A stretch of DNA of 64,000 nt from Streptomyces sp. WMMB303 (lineage in GTDB: Bacteria; Actinomycetota; Actinomycetes; Streptomycetales; Streptomycetaceae): contig NZ_JARKIN010000001.1 of assembly GCF_029351045.1 (NCBI RefSeq), positions 186,001 through 250,000 on the forward strand, given 5' to 3'. How positions within the stretch are numbered: position 1 is the stretch's first letter; every line of letters starts with the position of its first letter. Made by a program: the position numbers and the translations under genes. Under the pieces are notes generated by a model. That model made no database searches. It worked only from the letters and a program-made list of their open reading frames with translations, and was not told where the DNA came from. Positions 1-64,000 of the stretch are shown piece after piece.

Positions 1-941
1 ACGACGCCGACCAGGGCGCGGGCAACGGCGCCACCGGCGCGGCCCGGGAGGTGCGGGTCCGGGCGGAGAAGCACCTCGCGCGCTACGCGGACGACCCGCT
101 GGTGCATCCCTCGCTCGCCGTCTCCATACCGGAGGCGGCGAGCGAGCCGACCCTGCGCGCCATGGCGCACCTGGCCGCCGAGGCCGGAGCGGTCCTGCAG
201 ATCCACGTCAACGAGCATCTCGCCGCAGTCGAACGCTCGCTGCTGCGGCACGGTTCGCGGCCGCTGGAGCATCTGCACGAACTGGGCGTGCTCGGCCCGC
301 ACCTGCTCGCCGCGCACGCCACCCTGCTCACCCCGCACGAACTCGCCCTCCTGCGCGACACCGGAACCGCCGTCAGCTACAACCCGGTGGCCAGCGCCTG
401 GAAGGGCAACGCCGTGGCACCGGCACTCACCATGGCCGAGGAGGGGATCCGGTTCGGGCTGGGGACCGACGGCACCCGCGGGGACGCCTTCCGGCTGCTC
501 GACGCCGCCGAGACCGCCCAGCGCCTCACCCACGGCATGGCCACCGGGGACTCCTCCTGCGGCGGCGGCCGGACCTGGCTGGAGCACGGCACCCGGCTCG
601 GCGCCGACGCCGTCGGGCTGGGCGGCGGACCGGGGCCGGGAGCCGGCGGCGTACGGACGGGCCTGGTGGCCGTGGGCGCCGCCGCCGACTTCCTCCTCGT
701 CGACCTCACCGGGCCGGAGATGTGCCCCTCGCACGACCTTCCGTGGGAACTGGTGCGGCGCGGCAACCGCGACCAGATCACCGCGGTCTACACCGCCGGG
801 CGGCTGCGCCTGTGGTACGGCCGCCCCGTGGACTGGGACGGGCCGGAACTGGTCGCGCGGGCCCGGGAGTCGGCCCGCGCCGTGGTGGACCGGGCGCCGG
901 TGGTCCGGGTCCACCGGCCCTCCACGGAGGCCGCCCGATGA
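1..941 (+). CDS. Amidohydrolase, 5'-truncated by window edge
   Basis: This is the C-terminal two thirds of a metal-dependent amidohydrolase of the chlorohydrolase / nucleobase-deaminase type. The frame is open to the first base of the window, so the true start and the N-terminal HxH metal site lie upstream. Visible family marks are IHVNEH (metal His in strand beta-5), AAHATLL (a further metal or catalytic His) and GLGTDG, whose Asp is the usual catalytic metal ligand. The end region returns to the small beta-sandwich (VGAAADFLLVDL). Its TGA stop overlaps the ATG of the permease gene, so the two are translationally coupled. The substrate cannot be read from the sequence; hydrolytic deamination of a purine, pyrimidine or related ring would be typical of the family. 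Confidence 0.8.
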   Translation, partial: DADQGAGNGATGAAREVRVRAEKHLARYADDPLVHPSLAVSIPEAASEPTLRAMAHLAAEAGAVLQIHVNEHLAAVERSLLRHGSRPLEHLHELGVLGPHLLAAHATLLTPHELALLRDTGTAVSYNPVASAWKGNAVAPALTMAEEGIRFGLGTDGTRGDAFRLLDAAETAQRLTHGMATGDSSCGGGRTWLEHGTRLGADAVGLGGGPGPGAGGVRTGLVAVGAAADFLLVDLTGPEMCPSHDLPWELVRRGNRDQITAVYTAGRLRLWYGRPVDWDGPELVARARESARAVVDRAPVVRVHRPSTEAAR

Positions 942-1648
942 GCGGCGAACTCCTCGCGCTGCTGGCGGCGACGGTGGCCGTGGCGGCCTTCGTGCAGGGC
1001 GCCAGCGGCCTCGGCTTCGCGCTCATCGTGGCCCCGGTGGCCGGTCTGGTGGACCCGGGACTGCTGCCGGTCTTCCTGCTGGCGTCGATGATTCCGCTCA
1101 ACCTGTACGTGGCCTGGCGGGAGCGGTCCAGCGTCGATCTGCGCGGGGCCGGCTGGATCACCGGTGCCCGGTTGGCGGCCACCCCGGCGGGGCTGCTGCT
1201 GCTCACCGCGATCCCGGAACGCGACCTCGGTCTGTTCGTCGGGGCCGCGACCGTGCTCGCCGCCCTGGTCAGCCTGGCGGCACCGGAGTTCGCCCCCGGC
1301 CGCGGCGCCTATCTGGGCGCCGGGCTGGTCACCGGAGTCACCGAGACGGCCACGGGGGTGGGCGGGCCGCCGCTCGCGCTGGTGTACCAGCATCGGCCGC
1401 CCGCCGAGCTGCGCTCCACGGTCGCTGTCTGCTTCCTGGTCGGCGAGATCGCCTCCCTGGCGCTGCTGTTCGCGACCGGGCGTGGCGGGGCGGACCATCT
1501 CGGCACCGTGCTCTGGGTGCTGCCCGCGCTGGCGGCCGGCGCCGCCCTGAGCCGGTTCGTGCACCACCGGCTGGACGCGCGCCGGCTGCGGCTGGCCGTG
1601 CTGGCCTTCGCGCTGGTGTCCGGGGTGGTGCTGATGCTGGGAATCTGA
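938..1648 (+). CDS. TauE/SafE (DUF81) family membrane permease
   Basis: An integral membrane protein of 236 residues with alternating hydrophobic helices and the TauE/SafE signature GASGLGFALIVAPV near the N terminus, repeated in weaker form as VTGVTETATGVGGPPLAL in the second half. The family exports or imports sulfonates, sulfite or other organic anions. The start was chosen at the ATG that overlaps the stop of the amidohydrolase gene (ATGA), preceded by GGAGG; an in-frame upstream extension only reads through the other gene in the wrong frame. The coupling suggests the permease moves the substrate or product of the hydrolase. It converges with the LacI-type regulator, leaving six bases between the stops. 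Confidence 0.85.
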   Translation: MSGELLALLAATVAVAAFVQGASGLGFALIVAPVAGLVDPGLLPVFLLASMIPLNLYVAWRERSSVDLRGAGWITGARLAATPAGLLLLTAIPERDLGLFVGAATVLAALVSLAAPEFAPGRGAYLGAGLVTGVTETATGVGGPPLALVYQHRPPAELRSTVAVCFLVGEIASLALLFATGRGGADHLGTVLWVLPALAAGAALSRFVHHRLDARRLRLAVLAFALVSGVVLMLGI

Positions 1649-1654
1649 GCTGTC

Positions 1655-2704
1655 CTACGTGTCGGCGACTCCGGGCCCGCGACTGGAGGACGCACGCGCC
1701 ACCAGCGTCGGGTCCGGCGCCCGCACGGAGGAGTACGGCGGTTCGTCGCGCAGTCGGCGCAGCAGCAGTTCGACCGCGGCCGCGGCGGCCTGTTCGAGAT
1801 GGAGGTCGACGGCCGTCAGCGCGGGGGTGCAGGTCCGGGCCCGCAGGCCGTCGTAGCGGGTGACGACCATGACGTCGTCCGGGACGGTGCGCCCGCTCTC
1901 GCGCACCGCCCGTACCGCGCCGACCGCGAAGGCGTCGACCAGTACGCACAGCGCGTCGGTACGCGGATGGTCGCGCAGCAGCGCCGCGACCGCCTCGTAG
2001 CCCGCCTGTTCGCCGCCGGACTCTTCGGCGACCGCCGCCACCGGTCGCCATCCGTACCGCTCGGCGGCCCGCGCGTAGGCCGCCCGCGCGTCCAGCGCGG
2101 AGGACCGGGCTCCGGCAGCCGTGACCAGGGCGGGGTGCCGGGCTCCTTGCCGCGCGAGGTGGTCCAGCAGCAGTGCGGCGACCGCCTCGGCGTTGAGGTC
2201 GACACTGGGCTCGCCGTCGGGGCCCGGCGGGCGGCCCAGCGCCACGCAGGGCAGCCCCCGCCGGGTCAGCTCGGCGACGACCGGATCGGCCTCCCCGGGT
2301 TCCACGACGATCGCCCCGTCCACGTCCACCGTCGCCAGTCCGGCGCCCGACTCACCCGGCGGCAGCAGCACCAGGGCGAAACCGTGCGCCAGGGCGTGCT
2401 CGGCGGCGGCCGCTGCCACCTCCATGTAGAACCCGAGCCGGGAGGGTCCCCCGGCCACCGCCAGCGGCATCGAGGACAGCAGCGCGATGGCCCTGGCCTC
2501 TCCGCGCCGCAGCCGCTGGGCCCGCAGATTCGGGCGGTAGCCCAGTTCCTCGGCCACGCGTTTGACCCGCTCACGGGTGCGGGGATCGACCTTGCCCAGC
2601 CCGTTGAGCGCGTGCGAGACGGTGGTGCGGGAGACGGCGGCGGCCCGCGCGACATCGGCGATCGTCGGCTGCCGCGGTGCGGAACCCGGGCGGGGGCTGG
2701 GCAT
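1655..2704 (-). CDS. LacI-family transcriptional regulator
   Basis: A 349-residue LacI/GalR repressor. Residues 13-33 form the classical helix-turn-helix plus hinge (PTIADVARAAAVSRTTVSHALNG), followed by the hinge-helix consensus NLRAQRLRRG and a periplasmic-binding-protein-like effector domain ending in a variable tail. It is convergent with the hydrolase/permease pair and separated by a 0.9-kb gap from the SARP gene, so it is probably a resident regulator of the left flank. The published S. maritimus enc cluster is said to contain one more gene, encE; I cannot say whether this is its counterpart. Effector unknown, probably a sugar or nucleoside. Confidence 0.9.
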   Translation of the reverse strand: MPSPRPGSAPRQPTIADVARAAAVSRTTVSHALNGLGKVDPRTRERVKRVAEELGYRPNLRAQRLRRGEARAIALLSSMPLAVAGGPSRLGFYMEVAAAAAEHALAHGFALVLLPPGESGAGLATVDVDGAIVVEPGEADPVVAELTRRGLPCVALGRPPGPDGEPSVDLNAEAVAALLLDHLARQGARHPALVTAAGARSSALDARAAYARAAERYGWRPVAAVAEESGGEQAGYEAVAALLRDHPRTDALCVLVDAFAVGAVRAVRESGRTVPDDVMVVTRYDGLRARTCTPALTAVDLHLEQAAAAAVELLLRRLRDEPPYSSVRAPDPTLVARASSSRGPGVADT

Positions 2705-3616
2705 CGGTGCGAGAACTCCTCACGGTCTGGGTGGCCTCAGTCTCCCCGATCGGCTCTTGCGGTGGTAAGCGCTCCCGGCCGGAACCGCACGGTGTGCCGC
2801 GGGCCACGGGGAGCTTTGCGCTGCCGAGGAGGCCGTGGGCGACGGGGCGTCAGGGGCTCGGGGGTGCAGTGTGCGTGGACGGGTGCGCGAGGACGGAGGG
2901 ACCAGCCACCCTGACGGAACCTCATTCCGGATGTAACGAAACACACAGGCCGCGACATCAGTAATCAGACAAGCTGCCTGCTTCTTTGGGCCGCCTCGGC
3001 CCCGCCCTTGGACCCCGCCGGGCAGCGCACCGGCACGGTCCGGCCACCCCTCGGCACACGGCCCTGACCTCCGGCGACACCGCGCCCCGGGAGCGGCTGG
3101 GCCCGGCCGGCCGCCGGATCCCGCGAGTCACTCCCGAGGCGGCGGAGCGCAGGAACCCGGCCAACCCCGCGCACCGGATGCCGCCGCCCGCGGCCGCGGC
3201 CCGGAGCGCGGCCGTGCCGCGGCGGGGCAGGAAGGGAACCGGACTCTACCCTTACGAGAAGGGAAGAACGGCCCGGACGGCTCAGATCCGACCCGCCCCG
3301 CCCGGATGCGGGAGGCGGCTTCCTGATGACCATGCATGTGACAACCAAATAGGAAAACCGAATATGGCCGGATTCGCCTCCCGAGTCCTTGACCATGAAA
3401 TTGTCACCCGGATACGTTTCCGTCACATACATAGACTCCAAACGACCCCCGCTGCGGCAAAGGCGCCTCGGCGGCGGGGAATAGCGGTGTCATTCCGCGC
3501 GTAACACGAAGCGCCCGGCAGGGCCGCACGCGGGGCGAGCGCCCCAGGAATCGCACCCGAAATCGCTTCGGTGCCCACTGTGTCGTTTTTCAAACCGCGG
3601 ACGGGGTGATGGAACT
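2705..3616. other. Intergenic gap left of the enc cluster
   Basis: About 0.9 kb with no convincing gene; the open frames here lack family features and codon bias. Base composition falls noticeably in patches (around 2930-2990 and 3330-3480), unlike the flanking genes. The right part probably holds the encF promoter. This gap looks like the left boundary of the enterocin cluster. Confidence 0.55.
3389..3418 (+). promoter_or_regulatory. Possible encF promoter
   Basis: TTGACC at 3389-3394 and TACGTT at 3413-3418 are separated by 18 bp inside an AT-richer stretch about 200 bp upstream of encF. The -35 box matches the vegetative consensus well, the -10 only partly. This is a pattern match only. 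Confidence 0.3.
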
Positions 3617-4468
3617 GTGGACGTTGAAGTTCTCGGGCATGTTGCACTGAGGACCTGGGACAGCACCAGGACGCCGAGCGCACCCAAAGCCAGGCAGGTG
3701 CTCGCCCTCCTATTGGTCAACGCGAACCGGCTGGTCAGCACCGATGCGTTGATCGAGGAGCTGTGGGCCGAGCGGCCTCCCCGAAGTGCGTTGAGTGCCC
3801 TGCAGACGTACATATTTCAACTTCGCCAAATGCTGGGCGACCTCCTCGGAAACACATCCCCGAAGGATGTACTCGTCACCACACCGAATGGTTACGAATT
3901 CCGCGTCGCACCGGAGAAGATAGACCTCCAGCGCTACGAAAAGTATCGCCTCGCCGGGCAGCACGCCTTTCAATCGGGCGATCATCCGACGGCCGTGGAA
4001 CAGTTCCGCGCGGCGCTGAACATCTTTGCCGCGCCGCCGCTGGCGAACGTACGGCGGGGATTACATCTCGAGGCGGAGATCGTGCGACTGGAGGAGAGCC
4101 GCAGCGGTGTCCAGCAAACCCGGATCGAGGCGGAACTCGAACTCGGCAGGCATCACGAGGTGCTCAGTGAATTGAGCGGTCTCGCGTCCCAGTACCCGCA
4201 GCACGAGGGATTCCACCGCCAACTGATGCTGGCGCTCTACCGCTGCGGGCGGCGGCCCCAGGCACTCAAGATCTTCAACCAGCTCCGGCAGTCTTTGGTG
4301 ACCGAGCTCGGCCTGGAACCGTCCCGGGAGCTGCAGACGCTGCAGCAGGCGATCCTCTCCGCGGACCCGCGGCTGGACAGCGCACGCTCGACCCCGTTCC
4401 CCGGACGGACCACCGATCCCCCGCCGCTGCGGCTGAAGTGGCCGGCAGCCAACCCCTGGAAGGCGTGA
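3617..4468 (+). CDS. encF: SARP-family pathway activator
   Basis: A short Streptomyces antibiotic regulatory protein of 283 residues. The N-terminal OmpR-like winged helix carries the SARP signature (LGHVALRT at the start, KARQVLALLLVNANRLVSTDALIEELW, then ALQTYIFQLRQML and TTPNGYEF). The bacterial transcriptional activation domain follows from about residue 95 (AGQHAFQSGDHPTAVEQFRAAL to GLEPSRELQTLQQAIL). No ATPase domain is fused, so it is of the small ActII-ORF4 type. Codon 149 (4061-4063) is TTA, the rare leucine codon read by the bldA tRNA, which would tie cluster expression to development. Start is GTG 3617 with a weak GGAA ribosome site. It is the first of 19 genes in enc order; the symbol follows from that order. 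Confidence 0.88.
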   Translation: MDVEVLGHVALRTWDSTRTPSAPKARQVLALLLVNANRLVSTDALIEELWAERPPRSALSALQTYIFQLRQMLGDLLGNTSPKDVLVTTPNGYEFRVAPEKIDLQRYEKYRLAGQHAFQSGDHPTAVEQFRAALNIFAAPPLANVRRGLHLEAEIVRLEESRSGVQQTRIEAELELGRHHEVLSELSGLASQYPQHEGFHRQLMLALYRCGRRPQALKIFNQLRQSLVTELGLEPSRELQTLQQAILSADPRLDSARSTPFPGRTTDPPPLRLKWPAANPWKA

Positions 4469-4546
4469 CCGGCCGCGGCGGCCGGCACTCGCGCCGCCGC
4501 CCGCGGGCCGGGCGCGTCTCCCGGCTCGCGGACTCCGGCCGGAGGG

Positions 4547-5005
4547 TCAGATCCGGGGCAGGTCGTCCCGGTAGACCTGCCGGTGCCTGATGAACAGCCG
4601 TCCGGACTGCCGCACCAGCTCGTCCTGGCAGGTGCAGACGAACTCCAGCTCCGGGGCGCCACCGACGACGGTCTTGCTGATCAGGGCGTACATCCGGGCC
4701 ACGAACACCCCCGAGGAGTCCTCGTCGACCTCCAGCGTGCTGACGCAGTGGCGGCGCAGGACGCCCTTCTCCTCCAGTTGCCGCGCGGCCGCCGCCGCGT
4801 TCCGGGCGATCTCGTCCCGGCCGCGCTGCGGTTCGGCCCGCGCGTTGGTGGCGAACACCGCGTCCGGGGTGAAGTCGCCCGTCCAGTCCGCCACCCGGCC
4901 CTCGTCCATGGCGCGCATGTGCCGACCGTAGAACTGCTGTACTTCGACGAACAGCGCACCGGCCACCGGGCTCTCCTCCACCTCATGCGGGACATGGGTC
5001 GTCAA
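4547..5005 (-). CDS. encG: SnoaL-like (NTF2-fold) protein
   Basis: A 152-residue cone-shaped NTF2/SnoaL-fold protein (VQQFYGRHMRAMDEGRVADWTG, then TPDAVFATNA and GRDEIARN). The last third (VCTCQDELVR, then RLFIRHRQVYRDDL) fits the ring-hydroxylating-dioxygenase beta-subunit-like branch. Start is TTG 5005 behind a strong GGAGGAGG site with five-base spacing; the open frame upstream has no such site. It faces away from encH and converges on encF. SnoaL-like proteins in type II polyketide clusters are cyclases, hydroxylases or isomerases, but no function can be deduced here. The symbol is assigned from position between encF and encH only. Confidence 0.7.
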   Translation of the reverse strand: MTTHVPHEVEESPVAGALFVEVQQFYGRHMRAMDEGRVADWTGDFTPDAVFATNARAEPQRGRDEIARNAAAAARQLEEKGVLRRHCVSTLEVDEDSSGVFVARMYALISKTVVGGAPELEFVCTCQDELVRQSGRLFIRHRQVYRDDLPRI

Positions 5006-5217
5006 TGCTTCCTCCTCCGCCTCGGCTTGCACTGCTCCTGCTCGCAGCGACGGTTCCAGGCCGCTCTCCACGCCCGGTAAAGCGCGGGGCTCGCCCCGGG
5101 CAACAGCCGAGACCGCGCGGTGACGCCGCGTTGCTTCGCTCGCGAGCCGCCGCTGGTGCCCTGTCCCACGACGAGCGGTGGCGCAGGCCACCACCTGACG
5201 CGACGGAGGCCAGCAGC

Positions 5218-6831
5218 ATGGAACCGGCCCCTCGGGCCCAGCCCGCATCGATTCCCGCCGCTTGGGGTTCCCGGACGGGGCCGCGGTGGCAGAACCTCGC
5301 CGAACTCGTCCGGGACGCGGCCCGGCTGCACGGGGACAGGGAGTTCCTGCGCTGCGGCGACGACACGCTCACCTTCCGCGAGGCCGACGAGCGCACCGAC
5401 CGGTTGGCCGGGGCACTGCTCGCCCACGGGGTGGTGCCCGGGGACCGGATCGCGCTCCAGATGGAGAACTCCGCCGACTGGCCGCTGTGCTGGCTCGCCG
5501 CCGTCAAGGCCGGTGCCGTCACGGTGCCGGTGAACAGCCGCTGCGGCGCGTCCGACCTGGCCCACCTGCTCACCGACTCCGGTGCCACGCTGCTGCTGTC
5601 CTCGGAGAGCTGCGCGGACCTGGCCCGCCGGGTCGGCGGCCCCCTCCGGCAGCGCTGCGCGGTCCGTACGGTGCGGGAGCTGGCCGCCGCAGCGGTGCAC
5701 GGCCCCGGCGGCCGGGTGCCGGGCGCGGAGCGGTGGCATCCCGACGACACGGTCAACTTCCAGTACACCTCAGGCACCACCGGCTTCCCCAAGGCGTGCG
5801 TGCTCAGCCACGACTACTGGCTGCGCACGGCCTGGGGGATCGCCGCCGCGTCCGGTCTCGGCGCGGACGATGTGGTCCTCACCGCGCAGGCGTTCTCCTA
5901 CGTGGATCCCCAGTGGAAGGCCGTGATGTGCCTGATGCACGGCATCCCGCTGGTGGTGCTCGAACGGTTCTCCGCGTCGGGCTTCTGGCCCGCGGTGCGG
6001 AAGCACCGGGCCACCGTCACCTATGTACTGGGCAGCATGCCGATGCTGCTGTACAAGCAGCCGCCCGCCTCCGGCGAACGGGACCACGCCATGCGCCTGG
6101 TGCTGTGCTCCGGCATTCCGCGCGAGCTGCACCGGCCCTTCGAGGAGCGCTGGGGCGCGGCCTGGCGCGAGGTGTACGGCTCCACGGAGAGCGGACTGGA
6201 CCTGATCGTGCCGCCCGACGACGCGGCCTGTACGGGCACCGGCAGACTGGGCGGTCCGCCGCCCGGCAAGGAAGTCGTCGTCGCCGACGAGCAGGGCAAC
6301 CCGGTACGGCCGGGCCGGACCGGCGAGATCCTGGTCCGCGGCAGGCCCCTGATGCGCGAGTACTGGAACAGCCCGCAGAGCACCGGGCGCGCCTTCCGCG
6401 GCGGTTGGTACCGCACCGGCGACCTGGGCTGTACCGACCCGGACGGGGGCATCCGCCATGCCGGACGGCTGAAGGACGTGATCCGGCGCGGGGGTGAGAA
6501 CATCGCGGCGGCGGAGGTGGAGAGCGTCCTCGAAGCGCATCCGGCCGTCCTGGGAGCCGCCGTCGTCGGCATCCCCGACGAGCTGTTCGGCGAACTGCCC
6601 AAAGCCTTCCTCCTGCTGCGCGACGGCTACCGCCCCAGCGTCGACACGGTCCGCAGCGTCCTGGCGCACACCCGGCGCCAGCTCGCGAAGTTCAAGGTGC
6701 CTGCCTACCTGGAGTGCGTCGAGAGCTTCCCGATGACGCCCTCGGCGCGGGTCCGCAAGAGCCGGCTGCTGCGCCCCGGCACGGACCAGCGCAGCGGTAC
6801 GTTCGACGCGGCGAAGGACCGCTGGGCATGA
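5218..6831 (+). CDS. encH: Cinnamate-CoA ligase (ANL superfamily)
   Basis: A 537-residue acyl-CoA synthetase of the ANL superfamily. Visible are the phosphate loop YTSGTTGFPKA (residues 183-193), the A5 motif YGSTESG, the A7 motif YRTGDLG and the hinge with RRGGENI, ending in a C-terminal domain with TPSARVRKSRLL. In the enterocin pathway this enzyme converts EncP-derived cinnamate to cinnamoyl-CoA, the first step of its beta-oxidation-like shortening to benzoyl-CoA. Start ATG 5218 has GGAGG seven bases upstream. Its TGA overlaps the ATG of encI, so ligase and hydratase are translationally coupled. Aromatic acid specificity is inferred from context, not from the pocket sequence. Confidence 0.88.
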   Translation: MEPAPRAQPASIPAAWGSRTGPRWQNLAELVRDAARLHGDREFLRCGDDTLTFREADERTDRLAGALLAHGVVPGDRIALQMENSADWPLCWLAAVKAGAVTVPVNSRCGASDLAHLLTDSGATLLLSSESCADLARRVGGPLRQRCAVRTVRELAAAAVHGPGGRVPGAERWHPDDTVNFQYTSGTTGFPKACVLSHDYWLRTAWGIAAASGLGADDVVLTAQAFSYVDPQWKAVMCLMHGIPLVVLERFSASGFWPAVRKHRATVTYVLGSMPMLLYKQPPASGERDHAMRLVLCSGIPRELHRPFEERWGAAWREVYGSTESGLDLIVPPDDAACTGTGRLGGPPPGKEVVVADEQGNPVRPGRTGEILVRGRPLMREYWNSPQSTGRAFRGGWYRTGDLGCTDPDGGIRHAGRLKDVIRRGGENIAAAEVESVLEAHPAVLGAAVVGIPDELFGELPKAFLLLRDGYRPSVDTVRSVLAHTRRQLAKFKVPAYLECVESFPMTPSARVRKSRLLRPGTDQRSGTFDAAKDRWA

Positions 6832-7604
6832 GCGGTGTGCTGCGGCGGCGCAGCCCGGAGGAGCTGACGGTCGCCGTCCGGGACGACGTCGCCGTGCTCA
6901 CCCTGAGCCGTCCGGGGAAGCTCAACGCCCTCTCCCGGGACATGCGCCGCGACCTGGCCGGGCTGCTGCGGCACTACGGCGACGGCCGTCTGGTGCGCGG
7001 AGTGGTGGTCACCGGCCGGGGGCGGGCCTTCTCGGCCGGGATGGACCTGCGCGAGGCGACCGCCGGGCAGCTCGACCTGCCGGCCGAGATGGATCTGTTC
7101 AACGATGTCTCGCGGGCCGCGCTCGGCTCCGAGGTTCCGGTGGTGGCCGCCGTCAACGGCCTGGCCGTGGGCGGCGCGGGCGAGCTGGCGCTCAGCTTCG
7201 ACGCCCGCGTCGCCGCGCCCTCGGCGGGCTTCGCGTGGCCGGAGAACGGCGTCGGACTCACCGTCTCCAACGCCGCCAGCCTCTTCCTGCCCCGGCTCGC
7301 CGGCCCGTCACGCGCCCTGGACCTGGTGCTGAGCGGTGCTCGCGTCGACGCCCGGCAGGGACGCGACCTGGGGCTCTTCGACGAGGTCGTGGAGCCGGAC
7401 GCGCTGGTGCCCGCCGCTGTCGGGCTGATCCACCGGTGGACCCCGCCGGGCTCGTCCACCGCCGCCCATCTGCGGCTGCTGCGGCCCTCCCCGCACCAGG
7501 TGGAGGAGGCGATGGCCCGCGAGAGTGCAGCCGTCCGGCAGGTGCAGGCGAGCGGGATCGCCCGTGCGGGTCTCGCCAGGGCGCTGGCGGGTCCCGCGGG
7601 ATGA
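6828..7604 (+). CDS. encI: Enoyl-CoA hydratase (crotonase family)
   Basis: A 258-residue crotonase. Both oxyanion-hole segments are present (GRGRAFSAGMDL and AVNGLAVGGAGELAL), and both acid/base glutamates of true hydratases are kept (the Glu in GGAGELAL and the Glu in FAWPENGVGL), so hydratase activity is expected. In the enc pathway it adds water to cinnamoyl-CoA, giving 3-hydroxy-3-phenylpropionyl-CoA. The ATG lies in the last bases of encH (ATGA overlap). The next oxidation needs a hydroxyacyl-CoA dehydrogenase that is not encoded in the cluster and must come from primary metabolism. A strong hairpin between its stop and that of encJ separates the two convergent units. Confidence 0.88.
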   Translation: MSGVLRRRSPEELTVAVRDDVAVLTLSRPGKLNALSRDMRRDLAGLLRHYGDGRLVRGVVVTGRGRAFSAGMDLREATAGQLDLPAEMDLFNDVSRAALGSEVPVVAAVNGLAVGGAGELALSFDARVAAPSAGFAWPENGVGLTVSNAASLFLPRLAGPSRALDLVLSGARVDARQGRDLGLFDEVVEPDALVPAAVGLIHRWTPPGSSTAAHLRLLRPSPHQVEEAMARESAAVRQVQASGIARAGLARALAGPAG

Positions 7605-7634
7605 ACCGCGGCCACGGCGAAGCCCGGGGACGGC

Positions 7635-7667
7635 GGAGGGCCGCAGGCACGGTGCCTGCGGCCCTCC
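7635..7667. terminator. Bidirectional terminator between encI and encJ
   Basis: A perfect 16-bp inverted repeat (7635-7650 with 7652-7667, arms GGAGGGCCGCAGGCAC and its complement) lies between the convergent stops of encI and encJ. It would form a very stable stem in either direction; no U-tract follows, as is usual in Streptomyces. Confidence 0.75.
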
Positions 7668-7683
7668 GGTCCGTGCGGCCGCG

Positions 7684-8883
7684 TCAGTCGGACACTTCGA
7701 CGATGAGCGCCGCCGCGGTGTCGCCCGCCGCGCAGCCGGTGAACAGCCCCAGGCCGCCGCCGCGCGCCCGCAGGACGTGTGCGAGCTCGGTGATCGTCCG
7801 CAGGCCGGTCGGGCCCTGCGGGTGTCCGAAGACGAGGCTGCTGCCGGTCGTGTTCATGGCCTCCGGCGGTACCCCGGTCTCCCGGGCGAAGTAGAGGTCG
7901 TTCACCGCGAAGGGGTTGTGCGTGTGGACGGCGTCCATCGATGCGGTCTTCAATCCGGCGGCGTCCAGCGCCGCGCGGGCGGCCGGTACGAGCGCCTTGG
8001 GCATGCGGGCCGGTTCCACCCGGGCGTAGCCGGACGCCACCAGCCGCACGACCGGGCCCCGGTCGGCGAGTTCGCGGGCGCGCGCCATTGTGGTCACCAG
8101 CGCGCCCGCGGTGCCGTCCGCGGGGTGGGTCTGCGCGGCGGCGGTGTGCGCGCCGTCAGCACGGACGGGCGGCAGTTCGCCGGCGGCCTCGGCGGAGACG
8201 GCCCGTATCCCCTCGTCGGCCGTCAGCCGTACCGGGCCGTGCTCGGGGTCCTCGGCCTCGACGGCGACCATCCAGGGGCGCTGGAAGGCGCGGTCGTCGG
8301 CGAGCGCGGCGGTGTACTGCTCCGAGCGCAGCACGGCCAGGGTGTCCAGCTCCCCGCGGGTGAATCCGCACTCGGCCGCGACGGCCTCGGCGGTGGCCAG
8401 CATGCTGCGGCCGGTGACCGGATCGCGGGAGAAGCTCTCACGCACCCAGTTCTCCCGCGCCGGACCGCGCTCGGATCCGGCCGCCGGCCAGGACAGCTCC
8501 GGGCCGTTGCTCGTCCGGTCCGCGGTGACGACAAGTTGCGGACCGGCTCCGGTGGACACCGAGGCGGCGGCCTGGTGGAGGGCCGCGACGGAGGTGGCAC
8601 ACGCCTGGCTGAGCATCGGGCCGAAGACACCCGGCATGTCCAACCGGGCCGCGAGCGTCGTGGCCCCGTAGAAGATCGCGGGCTGCGGCACCGTCCAGCC
8701 GAGCACCAGGCCCTCGACGGCGTCGCGGTCCACGCCGCGTTCCGACAGCGCCCGGTCGGTGACGGCCACCGCCGCGTCCAGGCCGGAGATCCGGGAGAGT
8801 GCGCCGCCCCAGCGGGCGAAGGGAGAGGACCACAGCGCCCGCAGCGGGACGGCCGCATCCCGGTAGACGGCTGCCGAGGTCAT
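7684..8883 (-). CDS. encJ: 3-Ketoacyl-CoA thiolase
   Basis: A 399-residue thiolase. The nucleophile lies in LSQACATSV (Cys95), the His motif in FGHPQGPTG (about residue 354) and the second catalytic Cys in GLFTGCAAGD (Cys384), so the family triad is complete. It cleaves 3-oxo-3-phenylpropionyl-CoA with CoA to give benzoyl-CoA, the enterocin starter, and acetyl-CoA. The start is the ATG at 8883, which overlaps the TGA of the upstream methyltransferase gene (ATGA); the frame upstream is only the antisense reading of encK. It is the last gene of the leftward unit encD-encK-encJ. Confidence 0.88.
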   Translation of the reverse strand: MTSAAVYRDAAVPLRALWSSPFARWGGALSRISGLDAAVAVTDRALSERGVDRDAVEGLVLGWTVPQPAIFYGATTLAARLDMPGVFGPMLSQACATSVAALHQAAASVSTGAGPQLVVTADRTSNGPELSWPAAGSERGPARENWVRESFSRDPVTGRSMLATAEAVAAECGFTRGELDTLAVLRSEQYTAALADDRAFQRPWMVAVEAEDPEHGPVRLTADEGIRAVSAEAAGELPPVRADGAHTAAAQTHPADGTAGALVTTMARARELADRGPVVRLVASGYARVEPARMPKALVPAARAALDAAGLKTASMDAVHTHNPFAVNDLYFARETGVPPEAMNTTGSSLVFGHPQGPTGLRTITELAHVLRARGGGLGLFTGCAAGDTAAALIVEVSD

Positions 8884-9626
8884 ACGCCCGGCCTCTCGGG
8901 CGGGAGGTCGGCCGGGGCTTCCGCACCGGCCCGTGCGCTGTCCGCCGGCGCGCGGGCCGCGAACAGCGCCACGCTGCCGCGCACTTCGATCCAGTGGCTG
9001 GTGAAGTTCTCCTCCAGCGCCCGGTGCAGCCAGCGCACGCTGTCGTGCTGGTTGTGGAAGGAGCCCTGGCGCTGGTACAGGAGGTTGAAGCGGCGGGAGA
9101 GGGCGGTGTGCCTGACGCCCCCGGACAGCACAGTGCTGCCGAACAGCACGCCGTCGGGCGCGAGTTCCCGGCTGAGGTGCTTGAGGACGAGTTGCTTGCC
9201 ACCGGGCGGCCGGGGCAGGCAGTGCAGCACGTAGTTGCAGGCGATGGATGTGAACTTGCCTGCCCCGAGTCCGGACAGCGGCTCCAGCAGATCGGCCTGC
9301 ACGCACCGCGGGGTGTAGCGGCGCAGGCGGTGGGCGGCGAACCGCAGCGGGTCCGGGTTGAGGTCGAGCAGGGTCAGTTCGGGGTCACCGCCCGGGGGAA
9401 AGCGGCAGTGGTCCAGGTAGTAGCCCGAGCCCGGGCCGACCTCCAGGTGGCGGGAGGTGATCCACTCGTTGTAATGGTCGAGCAGCCGGTCCTTGGGGCA
9501 GCGCCAGAGCACCCGGTTCGAGGCGTGCACCACGACGGCGTCGTACAGTCGCAGCCGCCGGTGCTCGTAGTAGGGCTGGCCCTCGAACCCGAACGCGGCG
9601 GACTCGGGGGATACATCGATGGTCAT
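8880..9626 (-). CDS. encK: SAM-dependent O-methyltransferase
   Basis: A 248-residue class I methyltransferase. Motif I is LEVGPGSG (residues 61-68), followed by LLDLNPDP as the acidic loop and an NYVLHCLP segment as motif IV. In enterocin biosynthesis EncK methylates the pyrone hydroxyl of the rearranged polyketide, before the final P450 step. Start is ATG 9626. It is coupled to encJ by an ATGA overlap and lies 35 bp downstream of encD on the same strand. The C terminus is Ala/Pro-rich and probably disordered. Confidence 0.85.
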   Translation of the reverse strand: MTIDVSPESAAFGFEGQPYYEHRRLRLYDAVVVHASNRVLWRCPKDRLLDHYNEWITSRHLEVGPGSGYYLDHCRFPPGGDPELTLLDLNPDPLRFAAHRLRRYTPRCVQADLLEPLSGLGAGKFTSIACNYVLHCLPRPPGGKQLVLKHLSRELAPDGVLFGSTVLSGGVRHTALSRRFNLLYQRQGSFHNQHDSVRWLHRALEENFTSHWIEVRGSVALFAARAPADSARAGAEAPADLPPERPGV

Positions 9627-9661
9627 ACGGGGATTCCCTCTCCGGATGGCGGATCGAGGCG

Positions 9662-10462
9662 TCAGTGGCTTCCCAGCCCGCCGCAGACGTTGAGCGCCTG
9701 CGCGGTCACCGACGCGGCGGCCGGGCCTGCCAGGTAGCGCACCATGCCCGCCACCTCCTCGGGCGTGCAGTAGCGGCCGATGGGGATCTTGGACCGGAAC
9801 TCGGTGAGGACCTGCTCCTCGCTGATCCGGTTGAGCTCGGCGTAGCTGGTGCGTACCTCCTGGGCCATGGGTGTCTCCACATAGCCGGGGCACACCGCGT
9901 TCACGGTCGGTCCGCCGGCCAGGGCCAGCTCCTTGGCCAGCGCCTTGGTGAAGCCGATGACACCGGCCTTGGCGGCCGAGTACGGGGCTCCGTAGGGCAC
10001 CCCCTGCTTGCCGCCCGTGGAGGCGATGTTGATGATCCGCCCGGTCGGCTGCTTGATGGCCTCGCTGGCCCGGACGACCTCGCGCGTCACCCAGAACACA
10101 CTGTTGAGATTGGTGTCCATGACATCCAGCCACAGCTCGTCGGGGATCGCGGCCGTCGCGCCGCCGCCACTGCGGCCGGCGTTGTTGACCAGGATCCTCG
10201 GCTCACCGTGCTCCTTGGCGCACTGCTCCACCATGTCGTGGACCGCGCCGCGGTCCCGTACGTCGCAGGCGTAGCCGGCCACGTCGAACCAGTCGTCCTC
10301 CATCTTCAGCGACCTGACGGCCGTGTCCAGCTTGCCGGTGTCGCGGCCGGTGATGACGACCTTGAGCCCATCCTGCAGCAGAGCCTGCGCGATGGCCAGA
10401 CCTATGCCGCTGGTGCCCCCCGTGACCAGGGCGACGCTCGGGGACTCGGTGTGTGCGGGCAT
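9662..10462 (-). CDS. encD: Type II PKS ketoreductase
   Basis: A 266-residue short-chain dehydrogenase very like actinorhodin-type ketoreductases. Rossmann motif TGGTSGIG is at residues 14-21, NNAG at 93-96, and the triad Ser148 / Tyr161 / Lys165 lies in IASTGG and YSAAK. The segments STGGKQGVPYGAPYSAAKAG and NAVCPGYVETPMA are diagnostic of polyketide ketoreductases. The Act-type PGG stereocontrol motif reads SGG here. In enterocin assembly it reduces the C-9 carbonyl of the nascent octaketide using NADPH. Start ATG 10462 has a GAAGGGAGAGG site. It diverges from encA across a 187-bp control region. Confidence 0.92.
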   Translation of the reverse strand: MPAHTESPSVALVTGGTSGIGLAIAQALLQDGLKVVITGRDTGKLDTAVRSLKMEDDWFDVAGYACDVRDRGAVHDMVEQCAKEHGEPRILVNNAGRSGGGATAAIPDELWLDVMDTNLNSVFWVTREVVRASEAIKQPTGRIINIASTGGKQGVPYGAPYSAAKAGVIGFTKALAKELALAGGPTVNAVCPGYVETPMAQEVRTSYAELNRISEEQVLTEFRSKIPIGRYCTPEEVAGMVRYLAGPAAASVTAQALNVCGGLGSH

Positions 10463-10588
10463 GGCGAAGCCCTCTCCCTTCGTCGGGGCGGCCGGAGTGT
10501 GCCGACCCGACAGCGAGACTCCAGGCACTTGATGCAGCGCCGGTCCAGGCCCGCGCAACAGGGCCACCGGGGTGCGGCAAGCCGCGCT

Positions 10589-10630
10589 GGAGCGGCGCGG
10601 GAGCGGCGGTTGCCCACTGCTGGAGCGGCG
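10589..10630 (+). promoter_or_regulatory. SARP-type heptamer repeats before encA
   Basis: The nine-base word GGAGCGGCG occurs three times, at 10589-10597, 10600-10608 and 10622-10630, i.e. with 11- and 22-bp periods. SARP proteins bind direct heptamers with exactly such helical phasing, overlapping the -35 region of their targets. The repeats end 20 bp before the encA GTG, so a promoter placed as in known SARP targets would yield a leaderless or nearly leaderless encABC transcript. The -10 region (about 10637-10642) is poor. EncF is the obvious candidate ligand. Confidence 0.55.
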
Positions 10631-10649
10631 CCCCGCAGGGTCTCGGAGT

Positions 10650-11921
10650 GTGAGCCGACACATTGTCATTACTGGCCTGAGCGTCCTTGCGCCCGGTTCG
10701 ACGGACACCGAGGGCTTCTGGGAGATGATCACTGCGGGGCGCAGCGCCATCCGCAGGACCACAGCCTTCGATCCGACCGCGTTCCGCTCGCAGGCGGCGG
10801 GAGAGATCGACCTGGACCCCCTGGCATGCGGGTTCGGCCACCGGGAGATCCGGCGGCTGGACCGGGCCGGGCTGCTGGCGGTGACCTGCGCCAGGCGGGC
10901 GGCCGCGGAAGCCGGAATCGCCTCGGTCACCGACCTGGACCCCACGCGTCTGGGGGTGAGTGTGGGGAACGCGGTGGGATCCGCCACGAGCATCGAGAAC
11001 GAGTACGTCGTCCTCTCCGACGAGGGGCGCGAGTGGCTGGTCGACCAGAGCTACCAGTCCCCGCATCTGTTCGACTACTTCGTGCCGGGATCTCTCGCCC
11101 GCGAGACGGCCTGGGCGGTCGGCGCGGAGGGCCCGGTCTCCGTCGTCTCGGCCGGCTGCACCTCCGGCATCGACGCCCTCGGTCACGCCTGCCGGCTCAT
11201 CCAGGAAGGCAGGGCCGAGGTGATGGTCGCCGGCGCCACCGACGCCCCCGTCACCCCGATCGCCGTGGCATGCTTCGACGCGATCAAGGCCACTACCCGC
11301 CGCAACGACGACCCCGAGCGCGCCACCCGGCCCTTCGACCGGACCCGGGACGGATTCGCCATCGCCGAGGGCGCGGCCATGCTGGTCCTGGAGGACAGCG
11401 AGCACGCGCGGCGGCGGGGCGCCGAGATCTACGGGACGATCACCGGGTACGCCGCGCAGTCCAACGCGTACCACATGACCGGGCTGGCCCGGGACGGCGA
11501 CGAGATGACGCGCGCCATCGGCCTGGCGCTGGACGAGGCCCGCGCCGATCCCAGGTCGGTCGACTACGTCAACGCGCACGGCTCGGGAACCAAGCAGAAC
11601 GACCTGCACGAGACCGAGGCGTTCAAGAAGGCGCTGGGCGAGCACGCCTACGACATCCCCGTCAGCTCCATCAAGTCGATGATCGGGCACTCTCTGGGTG
11701 CGATCGGCGCGATCGAGGTGGCCACCTGCGCGCTCGCCATCCGCGACAGCGTGGTGCCGCCCACCGCGAATCTGCACGAGCCGGACCCCGAGTGCGATCT
11801 GGACTACGTACCGCTGGAGGCACGCGAACGCGCTCTCGACACGGTGCTCACGGTCGGCAGCGGCTTCGGCGGGTTCCAGAGCGCCATGGTGCTGGAGAAG
11901 TGGCGAGGAGGCCGCGGATGA
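10650..11921 (+). CDS. encA: Type II PKS ketosynthase alpha (KS-alpha)
   Basis: A 423-residue ketosynthase. The nucleophile is Cys170 in VVSAGCTSGIDA; the His motifs are NAHGSGT and GHSLGA, with the Lys of SSIKSMIGHS between them. It condenses malonyl-ACP units onto the benzoyl starter as a heterodimer with EncB. Start is GTG 10650, giving the usual N terminus MSRHIVITGLSVLAPG; AGGG nine bases upstream is the only candidate ribosome site, and a leaderless message is possible. The stop overlaps the start of encB (ATGA), which fits equimolar production of the two subunits. Confidence 0.95.
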   Translation: MSRHIVITGLSVLAPGSTDTEGFWEMITAGRSAIRRTTAFDPTAFRSQAAGEIDLDPLACGFGHREIRRLDRAGLLAVTCARRAAAEAGIASVTDLDPTRLGVSVGNAVGSATSIENEYVVLSDEGREWLVDQSYQSPHLFDYFVPGSLARETAWAVGAEGPVSVVSAGCTSGIDALGHACRLIQEGRAEVMVAGATDAPVTPIAVACFDAIKATTRRNDDPERATRPFDRTRDGFAIAEGAAMLVLEDSEHARRRGAEIYGTITGYAAQSNAYHMTGLARDGDEMTRAIGLALDEARADPRSVDYVNAHGSGTKQNDLHETEAFKKALGEHAYDIPVSSIKSMIGHSLGAIGAIEVATCALAIRDSVVPPTANLHEPDPECDLDYVPLEARERALDTVLTVGSGFGGFQSAMVLEKWRGGRG

Positions 11922-13156
11922 GCAGGAGTGCGAGCACCGACGTGCTGGTCACCGGGCTGGGTGTGACCGCCCCCACCGGGCTGGGGCCCAAGGAGTACTG
12001 GAACACCACGCTGGCGGGCGGCCAGGGCATCGCGCCACTGCAGGAGTTCGACGCGGAGCCGTACACGGCACGGCTGGCCGGGCAGATCACCGGCTTCGAC
12101 GCCGCTGCGCATCTGCCCGGGCGGCTGCTGCCGCAGACCGACCGGGTCACCCGGCTCGCGCTGGTCGCCGCCGACCAGGCGCTGGAGGACGCGCAGGCGG
12201 ACGTCGGCGAACTCGGCACCTACGAGTGCGGCGTGGTCACCTCGAACGCGACCGGCGGCTTCGAGTTCTCGCACCGCGAGATGCGGAAGCTGTGGTCCAA
12301 GGGGCCTCAGCACGTCAGCGTCTACCAGTGCTTCGCCTGGTTCTACGCCGTGAACACCGGCCAGATCTCCATCCGGCACAAGATGCGCGGCCCCGGAGGG
12401 GTGGTCGTGGCCGAGCAGGCGGGCGGTCTCGACGCGATCGGGCTGGCTCGCCGCACCATCAACCGCGGCCGCGGACGGCTCATGCTCACCGGAGGGGTCG
12501 AGTCCTCCTTCGACCCCTGGGGGTGGGTCTCGCATCTGGCCTCCGGCGCGGTCAGCACGGCCACCGATCCGGCCACCGCCTACCTGCCGTTCGACCGGCG
12601 GGCGGGGGGCTATGTACCCGGTGAGGGCGGCGCCGTACTCGTCCTGGAGGAAGCGGATTCGGCGCGCGCACGGTCGGGCCGAGCCCCGTACGGAAGGATC
12701 ACCGGCCACGCCTCGACCTTCGACCCGGCCCCCGGGGTGCCGCGGCCGCCCGGACTGCAGCGGGCCGCCGAACTCGCGCTCGCCGACGCGGGCCTGCAGC
12801 CGGACGCCGTCGACCTGGTGGTCGCCGACGCGGCCGGAGTACCCGAACTCGACGCCCAGGAGGCCGCGGCCCTGCGTGCCGTCTTCGGCCCCTTCGGCGT
12901 CCCCGTCTGCGCACCCAAGACCATGGTGGGCCGCCTGATGGCCGGCGGCGGGCCGCTCGACGTGGTGTGCGCCCTGCTCGCGCTGCGCGACGGAGTCATC
13001 CCGCCGGCGGTCAACATCGGCGAGCTCGCCGAGGACCACCGGATCGATCTCGTCCGCGACGAACCGCGCTTCGGCCCGCTGTCCACCGCGCTCGTCCTCG
13101 CACGCGGTGCGGGCGGCTTCAACTCCGCGGTCGTCGTCGAGCGCCCGCTGCCCTGA
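11918..13156 (+). CDS. encB: Type II PKS chain-length factor (KS-beta)
   Basis: A 412-residue ketosynthase homologue in which the active-site Cys is replaced by Gln167 (VVVAEQAGGLDAI), the hallmark of chain-length factors. Gln here is linked to decarboxylative priming activity in the family. The dimer with EncA sets chain length, an octaketide from benzoate plus seven malonates in enterocin biosynthesis. The ATG start overlaps the encA stop. A longer in-frame reading from position 9665 is excluded, because that part is antisense to encD and overlaps encA. Confidence 0.95.
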   Translation: MSRSASTDVLVTGLGVTAPTGLGPKEYWNTTLAGGQGIAPLQEFDAEPYTARLAGQITGFDAAAHLPGRLLPQTDRVTRLALVAADQALEDAQADVGELGTYECGVVTSNATGGFEFSHREMRKLWSKGPQHVSVYQCFAWFYAVNTGQISIRHKMRGPGGVVVAEQAGGLDAIGLARRTINRGRGRLMLTGGVESSFDPWGWVSHLASGAVSTATDPATAYLPFDRRAGGYVPGEGGAVLVLEEADSARARSGRAPYGRITGHASTFDPAPGVPRPPGLQRAAELALADAGLQPDAVDLVVADAAGVPELDAQEAAALRAVFGPFGVPVCAPKTMVGRLMAGGGPLDVVCALLALRDGVIPPAVNIGELAEDHRIDLVRDEPRFGPLSTALVLARGAGGFNSAVVVERPLP

Positions 13157-13256
13157 TGCCCGCCCCGCCTCCCGGGGCGTGCACCGATGCACCCTGACGT
13201 CCGCTGAAGTGATCTCCCCCGTACGCCGATCCGCCGCCGAGAAGGGACCCGCACTC

Positions 13257-13505
13257 ATGCTCAGCCTCGACCAGCTCATGGAGATCCTCACCGAGTGCTC
13301 CGGCGACCAGCAGGCCGCCGCGCACGGCGAGGAGGTCCTCGACCGCGAGTTCGACATGCTCGGCTACGACTCGCTGGTGCTGCTGGAGACCTCGGCCCAG
13401 CTCAAGCACCGCCACGACATCGACATCCCCGAGGACGTCATCCGCGACCTGCGCACGCCGCGCGCCGTCCTGGACTACGCCAACGTGCCCGCCGAACGGG
13501 ACTGA
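13257..13505 (+). CDS. encC: Acyl carrier protein of the minimal PKS
   Basis: An 82-residue acyl carrier protein. The phosphopantetheine attachment is Ser39 in MLGYDSLVLLE, and helix III has the usual acidic face (IDIPEDVIRDLRTPRAVLDYAN). It tethers the benzoyl starter and growing chain for EncA/EncB. Start ATG 13257 follows GAGAAGGGA; the frame upstream is non-coding leader. It lies 100 bp downstream of encB, completing the minimal polyketide synthase trio. Confidence 0.95.
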   Translation: MLSLDQLMEILTECSGDQQAAAHGEEVLDREFDMLGYDSLVLLETSAQLKHRHDIDIPEDVIRDLRTPRAVLDYANVPAERD

Positions 13506-13566
13506 GGCGGCGTCCGGTATCGCCTCAGCGCCCCTCAGCCCACCCCAGCGCCGCAGGAGCCAGCAG

Positions 13567-14595
13567 ATGGACGCGCCGACACCGCACCCGATCACCTCGC
13601 GCCCGCGGGTCGTCTTCGCCTTCCCGGGCCAGGGCGCCCAGCATCCCCGGATGGCCGCCGGACTCTACGGCGTCTCACCGTCCTTCACCGCCACCATGGA
13701 CCACGCCTTCGACACGCTGGGACCCGCCGGACGGACCCTGCGCGCGGGCTGGCTGGCGGCCGAGGCACCCGCCGCGTTCGACGACATCTCCTACGCCCAG
13801 CCGCTGCTGTACGCCGTCGGCTGCGCGCTGGGAAAAATGCTCGCGGAGGCGGGGCTGCACCCGGACGCGGTGCTGGGGCACAGCGTGGGAGAACTGGCGG
13901 CCGCCACCCTGGCGGGCGTCTTCACCTTCGACTGCGGGCTGCGCTACCTCTCCGAGTACATCGGGATCTACCGGCACGCGCCCCCCGGCGGCATGCTGGC
14001 GGTGGCCGCCGGTCCCGAGGAGGTCGAGCCCCATCTGCTGCCGGATGTGGTCATCGGAGCAGTCAACGGCCCCCGGCAGGTGTTGCTCTCCGCACCGGAA
14101 CCGGCGCTGAGCCAGGTGGAGACCGCACTGCGCCGGGCCGGTGTCACCTGCTCCCGAGCACGCGCCCTGCAGCCGTTCCACCATCCGGTGATGCGCCGGG
14201 TCGCCGCCGCGCACGCCGGAGCGCTCACCCGCCCACCGCTGCGCCCGCCGCACACCACCGTGCTGTCGGCCTACACGGGTCACCCGCTCGACGAGGCGAC
14301 CGCCACCGACTGGCGGTTCTGGACCAGCCAGCCGGCCGAGCCCGTGCTCTTCGGCCCCACGCTCCAGCGTCTGCTGAGCAGGGGCCGGCACCTGCTGGTG
14401 GAAGCCGGGCCCGGGCAGAGTCTGACCGCCCTGGCCCGGCGCACCCCGGCGGTCGCCAACGGCGACGCGGAGGCCCTCGCCCTGCTGCCGGCCCGGACCG
14501 GCGCCCCCGACGACGACGTGAAGGCGGTGCGGGCCGCGCTGGAGCAACTGGCGGCCGGACCCGGCGCCCCCTCGGAACTGTCGCCGGACTTCTGA
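13567..14595 (+). CDS. encL: Acyltransferase-like editing protein
   Basis: A 342-residue protein of the malonyl-CoA:ACP transacylase fold. It has FPGQGAQ at the N terminus, the nucleophile elbow GHSVGEL (Ser106), and PFHHPVM in place of the usual AFHSPLM His motif. The conserved Arg environment for malonyl carboxylate is not obvious, so ordinary malonyl loading is doubtful. In S. maritimus, EncL is reported to act as an editing thioesterase that removes wrong acetyl starters from the carrier protein, and malonyl transfer is left to the fatty-acid system. Start ATG 13567 has AGGAG upstream. It lies between encC and encM in the rightward operon. Confidence 0.88.
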   Translation: MDAPTPHPITSRPRVVFAFPGQGAQHPRMAAGLYGVSPSFTATMDHAFDTLGPAGRTLRAGWLAAEAPAAFDDISYAQPLLYAVGCALGKMLAEAGLHPDAVLGHSVGELAAATLAGVFTFDCGLRYLSEYIGIYRHAPPGGMLAVAAGPEEVEPHLLPDVVIGAVNGPRQVLLSAPEPALSQVETALRRAGVTCSRARALQPFHHPVMRRVAAAHAGALTRPPLRPPHTTVLSAYTGHPLDEATATDWRFWTSQPAEPVLFGPTLQRLLSRGRHLLVEAGPGQSLTALARRTPAVANGDAEALALLPARTGAPDDDVKAVRAALEQLAAGPGAPSELSPDF

Positions 14596-14655
14596 ACTCC
14601 CGGCCACCGCCCGGGACCACGCCCCGCAGCAGCAGCGCTGCAGAAAGGGACACCT

Positions 14656-16047
14656 ATGCACTTCCCAGAGCTCGACCCGGCCGACGTGGCAGCGTTCCGC
14701 GCCGCATTCCGCGGTGAGTTGGTGTGGCCCGGAGACGCCGACTACGACGAGGCGCGGCGCATCTGGAACGGCACCATCGACCGCCGTCCCGCACTGATCG
14801 CCCGCTGCTCCGGCACCCAGGATGTGGTGACGGCGGTGGGGTTCGCCCGCCGCAGCGGACTGGTCGTCGCGGTACGCGGCGGAGGCCACAGCATGGCCGG
14901 GCACTCCACATGCGAGGGCGGGATCGTCATCGACCTCTCGCCGATGAACGGCGTCCGGGTCAGCCGACGGCGGCAGCGCGCCCGGACACAGGGCGGCTGC
15001 CTGCTGGGCGCGTTCGACACGGCGACCCAGGCGCACATGCTCGCCACACCGGCCGGCGTCGTCTCGCACACCGGCCTGGGCGGACTCGTACTGGGCGGCG
15101 GCTTCGGCTGGCTGAGCCGCAAGTACGGGCTCTCGATCGACAATCTGGTCTCCGCGCAGGTCGTCACCGCGGACGGCAGCGTCCTGACGGCGAGCGAGGA
15201 GGAGAACCCGGATCTGTTCTGGGCGGTGCGGGGCGGCGGCGGCAACTTCGGGGTGGTCACGGAGTTCGAGTTCGGCCTCCACCAGGTGGGCCCCGTCCGG
15301 TTCGCCAGCACCTACTACTCGCTGGACGAGGGGCCGCAGGTCATCCGGGCCTGGCGGGACCATATGGCGACGGCACCGGACGAGCTGACCTGGGCCCTGT
15401 ATCTGCGCCTGGCGCCGCCGCTGCCCGAACTGCCGGCCGAGATGCACGGCAAGCCGGTGATCTGCGCGATGAGCTGCTGGATCGGCGATCCGCACGAGGG
15501 CGAGCGGCAGCTGGAGGCGATCCTGCCGGTCGGCAAGCCGCACGGGCTGACGAAGGCCACGCTGCCCTACCGGGCCCTGCAGGCGTACTCCTTCCCCGGC
15601 GCGGTCGTGCCCGACCGGGTCTACACCAAGAGCGGATACCTGGCCGAGCTGGACGACGAGGCCCTCGATACGGTGCTGGAGCACGCCGCCGGCATCGCCT
15701 CCCCGTTCACCCAGCTCGAACTGCTGTACCTGGGAGGAGCCGTGGCGCGCGTCCCCGACGAGGCGACCGCCTTCCCCAACCGCCGCACGCCCTTCGTGGT
15801 CAACCTGGCCTCCGCGTGGCGGGACCCGACCGAGGACGCCCGCCACACCGCCTGGGCCAGGGACGGCTACCGGAAGCTGGCCGACAAGCTCTCCGGCGGC
15901 TACGTCAACTTCCTCAACCCCGGGGAGGCCGACCGCACGCGGGACTCCTACGGCGAGAAGTACCAGCGGCTGCGGACCGTCAAGACCCGCTACGACCCGG
16001 ACAACCTCTTCCGGCTCAACCAGAACATCCCCCCGCACTCCCCCTGA
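14656..16047 (+). CDS. encM: Flavin-dependent 'favorskiiase' EncM
   Basis: A 463-residue flavoprotein of the PCMH / berberine-bridge-enzyme family. The FAD loop RGGGHSMAGHS places His at residue 78, exactly the residue reported to bind the flavin covalently in EncM. The second flavin segment is GLGGLVLGGGFGWLSRKYGLSIDNL, and the C terminus is the BBE type (YDPDNLFRLNQNI). Known role: the enzyme's flavin-N5-oxide oxidises C-12 of the linear poly-beta-ketone and triggers a Favorskii-like rearrangement, aldols and lactonisation to desmethyl-5-deoxyenterocin. This replaces the aromatase/cyclase genes absent from the cluster. Start ATG 14656 is preceded by AAAGGGA. Confidence 0.96.
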   Translation: MHFPELDPADVAAFRAAFRGELVWPGDADYDEARRIWNGTIDRRPALIARCSGTQDVVTAVGFARRSGLVVAVRGGGHSMAGHSTCEGGIVIDLSPMNGVRVSRRRQRARTQGGCLLGAFDTATQAHMLATPAGVVSHTGLGGLVLGGGFGWLSRKYGLSIDNLVSAQVVTADGSVLTASEEENPDLFWAVRGGGGNFGVVTEFEFGLHQVGPVRFASTYYSLDEGPQVIRAWRDHMATAPDELTWALYLRLAPPLPELPAEMHGKPVICAMSCWIGDPHEGERQLEAILPVGKPHGLTKATLPYRALQAYSFPGAVVPDRVYTKSGYLAELDDEALDTVLEHAAGIASPFTQLELLYLGGAVARVPDEATAFPNRRTPFVVNLASAWRDPTEDARHTAWARDGYRKLADKLSGGYVNFLNPGEADRTRDSYGEKYQRLRTVKTRYDPDNLFRLNQNIPPHSP

Positions 16048-16084
16048 CCGGCGTGCCGCATGCGCCCTTCTCCGCGCTGCCCCT

Positions 16085-16127
16085 GCCCCTGCCCCGGATC
16101 CGGTTCCGCCGGACCCGGGGCAGGGGC
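16085..16127 (+). terminator. Strong hairpin between encM and encN
   Basis: The arms 16085-16097 and 16115-16127 (GCCCCTGCCCCGG and its perfect complement) are extended inward by TCCGG/CCGGA around a five-base loop. This is a long GC-rich stem 38 bp after the encM stop and 44 bp before the encN start. It probably terminates or attenuates the encA-M transcript, or protects its 3' end. Confidence 0.6.
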
Positions 16128-16171
16128 GCACCCAGCCGCGTTCCGCCCGACGCACTCGAACAGGAGCCGCC

Positions 16172-17758
16172 ATGACCGCCGACCGCTGGAACCTCTCGTC
16201 GCTGGTCGACCGCAACCTGGAAGCCGGTCTCGGTGCCAAACCCGCCCTCCTCGGGCCGCAGGGTGCGGTCAGCTACGCCGAGCTGCACCGGAGGATGTGC
16301 GCGATGGGGCGGGCCCTGCGCGCGCTCGGAGTGGAGCGCGAGCAGCGGGTGCTGCTCGCGCTGGACGACTCACCGGCGTTCTTCACGGCCTTCCTGGGTG
16401 CCGCACGGATCGGCGCTGTGCCGGTGCCGGTGCCGCTCACCTCCCATACCGTCGCCGAGCAGATCCGCTTCTACGCCGCGGACAGCTACGCACGGGCGGC
16501 CGTCGTGGAGGCGGACCGGTACGGGGAACTGGCCCCGGCGCTACGGGAGACCGGCGTGACGGTGATCAGCGGCGGACCGTCCGAGCCGGCGGTCAGGCTC
16601 TGCCTGCCGGACCTGATCGAGGCCCACGACGGCGCGCTGGATCCGGCTGCGACGCACTCCGAGGATCCGGCGCTGTGGCTCTACAGCTCGGGCTCCACGG
16701 GCAGCCCGAAGGGGGTGGTCCACCTTCAGCGGGACATCGCGCCCGTCTGCCGGCAGTACGCGGGCAAGGTCCTCGGCCTGACCCAGGACGACGTGCACCT
16801 GTCCACCACGAAGCTCTTCCACGCCTACGGCCTGGGCAACAGCCTGCTGTTTCCGCTGTGGTCCGGAGCCGCCAGCGTGCTGCTGCCCGGCTTCCCCGCC
16901 CCTCACCTGGTGCTGGAGTCGATCGAGCGGCTCCGCCCCACGGTGCTCTTCTCCGTACCGGCCCTGTACAACGCCATGCCGCGCTCGCCCGAGGCCGGCC
17001 GCCGGGAGTTGGGCTCGCTGCGGCTGTGCGTCTCGGCGGCAGAGACGCTGCCGGTCCACGTCTGGCAGCGGTGGCGGGACCTGTCCGGCCTCGACGTGCT
17101 GGACGGGGTCGGCTCCACCGAGATGCTGCACGTCTATTGCAGCAACTCCCCGCGGGCGCTGCGCCCCGGGTCGTCCGGCAAGGCCGTGCCCGGCTACCGG
17201 ATCCGGCTCGTCCGCCCCGAGGGCGGCGAGATCGAGGGACCGGGCAGCGGGGAGATGTACGTGCAGGGCGGCAGCATGATGGACCGGTACTGGCATCGGG
17301 CCGACCGGACCCGTTCGGTGCTGCACGGCACCTGGTACCGCACCGGTGACCGCTACCGCCGCGACGAGGACGGGTACTACTGGTTCGAGGGCCGCGCCGA
17401 CGACATGCTGAAGGTCTCCGGGCTATGGGTCGCGCCCACCGAGATCGAGGCCGTCCTCCAGCAGCATCCCGAGGTCGCCGAGGCGGGCGTGGTCGGTGTG
17501 GACACCGACCGGCTGACCCGGATCAAAGCCTTCATCGTGCTGCACCACGGCGAGCGGGGCTCCGAGGAGCTGGCGCGGCAGCTGCGGCAGTGGTGCAAGC
17601 ACCGGCTGCCCGGCCACCAGTTCCCGCACCTGGTGGAGTTCGTCGCCGCCCTCCCCCGCACGACGACCGGCAAGCTCCAGCGCTTCGCCCTCCGGGCCCG
17701 GGAGGACACCGCGGCGGACGGCGGGGCCGGGGACGCGGAAGCCGTCCGCGCCGGATGA
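16172..17758 (+). CDS. encN: Benzoate-activating ligase (benzoate:CoA/ACP)
   Basis: A 528-residue ANL-superfamily ligase of the benzoate-CoA ligase branch. Motifs are YSSGSTGSPKGVVH (residues 171-184), the A5-like segment DGVGSTEMLH, YRTGDRY and the hinge RADDMLKVSGLWV, ending with the catalytic Lys of TTGKLQR. SxxxTEML is the usual benzoate/hydroxybenzoate ligase signature. It activates free benzoate and loads it onto the carrier protein, giving a salvage route to the starter beside EncP-H-I-J. Start ATG 16172 has AGGAG close upstream. A hairpin separates it from encM, and it converges with encO. Confidence 0.92.
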   Translation: MTADRWNLSSLVDRNLEAGLGAKPALLGPQGAVSYAELHRRMCAMGRALRALGVEREQRVLLALDDSPAFFTAFLGAARIGAVPVPVPLTSHTVAEQIRFYAADSYARAAVVEADRYGELAPALRETGVTVISGGPSEPAVRLCLPDLIEAHDGALDPAATHSEDPALWLYSSGSTGSPKGVVHLQRDIAPVCRQYAGKVLGLTQDDVHLSTTKLFHAYGLGNSLLFPLWSGAASVLLPGFPAPHLVLESIERLRPTVLFSVPALYNAMPRSPEAGRRELGSLRLCVSAAETLPVHVWQRWRDLSGLDVLDGVGSTEMLHVYCSNSPRALRPGSSGKAVPGYRIRLVRPEGGEIEGPGSGEMYVQGGSMMDRYWHRADRTRSVLHGTWYRTGDRYRRDEDGYYWFEGRADDMLKVSGLWVAPTEIEAVLQQHPEVAEAGVVGVDTDRLTRIKAFIVLHHGERGSEELARQLRQWCKHRLPGHQFPHLVEFVAALPRTTTGKLQRFALRAREDTAADGGAGDAEAVRAG

Positions 17759-17770
17759 CCGGCGCGGACG

Positions 17771-17807
17771 GCCGCCGGGCCGGGAGCCGGGCCGAGTGGC
17801 CGGCGGC
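17771..17807. terminator. Possible terminator between encN and encO
   Basis: GCCGCCGG (17771-17778) pairs with CCGGCGGC (17800-17807) across a 21-base spacer that is itself GC-rich. It sits in the 49 bp between the convergent stops of encN and encO. Moderate support only. Confidence 0.4.
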
Positions 17808-18200
17808 TCAGCCGGAGGCCGCCGCGGCCCGCGGACTCAGGTGCAGGCCCGCGAGGCGCAGCCGCCCGGCCTCGCCGGTGACGATCAGTGTGAAACGGAA
17901 GGCTCCGCTGGCGTCGGCGTCCCCGTTGACGCTCTCCTGAGTCTGCGCGGCGACCACCACGGCCGTCCCGCCCAGGATGCGGATGCGCAGATCACTCACC
18001 TCGAAGGAGGAATTGCGCACGGTCTTCGACCGGTAGCGCTCCAGCCACTGCTCGCGGCTGCGGATGAATCCGCGGGGTCCGACTCCCACGAAGTCGTCCG
18101 CGAGCAGTCCGTCCAGCGCGGTGTGATCGCCGCGTTCCTCGGCCGTGCTCCAGTCCCGGACGAAATTCGCGACCGCGTGTTCGGACAGTGTCGTACTCAT
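17808..18200 (-). CDS. encO: SnoaL-like / DUF4440 small protein
   Basis: A 130-residue NTF2-fold protein of the DUF4440/SnoaL_3 kind. An N-terminal helix with FVRDWSTAEERGDHTALDGLLADDFVGVGPRGFIRSREQWLERY is followed by beta strands ending RLRLAGLHLS. It is 22 bp downstream of encP and reads with it. Start ATG 18200 has AAGGAG with ideal spacing. No catalytic residues can be assigned and no function is known to me; with encG it makes two unassigned NTF2-fold proteins in this pathway. The symbol comes from gene order. Confidence 0.72.
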   Translation of the reverse strand: MSTTLSEHAVANFVRDWSTAEERGDHTALDGLLADDFVGVGPRGFIRSREQWLERYRSKTVRNSSFEVSDLRIRILGGTAVVVAAQTQESVNGDADASGAFRFTLIVTGEAGRLRLAGLHLSPRAAAASG

Positions 18201-18222
18201 GGCTCTCCTTCCTGCCCGGGGC

Positions 18223-19794
18223 TCAGCGCACCGGCGCGGTATCGGCGGCGAACCCGTCGCCGGTCAGCTCCGCGGCCAGTTGCTCGACGTAGTCGGTCAG
18301 CGTGACGTCCCGGTCGAGGAACGGCACGATCGCGCGGGTGCGCTCGTAGAGCGGCCTGGTCCAGGACGACAGCCCCTCCGCGCCCCGGATGTCGACCGCC
18401 TGGCAGGCGCAGAGCAGTTCGAAGGCCACGACGTAGGCGGTGTTGGCCACCACTTCGCGGGCCCGGCGGGCGGCGACGAACCCGAAGGAGACGATGTCCT
18501 GGAAGTCGGCGGTGGTCGTGAGGGACTGCACGGACATGGGCATGGTCAGGGTGCGGGTCTCGGCGGTGAGCGAGGCCGTCATGAACTGGCCGCCCATCAG
18601 CCCCAGCCGCAGGCCCGGGTCCTCCCGGCACAGGAAGGCGGGCAGCCCGTTGCTGTTGCTCTTGTCCAGGAAGCGGTCGACGCGCCGGTTGGCGAGATTG
18701 GTCACGGTGGCCAGCGCCAGCGTCAGGTGGTCCATCGCCATCGCCACGTACTGGCCGTGGAAGTGCCCGTTGTGGAACACCTCCGACTCCTCGGGCAGCA
18801 CGATCGGGTTGTCGTTGGAGGAGTTCAGCTCGTCCTGCAGGGTCGTGCCGATCCGCTCCAGCACGTCCACCACGGGACCGAGGATCTGGGGCGTGCACCG
18901 GATGGAGTAGGCGTCCTCGATCGCCAGCGAGCCCGCCTTGGCCTCCGCGCCCATCTCCCCGACCAGAGTCTGCTCGGTCTCCAGTTCGTTGACCGCCAGC
19001 CGCGAGTCGGCGAGCCCCTCCCACAGCCGCGCGGCCACCGCATGCTGGCCCCGGTGCGGTTTGACGCTGTGCACGCGCGGGTCGAAGGGCTTGGTCATCC
19101 CCGCCAGGCCCTCCGCGGAGAGCGCTGACACCTGCTGGTACGTCGTTACCAGCCGGTCGGCGGCCCGCAGCACCATGGTGCCCAGGCCGACCATGCCGGA
19201 GGTGCCGTTGATCAGCGCGAGGCCGTCCTTGTACCCCAGCTCCATGGGCTCCAGACCCGCCTCGGCGAGGGCCTCCTGTCCGGAGAGCGTCCGGCCCCGG
19301 TGGCGGGCCTTCCACTGGCCGGCGCAGACGAGGGCGATCGCCGCCAGCGGGCCCAGGTCGCCGCTGGTCCCCAGCGAACCCTTCTCCGGGACGCAGGGCA
19401 CGATCCCGGCGTTGAAGACCGCGACCAGCTTCTCCAGGTTCGCCGGTGTGATCGCGGAGTTGCCCCGCGCGAGGGAGACGATGCGGGAGAGCATGATGGA
19501 CCGCACGGCGGTGTCGTCCAGGTACGCGCCCACGTTGGTGGCCACGGCGTTGATCAGGTTCTCCTGGAGCTGCCGCGCTCGGGAGACCGGGACCAGATGG
19601 TCGACGAAGCCCCCCATACTGGTGTTGACGCCGTAGATGACGCGCTCGTCCTGGACGAACTTCTCCAGGACCTGCCGCGAGGCGCCGACCCGGTCGCGGA
19701 CGGGCGCGGACAGCCGAACGGGAGTCCGCTGCCGCGCCACGTCCTCGAGCTGGTCGAGCGTGACGTCCGTGTCGAGCTCTATGAGGAAGGTCAT
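18223..19794 (-). CDS. encP: Phenylalanine ammonia-lyase (MIO enzyme)
   Basis: A 523-residue aromatic-amino-acid ammonia-lyase. The catalytic Tyr54 is in VIYGVNTSMGG. The autocatalytic MIO cofactor arises from Thr143-Ser144-Gly145 (GSLGTSGDLGPLA), i.e. TSG instead of the common ASG, as in the related aminomutases. Known role: conversion of L-phenylalanine to trans-cinnamate, the bacterial route to benzoyl-CoA in enterocin biosynthesis. Start ATG 19794 follows AAGGGAA. It heads the encP-encO pair, 208 bp downstream of encQ, and may share a leftward transcript with encR-encQ. Histidine ammonia-lyase is the main alternative, but cluster context and the TSG triad argue against it. Confidence 0.94.
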   Translation of the reverse strand: MTFLIELDTDVTLDQLEDVARQRTPVRLSAPVRDRVGASRQVLEKFVQDERVIYGVNTSMGGFVDHLVPVSRARQLQENLINAVATNVGAYLDDTAVRSIMLSRIVSLARGNSAITPANLEKLVAVFNAGIVPCVPEKGSLGTSGDLGPLAAIALVCAGQWKARHRGRTLSGQEALAEAGLEPMELGYKDGLALINGTSGMVGLGTMVLRAADRLVTTYQQVSALSAEGLAGMTKPFDPRVHSVKPHRGQHAVAARLWEGLADSRLAVNELETEQTLVGEMGAEAKAGSLAIEDAYSIRCTPQILGPVVDVLERIGTTLQDELNSSNDNPIVLPEESEVFHNGHFHGQYVAMAMDHLTLALATVTNLANRRVDRFLDKSNSNGLPAFLCREDPGLRLGLMGGQFMTASLTAETRTLTMPMSVQSLTTTADFQDIVSFGFVAARRAREVVANTAYVVAFELLCACQAVDIRGAEGLSSWTRPLYERTRAIVPFLDRDVTLTDYVEQLAAELTGDGFAADTAPVR

Positions 19795-20002
19795 GAAGTT
19801 CCCTTAGCGGCCGGAAGATCGGTAGGCCCTGCGCACGAGCTGCCGGCCCGTACGACGGGACACGTGCCGCGGCACGCGGGCGGCCTCTCCTGGACGCGGC
19901 CAAGCGGGTCCGCACGCGGTGCGCCGCACTGCCTTCACTCAAGCGCCCTGCGCTCCACGCGGGAGCAAGGCGGTCTTGAGCCCCGTCCAAGGCCGTCGCC
20001 GG

Positions 20003-20239
20003 CTACGGGGCGACGGGGGCTCCGGTGTCCGCGTCGGTCACCGTGATGGCCTCCACCGGGCAGCACTCCGCGGCGTCCCGTACCGCTTCCTCGGCGTCGA
20101 CAATTTCGGCCACCGGCTCGGCGCGGCCGTCGGCCGTCATCCGGAAGCGGGCGCAGGCACCCGCGCAGGCGGCCGATCCGATGCACTGCCCCGCGTCGAC
20201 CGCCAGTCGCCAGCGCGGGGCCGCGGGCTCCCCCGTCAC
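20003..20239 (-). CDS. encQ: 3Fe-4S ferredoxin
   Basis: A 78-residue ferredoxin of the kind that serves Streptomyces P450s. The cluster ligands are Cys19, Cys25 and a CCP motif (Cys59/Cys60) in AECCPVEAI, spaced as in [3Fe-4S] ferredoxins. The start is the GTG at 20239, which overlaps the TGA of encR (GTGA), so the two are translationally coupled; a longer frame upstream only reads antisense. It should deliver electrons to EncR; no ferredoxin reductase gene is present. Confidence 0.9.
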   Translation of the reverse strand: MTGEPAAPRWRLAVDAGQCIGSAACAGACARFRMTADGRAEPVAEIVDAEEAVRDAAECCPVEAITVTDADTGAPVAP

Positions 20240-21441
20240 CAGCGCACCGGCAGCGTCTTGGGGCCGCGGATCTGCATTCCCGTCTTCCACTCGATCTCCG
20301 CTTCGCCAGCCGCCGGCCGCAGCCCCGGCAGCCGGTCCAGCAGCACGCCCAGGGCGACCTGGAGCTCCATCCTGGCCAACTGGGCACCCAGGCAGTGGTG
20401 TACGCCGTGTCCGAAGGCCAGGTGCGGGTTCGGGGACCGCTCCCAGTCCAGCGTGCCGGGGTCGCGGAACACCTCGGGGTCCCGGTTGGCCGCCACGGTG
20501 GGCGCGAACACCGTCTCGCCGGGCCGCACCCGCCGACCGCACAGCTCCACCTCCTCGGTGGCCACCCGTGCCCGGAAACCACCCGACCCCAGCGGGATGA
20601 ACCTCAGCAGTTCCTCCACCGCGGACACCGGCATCCGGGCGTCCGCGTCCGGCCGCACCGCGCCGTCCGGCTGCTGGAGCAGCAGGTAGGTGCAGTTGGC
20701 GATCTGGCTCGCCGTGGTCTCGTGACCGGCGATGAGCAGATCGCGCGTGAGGAGCACCAGTTCCCCCTCGTCGAGCCGCCCCTCCTGGCTGTCGCAGATG
20801 TCCACCAGCGCTCCCAGCAGGTCGTCGGCCGGCTCCTGCCGCCGCTGCCGTACCAGTGTCGCGAAGTAGTCGGCCAGCGCCTCGGTGGACGCCGCCGTCT
20901 CGGCCGGGGTGCACGCCGTGGTGGACAGCAACGCGTCGGACCAGCCCCGCAGCTTCTCACGGTCCGCCCGCGGCACGCCGAGCAGGTCGCAGATCACGGT
21001 GACGGACAGCGGCAGCGCGAAGGACGTGACCAGGTCCGCGGGCGGACCGACGGCCTCCATGGCGTCCAGCAACTCCCGGGCGATCCGTTCCGTGCGGGGC
21101 CGCAGCTCCTCCACCCGGCGTTTGGTGAACACTCCGGCGACTGTCTTGCGCAGCCGGGTGTGATCCGGCGGGTCCAGCGACATCAGGACGCCTTCGCCTG
21201 CCGGGTCGGGCTGGATCCGCGGAGCCTGCTCGTGCAGTGTCGCGGCTCTGCCGAACCGGGGGTCGCCCAGCACCGTCCTGATGTCCTCGTAGCGCGTCAC
21301 CAGCCACGCTTCGCCGCCGTACGGGAGGCGCACGCGGCTGAGGGGTTCGGTTTCGCGCAGCGTCGCGAAGAGCGGCTCCATGGACAGGCGTGCGGGGGTC
21401 CCGAAGGGAAAGTCCCGTACCTGCCGGCTGTGGGTGGTCAC
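20236..21441 (-). CDS. encR: Cytochrome P450, 5-deoxyenterocin hydroxylase
   Basis: A 401-residue class I P450. The I helix has AGHETTAS (residues 238-245), the K helix EELLR (Glu277-Arg280), and the haem loop FGHGVHHCLGAQ with Cys350. In the pathway EncR hydroxylates the late intermediate 5-deoxyenterocin at C-5 to give enterocin. Start is GTG 21441 with AGGAGGAG three bases upstream. Its partner ferredoxin gene overlaps the stop. The order encS, encR, encQ, encP, encO on one strand suggests a leftward transcription unit. Confidence 0.92.
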   Translation of the reverse strand: MTTHSRQVRDFPFGTPARLSMEPLFATLRETEPLSRVRLPYGGEAWLVTRYEDIRTVLGDPRFGRAATLHEQAPRIQPDPAGEGVLMSLDPPDHTRLRKTVAGVFTKRRVEELRPRTERIARELLDAMEAVGPPADLVTSFALPLSVTVICDLLGVPRADREKLRGWSDALLSTTACTPAETAASTEALADYFATLVRQRRQEPADDLLGALVDICDSQEGRLDEGELVLLTRDLLIAGHETTASQIANCTYLLLQQPDGAVRPDADARMPVSAVEELLRFIPLGSGGFRARVATEEVELCGRRVRPGETVFAPTVAANRDPEVFRDPGTLDWERSPNPHLAFGHGVHHCLGAQLARMELQVALGVLLDRLPGLRPAAGEAEIEWKTGMQIRGPKTLPVRW

Positions 21442-21575
21442 TGACTCCTCCTGTGCGTCGAGGGGAAGTGCTCGCCGTCCACCCGGCCGGTCCGCGGCCG
21501 GCGCGAAGCCCGGCGGGAGGCCGTGGTCCCGGCGGCCCGCGGTCGGGGTCCGCCCGTCGGACGGCGGGCGGCGGC

Positions 21576-22193
21576 TCAGGGGTGGACGGAGGCGGCGCTG
21601 AACAGTCGGGCCAGGTGGTAGCGCAGCACGTCGCGGGCCTGTTCCGGGGTGCGCTGTCCGACCAGGACGCTGGTTCCGACGCCGTGGCTGAGGCTCAGCA
21701 GCCGGGCGGCCTCCGCGTCGGGGTCGAGGTCGCTCGCGATCTCTCCGGCGGACTGCGCCGCGGTGAGGATCCCGGCGAGTTGGCGCTCGAGCCGGTCGGG
21801 GCCTGCGACGAAGGGCTGGGCGGCCAGTTCGGGGTCGGTCATGGCGAGCACGGCGTAGGACATCCAGACGAGGCGGAAGGTGTGGCGGGCCTCGTCGGCC
21901 GGCAGCGCCTCGTCGACGAAGGCCTCCAGACAGGCCCGTGCCGAGTCGGGATCGTCCAGTGCCGCGAGCCGCGCGGCCCACCGCTCGTGGCTCAGGCGTT
22001 CCAGACGCAATAGCGCGGCGTGCAGCAACTCGGCTTTGGTGTCGAAGTAGTACTGCACCAGGTTCAGGGACATTCCCGCTTCCGCGGCGACCGCGCGCAG
22101 CGTCACCGCGTGCAGCCCGTCGCGCGCGGCCACCCGGACCAGGGCGTCGGCGATGTGCGCCCGGCGCTGGGTGTGGTCGACGCGTTTCGGCAC
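21576..22193 (-). CDS. encS: TetR-family repressor
   Basis: A 205-residue TetR regulator. The N-terminal helix-turn-helix spans about residues 25-47 (VTLRAVAAEAGMSLNLVQYYFDTK) and an all-helical ligand-binding domain follows. Start is GTG 22193. It is divergent from the exporter gene with only 75 bp between starts, and a perfect inverted repeat lies in that gap, so it most likely represses itself and encT and is released by the polyketide or an intermediate. The symbol follows gene order. Confidence 0.85.
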   Translation of the reverse strand: MPKRVDHTQRRAHIADALVRVAARDGLHAVTLRAVAAEAGMSLNLVQYYFDTKAELLHAALLRLERLSHERWAARLAALDDPDSARACLEAFVDEALPADEARHTFRLVWMSYAVLAMTDPELAAQPFVAGPDRLERQLAGILTAAQSAGEIASDLDPDAEAARLLSLSHGVGTSVLVGQRTPEQARDVLRYHLARLFSAASVHP

Positions 22194-22222
22194 GGTGACC
22201 CCTTTCCGGTCGGCGCGTTTTC

Positions 22223-22240
22223 ATAGTACCGCTGTACTAT
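22223..22240. promoter_or_regulatory. Inverted-repeat operator between encS and encT
   Basis: A perfect 7-bp inverted repeat, ATAGTAC (22223-22229) and GTACTAT (22234-22240), is separated by CGCT. It is AT-rich against its surroundings and lies midway in the short divergent promoter region. Size and placement fit a TetR operator. Confidence 0.7.
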
Positions 22241-22268
22241 AAAGGTCGGGCGACGATGGGGAAAAGAC

Positions 22269-23750
22269 ATGGGACGACGTGAAAGCCGGGCCCCCGGCGG
22301 CCCGTTGGAGGGCGCGGCGCGAGCCGGCGTCCTGACGAGCCGCCAGACGGCGCTGCTGTGGCTGGCCTGCGCGGCGCAGTTCATGGTGGTTCTGGACGTA
22401 TCGGTGGTCAACGTCGCACTGCCGTCCATTCGGACCGCCCTCGGCTTCGACGCCGCGGGGCTGCAGTGGGTCGTGGGGAGCTACGCGCTGGTCTTCGCCG
22501 GATTCCTGCTCCTGGGCGGCCGACTGGCCGATGTCTTCGGCCGCCGAAGGGTGTTCCTGTGGGGGCTCGTGCTGTTCTCCGCCGCCAGTCTGGTGGGCGG
22601 CCTCGCCGTGGCGCCGGGCCTGCTCATCGCGATGCGGGCCGTCCAGGGACTGGGAGCCGCGGTGCTCGCCCCGGCCACGCTGACGGTGCTGACCACCACG
22701 TTCGCCGAAGGCGCGCGCCGCACCAAGGCGTTGGCGATCTGGACGGCCGTCAGCTCGGCCGGCGGCGCGGCGGGCAACCTGATCGGCGGCGTGCTGACCG
22801 ACACGCTGTCCTGGCGCTGGATCCTGCTCATCAACGTGCCCATCGGGGCAGCGGCCGTGCTGGCGGCCGTGCGTCTGCTCCCCGCCGACACCGAACGCAA
22901 CGGCTCCGGACGGCTCGACATCCCGGGCGCGGTGCTGGCCACCCTGGGTGTCACCGCGCTCGTCTACGGCGTCAACCAGGCCGGGAAGCACAGTTGGGGC
23001 GACCCGACCACACTGGCGGGACTGGGACTGGGTGCCACCGCACTGACCGCCTTCGTGTACGCGGAGGCCCGGTTCGCGGCTGCTCCGCTGATGCCGCCGC
23101 GGCTGGTGCGGCTGCGGCCGATCTGGGCGGGCAATGTCACCATGCTGCTGGCCGGGGCCTGCTTCATCCCCATGTGGTATTTCCTCTCGCTCTACATGCA
23201 GGACGTCCTCGGCTACGGAGCCCTCGCCACCGGGGTCGGCTTCCTGCCGCACACCCTCGTCGGCATCACGGCAGCGCGGCTGGCACCCGTGGCCATGCGC
23301 CGCACCGGCGCCCGCGCGCTGATCGTGCTCAGCGCCCTGCTCGCCGCGGTCGGCTTCCTGTGGCAGAGCCGCATCGGGGAGCACAGCGGCTACTGGGACG
23401 GCCTGCTGGGACCCGCGATCGTGATGTCCGCCGGGATGGGCCTGCTGATCACCCCGATCACCACGACCGTCACCTCCGGGGTCGAGGAGCAGGACGCGGG
23501 CGCGGCCTCCGGACTGATGAACACCACCCGCCAGCTCGGCGGGGTCGTGGGACTGGCCGCCCTCGTCACCCTCGCCACCGCACACGCCGGTGCGGACCTG
23601 GCGTACCGCTCGGTGTTCGCGGCGAGCGCGGCGGTATGCGCGGCCGTTGCGCTGATGGCCTGCGCCCTGCCGGCGGCGCACGCGCCGGAGTCGGCACCGG
23701 TCGGCCCGTCGGCCGCACCCGACGAACCGGCGGACGAACCGGCCAGGTGA
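22269..23750 (+). CDS. encT: MFS drug exporter (DHA2, 14-TM type)
   Basis: A 493-residue major-facilitator exporter of the DHA2 family. It has motif D1 (LDVSVVNVALPSI), motif A (GGRLADVFGRRR), motif B-like RAVQGLGAAVLAPA and motif C-like GAAGNLIGGVLTD, with hydrophobic segments enough for 14 helices and an Ala/Pro-rich tail. It probably exports enterocin/wailupemycins and gives self-protection. Divergent from encS with a shared operator. It is the right-hand end gene of the cluster; a 17-bp perfect hairpin follows. Confidence 0.88.
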   Translation: MGRRESRAPGGPLEGAARAGVLTSRQTALLWLACAAQFMVVLDVSVVNVALPSIRTALGFDAAGLQWVVGSYALVFAGFLLLGGRLADVFGRRRVFLWGLVLFSAASLVGGLAVAPGLLIAMRAVQGLGAAVLAPATLTVLTTTFAEGARRTKALAIWTAVSSAGGAAGNLIGGVLTDTLSWRWILLINVPIGAAAVLAAVRLLPADTERNGSGRLDIPGAVLATLGVTALVYGVNQAGKHSWGDPTTLAGLGLGATALTAFVYAEARFAAAPLMPPRLVRLRPIWAGNVTMLLAGACFIPMWYFLSLYMQDVLGYGALATGVGFLPHTLVGITAARLAPVAMRRTGARALIVLSALLAAVGFLWQSRIGEHSGYWDGLLGPAIVMSAGMGLLITPITTTVTSGVEEQDAGAASGLMNTTRQLGGVVGLAALVTLATAHAGADLAYRSVFAASAAVCAAVALMACALPAAHAPESAPVGPSAAPDEPADEPAR

Positions 23751-23775
23751 GACGGGCGCCGGGCGTACTCCGGGC

Positions 23776-23812
23776 CCCGGCCGTTCCCCGCGGTGCGCGG
23801 GGAACGGCCGGG
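23776..23812. terminator. Bidirectional terminator at right cluster edge
   Basis: A perfect 17-bp stem (23776-23792 with 23796-23812, arm CCCGGCCGTTCCCCGCG) with a GTG loop lies between the convergent stops of encT and the lectin gene. It marks a clean transcriptional end of the enc cluster. Confidence 0.8.
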
Positions 23813-23820
23813 CAAAGGCG

Positions 23821-24303
23821 TCAGTCGCCGGTGTTGGTCGCCCAGACCGGCCGTCGGGCGCTGTTGTAGATGACGACGTTGCCGTCGTCCTGAATGGCGA
23901 GGTAGGCACCCTTGTGCCAGGTGCCGGCCGCCCAGACAGGCTTTCCGGCGCTGTCGTAGACGACGAAGTTGCCGTCCTCCTGGAAGACGGCACAGTTGCC
24001 GCGGCTCCAGGTGTGCGGCGCCTGCCAGACGGCGCGGCCGTCCTTGTACAGGACGAAGTTGCCGTCCTGCTGCATCCGCAGCACGGCCCGGCCGTTCCCC
24101 GAGGTCCACGCCTGGTTCTTGCAGATGGTCGCCCGCGGCCGGATGATGTGGTCACTCATGATCCGCCCGACCGCGGCCCGTTCGGCCGCTCGGACCGGTG
24201 CGGCGGAGACCCCCGGACTCGACGGGGTGGCCGCCTGCGCACTTCCCGCGCCCACGAAGGCCAGCGCCGCCGCCGCCGCGCACACTGCTCCGCGCATCTT
24301 CAT
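23821..24303 (-). CDS. Secreted bulb-type mannose-binding lectin
   Basis: A 160-residue secreted protein. An Ala-rich signal peptide ends near AGSAQA (about residue 25). The mature part is a single B-lectin domain with three mannose-site repeats of the form QxDxNxVxY: MQQDGNFVLY, FQEDGNFVVY and a degenerate IQDDGNVVIY. Three-fold beta-prism lectins of this kind bind mannose and are found as bacteriocin-like or adhesive proteins in actinomycetes. Start ATG 24303 (a GTG lies one codon upstream) with AAGGAG. It converges with encT and is probably unrelated to it. Confidence 0.85.
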   Translation of the reverse strand: MKMRGAVCAAAAALAFVGAGSAQAATPSSPGVSAAPVRAAERAAVGRIMSDHIIRPRATICKNQAWTSGNGRAVLRMQQDGNFVLYKDGRAVWQAPHTWSRGNCAVFQEDGNFVVYDSAGKPVWAAGTWHKGAYLAIQDDGNVVIYNSARRPVWATNTGD

Positions 24304-24952
24304 CACACACTGCTCCTTCACCGAAATGCGCCGTAATCCCGACGCAAGGTGGAACTGATGCGCAGATCATTGCTTTTGCGTGACAACGGCGTCGAGAGCC
24401 TGCCCCCGGGTGCCATCCCAATGAGCTATCGCGGCGTCCCAAACCCGGAATCCCCCAGCGCATCGCGGCACACACCGGTCCGGCACCAGCCACTTCCGCT
24501 GCTGCGGAGAGGGCTCCGCCCGCCCGCGCCGGCCGGGAAGGCGCACCCGCCACGCTCCGTGCGGGTCCCGGCGCACAGCGGTGCGGTGCCGTGCGGTGTG
24601 ACACAGAGCGCACGGTACGGGCGGGGTGTCATGGCATACTCCACCAAAAGTGCTCTTACCGCTCCGGCAGCCACCCGTTGCGGACCCGGAATCCGGCACA
24701 TGGTGGAACGCCGGTCCGGAGGGCCCGGCGCTCCGGCGCCCGGCCGGGCCGTACCTCAGGCGCCCCGGCGGGACCTCGGTCCGGAAGCCCGACGCCGACA
24801 CCGACGACGCGGTCGGCCACCACCGCCATCCCCCACACGTAACCGCCGGGCACCCGCCCGGTGCGCACCGCTCGAGGCCCCGTCCCCGGGCCCGGGCGGT
24901 GCCCGGCGCCACCCTCCCGGCGCCGCGTCCCAGACAGGGAGTACCACCCTCG
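24304..24952. other. Divergent intergenic region
   Basis: About 650 bp between the lectin and DUF2993 genes, which point away from each other. It should hold both promoters, but I see no clear -35/-10 pair, palindrome or small gene; short open frames here have no recognisable features. Confidence 0.5.
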
Positions 24953-25675
24953 ATGAAGACCCGCCGTATCGTTCTCGTCACCGTCTCCGCGCTCGCTGCC
25001 GTCGTCGCCGCGGGCGGGGGTGCCAACGCGTTCGTCGAACACGAGGCGCAGCAGCGCGCCACCGACGCCGTCCGGTCCGAGTTCGGCGACTCCGCCAGCG
25101 GCGTGCACGCCGAGCTCACGGACCCGCTGGCCGGGTTGAAGACCCTGACCGGCCGGGTGGGGACCGTGCACATCAGCGCGGACGAGGTCCGGCGCGAGGG
25201 GACGTCCTTCGCCGTGGACGCGGCCCTGCACGGCGTGTCCACCGACGGCAGCGCGCACTCGGGGTCGGCCACCGTCACGGTGGGTTATGACGAACTGGCC
25301 GAGCGGCTGCCCGAGCCGGTGCGGGACATGAAGCCCGGCACGGACGGCAGCCACCTCACGCTCTCGGGCCCCGTGGGCGGTCTCGGAATCCCGGTCACCG
25401 TGCTGAACACGGTCTCCGCCTCCCCGGACGGGGGCCTGACCATCACCCCGAAGAGCGTGCGCGTCATGGGTCAGCAGCTGCGGATCGACACCCTGACCTC
25501 GCTGCCCGGCATGGACGGGTTCGCCGACCAGCTCGGTCAGCGCACCGTGAACCTCGAGGACGAGCTGCCCGAGGGCGTCCGGCTCACCGGCGCCGAGGCC
25601 GCCGAGAAGGGCCTCGCGCTCAGCTTCGACCTCTCCCCCGGCATGCTGCGGTCCTCCGGCGGCGCGAAGGCGTAG
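24953..25675 (+). CDS. DUF2993 (LmeA-like) phospholipid-binding protein
   Basis: A 240-residue envelope protein of the DUF2993 family. An N-terminal hydrophobic segment (residues 6-27) is a signal or anchor, followed by the family body with ADEVRREGTSFAVDAALHGV and the closing LPEGVRLTGAEAAEKGLALSFDLSPG. Mycobacterial LmeA is a periplasmic phospholipid-binding protein needed for lipomannan elongation. The exact role in Streptomyces is unclear. Start ATG 24953 follows AGGGAG. It converges with the OsmC-like gene across two hairpins. Confidence 0.8.
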   Translation: MKTRRIVLVTVSALAAVVAAGGGANAFVEHEAQQRATDAVRSEFGDSASGVHAELTDPLAGLKTLTGRVGTVHISADEVRREGTSFAVDAALHGVSTDGSAHSGSATVTVGYDELAERLPEPVRDMKPGTDGSHLTLSGPVGGLGIPVTVLNTVSASPDGGLTITPKSVRVMGQQLRIDTLTSLPGMDGFADQLGQRTVNLEDELPEGVRLTGAEAAEKGLALSFDLSPGMLRSSGGAKA

Positions 25676-25689
25676 CCGGCCGGGCCCAC

Positions 25690-25735
25690 GCCCCGGGACC
25701 GGGGCGACGGAACGCCGCAGCGTCCGGATGCGGCG
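25690..25735. terminator. Paired hairpins between convergent genes
   Basis: Two short GC-rich stems follow one another: GCCCCGG/CCGGGGC (25690-25705) and CGCCGCA/TGCGGCG (25713-25719 with 25729-25735). They lie between the stops of the DUF2993 and OsmC-like genes and probably end both transcripts. Confidence 0.5.
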
Positions 25736-25778
25736 GCGAGACAGCGGGCCGTCGGCACCCCGGCCGGGGTCGCGGATG

Positions 25779-26201
25779 TCAGGGGTCGACGAGTTCGACC
25801 TCCGCCGACACCGGGCAGGAGCGCATCGCCTCCCGCACGATGCCGTTCCGCGCACGCGGATCGACGTTCGGCAGCGCGACCGCGGCGCGGGTGGTGAAGG
25901 AGTAGCGCAGCGCACCCTCGTGGCTGAGGGCCACCTCGGCGCGCACCCGGCTGCCGCTCAGGTCGGCGCCCGTCTCGCTGCCGACCACGCCCAGTGTCTG
26001 GTGCAGGCAGGACGCCACGGCGGCGGCGTAGAGCTGCTCCGGGCTCCATTCCGTCCCGTCGTGGGGCGCCTGCGGGCCGGGAGGGGCGGCCACCGGCAGT
26101 TCCCTCCCGCCCTCTTCCACACCCACCCGGTCGCCGTCCGGCGAGGAAGCATCACCCTTCACCGAGTAGGCCGCGGTGGTGTGGAGCGTGTGGTGCGACA
26201 T
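25779..26201 (-). CDS. OsmC/Ohr-family peroxidase
   Basis: A 140-residue OsmC/Ohr protein. It keeps both redox cysteines, Cys65 in AVASCLHQTL and Cys129 in MRSCPVSAEVEL, and the EQLYAAAVASC helix typical of the family. It should reduce organic hydroperoxides at the expense of a dithiol such as lipoyl proteins or mycothiol. Start ATG 26201 follows GGAGAT. No regulator gene lies beside it, unlike the second Ohr gene at 52.2 kb that faces ohrR. The segment PPGPQAPHDGTEWSPEQ is more polar than in classical Ohr, so this is a divergent paralogue. Confidence 0.82.
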   Translation of the reverse strand: MSHHTLHTTAAYSVKGDASSPDGDRVGVEEGGRELPVAAPPGPQAPHDGTEWSPEQLYAAAVASCLHQTLGVVGSETGADLSGSRVRAEVALSHEGALRYSFTTRAAVALPNVDPRARNGIVREAMRSCPVSAEVELVDP

Positions 26202-26558
26202 CGGGATCTCCTTCCGCGGCGGATCGGGCCTCCTCCGCGTCCGGCGGGCCGCTCCGACGGCGGGCGGACGGCCCGCAGCCGGCGGCGGAGAGCGGAGGGC
26301 GTTCGTCCGCTGCTTCCCGCGGTCCTCCCGTGGCCGCCGGGCGAAAGTCACACGCCCGGTGTCCGGGCCGTGTGTCCGCCGCCTTCCGGGGTCACCAGGA
26401 CGTGGCGCGCGAAACCTCGGCGCGCCCGGCCCGGGCTCCCGCCACGCGGCGGTCCGTACCGCCGGGCGGCGCCCCGGCACAGCGGCGGGCGCCGGAGTCG
26501 CCGTCGGGCGGCGGACGGAGGCCGTGCGCCGCCCGACGGCCGGGGAGCAGTGTCCGGC
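26202..26558. other. Gap between OsmC-like gene and chitinase
   Basis: About 360 bp, upstream of the OsmC-like gene and downstream of the chitinase stop. It should include the OsmC promoter; nothing else specific could be recognised. Confidence 0.4.
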
Positions 26559-28937
26559 TCAGCAGGCGCCGAGGTCCTCCCAGACGCCTCCTCCCTGGGT
26601 GGTGCCGGGCTCGTCGCCCTGCGTCCACCACTTGGCCTTCCAGGTGTGGCCGTCGTGCGCCACCACGTCACCGCCGTGGTAGACGGTGGCGGCCGCCCAC
26701 GCGTCGCCGGAGCACTCACCGGGCTCCCCGGGATCGCCCGGATCGCCGGAGCCGGGTTCCACCACGGTCGTACCGCGCCTCAGGTCCCCGGCGAGCCCGT
26801 AGGTCGTGCCGTCGATGGTCACCGTCCAGTTGGACGGGGTCGAGACGGGCAGGTAGTAGACGAAGTCGAGCGAGATCGAGCCGCCGGGCGGCACGGACTG
26901 CCAGCCCGGCACCTTCAGTGAGACGCGCTGGAAGTCGCCGTCGAGTCCGCCCTTGTTGGGCCCGCTGTGGCCGCTCTTGATCACCTTCGCGCCGAAGCCG
27001 GACTGGTCCTTGGCGTTGTCCGGGGCGGAGGTTCCGTAGTCGAACTGGAACTCGGTACCGCCCGGCAGCGTGGTCCCGGTGTTGTTGGTGATCGTCAGCT
27101 TCGGGCCGATGGGGTAGTTGGAGTCGCCCAGCGGGAAGTCCCCGAAGGAGACGTCGATGTCGACGGCGTCGGTGGGCAGGTCGGTGCCCGCCCGCCGCGC
27201 ACCGTACGGGGAGGCGGACTTGAAGGCGTCGTACATGACGGTCGTGAGCGTGTCACCGCTCTCGTACTGGCCCTTCTCGCCGTTCCAGCCGTAGTCGCCC
27301 GCCAGTTCCCAGACCATCGTCCCGCCCAGGCCGCGGTCCACCACGTAGTCGGCCTTCGCCGCGACCGACTGCTCGTCCTCGGTGGACAGGAAGACCTTCT
27401 TCTTCTCGTTCCACAGCCAGGGCGCCACGAGCGTCGAGTCGTAGTGCCGGGTGTAGGTGCCCTCCAGGGAGGTGTCGGCGGGGAAGCCGTAGTCGGTCAC
27501 ATAGTCACCGACGACGCCCTTCTCCAGGTTCTTGGCGTGCCACATCGGGTTCGACCCCGCGGGGGACTCCTCCCCGTTCGCGTCCTTGTCGTGCCACAGG
27601 TTGTCGATGCCGACGGCGCCGTCTCCGCACGTGCTGAGCCCGGACCCGGCGGGGCAGTCGGACGAGGGCGCGGTGCCCCAGAGCCCGTCGGTGCCGCCCT
27701 GCACGTTCCTGTGCCCGCGGGTGTAGTAGGGCAGTCCGATGTTGATGCGGCCGGCGGGCATCGATCCGCGGAAGTAGTGGTACGCCCAGTCGGCGTTCAG
27801 GTAGCCGATGCCGCCGTACTGCGAGGTGTTGTAGACGCCTGCGGCGGCCAGTTCGCCGTCCTTCCCGTCGTCGAAGAGCGAGGCGTTCGGCCCGACGTAC
27901 TTGTTCCAGGCGCCGTGCAGGTCGTAGGACATGATGTTGACGTAGTCCAGGTACTTCTGCATCTGGTACGTCTCCATACCGCGCAGCAGCCATCCGGAGG
28001 CCGGTGCGGCGGCCGTGAGCAGGTAGTGCCGCCCGTCCTCGGCCCCGGCCCGGTCGAGCTTCTGGCGCAGCGTCTTCATCAGCGCGTCGTAGCCCTTCAC
28101 CAGGCCCGCGCGCCGCGGGTCGGCCAGCGACCAGTCCAGCGGATTGCCCGCGTCCTTCATGCTGGTGGCGTACTCGTAGTCGATGTCGACGCCGTTGAAG
28201 CCGTAGGTGCGCACGAAGTCCACCGCGGAGTCGGCGAACGTCTCGATGCCGGTGCGGTTCACCGAGCCGTCGGAGTTGGTGGCCATCGAGTAGAACCCGC
28301 CGGAGGCCACCCGCTCCCCGTCGTCGCCGAGGTAGCCGCCGCTCTCCGCCCAACCGCCGACGGAGATCATGGTCTTCACGTTCGGGTGCTGCTTCTTGAA
28401 CTTGTTGAGCAGATTGAAGTGGCCCTTGTAGGCGTACGCGGGGTCCATCTCGGCTCCCGGGACACCGGGCCAGGTCATTCCGGTGGCCGGGGTGTCCGCG
28501 CCGTCGGCGCCGACCGAGATCCGGTCGTCGGCGCCGACGTGCGCGAAGGCGTAGTTGAGGTGGGTGACCTTGTCCCACGGGATGTCGTCGACGAGGTACG
28601 CCGGGTTGCCGTCCTTGCCGGTGCGCCAACTGCTGAAGTAGCCGATGACGCGGCGCTGATGGTCGCTGCCCATCTTCTCGCGCCCGTTGTCGTCGTAGAC
28701 CGAGCAGTAGGGGACGTCGACGCCCGGCGTGGAGTAGAGGCCGTCGGGACGGCAGGACTCGTCCGCGCCGCCCGGCGCGGACGCGGAGTTCGTACCGGAG
28801 GGGGGTGCGGCGTGCGGTGCGGCTGCCGCGGGGGCGGTGAGACCGCCGAGCAGCAGCGCCGCGGTCGCGGCCGCGACCGCGGAGAGCGCGGCTCTCCCGC
28901 GTCTGAGCGGGTTTCTCCCGCGTCTGGGGGACACCAT
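26559..28937 (-). CDS. Secreted GH18 chitinase with CBM5/12
   Basis: A 792-residue modular chitinase. Residues 1-40 are a signal peptide with Arg-rich start. The GH18 barrel follows from about residue 95, with substrate-binding SVGGW (192-196) and catalytic GVDIDYEY, i.e. the DxDxE set Asp251, Asp253 and Glu255. An insertion domain and the terminal TMVWELAGDYGW close the barrel. Next come a beta-sandwich accessory domain (about 605-735), a Gly-Asp-Pro linker and a C-terminal chitin-binding CBM5/12 (AWAAATVYHGGDVVAHDGHTWKAKWW). It hydrolyses chitin outside the cell. Start ATG 28937 follows AGGAGG. The promoter carries a DasR-type site, so N-acetylglucosamine control is likely. Confidence 0.93.
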   Translation of the reverse strand: MVSPRRGRNPLRRGRAALSAVAAATAALLLGGLTAPAAAAPHAAPPSGTNSASAPGGADESCRPDGLYSTPGVDVPYCSVYDDNGREKMGSDHQRRVIGYFSSWRTGKDGNPAYLVDDIPWDKVTHLNYAFAHVGADDRISVGADGADTPATGMTWPGVPGAEMDPAYAYKGHFNLLNKFKKQHPNVKTMISVGGWAESGGYLGDDGERVASGGFYSMATNSDGSVNRTGIETFADSAVDFVRTYGFNGVDIDYEYATSMKDAGNPLDWSLADPRRAGLVKGYDALMKTLRQKLDRAGAEDGRHYLLTAAAPASGWLLRGMETYQMQKYLDYVNIMSYDLHGAWNKYVGPNASLFDDGKDGELAAAGVYNTSQYGGIGYLNADWAYHYFRGSMPAGRINIGLPYYTRGHRNVQGGTDGLWGTAPSSDCPAGSGLSTCGDGAVGIDNLWHDKDANGEESPAGSNPMWHAKNLEKGVVGDYVTDYGFPADTSLEGTYTRHYDSTLVAPWLWNEKKKVFLSTEDEQSVAAKADYVVDRGLGGTMVWELAGDYGWNGEKGQYESGDTLTTVMYDAFKSASPYGARRAGTDLPTDAVDIDVSFGDFPLGDSNYPIGPKLTITNNTGTTLPGGTEFQFDYGTSAPDNAKDQSGFGAKVIKSGHSGPNKGGLDGDFQRVSLKVPGWQSVPPGGSISLDFVYYLPVSTPSNWTVTIDGTTYGLAGDLRRGTTVVEPGSGDPGDPGEPGECSGDAWAAATVYHGGDVVAHDGHTWKAKWWTQGDEPGTTQGGGVWEDLGAC

Positions 28938-29027
28938 CTGATTCCTCCTGGGGGGTCGGTGTCGCACCGGGCGGCGGCCCCGCGACGTGCCGCCTCCGCG
29001 AGGCCGCCACAGATGAAGGTGACGCAG

Positions 29028-29056
29028 ACCTTAAGTGGACTAGACCAGTAGGTCAA
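29028..29056 (-). promoter_or_regulatory. Chitinase promoter with overlapping DasR (dre) site
   Basis: On the minus strand TTGACC (29056-29051) and TAAGGT (29033-29028) are spaced by 17 bp, a good vegetative-type promoter about 90 bp before the chitinase start. The spacer is filled by AGTGGACTAGACCAGT (plus strand 29034-29049), which differs at one base from the DasR consensus ASTGGTCTAGACCAST. Bound DasR would block the polymerase; N-acetylglucosamine metabolites would relieve it. Confidence 0.78.
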
Positions 29057-29111
29057 TAGGTCTGTACCAAAGAACCGGCCCCTCGAACCCGCTCCGCCCC
29101 CGACTCCGGCG

Positions 29112-30374
29112 CTACACCGGGAAGGTGACGGGAAGGCGGTCCAATCGGGTCTCCCAGGTGGAGGCCGTGTCGGTGAGCTCGGCGGGATCGACGGCGGGCC
29201 GCAGACCGGGCAGCCGGTGCACCAGTACTTCCACCGCCGTCTCGATGACGGCCTGCCCGATGGCCTGCCCCGGGCACTCGTGCGGGCCGCTGCTGAACGC
29301 CAGATGGGCCTGGTTTCCGCGGACGGCCGTGCCGGTGCGCGGCCGGATCTCCGGGTCCAGGTTCCCCGGACCCAGTCCGAGGATCAGCAGATCGCCCGCC
29401 TTGACCTGCTGGCCGCCCAGTTCGCAGTCGGCGGTGGCGAACCGGCCCGGCAGCACGGCCAGCGGCGGCGAGTTCCACATCATCTCCTCGACGATGGCCG
29501 TGACGGTCAGCTGCCCGCTCACCAGGTCGGCGAGATGGGAACTGCTGCTGAGCACCGCCTGGAGCACCCGGGCCAGCAGATTGCTGGTGGTGGTGTGAGC
29601 GGCGATGAGGACGAGGCGGAGGTGATTCTGCACCTCGTCGTCGTCCAGGCAGGCGGGGTGCTCGATCAGTCCGGTGGCGAAATCGGGGCCGGGCTCGGCC
29701 CGCTTGTGCGCCGTCAGACCGGCGAGGACCCGCATGATCCGCTCGTTGTGCTCGACGGCGCCGTCACCGCCCCGCATCATTCTGGCGCAGGACGCCACCA
29801 GCTGCTCCCCTTCCGACTCGGGCAGCCCGAAGAGCCGGGTGAGCACCAGCATCGGCAGGTGATCGGAGTACTGCGGGACGAGGTCGGCGCGGCCGGTGTG
29901 CGCGAAGGCGTCGATCTGCTTGTGCGCGAAGTGCACGACGTGGCGGCGTATCCCGCGGTTCGCGACCGTCGCCATGCTGTCGGTGACCGCGCCGCGCAGC
30001 CGCTGGTGGGGCTCCCCGTCCTGGGAGAGGCAGTCGGGCCGCCAGCCCAGCATCGGGATGAGCGGGGACATCTCCTCGATCCGGCCCTCCTGCCAGTCCC
30101 GCCACCGTCGCGAGTCCCGGCTGAACTGGCCCGGGTTGTCCAGCGCCCGCCGGTTCTCCCGGTAGCCGAGCACCAGCCAGGCACGCACATCCCCCTCCAG
30201 CAGGACCGGCGCCACCGGTCCGTACTGCTTGCGCAGCCGCGAGTAGGTCGCGTACGGATCGGCCGTGGACTCCGCCGCGTACAGCCGGGTCGCCGCACCG
30301 GCGTGCCCCACCGGGCAGCCGGCGGGCGGGAGCGGCGCCTCCAGGCGCGTACCGTCGGAGGGCTGGGCGTTCAT
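29112..30374 (-). CDS. cvnE: Conservon P450, CYP157-like, lacking ExxR
   Basis: A 420-residue cytochrome P450, last gene of the conservon. The haem loop is FSSGPHECPGQA with Cys367; the I helix reads AAHTTTSN (258-265) instead of the usual AGxxT. The K-helix ExxR motif, near-universal in P450s, reads EEMMW (296-300), so the Arg is a Trp. Loss of ExxR is the known trait of the CYP157 family found in Streptomyces conservons. Start ATG 30374 overlaps the stop of cvnD (ATGA). Its substrate is unknown; in conservons it is thought to be an output of the GTPase/kinase complex. Confidence 0.9.
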   Translation of the reverse strand: MNAQPSDGTRLEAPLPPAGCPVGHAGAATRLYAAESTADPYATYSRLRKQYGPVAPVLLEGDVRAWLVLGYRENRRALDNPGQFSRDSRRWRDWQEGRIEEMSPLIPMLGWRPDCLSQDGEPHQRLRGAVTDSMATVANRGIRRHVVHFAHKQIDAFAHTGRADLVPQYSDHLPMLVLTRLFGLPESEGEQLVASCARMMRGGDGAVEHNERIMRVLAGLTAHKRAEPGPDFATGLIEHPACLDDDEVQNHLRLVLIAAHTTTSNLLARVLQAVLSSSSHLADLVSGQLTVTAIVEEMMWNSPPLAVLPGRFATADCELGGQQVKAGDLLILGLGPGNLDPEIRPRTGTAVRGNQAHLAFSSGPHECPGQAIGQAVIETAVEVLVHRLPGLRPAVDPAELTDTASTWETRLDRLPVTFPV

Positions 30375-30991
30375 CGGGACTCCAATACGGCGGCGGAGCG
30401 TTCCTTGACGTGGCGGATGAGCGTGATCAGCACATCGCGGCTCGACACCCGATCGCGTGCGTCGCAGTCGACGATCGGGGTGGCGGGCGAGACGGCCAGG
30501 GCCTCCCGCACCTCCTCGGCCGGGTGGCGGCGGGCGTCCGGGAAGACGTTGACGGCGATGACGAACGGGACCTCCAGGCGCTCCATCTCCTCGATGGCAC
30601 GGAAGCTGGACTGCAAGCGACGGGTGTCCACCAGGACGACCGCACCGAGCGCGCCCTTGAACAGCCCGTTCCACAGGAACCAGAACCGCTCCTGGCCCGG
30701 GGTGCCGAACAGGTACAGCACGAGCTGCTCGTTCAGGCTGATCCGGCCGAAGTCGAGGCTTACCGTGGTGCTCTTCTTGTCCGCCACACCGACCAGATCG
30801 TCGACTCCGGCGCTGGCCTGCGTGAGGGTCTCCTCCGTGGTGAGCGGCACGATGTCGCTCACCGAGCCGACCATGGTCGTCTTCCCCGTGCCGAAGCCGC
30901 CGGCGACCATCACCTTGACCGACCGGCTCCCCTGGTTCAGCGCGTCCGCCCGCTGCGGGAACGCCGGCTGGTCAAAGCCGTTGAAGTCCAC
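30371..30991 (-). CDS. cvnD: Conservon Ras-like GTPase
   Basis: A 206-residue small GTP-binding protein. The P-loop is GGFGTGKT (residues 31-38), the switch II region is FGTPGQERFWFLW and the base-recognition motif reads AVNVF. CvnD proteins work as a switch with the roadblock protein CvnB, in a heterotrimer-like assembly at the membrane with CvnA. Start is GTG 30991 behind GAGGAGG, inside the last codons of cvnC (20-bp overlap). It is coupled to cvnE by ATGA. Confidence 0.92.
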   Translation of the reverse strand: MDFNGFDQPAFPQRADALNQGSRSVKVMVAGGFGTGKTTMVGSVSDIVPLTTEETLTQASAGVDDLVGVADKKSTTVSLDFGRISLNEQLVLYLFGTPGQERFWFLWNGLFKGALGAVVLVDTRRLQSSFRAIEEMERLEVPFVIAVNVFPDARRHPAEEVREALAVSPATPIVDCDARDRVSSRDVLITLIRHVKERSAAVLESR

Positions 30992-31337
30992 TGAGTACCT
31001 CCTCGAGAAGCGCGAGGTCGGGGCCGGGGTCGCCCGTACCTGCGATCGGATCACGGGCTTCCACCCGGCCTGCGCCCAGCAGATCGGCCACCAGCACCGC
31101 GAGGATGTTGAAGGGCAGCCGCAGGTGCGCGCCCAGTTCGGCCACCGACAGCGGGTCGCGGCACCAGCGGAGGATGGCGTCGTGCTCGGGCTGGACCCCG
31201 GGCTCCGGCGCGGAGCGGGCGACGAGCAGGGTGGCCACGTCGAGGGTCGCCGCTCCCCCGGGGGTACTGCGGCCACCGGTGAGTACGTAGTAGCGCTCCA
31301 GCCCGCCCGGGCCCGAGCCCTGCCGCGGCTGGGTCAT
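30972..31337 (-). CDS. cvnC: Conservon DUF742 protein
   Basis: A 121-residue DUF742 protein. Family landmarks are RYYVLTGGRS near the N terminus and the winged-helix-like core WCRDPLSVAELGAHLRLPFNILAVLVADLL. It is always found between the roadblock and GTPase genes of conservons and binds other Cvn proteins. The start ATG overlaps the cvnB stop, and its end overlaps cvnD, so the operon is tightly coupled. Confidence 0.92.
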   Translation of the reverse strand: MTQPRQGSGPGGLERYYVLTGGRSTPGGAATLDVATLLVARSAPEPGVQPEHDAILRWCRDPLSVAELGAHLRLPFNILAVLVADLLGAGRVEARDPIAGTGDPGPDLALLEEVLSGLQRL

Positions 31338-31738
31338 CCAGGCTGCCCCTGCCGCGGCACGGTCCCGAGGAGATCCCCCATCCTGCGGGCGCAGTCCCTC
31401 ATCTGGTGCCCGAGCAGGCCCTGGTCGAGTCCGGACCTGGCGAGCACGCCCAGGTATGTCTCGGTTCCCGCGCGGACGACGAACAGGTGCCCGCCGTCCA
31501 CCTCGATCCCGGCGAGCCGGAGCCGGCCGTTCTCCTTGGGGAACTGCTCGGCGACCGGCTGGGCGAGCGACTGCAGGCCCGCGACGATGGCGGCGAACCG
31601 GTCGGCGTCGTCCGGGTCCGCGCCGTAGGACGTGATGGCCTTCCCGTCGGAGGAGGCCACCAGCGCGAAGCGGATCTCCTGGATGCTCTCCGCCAGTTCG
31701 CGGAGCGCCCAGCTCAGGTCGGTCTGGTGCTGCGTCAT
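31334..31738 (-). CDS. cvnB: Conservon roadblock/LC7 protein
   Basis: A 134-residue roadblock/LC7 (MglB-like) protein with FALVASSDGKAITSYG at the start and a LAGIEVDGGHLFVVRAGTETYLGVLA core. Such proteins act as GTPase-activating partners of Ras-like GTPases, here CvnD. Start ATG 31738 lies just upstream of the cvnA stop region; a GTG four codons earlier is possible. Third from the end in the cvnA-E operon. Confidence 0.9.
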   Translation of the reverse strand: MTQHQTDLSWALRELAESIQEIRFALVASSDGKAITSYGADPDDADRFAAIVAGLQSLAQPVAEQFPKENGRLRLAGIEVDGGHLFVVRAGTETYLGVLARSGLDQGLLGHQMRDCARRMGDLLGTVPRQGQPG

Positions 31739-31742
31739 GTGG

Positions 31743-33293
31743 CTAGTCACCCTCTTGTCGGTCATCGAGGCGGTCGTGCGTGTCGGGGGCGGAGGAGGGG
31801 CCGCTGCCGGAGACGAAGGCGGCCAGTCCGGCGAACGACTCCTCCGGCGGTACGCCCGGGTCCTCGCCGGCCGGGGCGCGCATGCCGTGGCGGACGCCGG
31901 GTCCGTCCGCGGACTGCTTGCTCCGCTTGGGCAGACCACCCGGCGTGGTGCCGCCCGGCAGCGGCTCCTCGTCCGGTACCTCGTCCGTCGGCGGGCTCAC
32001 CGGGACCGGATCGGGCCGCCGCCGGGGGATGGCGGCCCGCACCGAGGACGGGTCGGGATAGCGGGGCTGGTCGAGAGGCTTGAAGTACTTGTGCGGCACG
32101 ACGACCACGACGGCGGTGCCGAGCCACGGCGAGTGGTCGAAGGTGACCGTGATGCCGTACTTGCGCGCGAGGTTTCCCACGACCCGGAGGCCCAGCTGGG
32201 CGTCCTCGGCCAGTCCGCCCGGGCCCGAGCCGACGGCCACCCCGTCCAGCAGCCGCAGCGCCTGGCGCCGCTTCTCCTCCTTGAGCCCGGTCCCGGCGTC
32301 CTGGATCTCGATGCCCAGCCCGTTGGGGACCTCCCGGCCGGAGACGATCACCGTCTCGGCCGGGGGCGAGTACCGCGTCGCGTTGTCCATCAGGTGGGCG
32401 AGGATCAGCGTGAGATGGTCGACCAGGCTGCCGTCCACGCCCAGTTCCGGGAGGCTGCGCAGCTGCACACGCTTGTACTCCTTGATGCGCGCCATGCCGC
32501 CCCGGGCGACGCTGATCAGCGGCTGGTGGGTCTGCCACTGCCTGCCCGGCCGGTCCGCTCCCCCCAGCACGACGATGCTGGCGGCCAGGCAGTCGGCGGG
32601 ACCGATCTCCTGGTCGAGCTGCATCAGGTCGCGCGCCACCGTCGGCAGATTGCCGTGCACGCCCTGCATCTCGTGCAGCTGGGCCCGGATCTTGCTGGTG
32701 TAGACCTGCATCCGGCTGCCGATGCTGACCACCGACTGGCGAGCCGAGGTGCTGCGGTCGAACTCCTCCTCGATCGCGATCATCGCGGACCGCAGGATCT
32801 TCCGGAAGGTGCCGCGGAACTCCTCGGGCACCTCGGGGTCCTCGGCCAGCGGCCGCAGCAGGTCGTCCATCGCCTCGCCCTGGCGCAGCGCGTCGATGGC
32901 GGCAGGCAGGAACTCCTCCGGCAGCCGCAGCAGTTGCACCCGGTGCCGCTCGGTGACGTCGGTCAGGCGCGCCTGCAGGGCCGACAGCTCGGCGGTGTAC
33001 TTCTCCTCGACCGAGGCCAGCCACCGCTCCCACTGCTCCTTTTCCCGCATCGTCTGGTCCCGGTGGCTGCCGGCCGCGTGGCGGAACCGGCGTTCGCAGT
33101 TCAGCAGGCGCTCGACACACACGGCGGTGGCCGCGGTGGCCACCGCTCCGGCGATGAGGACCGCCGGCTGTGCCCCGGCCGACCCCGCGACCACCGCGAC
33201 GGCCGTGGCCACGCATATCGCTACGGGAAGTGCCCACCACGCGTACCAGGCAGCGGGCAGCCGGGCTGCGGGTGGGGTCGTGGCAAGTTCCAT
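31743..33293 (-). CDS. cvnA: Conservon sensor histidine-kinase-like protein
   Basis: A 516-residue membrane sensor. Two hydrophobic helices lie at residues 16-60, followed by a long helical region and an HATPase domain with N box DNATRYSPP and a glycine-rich lid (GTGLKEEKR, then GLRVVGNLARKYGI). The C-terminal 100 residues are Pro-rich and disordered. A canonical phospho-acceptor His box is not evident, as in other CvnA proteins, so it may act through protein contacts rather than phosphorelay. Start is ATG 33293; longer readings extend into the promoter region. It heads the cvnA-B-C-D-E operon. Confidence 0.9.
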   Translation of the reverse strand: MELATTPPAARLPAAWYAWWALPVAICVATAVAVVAGSAGAQPAVLIAGAVATAATAVCVERLLNCERRFRHAAGSHRDQTMREKEQWERWLASVEEKYTAELSALQARLTDVTERHRVQLLRLPEEFLPAAIDALRQGEAMDDLLRPLAEDPEVPEEFRGTFRKILRSAMIAIEEEFDRSTSARQSVVSIGSRMQVYTSKIRAQLHEMQGVHGNLPTVARDLMQLDQEIGPADCLAASIVVLGGADRPGRQWQTHQPLISVARGGMARIKEYKRVQLRSLPELGVDGSLVDHLTLILAHLMDNATRYSPPAETVIVSGREVPNGLGIEIQDAGTGLKEEKRRQALRLLDGVAVGSGPGGLAEDAQLGLRVVGNLARKYGITVTFDHSPWLGTAVVVVVPHKYFKPLDQPRYPDPSSVRAAIPRRRPDPVPVSPPTDEVPDEEPLPGGTTPGGLPKRSKQSADGPGVRHGMRAPAGEDPGVPPEESFAGLAAFVSGSGPSSAPDTHDRLDDRQEGD

Positions 33294-34096
33294 CTGGGTC
33301 CTCAACCAATTGCTCGGGCGGGGCGGGTCGGAATCGCTCTCGGGCGGCCGGATCCATGGCCGGAGGCGGCTCTCGCCGAGTGGTCCGCCGACACTTCCAC
33401 TTCCTTTCGCAAAGTGCTCCAGAAGCGGTGTGACGGCAGGCCACAGCTCCCGTGAGCGCGCCAACCCGCCGGGAGTCGGGGAGTTTAGCCAGGCGCGGGG
33501 CCGCCCCGCAGGAGATGCCATGTTCCGCCATACATCCCGGATTTCCGTTCGAACAACCCTGGGTGAAATCCGGCTCCCTTCGGCCGCGGCGGCCCCGGCC
33601 CCGGAATCCCGCGGCATCCGACGGTCGATCCACCCCGACCTGCGGGCGGGGCTCATTACCCCGCGCACTGCGGTCGTCATATGCCACCCGCAGTCGCCGG
33701 CGGAACGGCCGGGACTGTTCGAACAGTTCCCCGCAGTAACTTGTTGATGATTCTTGAACATCTACTCACGTAGGAGTTCTTTTTCTGGTCTACTTTGATC
33801 GTCCTGGATCAGTCACATGAGCCAGGCACATACCGCGTACACACCCCGGATGCATCCGTCGATTATGGGGAGACTCTTCTGGTACCGGCAGGACGTCCCG
33901 CCGGCCTCGCGGCCCACCCCACGAAGCGCGTGACCGGAAGGGCCCTTCTGCCTGCCGACCTGCTGCGGACAGGTCATCGGCGAGCGTCCGGATCGGCACC
34001 CCACCCGGGTAGTGCGCTGAGCCGCCGCAACCGCGCGCGCTTGTCATGCGCGCAGCACCACCCGTGGGCGACCCCACGAGCAGGAGGGACTCACCG
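33294..34096. other. Divergent region between conservon and orphan gene
   Basis: About 800 bp without a supported gene, containing the promoter of cvnA to the left and of the 550-residue orphan gene to the right. A stretch at about 33735-33800 is distinctly AT-rich (including TTGATG, TTGAAC and a run of T) and is the most likely promoter site, though I cannot fix the boxes. Confidence 0.5.
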
Positions 34097-35749
34097 ATGG
34101 AACGAAGCGCGACCAGTGGCGAACTGGCAAACATGATCAAGAATGTGATCAGGAGTTCTACAGACGACTTCAAACAACGCGAGAAAGCCGGCATCGCGCG
34201 TCGCGACACGGCAGTCCGCCGGGAAGAGCGGCATCGCGCCACATTCCCCGTGGAGGGCGCGCTGCGCCGGACGCCCCGGGAATTCACCACACTCGACGAG
34301 CCCGGAGCGGAGCGCCTGCGGCGGCTGGAGGCGGGCCTCGCCGTCATACAGAAGGACTTCCCCGGGATGGAGACCGGCGTCGATCTGTGCCGGCTCTCGT
34401 GCGCATTACTGGAGGGCGCCTGGCGCGAGCGCGCCGCAGGCCCGGACGCACCCGCATACGACGACATGTGCGGCTGTGCGCTCTGCGCCCACTTGCCCGA
34501 ACCGCTCCCCCGCGGGCTGGAGGACTACGACTGGCGCAGGAGCGACGGACGCCCGCTGAGGGTCAAGACCTGGCCCGAGCGTAAGGAACTCGACAGCGTG
34601 CTGACCGGCGGCTGGGTGTGGACCCGGAAGATGAACGACTCCGAACGGGACCTCGGCCTCCGCTTCCGGCACCAGGACGACATCCTGGTACTCCACGAGT
34701 ACAAGCGCGTCGAGGCGGCGATCGAGGTGTCCGAGAGCGCCCGGCGCGTGCGGCGGGGGCTCGCGCGGGACCGCACGAGCAACGGGGCACGCGCTCTGCT
34801 GTGCGGACTCTACGCCGCCTACAAAAGGTCGGTCGACGAGTACTGGCTCGACCGGCATGTGGCGGGCACGGTCGCACTCCCCCAACGCACGCCGCTCGAC
34901 AAGCCGTCCTACTCCCTGCTCCAGCTCATGGACTGCCTGTTCTGGCACGTCTCGCCGGACGAGGAGCTGTGGCAGGAGGAGCACCTGGCGGCGCTGGTCC
35001 TGTGCCGTGTGCTCAACGACATGACCGACGTACGCGCCGACGCGGTCACCGGCGAGGCCAGCAACTTCTGGCTGAGCTCCATGTCCACCCACGACAAGGC
35101 GCTCTACGGCGCCTGCGTCCTCGCGCTCCTCAAATACGGATGCCTGCCGGAATCCCACGACCTGCGCTGGAACTCCTGGCTGATGAACACCACCGTCGTC
35201 TGGGAAGGGCTGACGGGCCGGCACGCCCTGTGGTTCGACGGGATCACCGACGGCCTCCGCACACGGGAGGACTGCCTCCTGTGCGGCATCGAGCCCAACG
35301 CCTGCACCGGCCTGCTGACCGAGGGGGTTGCGCTGGAGGTCGGCGACATCCCGCTGGTGGAGCACCTCGGTGCCGCGGCGGCCGCCCTCTCGGCGCGCTG
35401 CCGCCGGGAGCAGCCCGCCGTCTGGCGGCTCTTCGACCGTGAACTGGCCGCGTTCGAGGCGCTGCACGGGGAGTGGCGCGGCAACGTCGGTTCGGTCTGG
35501 GAGATCCTGCGCCGCACCTACATCGCCGGAGTCCGGGCGTGTCTGGCCGGTGGCCGGGGTGCCCGCGCGGTCCAGACCGATTCCGGGGAGGTGGGTGCGG
35601 ACCTGTTCCACACCCTGCACCGGCCGCCCGCCTGCAAGGAGGACACGGCTCTGCTCTCCTACATGTTCGGCTGCGCCCATCCGCACTTCCTGTGGAACGC
35701 CCAGGGCTACGCGCCGTCCGCGGTCGCCGGCGACTGGCTGGACGGCTGA
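34097..35749 (+). CDS. Orphan protein, possible class I isoprenoid-synthase-like fold
   Basis: A 550-residue protein that I do not recognise. It is largely helical, with no signal peptide or clear membrane segment. Residues 307-324, NDMTDVRADAVTGEASNF, resemble the second metal-binding element of class I terpenoid synthases (ND..D...D...GE.N). A possible acidic partner, QDDILVLHE (193-201), lies 113 residues upstream, closer than usual and without the third Asp. Cys-rich pieces occur as CGCALC (about residues 130-135) and near the C terminus (FGCAHPHF). Codon 104 (34406-34408) is TTA. Start ATG 34097 has AGGAGGG eight bases upstream. It reads toward an AMP-ligase stub and an MFS exporter that also has a TTA codon. 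The enzymatic assignment is weak. Confidence 0.7.
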   Translation: MERSATSGELANMIKNVIRSSTDDFKQREKAGIARRDTAVRREERHRATFPVEGALRRTPREFTTLDEPGAERLRRLEAGLAVIQKDFPGMETGVDLCRLSCALLEGAWRERAAGPDAPAYDDMCGCALCAHLPEPLPRGLEDYDWRRSDGRPLRVKTWPERKELDSVLTGGWVWTRKMNDSERDLGLRFRHQDDILVLHEYKRVEAAIEVSESARRVRRGLARDRTSNGARALLCGLYAAYKRSVDEYWLDRHVAGTVALPQRTPLDKPSYSLLQLMDCLFWHVSPDEELWQEEHLAALVLCRVLNDMTDVRADAVTGEASNFWLSSMSTHDKALYGACVLALLKYGCLPESHDLRWNSWLMNTTVVWEGLTGRHALWFDGITDGLRTREDCLLCGIEPNACTGLLTEGVALEVGDIPLVEHLGAAAAALSARCRREQPAVWRLFDRELAAFEALHGEWRGNVGSVWEILRRTYIAGVRACLAGGRGARAVQTDSGEVGADLFHTLHRPPACKEDTALLSYMFGCAHPHFLWNAQGYAPSAVAGDWLDG

Positions 35750-35844
35750 GCCCCGGCCTGCGGCCACCGGGCAGCGCGCAGGCCGCGGTGCCGGTGGACG
35801 CGGGTGCCGCACCCGTCGCCGGTCCGGCGGCGCACCCGGTCGCC

Positions 35845-35990
35845 ACCCCGTGCCGGGCCTCGGAGACCAGCCGGGCACAGCTGATCTCCTCGGTCTCGTC
35901 GCGGAGCGCGACGGCGTCCGGACACCTCTCGGCGGCATCGAGCATCGCGCTCCATACGTCGCCGGGCGGTTCGCCCTGCGCGGGAACCAT
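35845..35990 (-). pseudogene. 5' stub of an adenylate-forming enzyme
   Basis: On the minus strand, ATG 35990 with GGAGG six bases upstream opens a reading with high third-position GC. It matches the first 50 residues of NRPS adenylation domains: DVWSAMLDAAERCPDAVAL, then RDETEEISCARLVSEARHG. After that the reading loses all family likeness and runs antisense into the end of the orphan gene. This looks like the leftover start of a deleted AMP-binding gene. The rest of the 518-bp gap (35750-36267) shows nothing else except the promoter region of the MFS gene. Confidence 0.45.
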
Positions 35991-36267
35991 TCCACACCTC
36001 CACGCCCGCGGAATTCCCGGGCTCGCTCCTTGTGAGATGCCCGCTCCGTCTCCGGGAAAAGCAGAGCGGAGAAGCAAGCGGAAAGACGTGAAATAGAGCT
36101 GGGAACACTCTGCTCCGTTTCCGGGCGCAGCGCGCCCGGTCCGGGAAACCTCCGGAGTTCACCGAGCCGAGGCAGCTCGGCGACCCGGCCCACTATCGCG
36201 GCGGCACCGAGCAGCGTGGTGTAAGAATTTTCGATCCGGACCCAGCACCGAAGGAGCGACCGGACAC

Positions 36268-37578
36268 ATGGCGAGCCGCCCGCGGCACTCCCTGCGCCAG
36301 GCATTACGGCATCTGGCTGTCCTACGGGAGCGGAATTTCCGCATCTTCTTCATTGGTTACACCACCTCGATGCTCGGCACCGCCATGGCGACGGTCGCGC
36401 TCGCGTTCGCCGTCCTGGAGGCCACCGGCTCGCTCTCCGACCTCAGCTTCGTGATGGCGGCGCGCATCGTGCCGCTCGTCGCCCTCCTGCTGGGCGGAGG
36501 AGTCCTCGGCGACCGGCTGCCCCGCCGCCTGATCATGCTGTGCTCCGACTGGCTGCGCGCATTGACCCAGGGTGCGTTGGCAGTACTGCTCCTGACCGGC
36601 TCGGTCCGGCTGTGGCAACTCCTCCTGCTGGCCGCGCTCGGCGGCGTCGGCGAAGCCTTCTTCAAGCCCTCCTTCGACGGACTGGTGCCGCACGTGGTCT
36701 CCCCCGCGCGGCTGCCGGACGCCAACACCATGATCGGCCTGGGCAACTCGGTGGCCGGCGTGGCGGGCCCCGCACTCGCGGGGGTACTGGTGACGCTGGC
36801 CTCCCCCGCCACGGTGCTGATGGTGGACGCCGGAACCTACGCCTTGTGCGCCCTGTTCCTGATGCGGCTGCACGTCCCTCCGTCGCGGGCGGCGGTCGTC
36901 GGCACCGGCGTGCTGCGCGAACTGCGCGACGGCTGGGGGGTGTTCACCGCGCACCGGTGGCTGTGGACGGTGACGCTGCAGTTCACCATGTTCAACTTCG
37001 TGGTCTGGGCGCCGTATCTGGTGCTCGGACCGGCCGCCGCGGACGAGAGTTACACCGGAGCCGGCTCGTGGGGCGCGATCGTGGCGGTCTACGGCCTCGG
37101 CTCCGTCCTCGGCGGGCTGCTCCTGCTCGGCCGGCGGCCCTCGCGACCACTACTGGTCACCACCCTGGTCACAGTGCTGTGGGCGGCCCCCTCCGCCGCG
37201 CTGACCGCCGGGGCGCCGCTCGGCGTGGTGTGCGCCGGTGCGCTGTGCGCGGGGGTGGCCAACTCGGTCTTCAACGCCTTGTGGATGACGACCATTCAGC
37301 AGTACGTGCCGCGTGAGGCGCTCTCCCGGGTGATGTCGTACGTGTCGTTCGGTGCCTACTCCATCGGCCCGCTCGGCCTTGCACTGGCCGGACCACTGGC
37401 GGAGCGTACGAGCATCTCGACAGTGCTGGCCGTCGGGGTCTGCTGGCAGGTGGCCGCCAATGCCTTCGTCCTCTCCCTGCCGTCCGTGCGCGGAGTGCGG
37501 CTGATCAGCGCGAAAGGTGGCGCACCGCCCGCAAAGCCCGCCCGGGAGCCCACACCCCAGGGCGGACCCCCGGCCTGA
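36268..37578 (+). CDS. MFS transporter (EntS/MFS_3-like)
   Basis: A 436-residue major-facilitator protein with 12 predicted helices. The family cue is the EntS-like first half (NFRIFFIGYTTSMLGTAMATVALAFAVLE, then GGGVLGDRLPRRLIML as motif A). The relatives export siderophores and other small products, or act as unspecific efflux pumps. Codon 13 (36304-36306) is TTA, so translation may depend on bldA. ATG 36268 lacks a strong ribosome site. Between it and the orphan gene lies the AMP-ligase stub, and just beyond its stop lies a collapsed dehydrogenase gene, which suggests a remnant biosynthetic locus. Confidence 0.85.
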   Translation: MASRPRHSLRQALRHLAVLRERNFRIFFIGYTTSMLGTAMATVALAFAVLEATGSLSDLSFVMAARIVPLVALLLGGGVLGDRLPRRLIMLCSDWLRALTQGALAVLLLTGSVRLWQLLLLAALGGVGEAFFKPSFDGLVPHVVSPARLPDANTMIGLGNSVAGVAGPALAGVLVTLASPATVLMVDAGTYALCALFLMRLHVPPSRAAVVGTGVLRELRDGWGVFTAHRWLWTVTLQFTMFNFVVWAPYLVLGPAAADESYTGAGSWGAIVAVYGLGSVLGGLLLLGRRPSRPLLVTTLVTVLWAAPSAALTAGAPLGVVCAGALCAGVANSVFNALWMTTIQQYVPREALSRVMSYVSFGAYSIGPLGLALAGPLAERTSISTVLAVGVCWQVAANAFVLSLPSVRGVRLISAKGGAPPAKPAREPTPQGGPPA

Positions 37579-37646
37579 CCGTGCGCTTCCGGGCGGCCGG
37601 ACGAAGTCCGCCTCCCCTCCCGCGGGGGGGGCGCGGTCGGAGGCTG

Positions 37647-37856
37647 GAGCAACTCCGTGCCGCCGTCGACGGCGAGCACCTGCCCGGTGATGTAGCGGGC
37701 GCCGGGAAGTTCTTCGGCCAGTTTCTCACCGGCCCCGGTCGAGCTGCTCGAATTGACGACGACACGCATCCCGCTTTCCGTCAGACGGCGGGCCACGGCA
37801 GCGCCGATCCCGGAGGAAGAGCCGGTGACCAAGGCGATTCGACGTTCCTTCTCCAT
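37647..37856 (-). pseudogene. Internally deleted short-chain dehydrogenase
   Basis: The first 54 residues are a perfect SDR N terminus (RRIALVTGSSSGIGAAVARR, then LTESGMRVVVNSSSSTGAGEKLAEELPGA). The reading then jumps directly to the last strand of the family, YITGQVLAVDGGTEL. About 180 residues, including the NNAG and YxxxK catalytic motifs, are missing in frame, so no enzyme activity is possible. The frame continues past the natural end into sequence antisense to the MFS gene. Start ATG 37856. It is a clean internal-deletion pseudogene. Confidence 0.75.
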
Positions 37857-38040
37857 CTGCTGCCAGTCTCCTCCGCCGCGCGCCGCATGGAATGTGCGCA
37901 GGACCCTGACAGGGCTCCGGGGAAAGGAAGGGTGGAATTCCGGCCCCCTCGGGAACGCGACGGGGGCCGCTGCGGGCGCGGGAGCCGTCTCAGGAGGTGC
38001 GGCCGATGGTGCCCGGCCGCAGCCCCCGAGGTGCGGGGGC

Positions 38041-38601
38041 TCACCGGGAAGAGAACGGCTGCGCCCAGGGCTCGTCCTCCAGCAGCAGTCCGTTGGCCAG
38101 GCAGCTGATGGTCCGGTACCAGCCGATCAGCACGAGGAGCTCCAGCAGTTGCACGTCCTCGTAGTGGGCCCGCAGCGCGGTCCAGGCGGGCTCGGTCAGC
38201 CGTGCCGTCTCGTGCAGTTCGTCGACGGCGTCCAACAGCGCCGCCTGCCGGGGTGTGAAGACCGGATCGGCCGCCGCGCCGGGGTCGACGGTGGCACGCA
38301 ACTGCTCGGGGCCGAGTCCGGCCTGCCGGGCGAGGGTTGCGGCGTGCACACCCCACTCGTAACCGCAATCCGCACGTGCCGTCACCCGCGCGATGACGAG
38401 CTCGCGGTCGACGGCGGGCAGGGAGCCGTGGCCGAGCAGACCGGCGCCCAGCGCGAACATCCGGGAGGCGAGCGCGGGGTTGCGGTGCAGCACCCGGAAG
38501 AGCACGAGGGGCTCGTGCGGCACTCCCGGGGGCATCCAGCGATCCAGTGCCCCGGCGACGTCGGCGGGGTACGGAGGAGTGAGCGGTTCGATACGCGGCA
38601 C
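38041..38601 (-). CDS. AhpD/carboxymuconolactone-decarboxylase-like protein
   Basis: A 186-residue protein of the CMD/AhpD fold. The core helix pair reads LVIARVTARADCGYEWGVHAATLARQAGL, with the EW..H signature of the family. The second CxxC cysteine of AhpD is absent, so a thiol-peroxidase role is uncertain; many such proteins are of unknown function. Start is GTG 38601 behind AGGGAGG. It is divergent from an HxlR regulator, with a 44-bp inverted-repeat region between the two, and is the likely target of that regulator. Confidence 0.82.
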   Translation of the reverse strand: MPRIEPLTPPYPADVAGALDRWMPPGVPHEPLVLFRVLHRNPALASRMFALGAGLLGHGSLPAVDRELVIARVTARADCGYEWGVHAATLARQAGLGPEQLRATVDPGAAADPVFTPRQAALLDAVDELHETARLTEPAWTALRAHYEDVQLLELLVLIGWYRTISCLANGLLLEDEPWAQPFSSR

Positions 38602-38611
38602 AGCGCCTCCC

Positions 38612-38655
38612 TGCTTCGATTTTCGAACCACTATGCTGCTTCGAAAGGCGAAGCA
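38612..38655. promoter_or_regulatory. Nested inverted repeat, HxlR operator candidate
   Basis: Two nested perfect arms, TGCTTCG (38612-38618) with CGAAGCA (38649-38655) and TTTCGAA (38621-38627) with TTCGAAA (38640-38646), are centred on a 12-base core. The 44-bp element fills most of the gap between the divergent AhpD-like and hxlR-type starts and overlaps both promoters. Confidence 0.72.
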
Positions 38656-38674
38656 CAAGAGAAGGGAGCCAGGA

Positions 38675-39016
38675 GTGGACATCGGAGCCGCAGCACCCCG
38701 GCCCGGCACACCGGTCCGCGGATCCGCATCGGGCCGCCCGATCATGGCAGCCCTCGACCTGCTCGGACGCCGCTGGACCATGCGCATCGTCTGGGAACTC
38801 AGCCAGGGCCCGGCCGGCTTCCGGGAGCTCCAGCGCCGGTGCGAGCGGATGTCCTCCAGCGTGCTGAGCACCCGGCTGGAGGAGCTGGCCCGGGCCCGGC
38901 TGCTCACCCTGCGGGACGACGGCTACCACTTGACGCCGCTCGGCGAGGAACTCGTCGACGCCCTCAGCCCGCTCGGCGACTGGAGCCGCCGGTGGGCGGC
39001 GGCAGCCGACGCCTGA
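38675..39016 (+). CDS. HxlR-family transcriptional regulator
   Basis: A 113-residue winged-helix regulator of the HxlR family: ALDLLGRRWTMRIVWELSQGPAGFRELQRRCERMSSSVLSTRLEELARARLL with the closing GYHLTPLGEELVDAL. Start is GTG 38675 with GAAGGGAG. HxlR proteins respond to electrophiles or quinones. It faces the AhpD-like gene and most likely controls it through the nested inverted repeat. Confidence 0.9.
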   Translation: MDIGAAAPRPGTPVRGSASGRPIMAALDLLGRRWTMRIVWELSQGPAGFRELQRRCERMSSSVLSTRLEELARARLLTLRDDGYHLTPLGEELVDALSPLGDWSRRWAAAADA

Positions 39017-39144
39017 GGCCGCGCCCCGCACGGCCGATGAGGCCACGGTCGGTCGCCCTGGCCCGGCAGCCGGCACCGCCGCGGAGCCGCCCGCGGCACA
39101 GCTCCCGGGGCGGTGACGGCGGCGGGGGCGCCGGTACCGCGCGC

Positions 39145-39765
39145 TCAGACCGCCGGCGACCAGTCGGGGCGGCGCCCCAGGTAGCGGAGCAGTTCGCCGC
39201 TCGGCCCCTCGGCGGCCGAGGCGCCCGCCGGGTCGGTGCCGGGCTCCAGCGCCGGTGCGTAGGCGCCGAAGTTCCGGAGCGGTTCGACGATCTGCCGGGC
39301 GGTCGGCAGCACGGCCGCGGCCAGGTCCGCGGTCAGCGGCGAGGGCCGCCCGAGCGCGACCGCGATGTCCCAGGCGTGCACGGCGGCGTCGAGTGCGCAG
39401 GCTCCCCGGCCGAGCTCCGGGGTCATCGTGTTGGGCGGCACCGGCACCCGCACCTCCTCGGCGGCGGCGGGCACCTCCGCCCAGGCGGCGGCCGCCGCGG
39501 TGAGCGCCGGCTCCAGCAGCACCCCGGGCTCGTCGCCGAGCTCGCCCGAGGGGGCGAAGGGGTCCTCGGCCGGGCCGGGGCCTCCGGTCAGGAAGGCGGC
39601 GAAGGCGAGCTGGTCGCCCACCGCGTGCTGCAGGACCTGTGCGACGTCCCACTTCCCGCAGGGTGTCGGCAGCCGCAGGTCCGCCGGGCCGGCCCCGCGC
39701 ACCGCCGCGCGCAGCGCCTGGTGCGCCTGCTCCAGTACGAGTCGTCCGGTCACGGTCTTCTCCAT
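39145..39765 (-). CDS. TIGR03086 / maleylpyruvate-isomerase-like protein
   Basis: A 206-residue protein of the DinB-like, mycothiol-dependent maleylpyruvate isomerase superfamily (TIGR03086 type). The family signature PTPCGKWDVAQVLQHAVGD is present, with the metal His in the LQH helix and a further His in AAVHAWDIAVALGRP. Such proteins bind a metal by three His and may transfer mycothiol. Start ATG 39765 was preferred; a GTG five codons upstream is possible and neither has a strong ribosome site. It lies 48 bp downstream of the epoxide hydrolase gene on the same strand, probably co-transcribed. Confidence 0.8.
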   Translation of the reverse strand: MEKTVTGRLVLEQAHQALRAAVRGAGPADLRLPTPCGKWDVAQVLQHAVGDQLAFAAFLTGGPGPAEDPFAPSGELGDEPGVLLEPALTAAAAAWAEVPAAAEEVRVPVPPNTMTPELGRGACALDAAVHAWDIAVALGRPSPLTADLAAAVLPTARQIVEPLRNFGAYAPALEPGTDPAGASAAEGPSGELLRYLGRRPDWSPAV

Positions 39766-39813
39766 CCGTTCGAGGTTCACAGGCTGTTCGAGGTCACAGG
39801 TTGTCCGGGCTGT

Positions 39814-40911
39814 TCACAGGCTCTCGAAGAACGCCACGAGGTCGTCGGCCAGCGTCCCGGGGGCGACGTGGTGCAGGTAGTGGGTGGGCTCCGGATGCAC
39901 CGTCCAGAATCGGATGTCGCCGTGGTCGCGCTCGGCGAACCGGCGGATTCCGTAGAAGTCGCCCACGGATCCGGACAGCCCGAGCGGCACCGTCGTCCGG
40001 CCGTCCGGCCGGGGCGCCTTGGCGTTCTCGTGGTACAGCCGGAGCGCGGATCCCGCGGTCCGGGTGAACCAGTGGATCGCGGCGGTGGTCAGCACGAAGT
40101 CGTCGTCGAGTTCCTCGCCCAGCAACTGGTCCAGCCAGCCCAGCAGTCCCGCCGGCGAGTCCAGCAACGCGTGCGCGAGGGTCTGCGGCTGCTGCGCGTG
40201 CACCTGGTTGAAGGCCGACTTGTGCTCCATGAACCAGTTCAGGTTCTCGAGCGCCTGCCGCTCCTCGTCGGTCAGTCCGGCCAGTTCGGCCGGATCACCC
40301 GAGGGGAAGGAGAAGACCTGGGTGACGTGGGTGCCCACGACGCGCTCCGGAGCGGCCCTGCCCACCTCGACGGAGATCATCGACCCCGCGTCGTTGCCCG
40401 CCGCGCCGTACCGTCCGTAGCCGAGTCGCCGCATCAGGGTGTCCCAGGCACGGACGATCCGCCGGTTGTCCCAGCCCTGCTCGGTGGTCGGGCCCGAGAA
40501 GCCGAAGCCGGGGATCGACGGGATCACCAGGTGGAAGCCGCTCGCGGTGAGAGGGGCGACGATGTTCTCGAACTCCACGACCGAGCCGGGCCACCCGTGG
40601 GTCAGCAGCAGCGGCAGCGCGTCGGCGTGTTCGGAGCGGACGTGCAGGAAGTGCACCCGCTGCCCGTCGATCCGGGTGGTGTACTGCGGGTGGCGGTTGA
40701 GCCGCTCCTCCTGGGCCCGCCAGTCGTAGCCGTGCCGCCAGTACTCCACCAGGTGCCGGACCCGGTCGGTCGTCACACCGTGGTCCGGGCCGGGGGCCGG
40801 ATCGGCGAACCTGGTCGCCGCGAGCCGGGCGGCGAGAGCGTCCGTCTCACTTCTGGGGATCTCGATCCGGAACCGCCGTATCGCCGCGTCCTCGCGGGTG
40901 TCCTCGCTCAT
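39814..40911 (-). CDS. Epoxide hydrolase (alpha/beta hydrolase with EHN domain)
   Basis: A 365-residue microsomal-type epoxide hydrolase. The N-terminal EHN domain (FRIEIPRSETDALAARLAATR) precedes the alpha/beta hydrolase core. The oxyanion motif is HGWPGS, and the nucleophile Asp lies in AAGNDAGSMI. The C-terminal His region reads HYLHHVAPGTLADDLVAFF. It opens epoxides by trans addition of water. Start is ATG 40911; ATG codons three and four codons upstream are alternatives. The adjacent upstream gene is a frameshifted LysR regulator, so its control may be lost. Confidence 0.88.
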   Translation of the reverse strand: MSEDTREDAAIRRFRIEIPRSETDALAARLAATRFADPAPGPDHGVTTDRVRHLVEYWRHGYDWRAQEERLNRHPQYTTRIDGQRVHFLHVRSEHADALPLLLTHGWPGSVVEFENIVAPLTASGFHLVIPSIPGFGFSGPTTEQGWDNRRIVRAWDTLMRRLGYGRYGAAGNDAGSMISVEVGRAAPERVVGTHVTQVFSFPSGDPAELAGLTDEERQALENLNWFMEHKSAFNQVHAQQPQTLAHALLDSPAGLLGWLDQLLGEELDDDFVLTTAAIHWFTRTAGSALRLYHENAKAPRPDGRTTVPLGLSGSVGDFYGIRRFAERDHGDIRFWTVHPEPTHYLHHVAPGTLADDLVAFFESL

Positions 40912-40986
40912 GCAATCCATCATTCCGCCCGCTCCGACCTGGAACAACGCCCGATCGCAGCACGACCGTGATGCCAGACGAAACGA

Positions 40987-41923
40987 TCACCGGGACGCGG
41001 CTGCGGGTCCGTCGGCGAGCCAGCCGCCCGCCCGGGCGAACGCGGCGGCCTCGTCGACGAACGACTGGCCGAGCGCGTGCCGCGTCGCGGCGGCCCACAC
41101 CGGGCGGATCGGCATCGACGGCAGCCCCAGCAGCGGCAGCACGACCACGCCGGGGCGGTGGTAGGCGTCGAGCAGCGAGCTGAACGTCAGGTGGACGAGA
41201 CGCTGTTCGGCGACCAGCGGCAGCACGTCCTCGATATTACGCGAATCGGGCCGCCGGAACGAGAGCTTCCGGCCTCCGGGGGTGATGGCGGGGGCCCAGG
41301 CGTCCCCGTACCACTTCGGCAGGCTGGGGTAGATCAGTTCGTGCTCGGCCAGGTCCTCCACGTGCACCGTCGCGCCCCCGGCGAGCGGGTGGTCGACGGA
41401 CATCATCACCGTACGCGGCGTGCGCTGCAGCACCGGCCCGACGACCAGTTCGGGGAGCGGCGCCGATTCCACCCGCATCCAGGTCACGAACACGTCGACG
41501 GGCCAGCGCCCCTCCGCCCCGATCCAGTCGAACAGGTCCACTGTCGGGTGGGCCGACTGCACGATCCGGGCAGCCGGGAATCTGCCCTCGAACGCCTCGA
41601 CGAGCGCCGGGGGCACCTTCTCCGGAAGGGTGGTGGAGAAGCCCCTTGCCGCCCTGCCCGGCGGCTTCCCGCACCTCGGCGACCGCCCGCTCGATCCGGA
41701 TGTACGCCGCCCGCAGCTCGGCGAACAGGTGCTCACCCGAGGGGGTCAGCCGCACTCGCCTGCTCGTCCGCTCGAAGAGTGGGGTCCCCGCCCGGCGCTC
41801 CACGGTACGGACCAGGGTGCTCACCCGCGAGGTCGAGAGCGTCAGCCGCTCCGCCGCCCGGCCGAAGTGCAGTTCCTCGGCCACCGCCAGGAACGCCTCG
41901 ATCTCCCGCATCTCCAGACCCAT
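40987..41923 (-). pseudogene. Frameshifted LysR-type regulator
   Basis: The first 94 residues (from ATG 41923) are a good LysR helix-turn-helix domain (MREIEAFLAVAEELHFGRAAERLTL, then VERRAGTPLFERTSR). At about 41641-41650 the family likeness switches to another frame, continuing FSTTLPEKVPPALVEAFEGRFPAARIVQS through a complete effector domain to the stop at 40987. A few residues normally found at the junction (the xLRIG strand) are missing, so a small deletion rather than a simple base error is plausible. As written, no full-length regulator is made. The neighbour is an epoxide hydrolase gene. Confidence 0.8.
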
Positions 41924-42135
41924 ATCACCAACGCCCCCCCGAATCGCCGCACGTACGAACCGGCATGCTCATCCGGTATCCAGGAACGCGGATGCGATTG
42001 CGGGGTTCGCCGACGACCGGCACGTACCGGCACCTGGAGCGGGCGGATCCACGGATACCCGAAGCGGGCCCCTCCGGCCCTCCGGCCGACGCGCGCCGTC
42101 CCGGTGCCGCGCGGACGGCGCACCCGCACCGCCCG

Positions 42136-42633
42136 TCAGGCGGCGGCCCGCGGACCGGACCCCGTGAGCAGACGGTGGTGCAGGGCCCGTACCTCGTCGA
42201 GGAGTTCGGGCACCGGTCCTTCCACGACGGCGTCCGGCACCACCTGGGTGACCGGCAGGGGGGCGACCGGTGCGGCGGGGACGCCCCATGCGGCGAGCCA
42301 GTCGGCCAGTTGTGCGCCGGAGGCCACATACACGATCCGCCCGAGGCCCACCCAGCCGTGGGCGGCGGCGCACATGGCGCAGTGCTCGCCCGAGGTGTAG
42401 ACGGTGGCCGCGGCCCGCTCCTCGGGGGTCAGGTGCTCCGCGGCCCAGCGGGCGAGGGCGAACTCGGGGTGCTGGGTGCGGTCGCCGCCGGCCACCTGGT
42501 TGCGGCCCTCGCCCAGCACGACGCCGTCTCCCCCGACCAGTACGGAGCCGAAGGGCTCGTCGCCCGCTTCCAGTGACTCCGCCGCCAGGTCCACGCAGCG
42601 CCGCAGGTGCCGAAGGTCGATGTCGTTCGTCAC
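42136..42633 (-). CDS. Cytidine/deoxycytidylate-deaminase-fold protein
   Basis: A 165-residue zinc deaminase of the tRNA-adenosine/guanine deaminase branch. The catalytic motif is HPEFA (HxE), and the Zn cysteines lie in SGEHCAMCAAA (CxxC). The C-terminal part AWGVPAAPVAPLPVTQVV is family-variable. It probably deaminates a free base or nucleoside. Start ATG 42633. An NCS1 purine/cytosine permease gene lies 1.5 kb away on the other strand, which would fit a base-salvage use. Confidence 0.85.
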   Translation of the reverse strand: MTNDIDLRHLRRCVDLAAESLEAGDEPFGSVLVGGDGVVLGEGRNQVAGGDRTQHPEFALARWAAEHLTPEERAAATVYTSGEHCAMCAAAHGWVGLGRIVYVASGAQLADWLAAWGVPAAPVAPLPVTQVVPDAVVEGPVPELLDEVRALHHRLLTGSGPRAAA

Positions 42634-42715
42634 GCGGCCACCTTAGCGAGCGTTCGGGCCCGCCGGGCTCGGCGGGAGCATGCCCGGGTGCGGCCGCGCT
42701 CGCGGGGCGCGGAGT

Positions 42716-43189
42716 CTACGGCGTCCCGGTCAGGCGCCGCCGGGTGCGTGCGGGAGCAGAGGGGGGCAGGCCGTCGATGATCTGGGCGAGCGAGGTCGCG
42801 GCCAGACTGCGCCGCCAGGCCTCGTGGGCTTCGGCCATCTTCTCGGCGAGCACGCAGGGGCTCCGGCACTCCTCGTCGGGCAGCGCTCCGCGCCCCTGCC
42901 GGCGGATCTCACGGCACTCGTACGGCGCGGAGGGACCGTCGACGGCCTCGACGATGTGCAGGAGTGTGATTTCGGAAGCGGGCCGGGCCAGCCGGAACCC
43001 GCCGCGCGGGCCCGTCGTCGCCGCCAGCACACCGGCCCTGACCAGCGCTTGGAGTTGCTTGGCAAGGGAGGCCGCCGGCAGGTCGAAGTACTGGGCGAGG
43101 TGTGCCGCCGACGCGGTGGTCCCGGCCTCGAGCTGCGCCAGTGACGTGGCGCAGTGCAACAGCCATTCCGTACTCACAGGCAGCTTCAT
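42716..43189 (-). CDS. Rrf2-family regulator
   Basis: A 157-residue Rrf2 winged-helix regulator: VSTEWLLHCATSLAQL, then the recognition helix AQYFDLPAASLAKQLQALVRAGVL with the wing GPRGGFRLAR. Cysteines at ECREIRR and EECRSPC give three possible Fe-S or redox ligands, as in IscR/NsrR. Start ATG 43189; an ATG four codons upstream is less likely. It is divergent from an NmrA-like gene, with a palindrome overlapping its leader. Confidence 0.85.
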   Translation of the reverse strand: MKLPVSTEWLLHCATSLAQLEAGTTASAAHLAQYFDLPAASLAKQLQALVRAGVLAATTGPRGGFRLARPASEITLLHIVEAVDGPSAPYECREIRRQGRGALPDEECRSPCVLAEKMAEAHEAWRRSLAATSLAQIIDGLPPSAPARTRRRLTGTP

Positions 43190-43199
43190 GATCCCGAGC

Positions 43200-43212
43200 A
43201 TATCTCAGATAT
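43200..43212. promoter_or_regulatory. Palindrome between Rrf2 gene and NmrA-like gene
   Basis: ATATCTCAGATAT is a perfect 6-bp inverted repeat around one base, AT-rich against the background, 11 bp upstream of the Rrf2 start and 63 bp upstream of the divergent gene. It is a plausible Rrf2 operator. Confidence 0.55.
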
Positions 43213-43274
43213 TGCGGAACTATTTAGTCCTGGATAAGGTCCGCGGCAGCACACGAGACAGAGGAGAGTTCGCC

Positions 43275-44027
43275 ATGCGGACCATGCGCATCGCCGTCGC
43301 CGGAGCGACGGGGAACATCGGAGCCCTCACGGTCACCGCTCTGGAGAAGGCCGGGCACCACGTGGTGCGCATCAGCCGCTCTCTCGGCGTGGACCTGCTC
43401 TCCGGCGACGGCCTCGACGACGCCCTCACCGGCGTCGAGGCCGTCGTGGACACCACGAACTGCACGGCCACCGACCGGGATGAAGCCGTCGCCTACCTCG
43501 GGACCACCACCAGGAACCTGCTCGCAGCCGGGGAACGGGCCGGCATCCGCCACCACGTGCTGCTCTCGATCGCCGGCGTCGACCGCGTCGAGGGCAACGC
43601 GCACTACGCCGGCAAACGCGAGCAGGAGCGCCTCGTGGCCGAGGGCCCGGTTCCGTGGACGATCGTTCCGGCCACCCAGTTCCACGACTTCGCCGCGATG
43701 GTGACGAGCTGGACCGAGCAGGACGGCACCGCCGCCATCGCACCCCTGCTCGTCCAGCCGATCGCACCCGGAGACGTGGCCGGCATCCTCGCCGAAATCG
43801 CCACGGGTGCGCCGCAGGGGCGCTACCGCGAGGTCGCGGGGCCAGAGCCGCAGGACCTGGTGGACATGGCCCGGCGCACGAACGACGCACGCGGCCACAC
43901 GGTCACGCTGGTACCGACGTGGGCGTCGCTGTTCGGCCCGGCGATGGCCGGCGAGGTCCTCCTGCCCCGTGCGGATGCCCGCATCGCGCCGACCACCTTC
44001 GACGAATGGCTCGCAGCGCAGCGGTAG
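43275..44027 (+). CDS. NAD(P)H-binding NmrA-like protein
   Basis: A 250-residue atypical short-chain dehydrogenase of the NmrA/SDR_a5 type. The dinucleotide motif is GATGNIG (residues 10-16). There is no YxxxK in the usual place, and the segment PWTIVPATQFHDF with the C-terminal FDEWLA is typical of NAD(P)H-sensing or quinone-reductase-like proteins. Start ATG 43275 has GAGGAG. It faces the Rrf2 regulator and is likely its target, possibly as a redox or quinone stress protein. A long upstream open frame in the same phase is antisense to two genes and was ignored. Confidence 0.82.
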   Translation: MRTMRIAVAGATGNIGALTVTALEKAGHHVVRISRSLGVDLLSGDGLDDALTGVEAVVDTTNCTATDRDEAVAYLGTTTRNLLAAGERAGIRHHVLLSIAGVDRVEGNAHYAGKREQERLVAEGPVPWTIVPATQFHDFAAMVTSWTEQDGTAAIAPLLVQPIAPGDVAGILAEIATGAPQGRYREVAGPEPQDLVDMARRTNDARGHTVTLVPTWASLFGPAMAGEVLLPRADARIAPTTFDEWLAAQR

Positions 44028-44157
44028 CCGTCCCGCAGGATTCCCGCTGATGTATTGACGGCCATTCACTCGACCCCCAGCATGAATACACCCATGCAGA
44101 ACCGGCCGGGCTACTACAGGAAGAGCCGTCCGGACCGGCGGAGGAAAGGTGCGGCGG

Positions 44158-45600
44158 ATGGCGGGAGTGGTGGAGCGGCGTTCGATCGACGTCGTCCCGG
44201 ACGCGGAACGACACGGCAGGGCATTCAGCCAGTTCACCCTCTGGCTGGGCGCCAATCTCCAGATCACCGCCGTGGTGACCGGCGCCCTCGCCGTCGTCTT
44301 CGGGGCACCGGCCTTCTGGGCGGTGGCCGGCCTGCTGCTGGGCAACCTGCTCGGCGGGGCGGTCATGGCGCTGCACTCCGCGCAGGGGCCCCGGCTGGGA
44401 CTGCCGCAGATGATCTCCAGCCGGGCCCAGTTCGGAGTACGGGGCGCGGTGGTGCCGCTGGCCCTGGTCGTCGTGATGTACATCGGCTTCTTCGCCAGCG
44501 GAAGCGTGCTGGCGGGCCAAGCCGTCGGCGAGCTGACACACCTCGGCGAAACCCCGGGCATCGTGCTGTTCGCCACCGTCACCGCCGTGGCCGCAGCCGT
44601 CGGATACCGGATCATCCACGCGCTGGGCAGGGTGGCGAGCCTGGTGTGCGCCCTTGCCTTCGTCTTTCTCGGAGCCCGGCTGCTGGAGCGCGCGGACCTG
44701 TCCGGACTGCTGGCCGAGCGGGAGTTCTCCTTCCCCCTCTTCCTGCTGGCGGTCTCGCTCTCCGCCTCCTGGCAGCTGGCCTTCGGCCCGTACGTCGCCG
44801 ACTACTCGCGCTACCTCCCGCGTTCGACCTCGGCCCGCGCCACGTTCTGGTGGACGCTGGGTGGTTCGGTGCTCGGCTCCCAGTGGTCCATGACCTTCGG
44901 CGCCCTGGCCGCAGCGGCTGCCGGTCCGGCGTTCGTGGGGCACGAGGTGAGCTACGTCGTGGGGCTGGGCGGCGCCGGACTCATGGCCTCGCTGTTCTAC
45001 TTCGTCATCGCCCTGGGGAAGCTGACCATCAACGTCCTCAACACCTACGGCGGATTCATGTCGATGGTGACCGGCGTCAGCGGCTTCCGGGGGCAGCGCG
45101 AGCTGGGGCCGCGGGCCCGGGCCGGGTACATCGCCGTCATCATGGCCGCCGGCACGGCGGTGGCACTGGCCGGCAAGGACAGCTTCCTGACCTCCTTCAA
45201 GGACTTCCTGCTCTTCCTGCTCACCGCGTTCACACCGTGGTCGGCCATCAATCTGGTGGACTACTACCTGATCGCCAGGGAGCGCTACGACCTGCCGGCG
45301 CTCAGCGACCCGCACGGGCGGTACGGCGCGTGGCGCTGGAGGGCCCTCACCGTCTACGGCGTCGGCCTCTGCGTGCAGTTCCCGTTCCTCGCCACGCACT
45401 TCTACACCGGACCGCTGGTGGATCCGCTCGGCGGCGCGGACATCTCCTGGCTCGTGGGGCTCGCCGTGCCCGCCGCCCTCTACTGGCTGCTGTGCCGCAA
45501 CGACACGGCCCACATCCCGGAGCGGACCGTCCTGACCCCGCCCGGCGACAGTGGCCCCGCGCCGGAGGCCGCACCGGTGGCGGCACAGCCGCCCGGGTGA
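44158..45600 (+). CDS. NCS1 purine/cytosine permease
   Basis: A 480-residue NCS1-family permease with 12 hydrophobic helices. It keeps the family segments FTLWLGANLQITAVVTGAL in TM1, GPRLGLPQMISSRAQFG between TM2 and TM3, and FGPYVADYSRYLP in the middle. The C-terminal tail is Pro/Ala-rich. It imports cytosine, purines or related bases with H+ or Na+. The ATG at 44158 was chosen since GAGGAAAGG lies eight bases upstream; an earlier GTG overlaps that ribosome site. Confidence 0.9.
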   Translation: MAGVVERRSIDVVPDAERHGRAFSQFTLWLGANLQITAVVTGALAVVFGAPAFWAVAGLLLGNLLGGAVMALHSAQGPRLGLPQMISSRAQFGVRGAVVPLALVVVMYIGFFASGSVLAGQAVGELTHLGETPGIVLFATVTAVAAAVGYRIIHALGRVASLVCALAFVFLGARLLERADLSGLLAEREFSFPLFLLAVSLSASWQLAFGPYVADYSRYLPRSTSARATFWWTLGGSVLGSQWSMTFGALAAAAAGPAFVGHEVSYVVGLGGAGLMASLFYFVIALGKLTINVLNTYGGFMSMVTGVSGFRGQRELGPRARAGYIAVIMAAGTAVALAGKDSFLTSFKDFLLFLLTAFTPWSAINLVDYYLIARERYDLPALSDPHGRYGAWRWRALTVYGVGLCVQFPFLATHFYTGPLVDPLGGADISWLVGLAVPAALYWLLCRNDTAHIPERTVLTPPGDSGPAPEAAPVAAQPPG

Positions 45601-45699
45601 GGAACGGCCCGCGCGGCCGCCGGGCCGCCACGACGCTCCGGAGGACGAGCCGGTGGCAGCCGGCCCGGTGCGCGTCCCGGGCTTCCCCCGGGGCGCGCC

Positions 45700-46434
45700 T
45701 CACCGTGCAGCGCCGGGCCCGCCGAATCCGGGGCTGTCGAATCCCGGGGACGAGAAGCGGGGGCCGGCACGGCCCCGGGGCCCGGCCTGTTCGGATCCGG
45801 AGGGGGTGCCGGGGTCCGCGGCGTCGAGCAGGCGGTGGTGGAGGTAGGGCAGCACCGCGCGCTCCAGCAGCGCCGCGCGCCAGGCCGCACGTGCCGCTTC
45901 CTCGGCGGCGGACCGACGCGCCGGCCCGGAGCGGCTGCGTGCCGCGACGGCGAGGCGTCCGAGCCCCAGCGAAGCCGTCACCGCCGCGACTCCCGCTCCG
46001 GCCCAGCCGGTCACCACCAGCGAGGCGCCCGCGGACTGTTGCACACCGACGAACATCAGAAGATAGCCGAGGACGAGGAAGATCACCGCTGCCGCGCCCG
46101 CGGTCAGGGGGACGAGGACGGCGAGCGCGGCCACCAGGTCGCCGCCCGGCCCCGCGGCAGCGCGGGACGGCGTGTGGGACGGCGCGTCCGGCACGTCGCG
46201 CGCCGTCCGCACCCTGCACCACTCGCGGTGCTCGGCCGCCGCCTGCGGCCAGAGGTCCTCGACCGCCTCGTGCGCCCAGCCCCGCAGCCGCTCCGCAACC
46301 GCCGGGGGTGCATTCCGCAGTGCCTCGCCGAGCGCCCCGGACCGCAGGGCCTCTTCGACCACCCGCGCGTACTCGGCCCGTTCCTCGGGTCCGATGGGGG
46401 AACCCGTCCTCCCCGCGATCGGCGGCGCTCCCAT
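45700..46434 (-). CDS. Two-TM membrane protein of unknown function
   Basis: A 244-residue protein not recognised beyond its architecture. It has a soluble N-terminal half, two hydrophobic helices (about residues 108-135 and 145-168) and a charged, Gly/Pro-rich C-terminal tail with repeated SPGF pieces. Start ATG 46434 follows GAGAGGAAG. It is divergent from a BlaI repressor gene, and the TACA-TGTA palindrome between them may control both. It may belong to the BlaI/M56 stress module. Confidence 0.65.
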   Translation of the reverse strand: MGAPPIAGRTGSPIGPEERAEYARVVEEALRSGALGEALRNAPPAVAERLRGWAHEAVEDLWPQAAAEHREWCRVRTARDVPDAPSHTPSRAAAGPGGDLVAALAVLVPLTAGAAAVIFLVLGYLLMFVGVQQSAGASLVVTGWAGAGVAAVTASLGLGRLAVAARSRSGPARRSAAEEAARAAWRAALLERAVLPYLHHRLLDAADPGTPSGSEQAGPRGRAGPRFSSPGFDSPGFGGPGAAR

Positions 46435-46472
46435 TACTCTTCCTCTCGAAGTACCGACGGAGACCACGAAAA

Positions 46473-46488
46473 TCTACAGACGTGTAGA
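46473..46488. promoter_or_regulatory. BlaI-type operator
   Basis: TCTACA (46473-46478) and TGTAGA (46483-46488) form a perfect inverted repeat with a 4-base centre. It contains the TACA-N4-TGTA core of BlaI/MecI operators and lies in the divergent promoter region of the blaI-type gene. Confidence 0.72.
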
Positions 46489-46592
46489 AGATACTGGGTG
46501 AGCGGCACCACGGCCACACCGCCGCCCGGCGGGCGGATCCGGTTGGCAACTCCCCGGCAGGGGCCGCGAGGAGCAGCGGAAGGAGCGAGACG

Positions 46593-47039
46593 TTGGTCGG
46601 CACAGGCGGCACTGACAGCCCCGACGGCACGGCGCGGGAGCCGGGGCGCCGACGCGGCCAGGGTGAACTGGAGGCCGTCGTCCTGGAAGCCCTGCACGGC
46701 GCCGGCGAACCGGTCACCGCCGCCTGGGTGCGGGAGCGGCTGGGCGGCGACCTGGCGTACACCACCGTGGTCACGATCCTCACCCGGCTCCTGGCCAAAC
46801 AGGCGGTCACCCGGCGGAAGTCCGGCCGCTCGTTCCTGTGGTCCCCCGCGGCCGACCCGGCGGGACTGGCGGCCAACCGGATGCGGCAGGTGCTCGACGG
46901 ACAGAGCGACCGCGGAACCGTGCTGACCCGCTTCGTCTCCGGGCTGTCCGACGACGACGAGCGGCTGCTGCGCCGCCTGCTGCGCCGGACCGCCGGCGAG
47001 GGCGCCCACGCCCGCGGCGCGGAACCCGAGGGCGGGTGA
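46593..47039 (+). CDS. BlaI/MecI-family repressor
   Basis: A 148-residue winged-helix repressor: GELEAVVLEALHGAGEPVTAAWVRERLGGDLAYTTVVTILTRLLAKQAVTRRKSGRSFLW is the BlaI domain core, with a helical dimerisation tail. Start is TTG 46593 with AAGGAG seven bases upstream. Only three bases separate it from the M56 peptidase gene, the usual partner that cleaves or releases the repressor upon envelope stress. No beta-lactamase gene lies nearby, so the regulon is elsewhere or includes the divergent membrane protein. Confidence 0.9.
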   Translation: MVGTGGTDSPDGTAREPGRRRGQGELEAVVLEALHGAGEPVTAAWVRERLGGDLAYTTVVTILTRLLAKQAVTRRKSGRSFLWSPAADPAGLAANRMRQVLDGQSDRGTVLTRFVSGLSDDDERLLRRLLRRTAGEGAHARGAEPEGG

Positions 47040-47042
47040 CCC

Positions 47043-47993
47043 GTGGGGTTCTTCGTCCTGCTCCCGCTGGTGCTGCCGGTGACCTCCTGGCCCGCGGCCC
47101 GGCTCGCCGAGCGGCATCTGCACCCGCGGGCGGCGACCCGGCTGCTCACCGGACTCGGCGTGGTGCTGGCCCTGTGCAGCACCGTCTGCCTGGGGCTGCT
47201 GGTCGTGGTGGGAACGGCCCAGCTTCCGGGGAATCCGCTGCCCGACGCCTGGTCCGACCCCGAGGTACGGGCCGCGGTCCCCTACGACGAAGCCCTGGGC
47301 CAGGTGTCGATCCCCGCGCTCGGACTGCTGTGCGCCGCCGCCACAGCCACCCTGGTACGGCACGGGCACACCAGGCGGCGCACGAGGCGGGCGCTCCGGG
47401 GGCTGCGCCGCTCACCCGTCGCGGTCCTCCCGGACCGTAGCCCCTACGCCTTCGCGCTGCCGGGCGGCCGCGGCGACCGGGCGCGCGTCGTCGTCTCCAC
47501 CGGGATGCTGGAGGCGCTGGAGCCGGCCGAACGGCGCGCCCTCTTCGCCCACGAGCGTGCACACCTGGCGGCCCGCCATTCCCGCACCCTGCTGCTGGCC
47601 GAACTCGCGGCAGCCGCCCACCCCTTCCTCCGCCCGCTGCGCGCCGCCGTCGCCTTCGGCGTGGAGCGCTGGGCGGACGAGGAAGCCGCACGTCAGGTCG
47701 GCGACCGGGTGCTGACCGCCCGTGCCGTCGGCAAGGCCGGGCTTCTCATGCGGCGCAGCCCCGCGCCGACGGTGCCCGCCGCCGCGGGTGGCGGACCGGT
47801 GCCCCGGCGGGTACGGGCACTGCTGGCTCCTGCCCCGGCAGCCGGGCTGCTGCCCAGGCGCGGGACGGCCGCCGGACTCGTCGCCGGGCTGGCCGCCTGG
47901 TTCGCCGCCGCGGGAGCTGCCGTCTCCGCCCTCTCCTCGGCGAACGCCGCCATCGCGCTCGCCGTCATCCTGCACGCGGCCACTCCGCTGTGA
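47043..47993 (+). CDS. M56/M48-family membrane metallopeptidase
   Basis: A 316-residue BlaR1-like membrane peptidase without a sensor domain. Transmembrane helices flank a cytoplasmic catalytic region. The zinc motif is HERAH (His170, Glu171, His174), with the downstream Glu of VERWADEEAARQ as third ligand. Two more hydrophobic segments lie at the C terminus. In Streptomyces such genes are paired with BlaI repressors and act in envelope or copper stress sensing. Start GTG 47043. Confidence 0.88.
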   Translation: MGFFVLLPLVLPVTSWPAARLAERHLHPRAATRLLTGLGVVLALCSTVCLGLLVVVGTAQLPGNPLPDAWSDPEVRAAVPYDEALGQVSIPALGLLCAAATATLVRHGHTRRRTRRALRGLRRSPVAVLPDRSPYAFALPGGRGDRARVVVSTGMLEALEPAERRALFAHERAHLAARHSRTLLLAELAAAAHPFLRPLRAAVAFGVERWADEEAARQVGDRVLTARAVGKAGLLMRRSPAPTVPAAAGGGPVPRRVRALLAPAPAAGLLPRRGTAAGLVAGLAAWFAAAGAAVSALSSANAAIALAVILHAATPL

Positions 47994-48087
47994 GTGCCGG
48001 CCGGCGAGCGCCCTCCGCCCGTTCCACGGGAGCGGCCGGGTTCGGTTGCCACCCGGCGGCACGGGCACCGCAACCGACCGCCGCGGA

Positions 48088-48729
48088 TCAGCCCGGCACC
48101 GCGCTGTCGTCGCCGGCGTGCTCCTCGGCGGCGGCCCTGGGCCGCACCTGGCCGACCAGGTGCTCGGCCAGGGTGTCCAGGACCGCGGCTGCCTCCTGCC
48201 CACCGCCCAGCACGAGGTAGTTGAGCGTGAGCCCGTCGATCACCGAGGTCAGATAGCGCACCAGGATCTCGGCCGGAACCACGGGCACGAGGTCGAGCTC
48301 TGTGCACAGGTGGTCGAGGAGTTGCCGGTTGGCGGCGGCGTACTGCTCGTACTGGCGCTCGGCCAGGTATGCGAAACCGGGCCGGCGCAGTGCGTACTGG
48401 GTCAATTCGTAGGTGAGCATGTGCTCGGCGGGATGGGCGCGCACATGGTCCCAGTAGGTGCGCAGCGCGGCCACGACGCTCTCGTGCACGTCGCGGCCCG
48501 GCCTGAGGTGCTCGGCGACCGGGGTCACCGAGTGCGCGGTGATGGTGTGCATCACAGCCTCGACCAGTGCCTGCTTGGATTCGAAGCAGTAGTGGAAGAC
48601 GCTGAGCGAGACCCCGGCCTCCGCACAGATGGAACGCGTGGTCGTCTGCGCGACGCCGTCCCGGGTCATCACGCGGATCGCCGCCTCGACCAATTGCCTG
48701 CGCCGCTGAGCCGACGGCAACCGTCCCAT
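48088..48729 (-). CDS. TetR-family regulator
   Basis: A 213-residue TetR protein. The helix-turn-helix is TTRSICAEAGVSLSVFHYCFESKQALVEAV (residues 30-59); the C-terminal domain (TELDLVPVVPAEILVRYLTSVIDGLTLNYL) is of the TetR_C_6 kind. Start ATG 48729 follows AGGAGGGG; the longer upstream frame is non-coding. It is divergent from the acylase gene 0.49 kb away, which may or may not be its target. Confidence 0.88.
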   Translation of the reverse strand: MGRLPSAQRRRQLVEAAIRVMTRDGVAQTTTRSICAEAGVSLSVFHYCFESKQALVEAVMHTITAHSVTPVAEHLRPGRDVHESVVAALRTYWDHVRAHPAEHMLTYELTQYALRRPGFAYLAERQYEQYAAANRQLLDHLCTELDLVPVVPAEILVRYLTSVIDGLTLNYLVLGGGQEAAAVLDTLAEHLVGQVRPRAAAEEHAGDDSAVPG

Positions 48730-49217
48730 GGTCCCCTCCTCCTGAGGCCGGGTCCGGGCCCGTGGTGCCTCTCGTTCGGATCGTGCCGGGCACGCGCTCG
48801 CGGCGAGCCGGTGCGCGGCCACCCTCGCCCCGGTACTGCTCCGCGACGCCGACCGAGCCCCACGGGCCCGCGCACCGTACCCCGCACCCCGGCCGGTCCG
48901 GTCCGGCCCGGCGAAGGTCGCGGCCGCGGCCGAATGCGGTGAAGACTCCGTGGACCCGGCGCGGAGGAACGGAGACGGGCGGGTGCGGCAGGCACCGAAG
49001 CGGCGCGGCAATGTCGGGTTTTGACGTACTCGCGCCGGAATTGCGCCGAGCGGGAACGGACAGAGCACGACGTGAGGATGCGTCAGGCGCCGCACCGGTT
49101 CAAGCGTCCGGGACGATTGACCTGATGATCCGGCGGCTGCATCCTTCCGGTCACGGGACGGGGGGAGGCCCGGCCTCGCGCCCCCCGTCGAGCAGCGATC
49201 GCCTGAGGGGGCATCAG
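48730..49217. other. Divergent intergenic region
   Basis: About 490 bp between the TetR and penicillin-acylase-family genes. It must hold both promoters. I found no convincing palindrome, promoter pair or small gene in it. Confidence 0.4.
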
Positions 49218-52115
49218 ATGCGAAAACGGTGGACCGGTCTGGTCACGGCAGCGTGTCTTGTGGTGACAGCCGCGCCCTCGCTCGCGGTCGCCGCTCCCGC
49301 CGCCCCGGCACCGCACGAGCGGACCTCTGCGGCGGACGGGGAGGTCACCGACTACTGCCAGGGGCAGTGCCACGACATCCTGCCGCCGGGCGAGAACGGC
49401 TCGGCCACCGCGGCCCAGATCATCCTGAACAAGATCACCGGTGCCAAACCGAAGCACACCGACGACCAGTTGGGCCCGTACGCCGACCTGGTGGACGAGT
49501 ACACCGGACTGACCAACGGAAAGCTCAGCACCTTCTTCAACGACGCCTCCTTCGGAGTCCCCGACGACCAGGTCGAGAGCAGGAAGCGACCGGGCGGCCG
49601 CGACGACGTCACCATCACCCGCGACAGGTCCGGGATTCCGCACATCAAGGGGACGACCAGGTTCGGCACCGAGTACGGCGCGGGTTACGCGGCGGGCCAG
49701 GACCGGCTGTGGATGATGGACGTCTTCCGGCACATCGGACGCGGCGAGCTGTCCTCCTTCGCCGGCGGAGCCGAGGGCAACCGGCAACTGGAGCAGCAGT
49801 TCTACCTGGGCGGCGCCTACCGGGAGAGCGAACTGGCGGCACAGGTGGACCGGGTGCGCAACTCGGGGCCGCGGGGCGAGCAGGCGTACCAGGACGTCAC
49901 CGCCTACCTCGAGGGACTCAACCGGTACATCAGCGACGCGAAGAAGGGGCTGTACTTCCCCGGCGAGTACGACCTGACCGGCAACGCCGACATCTTCACC
50001 GGCGACGGGATCGAACCGTTCGAGGCGACCGACCTGGTCGCCATCGGCACCGTCATCAGTGCGCTGTTCGGCTCCGGAGGCGGCAACCAGGTCGCCGCCG
50101 CGCTGGTCAAACAGGCGGCCGAGCGCAAGTACGGGAAGGAGGAGGGGGAGAAGGTCTACCGGGCCTTCCGCATGCAGAACGACCCCGAGGCCGACCTCAC
50201 CCTCCACGACGGCCAGCGGTTCGACTACGCGGCCTCTCCCGAGAATCCCCGCGCGGTGGCCATGCCCGACCCGGGTTCGGTGAGCAGGCAGCAGGTGGTC
50301 TACGACCCCACCGGCTCGGCCGCCGACGGGCAGGCGGCGCAGCGGAAGTCCGGCACGGACGCGGTGGGCACCGGCGCGGCGGCCGAGTCGGCGCGGGAGC
50401 GGTCGGCCACCGCCGAGGCCAACGTCCGGCACAAGCCGGAACTCGCCCGGGCCGAGGACGCGATGTCGGACGGCGTGCTGCCGAAGGATCTCTTCGCCCG
50501 CAAGCACGGCATGTCGAACGCCCTGGTGGTGTCCGGCAAGCACACCGACACCGGCAACCCGGTGGCCGTGTTCGGCCCGCAGACCGGCTACTTCGCGCCC
50601 CAGCTGCTGATGCTCCAGGAGCTCCAGGGCCCCGGACTCAGCGCCCGCGGCGCCGCGTTCGCCGGGCTCAATCTGTACGTGCAGCTCGGCCGGGGCCAGG
50701 ACTACGCCTGGAGCGCCACCTCGGCGAACCAGAACATGACCGACACCTACGCCGTCGACCTGTGCAACACCGACGGCAGCCCGGCGACGAAGGACTCCAG
50801 CGGGTACATGTTCCACGGCACCTGCACTCCGATGGAGAAGCTCGTCCGCAAGAACGCCTGGAGCCCGACCGTGGCCGACGGCACCAAAGCCGGCTCCTAC
50901 AAGCTGGTGGCGCACCGTACGGCCTACGGGGTGGTCCGCTACCGCGCCACGATCGACGGCGACCCCGTGGCGTACACCACGCTGCGCTCCACCTACCGGC
51001 ACGAGGTGGACACGCTGATCGGCTTCCAGATGTTCAACGACCCGGAGGCGGTGACCGGTCCCGAGAGCTTCCAGGAGGCCGCGTCCAGGATCGGCTACAC
51101 GTTCAACTGGTTCTACGCCGACGCCCGGCACACGGCCTACTACAACTCCGGGCTCAACCCGACCCGCAGCCCGGGGGTGGATCCGAACCTGCCCATCAGG
51201 GCCGATGAGAGCACCGAATGGCGGGGCTGGGAGCCGGAGACCAACACCGTGCCCAACACGCCGGATGCGGAGCATCCGCAGGACATCGACCAGGACTACT
51301 ACGAGTCCTGGAACAACAAGATCGCCAAGGGCTACACGGTGGCGGGTTTCGGCGACGGCCCCGTCTACCGCAGCAATCTGCTCGACCGCCGGATCACGTC
51401 CCTGATCAGCGACGGCGGGAAGGTCTCGCGGGCCTCCCTGACCCGCGCCATGGAGGACGCCGCGGTCACCGACCTGCGCGGCGAGGCGGTGCTCCCCGAA
51501 CTGCTGAAGGTCATCGACACCGAGAAGGTCACCGACCCGGAGGTGAAGGAGGCCGTCGACGGCCTGCGCGGCTGGCTGGAGGACGGGGCTCGACGCAAGG
51601 AGACCGGGCCGGGCACCCGGACCTACGCGCACGCCGACGCGATCCGGACGCTGGACGCCTGGTGGCCGCTGCTGGTGAAGGACGCGTTCCGCCCCGGTCT
51701 GGGAGCGGACCTCTACGGCGCCCTGACCCACGCCCTGCAGATCGACGAGACGCCCTCCACCCCGGGCGACGGGGTGGCGCACAAGGGCTCGTCCTTCCAG
51801 CACGGCTGGTGGTCCTACGTGCACAAGGACCTGCGCAAGGTGCTCGGGGAAGAGGTGCCGGGGGCCGCGCCGAAGACGTTCTGCGGCGCGGGCCACGTGG
51901 CGCAGTGCCGGCACGTCCTGCTGAGCACTCTGGAGGAGGCCGCGCGCACCCCGGCGAAGAGCACGTACCCGGGCGACGACGTGTGCGAGGCGGGCGACCA
52001 GTGGTGCGCCGACTCCATCCGGCAGCGTCCCCTGGGAGGGATCACCGACGACCTGACCAACTGGCAGAACCGCCCGACCTACCAGCAGGTGGTGCAGTTC
52101 CCGGCCCACCGGTGA
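49218..52115 (+). CDS. Secreted penicillin-acylase-family (S45) Ntn hydrolase
   Basis: A 965-residue secreted precursor. Residues 1-26 are a signal peptide. The alpha-chain region starts near RDRSGIPHIKG (135-145), and the beta chain would begin at Ser433 in GMSNALVVSGKHTDTGNPV, the autocatalytic N-terminal nucleophile. Between them lies a charged spacer (about 360-425) typical of the excised linker. The family cleaves amide bonds of beta-lactams, acyl-homoserine lactones or cyclic lipopeptides. The length exceeds usual penicillin acylases (about 800), closer to large Streptomyces acylases. Start ATG 49218 has GAGGGGG. Substrate cannot be inferred. Confidence 0.9.
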   Translation: MRKRWTGLVTAACLVVTAAPSLAVAAPAAPAPHERTSAADGEVTDYCQGQCHDILPPGENGSATAAQIILNKITGAKPKHTDDQLGPYADLVDEYTGLTNGKLSTFFNDASFGVPDDQVESRKRPGGRDDVTITRDRSGIPHIKGTTRFGTEYGAGYAAGQDRLWMMDVFRHIGRGELSSFAGGAEGNRQLEQQFYLGGAYRESELAAQVDRVRNSGPRGEQAYQDVTAYLEGLNRYISDAKKGLYFPGEYDLTGNADIFTGDGIEPFEATDLVAIGTVISALFGSGGGNQVAAALVKQAAERKYGKEEGEKVYRAFRMQNDPEADLTLHDGQRFDYAASPENPRAVAMPDPGSVSRQQVVYDPTGSAADGQAAQRKSGTDAVGTGAAAESARERSATAEANVRHKPELARAEDAMSDGVLPKDLFARKHGMSNALVVSGKHTDTGNPVAVFGPQTGYFAPQLLMLQELQGPGLSARGAAFAGLNLYVQLGRGQDYAWSATSANQNMTDTYAVDLCNTDGSPATKDSSGYMFHGTCTPMEKLVRKNAWSPTVADGTKAGSYKLVAHRTAYGVVRYRATIDGDPVAYTTLRSTYRHEVDTLIGFQMFNDPEAVTGPESFQEAASRIGYTFNWFYADARHTAYYNSGLNPTRSPGVDPNLPIRADESTEWRGWEPETNTVPNTPDAEHPQDIDQDYYESWNNKIAKGYTVAGFGDGPVYRSNLLDRRITSLISDGGKVSRASLTRAMEDAAVTDLRGEAVLPELLKVIDTEKVTDPEVKEAVDGLRGWLEDGARRKETGPGTRTYAHADAIRTLDAWWPLLVKDAFRPGLGADLYGALTHALQIDETPSTPGDGVAHKGSSFQHGWWSYVHKDLRKVLGEEVPGAAPKTFCGAGHVAQCRHVLLSTLEEAARTPAKSTYPGDDVCEAGDQWCADSIRQRPLGGITDDLTNWQNRPTYQQVVQFPAHR

Positions 52116-52135
52116 GGTGACCGGGGAGACGGAGG

Positions 52136-52168
52136 CGAGGGGGTACCGGCCCGGCCGGTGCCCCCTCG
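52136..52168. terminator. Bidirectional terminator
   Basis: Stem CGAGGGGG (52136-52143) with CCCCCTCG (52161-52168), continued by a T-G pair and ACCGG/CCGGT around a short loop. It lies between the convergent stops of the acylase and ohr genes. Confidence 0.72.
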
Positions 52169-52193
52169 GCGGTGTGCCCGCCCGGCGGCACGG

Positions 52194-52607
<414 letters not shown>

Positions 52608-52677
52608 GGAAAGACCATCCCTCTCGACGATGTGCGGCGGTGCGGCCGCTCCGGCCACCCGCGGACATATCGAAGCA

Positions 52678-52692
52678 CACAATTAAATTGTG
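52678..52692. promoter_or_regulatory. OhrR operator
   Basis: CACAATTAAATTGTG is a perfect 7-bp inverted repeat around one central A, the usual OhrR box form (xACAATT-AATTGTx), in the gap between divergent ohr and ohrR. It lies 71 bp from the ohr start and 36 bp from the ohrR start. Confidence 0.85.
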
Positions 52693-52727
52693 CACAACTC
52701 AAATGGTTCTGCCGGTAGGCTGGGGCC

Positions 52728-53255
52728 ATGAACCAGGTGCCGACACCCCTGCCCCCGGACGCGGTGGAGGAGGACTTCCTCCGGCTGGACCGCCAGCTCT
52801 GCTTCTCCCTCAATGCGGCGTCCCGCGCGTTCGGCAGCGTCTACCGGGTCCTGCTCAAGGAGCTCGGCCTCACCTATCCGCAGTACCTGGTGATGCTCGT
52901 GCTCTGGGAGCGCGGCGAGGTGTCGGTGCGGGACCTGGGCGCGCGCCTGCGGCTCGACTCCGGCACCCTCTCCCCTCTCCTCAAGCGGCTGGAGTCGGCC
53001 GGACTCGTCCGGCGCGAGCGCTCCGCGCAGGACGAGCGCTCGGTCCGGGTGCACCTCACCGAGGAAGGCGGGCAGTTGCGCGAGCAGGCACTGCGCGTCC
53101 CGCGCCGGATCGCCGCGGCGGCGGGCTTCGACGCGGCGGAAGCAGCCGAACTGCGCACCCGCCTCGATCAGCTCACCCGGGCACTGGACGCGGCCGCCGA
53201 GGACGAGGCGGCCCTGCTGGACGGCGCGTCCGGCACCCGCCCGGCCGCCGGCTGA
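52728..53255 (+). CDS. ohrR: MarR-family peroxide sensor
   Basis: A 175-residue MarR regulator of the OhrR kind. The reactive cysteine is Cys25 in LDRQLCFSLNAASRAF. The tyrosines that hydrogen-bond it in OhrR, in YRVLLKELGLTYPQYLVMLVLW, are kept, followed by the winged helix with LDSGTLSPLLKRLESAGLVRRERS. Oxidation of Cys25 by organic peroxides frees the operator and induces ohr. It probably represses both itself and ohr. Its C-terminal tail is longer than in B. subtilis OhrR. Confidence 0.93.
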   Translation: MNQVPTPLPPDAVEEDFLRLDRQLCFSLNAASRAFGSVYRVLLKELGLTYPQYLVMLVLWERGEVSVRDLGARLRLDSGTLSPLLKRLESAGLVRRERSAQDERSVRVHLTEEGGQLREQALRVPRRIAAAAGFDAAEAAELRTRLDQLTRALDAAAEDEAALLDGASGTRPAAG

Positions 53256-53409
53256 CGCCGCGGCCCGTTCCCTTCGCCCGGTTCACTCCGGTAGCCCTCG
53301 GCGCATGGCCCCGCTGGAGGCGTTCCCGGGCAGCAGGGCCGGGACGGCGGGCACGGGACCGGAGCGGCGCCCGGGACCACCGGCGCGGCACGGCGTGCGG
53401 CCCGCCCGC

Positions 53410-54828
53410 TCAGTGGTGAAAGCCGGTCGCCTTCCGCTCGTCACGCTCCAACGGGCCCGGCTGCCGCCGAAGGTCGGGCAGGGACCGCTCCAGCGAGTCG
53501 AGCAGCAGGTCCGCCAGGTCGGCGGTGAAGCCGTTGCGGCAGACCACGCGCAGCACCGAGAGGTCCTGCCGGTTCGCCGGGAAGGTGTAGGCGGGCACCA
53601 GCCAGCCGTGCTCGCGCAGCCGCCGGGAGACGTCGAAGACGTTGTAGGCGGTGACGCCGGACGCCGTGGTGAAGGCGAACACCGGCAACTGGTCGCCCCA
53701 CGTGAGCATCCGGAAGCCGCCGAGCGCGGCGATCCGCTCGGCCAGGCTGCGGGCCACGTCCCGGGCGGCCTGCTGCACCGCGCGGAAGCCGGTCCGGCCC
53801 AGCCGGAGGAAGGTGTAGTACTGCGCCGCGACCTGCGCACCGGGCCGCGAGAAGTTCAGCGCGAACGTGGGCATCTCGCCCCCGAGGTAGTTGACCCGGA
53901 AGACCAGTTCCTCGGGAAGGCTCTCCGCGTCGCGCCACAGCGCCCAGCCCACCCCGGGGTACACCAGCCCGTACTTGTGCCCCGAGGTGTTGATGGAGGC
54001 CACCCGCTCCAGCCGGAAATCCCACACCAGCCCGGGGTCGAGAAACGGCGCGACCATGGCGCCGGACGCCCCGTCGACGTGGACCGGCACATCGAGCCCG
54101 GTCCGCTCCTGCAGCGCGTCCAGGGCCACGCAGAGATCCTCGACGGGTTCGTAGGAGCCGTCGAAGGTGGAGCCCATGATGCCCACGACCCCGATGGTGT
54201 TCTCGTCGCAGAGCTCGGCCGCCCGCTGCGGGTCGAGATGGAAGCGCTCCCCCTCCATGGGCACCGTGCGCGGCTCCACCTCCCAGAAGTTGCAGAACTT
54301 CTCCCAGCACACCTGCACGTTCACCCCCATGACGAGGTTGGGCCGGGCGCCGGTGCGGAACCGGTCGGCGTTGCGCCGGGCCCAGCGGCGCTTGAGGGCC
54401 AGTCCGGCCAGCATGCAGGCCTCGCTGGACCCGGTCGTGGAGCAGCCCACCGCGCGCTGCGGATCCGGGGCGTGCCACAGGTCGGCGAGCATCGCCACGC
54501 AGCGGCGCTCCAGTTCGGCCGTGCGCGGATACTCGTCCTTGTCGATCATGTTCTTGGCGCTGCACTCCGTCATCAGCGCCTCGGCCCTCGGCTCCATCCA
54601 CGTGGTGACGAATGTCGCCAGGTTCAGCCGGGCGTTGCCGTCCAGCATCAGCTCGTCGCGCACCAGTTCGTAGGTGGTCTCGGACGGCATTGGCCCGTCG
54701 GGCAGCCGGTCCACCGGCGGCACTGTCTCCATCGTCTCGGCGGGGTCGGCCACCGCGTGGAAAGGATTGATCGACAGCGTCCCGCGCCGCGGATCGGCGC
54801 GGCGATCCGCACCATGATGGACAGCCAC
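53410..54828 (-). CDS. gad: Glutamate decarboxylase (PLP-dependent)
   Basis: A 472-residue group II PLP decarboxylase. The cofactor Lys285 is in SINTSGHKYGLVYPG; the ring-stacking and Asp contacts are in PVHVDGASGAMVAPF. The CSTTGSSEACMLAGLALKRRW and RLNLATFVTTWMEP segments are specific to GadA/GadB-type glutamate decarboxylases. It converts L-glutamate to GABA, consuming a proton. No GABA/glutamate antiporter gene is beside it, so acid resistance is not proven. Start GTG 54828 follows GAAGGGAG. Confidence 0.92.
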   Translation of the reverse strand: MAVHHGADRRADPRRGTLSINPFHAVADPAETMETVPPVDRLPDGPMPSETTYELVRDELMLDGNARLNLATFVTTWMEPRAEALMTECSAKNMIDKDEYPRTAELERRCVAMLADLWHAPDPQRAVGCSTTGSSEACMLAGLALKRRWARRNADRFRTGARPNLVMGVNVQVCWEKFCNFWEVEPRTVPMEGERFHLDPQRAAELCDENTIGVVGIMGSTFDGSYEPVEDLCVALDALQERTGLDVPVHVDGASGAMVAPFLDPGLVWDFRLERVASINTSGHKYGLVYPGVGWALWRDAESLPEELVFRVNYLGGEMPTFALNFSRPGAQVAAQYYTFLRLGRTGFRAVQQAARDVARSLAERIAALGGFRMLTWGDQLPVFAFTTASGVTAYNVFDVSRRLREHGWLVPAYTFPANRQDLSVLRVVCRNGFTADLADLLLDSLERSLPDLRRQPGPLERDERKATGFHH

Positions 54829-55025
54829 AGGACTCCCTTCGCCGGACGCCAGTGGGCGGCACGACCGTATTCGAGCGCATGCGGAGGCCCGATTTCCAGC
54901 ACGCCGGGCGTGTCAGAGCCGCAAAGCTCCGAGTGGTGGAGGGGATCCGACCGGCACGGCCCAGCCCGCGCCCCGCACCCGGCCGGGGGCATGCCGCCGG
55001 TCACGGGGCTCCGGGTGACGGCGCC

Positions 55026-56540
55026 TCAGGGCGCCCGGTTCCCGCGCTCCTTCTCCTGTTCCAGCAGCGCGTCCAGATCCCGGAGCCGTTCCAGGCCACG
55101 GACCGGCTGCGCCATCCGCGCGTTGTGCGCGAACGCCTCCCGGTGCCGGTGCAGGAAGGACCAGTACCCGGCCGTGTAGGGGCAGGCGCGGTCGCCCACG
55201 CGCACGTCGGGGCGGTAGGCGCAGCCCCCGCACAGATCGCTCATCCGGTTCACATAGGCGCCGCCCGAGGTGTAGGGCTTGGTGGTCATCCGGCCGCCGT
55301 CCGCGTACTGCGACATCCCCACGACATTGGGCAGCATGACCCAGTCGTAGCCGTCGACGAAGCTGCGGTGGAACCAGTCGGTGACCGCGGCCGGGTCCCA
55401 GCCGCGCTGGAGCGCGTAGGAGCCCAGCACCATCAGCCGGGGGATGTGGTGGGTCCAGCCGGAGTCGCGCACCTGGGCCAGCACCGTGTGCAGGCAGCGG
55501 GCCTCGACGGCGTCCGCGTCCAGCGCGCTGAACCACTCGGGCAGCGGGGCCCGGTGCCGCAGCCGGTTGGCCCGCCGGTAGCCCTCGCCGAAGTACCAGT
55601 AGAGCTGCCAGACGTACTCGCGCCACCCGCAGATCTGCCGGACGAACCCCTCCACGCTGTTGAGCGGGGCCTCCCCGGCCCGGTAGGCCCGCTCGGCCCT
55701 CTCCAGCACCTCCCAGGGGTCCAGCAGCCCGAGGTTGAGCGAGGAGGACAGCAGGCTGTGGCTGAGCACCGGGTCGGCCGCGAGCATGGCGTCCTCGTAC
55801 GGCCCGAAGGTGGGCAGCCGGTCCGCGACGAAGCGGCGCAGCGCGGCGAGCGCCTCGCGGCGGGTGGCGGGGAACCGGCGCGGCCCGTCGCGGCCGACGA
55901 AACGGACCTCCCCGGCGCGCTCCCAGGTGTCGAGGTCGTGGCGCACCTCGTCGTCGATCTCGTCCTCCCGGGGCCGGTAGGGCGCCCGCACCGGAAGCGT
56001 CGCGCGGTCCCCGGGCGGGGGTTCGCGGTTGTCGCTGTCCAGGTTCCACCGGCCGCCCAGCGGCTGGTCGCCGTCCATCAGCAGGTCGTGGTCGCGGCGG
56101 ACCCACCGGTAGAAGCCCTCCTGGCGCAGCCGGGCGCCCGCCTGCCCGTCCGCCCAGGCACGGAAGGAATCCTGGTCGACCAGGAAGCCGCGCGCCGGCA
56201 GGACCGTGACCTGCGGCAGCCCCTGCACCAACCCGAGCGCGGCACGCGAAGTGGGATGGTGGACCGTGACGCTCCGCTCGCCCAGCGCGGTCCGCAGCCC
56301 CTCGCGGTAGGTCTCGGCACGCACATAGCTGACCCGGTCGCCGAGTTCGGCGGCGCGGTGGCGCATCGCGGACAGCAGCAGGTGCGCCTTGGCCCGGTGG
56401 AAGGGACGGCGCCGGAAGACCGCCCGCGACTCGATCATGACGAGCGGCGCGTTCCCGCCGGGTCCGTCCGGGCCGGGGGTCAGGAAGTGCGGGCCGAGCT
56501 GGTCGCCGAAGAGCCAGTGGGCGCGGGGAGGGGTGCTCAC
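55026..56540 (-). CDS. Iron-sulfur bacterial photolyase/cryptochrome (PhrB-like)
   Basis: A 504-residue deoxyribodipyrimidine-photolyase-related protein of the FeS-BCP class. Four cysteines for a [4Fe-4S] cluster are at 349, 437, 440 and 453 (EARCLHTV, DLCGGCAY, ACPYT). Their spacing is the same as in Agrobacterium PhrB, a prokaryotic (6-4) photolyase. The N-terminal Rossmann-type antenna domain starts WLFGDQL, and the catalytic helical domain holds ICGWREYVWQLYWY. It should repair UV photoproducts or act as blue-light receptor. Start ATG 56540. It lies 16 bp behind the phr gene on the same strand, so the two photolyases form one operon. Confidence 0.9.
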   Translation of the reverse strand: MSTPPRAHWLFGDQLGPHFLTPGPDGPGGNAPLVMIESRAVFRRRPFHRAKAHLLLSAMRHRAAELGDRVSYVRAETYREGLRTALGERSVTVHHPTSRAALGLVQGLPQVTVLPARGFLVDQDSFRAWADGQAGARLRQEGFYRWVRRDHDLLMDGDQPLGGRWNLDSDNREPPPGDRATLPVRAPYRPREDEIDDEVRHDLDTWERAGEVRFVGRDGPRRFPATRREALAALRRFVADRLPTFGPYEDAMLAADPVLSHSLLSSSLNLGLLDPWEVLERAERAYRAGEAPLNSVEGFVRQICGWREYVWQLYWYFGEGYRRANRLRHRAPLPEWFSALDADAVEARCLHTVLAQVRDSGWTHHIPRLMVLGSYALQRGWDPAAVTDWFHRSFVDGYDWVMLPNVVGMSQYADGGRMTTKPYTSGGAYVNRMSDLCGGCAYRPDVRVGDRACPYTAGYWSFLHRHREAFAHNARMAQPVRGLERLRDLDALLEQEKERGNRAP

Positions 56541-56556
56541 GGGGAATCAGCTCCGT

Positions 56557-57927
56557 TCACTTGCCGCGTGCCCGCAGGAAGCGGCCCGAAGCCGCGGTGA
56601 GGTCGGCGATCCGCTCGGGGTAGTCCAGGGCCGCGCGCTGCTGATCGTCCAGTTTCCAGGGCTCGTGGACCGTGCGGCCGGAGAGCTGTGCCAGTTCCGG
56701 TACCCAGCGGCGGACGTAGTCGCCCTGCGGGTCGTACTTCTTCGCCTGGGTGATCGGGTTGAGGACCCGGTTGGGACGGGTGTCGGTGCCGGTGCCGGCC
56801 ACCCACTGCCAGTTCATCTGGTTGTTGGCCATGTCCCCGTCGACCAGGAGGTCGAGGAAGTGGCGGGCGCCGACGCGCCAGTCGATGTACAGGGTCTTGG
56901 TGAGGAAGCTGCCGACCAGCAGACGGCCCCGGTTGTGCATCCAGCCCTCGTGGCGCAGTTGGCGCAGGGCGGCGTCGATCACCGGGAACCCGGTGGCGCC
57001 CTGCTTCCAGGCCGCTACCTCCTCCGGTGCCTCCTCCTCGGTGCGCCAGCGGTCGTGGTGCGTGCGGTACTCGGCGTGTCCGGACCGCGGCCGGGCGCAG
57101 AGTACCTGGTGGTGGAAGTCCCGCCAGGCGAGCTGCCGCACGAACGCGTCGGCGCCGGGCCCGCCCTTCTCCCGGGACCGGGCGACGATTTCGACGGGTG
57201 AGAGGGTGCCGAAGTGCAGGTACGGGGACAGCCGGGAGGTGGCGTCCCCGGCCAGGTCGTCGTGCTGTTCCTCATAGGAGTCCATCCCGGAGCGGCGCCA
57301 GTCGGTGAACCGCTTGCGGCCCGCCGTCTCGCCACCCTCCGGCACACCGGGCGAGACTCCCCGCACCTTCTCCCTGCTGGGGATCTCCTCCCCGCGGACG
57401 TCCTCGACCCCGGGGACACGCCGGGGCGCGCCCAGGACGTCGCGTTGGTGGTCCTTCTCCCAGCGCCGGAAGTACGGGGTGAAGACGGCCATGTGGTCCT
57501 TCCCTGCGGGGGTGATCTCCCCCGGGGCCACCGCCGTGATCACCCGGTCGTGGACCCGCAGCCTCCGGCCCGCCGATTCCAGGGCCGCCGCCAGCCGTTC
57601 CTCCCGTCGGCCGGCGTAGGCGCTCACGTCGGCGGAGATGTGCACCTCGGCGGCGCCGGCCTCGTGCGCGACCCGGCACACCTGCTCGACGACGTCTCCG
57701 GTACGCACCACGAGGCGGGAGCCCCGCTCCCGCAACTGCCGGTCGAGGTCGGCCAGGCAGTCCGCGAGGAACGCGCGCCGGTTGGGAACGGCGTATCCGG
57801 CGGCACTGATGGCGTCGTCCCGCACGAAGAGCGGGACGACCGCGTCACCGTCGGCGAGGGCTTCCCTCAGCGGCGGGTTGTCGCGCAGACGGAGGTCGCG
57901 GGTGAAGAGCACGACGGAGACGGCCAT
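56557..57927 (-). CDS. phr: Deoxyribodipyrimidine photolyase, class I
   Basis: A 456-residue cyclobutane pyrimidine dimer photolyase. The N-terminal antenna domain opens VSVVLFTRDLRLRDNPPL. The FAD domain has GRLLVGSFLTK, the WRDFHHQ segment and the MNWQWVAGTGTDTRPNRVLNP signature with the electron-transfer Trp residues. It splits thymine dimers using light. Start ATG 57927 with CAGGAG. An in-frame upstream extension of about 95 codons is low-complexity and was dropped. First gene of a two-gene photorepair operon. Confidence 0.94.
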   Translation of the reverse strand: MAVSVVLFTRDLRLRDNPPLREALADGDAVVPLFVRDDAISAAGYAVPNRRAFLADCLADLDRQLRERGSRLVVRTGDVVEQVCRVAHEAGAAEVHISADVSAYAGRREERLAAALESAGRRLRVHDRVITAVAPGEITPAGKDHMAVFTPYFRRWEKDHQRDVLGAPRRVPGVEDVRGEEIPSREKVRGVSPGVPEGGETAGRKRFTDWRRSGMDSYEEQHDDLAGDATSRLSPYLHFGTLSPVEIVARSREKGGPGADAFVRQLAWRDFHHQVLCARPRSGHAEYRTHHDRWRTEEEAPEEVAAWKQGATGFPVIDAALRQLRHEGWMHNRGRLLVGSFLTKTLYIDWRVGARHFLDLLVDGDMANNQMNWQWVAGTGTDTRPNRVLNPITQAKKYDPQGDYVRRWVPELAQLSGRTVHEPWKLDDQQRAALDYPERIADLTAASGRFLRARGK

Positions 57928-58139
57928 GTACTGCTCCTGCGTCGGGGGTGGGGCCGGGTCTTCGCGGGACACGGGCCGGGCGGCGGCCGGCGGCCCGCGG
58001 AGACCCGGCGGCCCAGCATCTCGTGTCACCGGCTGCTGTGTTGACAGGCGGCCCGCGTGTCGGCCCTCTGTTCCGGGCACCCGGCCGCCGGCGGGGCACC
58101 GACGGCGCCCACGCCGCCGGTGCCCCGCCCGGCGGCCGG

Positions 58140-60509
58140 CTACACGACGGCGCCCGAGTCGTTCCCGGCGCGCCGCCGCTCCGGCACCGCCCGCCGCGGC
58201 TTCGGCCGCCACCGCTCCAGCACCGCGGCCAGCGGCGCGGCCGTCAGCGCCGTGGACACCATCCCGAGCACCACACCGGCCAGCAGCGCCACCGAGAAGT
58301 CGGTCAGCGAGTCACCGCCCAGCACCGCCAGCGCGACGAGGATGAACAGCGCCCCCATACCGGTGTTCACCGTCCGCGGCAGGGTGCGCAGCACCGCGGC
58401 GTCGGCCAAGTCCGGCAGCGGCCGGGAGCGATCCGCGCGGCGCATGGAGCGGAGCCGGTCGAAGACGACCACGGTGTCGTTGACCGAGTAGCCGACGACG
58501 GTCAGCAGCGCGGCGAGGAAGACGCTGTCGACCGGGTTGCCCAGCCAGGCGAACAGGCCGACGACCAGCAGCACGTCCTGCACCATCGCGGCGACCGCGG
58601 CGGTGGCCAGCGTCCAGCGGAACCTGACGCTCAGGTACAGCAGTTGGGCGCCGACGGCGAGGGCCAGCGCCAGCAGTGCCTTGTCGCGCAGTTCACCGCC
58701 GAGGCTGGGACCGACCGTCTCGTCCCGCTCGACCGTGATCCGGCCGCCGGCCTCGCGCAGCTCCTGCTGGATACGCTCGCTTCCGGCGTCGCCGAGCGCT
58801 TCGGTGCGCACCGAGACACCGCCGTCGCCCGCCTCCTGCACCACGGCGCGCGGAAAGCCGGCGTCCGCCACGGCCTCTCGTGCGGTGTCGGCGTCGACAG
58901 GCCGGCCGGTGCTGTACTCGATCAGGCGGCCGCCGGTGAACTCCACGCCGAACTCGAGTCCGCGCAGTCCGATCCCGGCGAGGGCCGCCAGGACCAGTCC
59001 GCCCATCACACTCAGCCACAGTCCGGGGCGGCGCGCCAGCCGCGGCCCACGCGAGGCGGGCCGGGTGCGCAGCCGCGAGCGGCCCGCCAGGCCGGTGATC
59101 CCGGGGCGCCGCCGCACGCCGCGGCGCCGCACGGACCACTCGGCAAGCACCCGCGTGACCAGCATCGCGGAGACCATCGAGGCCAGCACGCCGAGCGAGA
59201 GCGTCACACCGAAGCCCTTGACCGGCCCGGTCGCGAAGACGAACAGCAGCCCGGCGGCCAGCAGCGTGGTGACATTGGAGTCGATGACGGCGCTGTACGC
59301 CTCCCGGAAGCCGATCCGCAGCGCCCGCGGCAGATCCCGTTCGGACCGGCCCCTGTCCGGCCGCGGAACCGGGCGGCCGTAGTCCTCCCGGGCGCGTTCG
59401 AAGACCAGGACGTTGGCGTCGACTGCCATGCCGATGGCGAGGACGAATCCGGCCAGCCCCGGGAGCGTCAGCGTGGCGCCGAGAGCGACGAGCGCCGCGT
59501 ACGAGAGCAGGCCGTACACCCCGAGCGCGAGCGTGGCCAGTCCGCCCAGCAGACGGTAGCCGACGGTGAGGAACAACCCCGTGCACACCAGTCCGACGAC
59601 CGCCGCCTGAGCGCTCGCCCGGATCGCGTCCGCGCCCAGGGTGGGGCCCACCGTCCGCTGTTCGACCACCTCGACGGGGACGGGCAGCGCGCCGCCCTTG
59701 ACGAGCGCCGCCAGGTCCTTGGCCTCCGAGTCGTCGAAGCCGCCGGTGATCTGCGTGGAGCCGCCGGTGATTCCGGTGCGGCAGGGGACGCTCTGCTCGA
59801 TGTGCGGTGCGGAGACCACGCGGTCGTCCAGCACGATGGCCACCCGCCGCTGCGGGGCGTCCGGAGCCCGGCAGGCGGCCTGGCCGGTCAGCTCCGCCCA
59901 GCGGCCGGAGGCGCCGTCGCGGAAGTCGACGGTCACGCTCCAGCCGCTGCCCTGCGTGTTGTCGAACCGCGCCTCGGCGTCCCGCACGCCCTCTCCGGTC
60001 AGCGCCGCCGGCCCCAGCCGGAGGAAGGCGCCCGCAGCGTCCGGGGCGGGCAGGGTCCGTTCGCCGCCGGGCTCCTTCCCGGTGCGCTCCCCGGCTGCCG
60101 GCCTGCGGTCGGTGACCTCCTCGACCGGGTGGAAGGTCAGTTGGGCGGTACGGCCGATCACCTCGGCGGCCTCCCGGGGGTCCCGCACTCCGGGCAGTTC
60201 CACGACGATCCGGTTCTCCCCCGCCCGGGAGAGCGCGGGCTCGGCGACGCCCAGGGCGTCCACACGCTTGCGCAGGACATCCAGCGCACGGTCGGTGGCG
60301 GCCCCGTCGGCGCGCACGCCGGGGCCGTCCCGCGTCTGGAGGACGAGATGGGTGCCGCCCTTGAGGTCCAGCCCCAGTCGGGGCGGGGTGCTCAGGGCGA
60401 AGAAGAGCGAGACTCCTATGGCGACGCAGCCCAGTAGCGCGCGCCACAGGGACGCGCGGGACCGGCGCCGAGCACCGGAGGCAGAGGTACGGCGAGGCGT
60501 ACGGGACAC
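58140..60509 (-). CDS. secDF: SecD-SecF fusion, preprotein translocase subunit
   Basis: A 789-residue fusion of SecD and SecF. It has the SecD opening LGLDLKGGTHLVLQT, the periplasmic P1 domain, and transmembrane helices with GMAVDANVLVFERARED. After a basic linker (about residues 495-530), SecF begins (EFGVEFTGGRLIEYSTG) and contains VGYSVNDTVVVFDRLR. The Asp and Arg of both halves needed for proton-driven pulling are present. Such fusions occur beside separate secD and secF genes in Streptomyces, so this is probably the additional paralogue. Start is GTG 60509 with CTGGAG. Confidence 0.9.
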   Translation of the reverse strand: MSRTPRRTSASGARRRSRASLWRALLGCVAIGVSLFFALSTPPRLGLDLKGGTHLVLQTRDGPGVRADGAATDRALDVLRKRVDALGVAEPALSRAGENRIVVELPGVRDPREAAEVIGRTAQLTFHPVEEVTDRRPAAGERTGKEPGGERTLPAPDAAGAFLRLGPAALTGEGVRDAEARFDNTQGSGWSVTVDFRDGASGRWAELTGQAACRAPDAPQRRVAIVLDDRVVSAPHIEQSVPCRTGITGGSTQITGGFDDSEAKDLAALVKGGALPVPVEVVEQRTVGPTLGADAIRASAQAAVVGLVCTGLFLTVGYRLLGGLATLALGVYGLLSYAALVALGATLTLPGLAGFVLAIGMAVDANVLVFERAREDYGRPVPRPDRGRSERDLPRALRIGFREAYSAVIDSNVTTLLAAGLLFVFATGPVKGFGVTLSLGVLASMVSAMLVTRVLAEWSVRRRGVRRRPGITGLAGRSRLRTRPASRGPRLARRPGLWLSVMGGLVLAALAGIGLRGLEFGVEFTGGRLIEYSTGRPVDADTAREAVADAGFPRAVVQEAGDGGVSVRTEALGDAGSERIQQELREAGGRITVERDETVGPSLGGELRDKALLALALAVGAQLLYLSVRFRWTLATAAVAAMVQDVLLVVGLFAWLGNPVDSVFLAALLTVVGYSVNDTVVVFDRLRSMRRADRSRPLPDLADAAVLRTLPRTVNTGMGALFILVALAVLGGDSLTDFSVALLAGVVLGMVSTALTAAPLAAVLERWRPKPRRAVPERRRAGNDSGAVV

Positions 60510-60818
60510 GACCACTCCAGGCTGAAGAGGTACCGCGCGGTGCGCGGCACACGGGGCAGTCGGCCGCCCGCTCGCGTCCCGGAGCCGCCTCGGGGGCGGC
60601 GCCGGTGGAGTGCACCGCGGGGCGCCCGGGGCACGGCGTCCGCGCGCGATCGGGCGCGCGGAGTGCCGGACGGGCGTAGCGATACGGGGCGCGGCATCGG
60701 CCCGCCGGGGCCGGCAGCGCGGCGGTCCTCTTCGGTGCGGCGCGCTGTCAGGCACTCCCGTCGCGGGGAGCACCGGGGCGCCGCTGTCCGGGGCGTGGAA
60801 GGGGGCCGGCCGACTCGG
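60510..60818. other. Intergenic gap upstream of secDF
   Basis: About 310 bp between the secDF start and the stop of a small secreted-protein gene, both on the minus strand. It should contain the secDF promoter. No other element recognised. Confidence 0.4.
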
Positions 60819-61244
60819 TCAGACGTCGAGCGGCGCGGCGGGCGGGCCCCGGCTGGAGCGCGGGTCGTACCAGGAGGGCGGCGGTGCGCGTTCCTGTGCG
60901 GGACGCCCGGCGAGTCGGCTGTGCAGCGGGAGGGCATCCACGGCCGGAACGGCGGTCGGCAGCGCGGGGTGAGGGGCCGGGTGGCCGGACAGCCGCGCCT
61001 GGTGCGGGGCGTCGGCCGTGGCGTCGTGCGCCGCGGGAGCGGAGTGGGAGTCGGAGCGGACAGCGGGTGTCCGCGCGCTGTGCTGCGCTTCCCGGTCCAC
61101 CGGCACGACGACGGTGGCGGCCGGTGCGCCGCCCGGTCCGGTCAGAGCCGTCGCGGTACCCGGCACCAGCAGCAGGGCGCCCCATACGAGGGTGAGGAGG
61201 ACGGACGCCGTACGACGGGACCACGCCCGCGCGTTGCGCTGCAT
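60819..61244 (-). CDS. Small exported protein, Ala/Pro/His-rich
   Basis: A 141-residue protein of no recognised family. Residues 1-34 look like a signal peptide or anchor (MQRNARAWSRRTASVLLTLV, then WGALLLVPGTATAL). The rest is low-complexity, rich in Ala, Pro, His and Ser, without cysteine. Start ATG 61244 follows GGGGAGGGACG. It is probably a small cell-surface or secreted protein; conservation was not assessable. Confidence 0.55.
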   Translation of the reverse strand: MQRNARAWSRRTASVLLTLVWGALLLVPGTATALTGPGGAPAATVVVPVDREAQHSARTPAVRSDSHSAPAAHDATADAPHQARLSGHPAPHPALPTAVPAVDALPLHSRLAGRPAQERAPPPSWYDPRSSRGPPAAPLDV

Positions 61245-61405
61245 CGTCCCTCCCCGTCTCCGCCCGGCCGGTCCGGCTCAGTCTACGCGGGGCGCACCCG
61301 CCCGGCCGGCACGCGTGCGGACGGCCGACTCTGCGCGGGATACGGCGCATCCGGTGGGCTCGGATGGCTTGAGGCCCGAAGTCGGGTACTGATAGGTATA
61401 GAGCA

Positions 61406-62065
61406 ATGATCATGGCTTTCGGTGTTCCGGGTACGGCGTATACGGCGTACCGGGCCCGTCGCGCCCCGGGCCGGTGGCGGCGGAGTACGCGGGCTGCCGC
61501 GGGGACGGTGCTGCTGCTCGCCGCGGTCGCCGCGTGCGGCGGCGGGGAGGACGCGGACGGGAAGGATCCGGGCGCGGGCGACTCCCCGCCCGCTTCCGCC
61601 GCCGACGGCGCCGCCGACTCGTCCGCCCCGGCCACCGGCGGCCATGAGGCAACCGGAGGCGGAACCCGGCGCTGTGCCGCCTCGGATCTGACGATGTCCC
61701 TGGATCCGGCGGAGAGCCGGGCGGGCAGCCGGTACTTCGACATGGCCCTGAAGAACACCACGGACGCCGCCTGCCTCCTCAAGGGCTACCCCCGGGTGTC
61801 GCTGACCGGCGAGGACGGCGCCACGATCGGCAGCCCGGCCGCCCACGCGGACGACGGCACCGCCCGGACGGTGACCCTGCAGCCCTCCACCCGGGCCCAC
61901 GCGAAGCTGCGCACCGGGAGCGAGGACGCCGCCGACGGCTCCTGCTGGGCGAGGCCGCGGTCAGTCGAGGTGCGTCCGCCCGGCTCCGACCGGGCCCTGA
62001 CCGCCGAGGTGGACGGACTGCGGGTGTGCGGCGGCCTGTTCACGGTCACCGCCCTGGAGTGGTGA
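61406..62065 (+). CDS. DUF4232 lipoprotein
   Basis: A 219-residue lipoprotein. Residues 30-44 form the lipobox region (LLLAAVAACGGG, lipidated Cys44). After an Ala/Gly/Asp-rich linker comes a DUF4232 domain (CAASDLTMSL, then FDMALKNTTDAACLLKGYPRVSL, closing with CGGLFTVT), a beta-sandwich common in actinomycete lipoproteins of unknown role. Four cysteines in that domain probably form two disulphides. The N terminus before the lipobox is unusually long; a later start may be used. Confidence 0.8.
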   Translation: MIMAFGVPGTAYTAYRARRAPGRWRRSTRAAAGTVLLLAAVAACGGGEDADGKDPGAGDSPPASAADGAADSSAPATGGHEATGGGTRRCAASDLTMSLDPAESRAGSRYFDMALKNTTDAACLLKGYPRVSLTGEDGATIGSPAAHADDGTARTVTLQPSTRAHAKLRTGSEDAADGSCWARPRSVEVRPPGSDRALTAEVDGLRVCGGLFTVTALEW

Positions 62066-62262
62066 AGCACCCCGGCGGACCGCGGCCGCGCGCGGCCCCC
62101 TCCGGGATGCGGCGACAGGGCCGCGCCGCAGGTCCCGCCGCAGGTCCGGCCCCTCCCGCAGGCTAGAGTCTGCGCCGGACCCGGCGTGCGCACCGGTGCC
62201 GCCCCAGGCGGCGCGTGCCCGGCATCGGAGACGGCACACGACGCTCGGGAGAAGCGCGGACG

Positions 62263-63174
62263 ATGGACTACCAGGCGGTGCTCGAGGAGGTCGCGGCCAC
62301 TGCGGCGCCCCAGGTCGGCCGCGGGCAGCCGGCCGGATACATCCCGGCGCTGGCCGAGGTGGACCTGGGCGGGTTCGGCATGGCGGTCGCCGACGTGGAC
62401 GGTTCGGTCACCGGGGTCGGCGACTGGCAGGTGCCCTTCTCCATACAGAGCGTCTCCAAAGCGTTCGGCCTGGCGCTGGTACTGGCCCGGGACGGCGAGA
62501 GCCTGTGGGGCCGGGTGGGCCGCGAGCCGTCCGGCACCGCCTTCAACTCCCTGGTGCAGTTGGAGTACGAGAACGGCATCCCGCGCAACCCCTTCATCAA
62601 CGCGGGCGCGCTGGTGGTCACCGACCGGCTGCAGTCGCTCACCGGCGACGCCAGCACCTCGATGCTGGACTTCCTGTGCACCCAGAGCGGCAATCCGGCC
62701 GTCGCCTTCGACCCGCAGGTGGCCTCCTCCGAGTCCGAGCACGGGGACCGCAACGCCGCCCTGGCGTACCTCATGGCCAGCTACGACAATCTGGACAACC
62801 CCGTACCGACGGTGCTGGACCACTACTTCTGGCAGTGCTCCATCAGCATGAGCTGCCGCGATCTGGCGCTGGCCGGCTCCTTCCTGGCCCGGCAGGGAGT
62901 GGGGACGGACGGCTCCCGGCTGCTCCCGGCCCGCGATGTGAAGCGGGTCAACGCGGTCATGCTCACCTGCGGGACCTACGACGCGGCGGGCGACTTCGCC
63001 TACCGGGTGGGACTGCCGGGCAAGAGCGGGGTCGGCGGGGGGATCCTGGCGGTGGTGCCCGGCCGGTGCACGCTCTGCGTCTGGAGTCCCGGCCTGGACC
63101 TGCGCGGCAACTCGGTGGCGGGCGTCGCGGCACTGGACGCCTTCACCTCGCTCACCGGATGGTCGGTGTTCTGA
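62263..63174 (+). CDS. glsA: Glutaminase A
   Basis: A 303-residue serine-dependent glutaminase. The catalytic pair is Ser63 and Lys66 in SIQSVSKAFGL (SxxK), with ENGIPRNPFINAGAL, the Tyr of SYDNLDNPVP and PGKSGVGGGILAVVPG as other family blocks. It hydrolyses L-glutamine to glutamate and ammonia. The ATG 62263 was taken as start, with GGGAGAAG upstream; the 16-codon longer form adds unrelated residues. Confidence 0.94.
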   Translation: MDYQAVLEEVAATAAPQVGRGQPAGYIPALAEVDLGGFGMAVADVDGSVTGVGDWQVPFSIQSVSKAFGLALVLARDGESLWGRVGREPSGTAFNSLVQLEYENGIPRNPFINAGALVVTDRLQSLTGDASTSMLDFLCTQSGNPAVAFDPQVASSESEHGDRNAALAYLMASYDNLDNPVPTVLDHYFWQCSISMSCRDLALAGSFLARQGVGTDGSRLLPARDVKRVNAVMLTCGTYDAAGDFAYRVGLPGKSGVGGGILAVVPGRCTLCVWSPGLDLRGNSVAGVAALDAFTSLTGWSVF

Positions 63175-63252
63175 TCCCCTGGCCCGGGGGCGGGGCAGCA
63201 GCTCCCGGGCGCGCCCCGGGGGCGCCCGAGCCCTGCTCCACCGCGTCGGGCG

Positions 63253-64000
63253 TCACAGCTCCACGTCGCCCCACTGGTCCAGCAGACTCTCGCCGGGCTC
63301 CTCGCCGGTTTCGTCCCCGCCGTCGTGCAGTGGCTGCTCGGTCCAGATGATCTTGCCGCGGCCGGTGTAGCGGGTGCCCCAGCGCCGCGCGAACCGGGCG
63401 ATGAGGTAGAGCCCGCGGCCCCCTTCGTCCGTGATCGCCGCGCGGCGCAGATGCGGTGACGTGCTGCTCCCGTCGGCGACCTCGCAGATCACGCTGTTGC
63501 GGTCCTGCAGCAGCCGGAGGCGGATGGGCGGGGTTCCGTAGCGGATGGCGTTGGTGACCAGCTCGCTGACGATCAACTCGGTGGTGAAGGCCAGGTCCGC
63601 CAGGCCCCAGTCGGCCAGTCGCCGGGCGCATGCGGCGCGGACGGGCGCGACGGCGGTCGGGTCGTCGGGCACTTCCCAGGTCGCGACCTGGTCCGGGGCC
63701 AGGGTGTGGGTGCGGGCCACCAGCAGCGCGACGTCGTCGCTCGGGTGTTCGGGCAGCAGTGCGCCGATCACGGCCCGGCAGGTCTCCTCAGGCGTCCGGT
63801 CGGCCCGGGCGAGGGCGTCGCGCAGGAGCGCGAGACCGGTGTCGGCGTCGCGCTCCCGGTTCTCGACCAGGCCGTCGGTGAACAGCGCCAGCCGGCTGCC
63901 GGCGGGCAGGTCCAGGTCCGCGGTCTCGACCGGCATCCCGGCTCCGAGGCCCAGGGGCGGCGCGAGGGGGAGATCGGGGAAGGTGACGCTGCCGTCGGGG
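63253..64000 (-). CDS. SpoIIE-type phosphatase with HATPase kinase domain, truncated
   Basis: The C-terminal part of a two-domain regulator, cut by the right window edge; the reading is open beyond 63936 to the last base. The first visible domain is the end of a PP2C/SpoIIE phosphatase (GSRLALFTDGLVENRERD, then HPSDDVALLVAR with the metal Asp residues). It is followed by an RsbW-like HATPase_c_2 domain (ELIVSELVTNAIRYG as N box, GGRGLYLIARFARRWG as G box). Streptomyces carries many such fusions, which control anti-sigma/anti-anti-sigma switches. N-terminal PAS or GAF sensors would be upstream, outside the window. Confidence 0.9.
   Translation of the reverse strand, partial: PDGSVTFPDLPLAPPLGLGAGMPVETADLDLPAGSRLALFTDGLVENRERDADTGLALLRDALARADRTPEETCRAVIGALLPEHPSDDVALLVARTHTLAPDQVATWEVPDDPTAVAPVRAACARRLADWGLADLAFTTELIVSELVTNAIRYGTPPIRLRLLQDRNSVICEVADGSSTSPHLRRAAITDEGGRGLYLIARFARRWGTRYTGRGKIIWTEQPLHDGGDETGEEPGESLLDQWGDVEL

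Follow-up and report, generated by a model that had tools for sequence, protein, structure and literature searches.

What does the 550-residue protein encoded at 34097..35749 do, and which of the genes around it are its partners? The question arises in a stretch of 64,000 nucleotides of the Streptomyces sp. WMMB303 genome, hereafter the window. The reading frame is open from an ATG at 34097, closely preceded by AGGAGGG, to a stop ending at 35749, and an alternative in-frame ATG at 34046, 17 codons upstream, is a possible start. The GC content at codon positions 1, 2 and 3 (0.70/0.50/0.89) is typical of genuine Streptomyces genes, so the frame looks real.

34097..35749, + strand: 550-aa protein, linked to a conservon and predicted to be class I terpene-synthase-like (ORF, family, fold)
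34406..34408, + strand: single TTA codon, Leu104 (sequence)

Searches of Pfam and NCBIfam returned no family for the protein at E ≤ 1, in agreement with the original prediction, which could place it in no known family. PF19086 and PF03936 were matched neither by the protein (E ≤ 1) nor by 54 family members (E ≤ 10), PF00494 and PF00348 were likewise matched by neither in Pfam, and Pfam showed no P450 or GAF domain in the 550-aa protein. When the 54 members of alignment A1 were searched against Pfam, nine families were hit by one member each, the best at E 0.03 and none of them isoprenoid, and a PDB sequence search with the 550-aa protein gave 5 unrelated rows at chance level (best E 0.11). The same prediction had also called the protein an orphan, which was wrong: it has 155 relatives at E ≤ 1e-3. 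A profile search puts the family at 157 proteins, and a second profile, built from divergent members, gives 154 (E ≤ 10), each search having scored about 8000 word-sharing candidates and listed the best 120 of the 154-157. Identity to the window protein was 53-95% among the 129 relatives listed, and no relative below about 50% identity was seen among the matches listed from the roughly 8000 word-sharing candidates scored per search. The named relatives among the matches listed were mostly annotated as hypothetical, and their named sources were mostly Streptomyces, together with Actinomadura, Spirillospora, Nocardia, Allorhizocola and Nonomuraea. A family match was present in 1 of 396 genomes of a phylum sample, this being the window's own genome, and in 11 of 121 genomes of a Streptomyces sample, the window's own included.

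The 550-aa protein is predicted to have a helical fold like that of terpene-building enzymes, and its best fold matches include squalene/dehydrosqualene synthases and chain-elongating (trans-prenyl diphosphate) synthases. A fold unrelated to class I isoprenoid synthases had been named as the finding that would count against the original prediction; the predicted fold is not unrelated to them. Using hhalign, neither the whole family nor its residues 130-410 gave a signal against 3 isoprenoid and 17 decoy families, a comparison in which some frames in the isoprenoid alignments were wrong and even canonical terpene synthases reached only E 0.0035-0.0057 against the other two isoprenoid families.

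Conservation was counted over 126 aligned relatives, including the L013 and L014 proteins, which come from biosynthetic operons. The following elements were delimited:

34469..34486, + strand: CxCxxC, residues 125-130, invariant (conservation)
34634..34651, + strand: NDSERD, residues 180-185, aspartate-rich motif candidate 2 (D181 invariant, D185 in 123/126)
34673..34699, + strand: QDDILVLHE, residues 193-201, aspartate-rich motif candidate 1 (D194, D195 and E201 invariant)
35015..35068, + strand: candidate NSE-like second metal motif [ND]DMxDxRxDxxxGExxN, residues 307-324 (conservation in 126 relatives)
35216..35224, + strand: GRH, residues 374-376, invariant (conservation)
35273..35284, + strand: CxxC, residues 393-396, invariant (conservation)

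Outside the second motif, the acidic and basic residues kept in all 126 relatives are D181, D194, D195, E201, K243, R244, R304, R375 and H376, and the invariant cysteines (126/126) are C98, C125, C127, C130, C393, C396 and C435. Within the second motif, which reads NDMTDVRADAVTGEASNF in the 550-aa protein, residues D308, M309, D311, R313, D315, G319 and E320 are invariant (126/126) and N323 is kept in 125; at position 307, 114 relatives have D and 12 have N, so that the core is DDMxD in 114/126 and NDMxD in 12/126. The positions given in the original prediction for this motif (residues 307-324), for QDDILVLHE (193-201) and for the TTA codon (Leu104) all proved correct. Both candidates for the aspartate-rich motif are conserved: in DDILVLHE the next acid comes at +7, and NDSERD, at the C terminus of predicted helix 168-184, fits [ND]DxxxD. 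GRH 374-376 is a possible counterpart of the RY pair, as judged only from the order of the motifs. The cysteine pairs CxCxxC and CxxC flank residues 131-392, much of the part aligning with class I synthases, and could act as a zinc clasp around the predicted domain. One metagenomic relative, P0128, is without the stretch containing GRH and CxxC 393-396, through either a true deletion or an assembly error.

The canonical NSE consensus is (N,D)D(L,I,V)x(S,T)xxxE. This strict pattern has no match in the 550-aa protein, where M, D and D occupy the third, fifth and ninth positions; aligned with several canonical Streptomyces synthases, the motif shares their ND at the start and, further on and in register, G, E/D and N. 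A relaxed NSE-like pattern appeared in 1.7% of shuffles of the window protein. An NSE-helix profile was built from 15 canonical synthases as a 17-position core and a 46-position version. With the core, 17 of 937 neighbour proteins, the L013 canonical synthase among them, equalled or exceeded the score of the window protein, and the new family had a median below that score; the 46-position profile and both flanks gave no signal for the family. Given the shuffles, the missing strict NSE and the 17 of 937 proteins that score as high, the motif alone is weak evidence. Judged by sequence, then, this is a new family outside the canonical terpene synthase family, matching neither its profile nor the strict NSE pattern.

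On the other side of the gene from the exporter lies a conservon, absent from the original prediction, and this, by genome organisation, is the real partner:

31743..33293, - strand: cvnA, HATPase_c histidine-kinase-like (start 33293 inferred; frame open to 33761)
31334..31738, - strand: cvnB, roadblock/LC7 protein (domain match)
30972..31337, - strand: cvnC, DUF742 protein (domain match)
30371..30991, - strand: cvnD, small GTPase, Pfam ATP_bind_1 (domain match)
29112..30374, - strand: cvnE, CYP157-like P450 (heme cysteine kept; Trp replaces the ExxR Arg)

No sensor domain was matched in CvnA, where two hydrophobic stretches come with a short loop; this fits a pattern described in the literature, in which conservon accessory proteins accompany a sensor-less CvnA (PMC13343842). 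The ExxR arginine of CvnE is Trp in 59 of 59 sequences, with the heme cysteine kept, a combination reported as the signature of the conservon-linked CYP157 family (PMC3599690).

In a set of 61 family loci from genome contigs, cvnA-E adjoin the family gene in 50, and in all 50 the gene lies on the strand opposite to the conservon. Forty-four of these are convergent, the gene being followed by cvnE through to cvnA on the opposite strand, whereas in 6, including the window, it is divergent from cvnA; a same-strand operon downstream of cvnD was not seen among the 50. As genome organisation, the tie of the family to conservons is strong. The other 11 loci showed no adjoining conservon, two of them (L050 and L065) ending at a contig edge; L065 and L067 probably represent a single gene of one MAG, split in two. 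An obligate pairing with a conservon was considered and rejected: CvnA-like genes occur in 9 of 9 genomes of the conservon-free loci, and 4 of these 9 carry the main-lineage conservon locus with no synthase match. The MFS exporter at 36268-37578 was likewise rejected as a partner. The original prediction had drawn its hints of specialised metabolism from this exporter and the TTA codon, and neither carries over to the family, since the exporter is near the gene only in L007 and L008, the two closest relatives, of 61 loci, and any TTA in the matched part of the gene occurs at only 6 of the 61. By inspection, an 802-aa ORF at 26559-28967 of the window resembles a secreted chitinase of glycoside hydrolase family 18.

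In the main lineage, 43 of the 44 convergent loci, the family gene adjoins the 3' end of cvnE. Streptomyces sp. 378 has its family gene elsewhere (L060), and the slot is occupied by a canonical terpene synthase, convergent with cvnE and above the NCBIfam cut-off for 7-epi-alpha-eudesmol synthase. Four more genomes have a family copy elsewhere and neither a synthase nor a family member was found in their slot, which in one of them contains a regulator-like stretch. Since the flanking genes to either side agree with those of the main loci, this is a single chromosomal place with three states: the new family, a canonical synthase or neither. In the CvnE tree the filled and unfilled main-lineage rows were close together, L012 was on a long branch, and the window clade (7 rows), where the family gene is at the cvnA end and not the cvnE end, was separate with support 100/99.

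The same slot is shared in the distinct L012-type lineage, where L012 has the new family in it. In L256 and L257, with conservons of 79-80% DNA identity to that of L012, it is filled by canonical PF19086 synthases; the more distant L258 (69%) has a third PF19086 synthase in the slot. All four slot synthases match PF19086 (E 6e-31 to 8e-43). The nearest profile was encapsulin-cargo terpene cyclase for those of L208/L256 and L210/L257 and selinadiene synthase for that of L220/L258, below cut-off in each case, and since the slot synthases are of differing types the slot seems open to various cyclases. Conservons were also searched for around canonical synthases in 63 stretches, including 40 from Streptomyces (L193-L232) as well as L253 and L254, which were chosen for nearby matches. 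Seven of the 63 had a conservon match, three being the slot cases L208, L210 and L220, and L241 and L255 being the same place with a CvnD-like match only; none was found within about 3 kb in the other 37 of the 40 Streptomyces stretches, nor within a few kb in 56 of the 63. In L253 (3135-12218) and L254 (2438-10832), from Actinomadura/Nonomuraea, the region upstream of the conservon contains a P450, a weak match to PF19086 and an ORF matching the C-terminal domain of squalene-hopene cyclases, and a polyprenyl synthase-like gene is nearby, possibly another conservon-terpenoid association.

Away from conservons, the family gene was found in two different terpenoid operons. In L014 (Allorhizocola), DXS, IspG, a polyprenyl synthase, the family gene and an alpha/beta hydrolase lie on one strand, and no canonical synthase was found in the stretch or listed on its contig, the contig having been recognised from its coordinates. 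This genome has a second IspG elsewhere, which says little alone, since several Streptomyces genomes also have two. The order in L013 (Actinomadura) is P450, canonical terpene synthase, family gene and GMC oxidoreductase, the P450 being nearest to pentalenene oxygenase and the synthase to 7-epi-alpha-eudesmol synthase, both below cut-off. In L015 and L037 a P450 adjoining the gene is nearest to albaflavenone monooxygenase, again below cut-off; the L037 P450 frame (12599-14152) covers only Pfam positions 4-336 of 462 and may be interrupted. Among the neighbour genes annotated, a subset, no clear terpenoid neighbour was seen in L021, L051, L057, L059 and L060.

Because the fold, the invariant acids, the terpenoid operons and the slot sharing converge, we think it probable that the protein is a non-canonical class I terpene synthase, predicted to use two acidic motifs, Mg2+ and a prenyl diphosphate, and that it would supply the adjoining conservon with a terpenoid that is sensed or released. 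From the predicted terpene-synthase fold, and from the slot that its relatives in related strains share with ordinary synthases, it is likely to be a terpene synthase of a new kind with a tie to the conservon. An enzyme with the same fold and metal motifs might instead couple a prenyl group to another molecule, as a class I prenyltransferase or tail-to-tail coupling enzyme. The DDMxD core of 114/126 relatives, which resembles the second aspartate motif of prenyl-chain synthases more than it does NSE, would suit such an enzyme, as would the squalene, dehydrosqualene and chain-elongating synthases among the best fold matches and the canonical synthase already present in the L013 operon. However, L014 already has a separate polyprenyl synthase and the alternative occupants of the slot are cyclase-type PF19086 proteins, and we regard this explanation as unlikely.

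A pseudo-enzyme, whose terpene-synthase fold binds a terpenoid or diphosphate as a conservon sensor without catalysis, comparable to the presumed role of the GAF protein CvnF8, is somewhat more improbable. The 50 of 61 loci beside a conservon and the lack of a strict NSE motif speak for it, and an accessory protein is reported to act on the CvnA of its conservon (PMC13343842); yet the motif acids are invariant in 126 relatives, two of which (L013 and L014) are encoded in biosynthetic operons, the 50 linked loci have the gene on the opposite strand, and ordinary terpene synthases take its place in the slot. That the fold merely reflects a common helix arrangement of unrelated function, with terpenoid neighbours and shared slot coincidental, seems to us very improbable, since fold and context agree independently: the slot is shared in two lineages of conservons, and two terpenoid operons that differ from each other contain the gene. 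The original prediction of an undescribed isoprenoid-synthase-type class is partly supported, through the predicted fold and a terpenoid context independent of the motif, and not through its exporter and TTA clues or the orphan label.

FPP or GGPP is the usual terpene synthase substrate. As a non-canonical terpene synthase, the 550-aa protein would ionise a prenyl diphosphate with Mg2+ held by its two predicted acidic motifs, and the cyclase product would be a small terpenoid that the conservon senses or releases. The degenerate CvnE, with its ExxR arginine lost, may bind this terpenoid and thereby control how active CvnA, the kinase without a sensor domain, is; CvnA would then act via the roadblock/DUF742/GTPase relay. 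Catalysis, substrate, motif roles and the link to signalling are all what we infer for the family. A more speculative extension, which we hold only tentatively, is that conservons are self-contained terpenoid sender-receiver modules, in which a synthase, canonical or zinc-clasped, signals to CvnE, and that the family is a separate class invisible to profile searches. A literature search, confined largely to openly available articles, found no paper with both a conservon and a terpene synthase. If the reading is true, profile-based genome mining misses a whole family across many Streptomyces and some other actinomycetes, and conservons, whose inputs are poorly understood, gain a candidate ligand source in the terpenoid of the adjoining gene.

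Class I terpenoid synthases are about 300-350 aa long. Compared with CotB2 (cyclooctat-9-en-7-ol synthase) and other class I terpenoid synthases, to which no sequence similarity was found, the new family has 550 aa with extra helices at both ends, [ND]DMxDxRxD for NSE, RH for RY, and the invariant CxCxxC and CxxC. In Streptomyces sp. 378 and three further genomes, the slot beside the 3' end of cvnE is taken by 7-epi-alpha-eudesmol synthase or another PF19086 synthase; these match PF19086, whereas the new family does not. Squalene/dehydrosqualene and trans-prenyl diphosphate synthases are fold matches, and the second motif of the new family has a DDxxD-like core, though PF00494 and PF00348 are not matched. 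Like CvnE (a CYP157-type P450) and CvnF (GAF), the new family is attached to conservons with a sensor-less CvnA (PMC13343842); unlike these, it matches neither P450 nor GAF, lies on the opposite strand (divergent or convergent) and is also found in biosynthetic operons that have no conservon.
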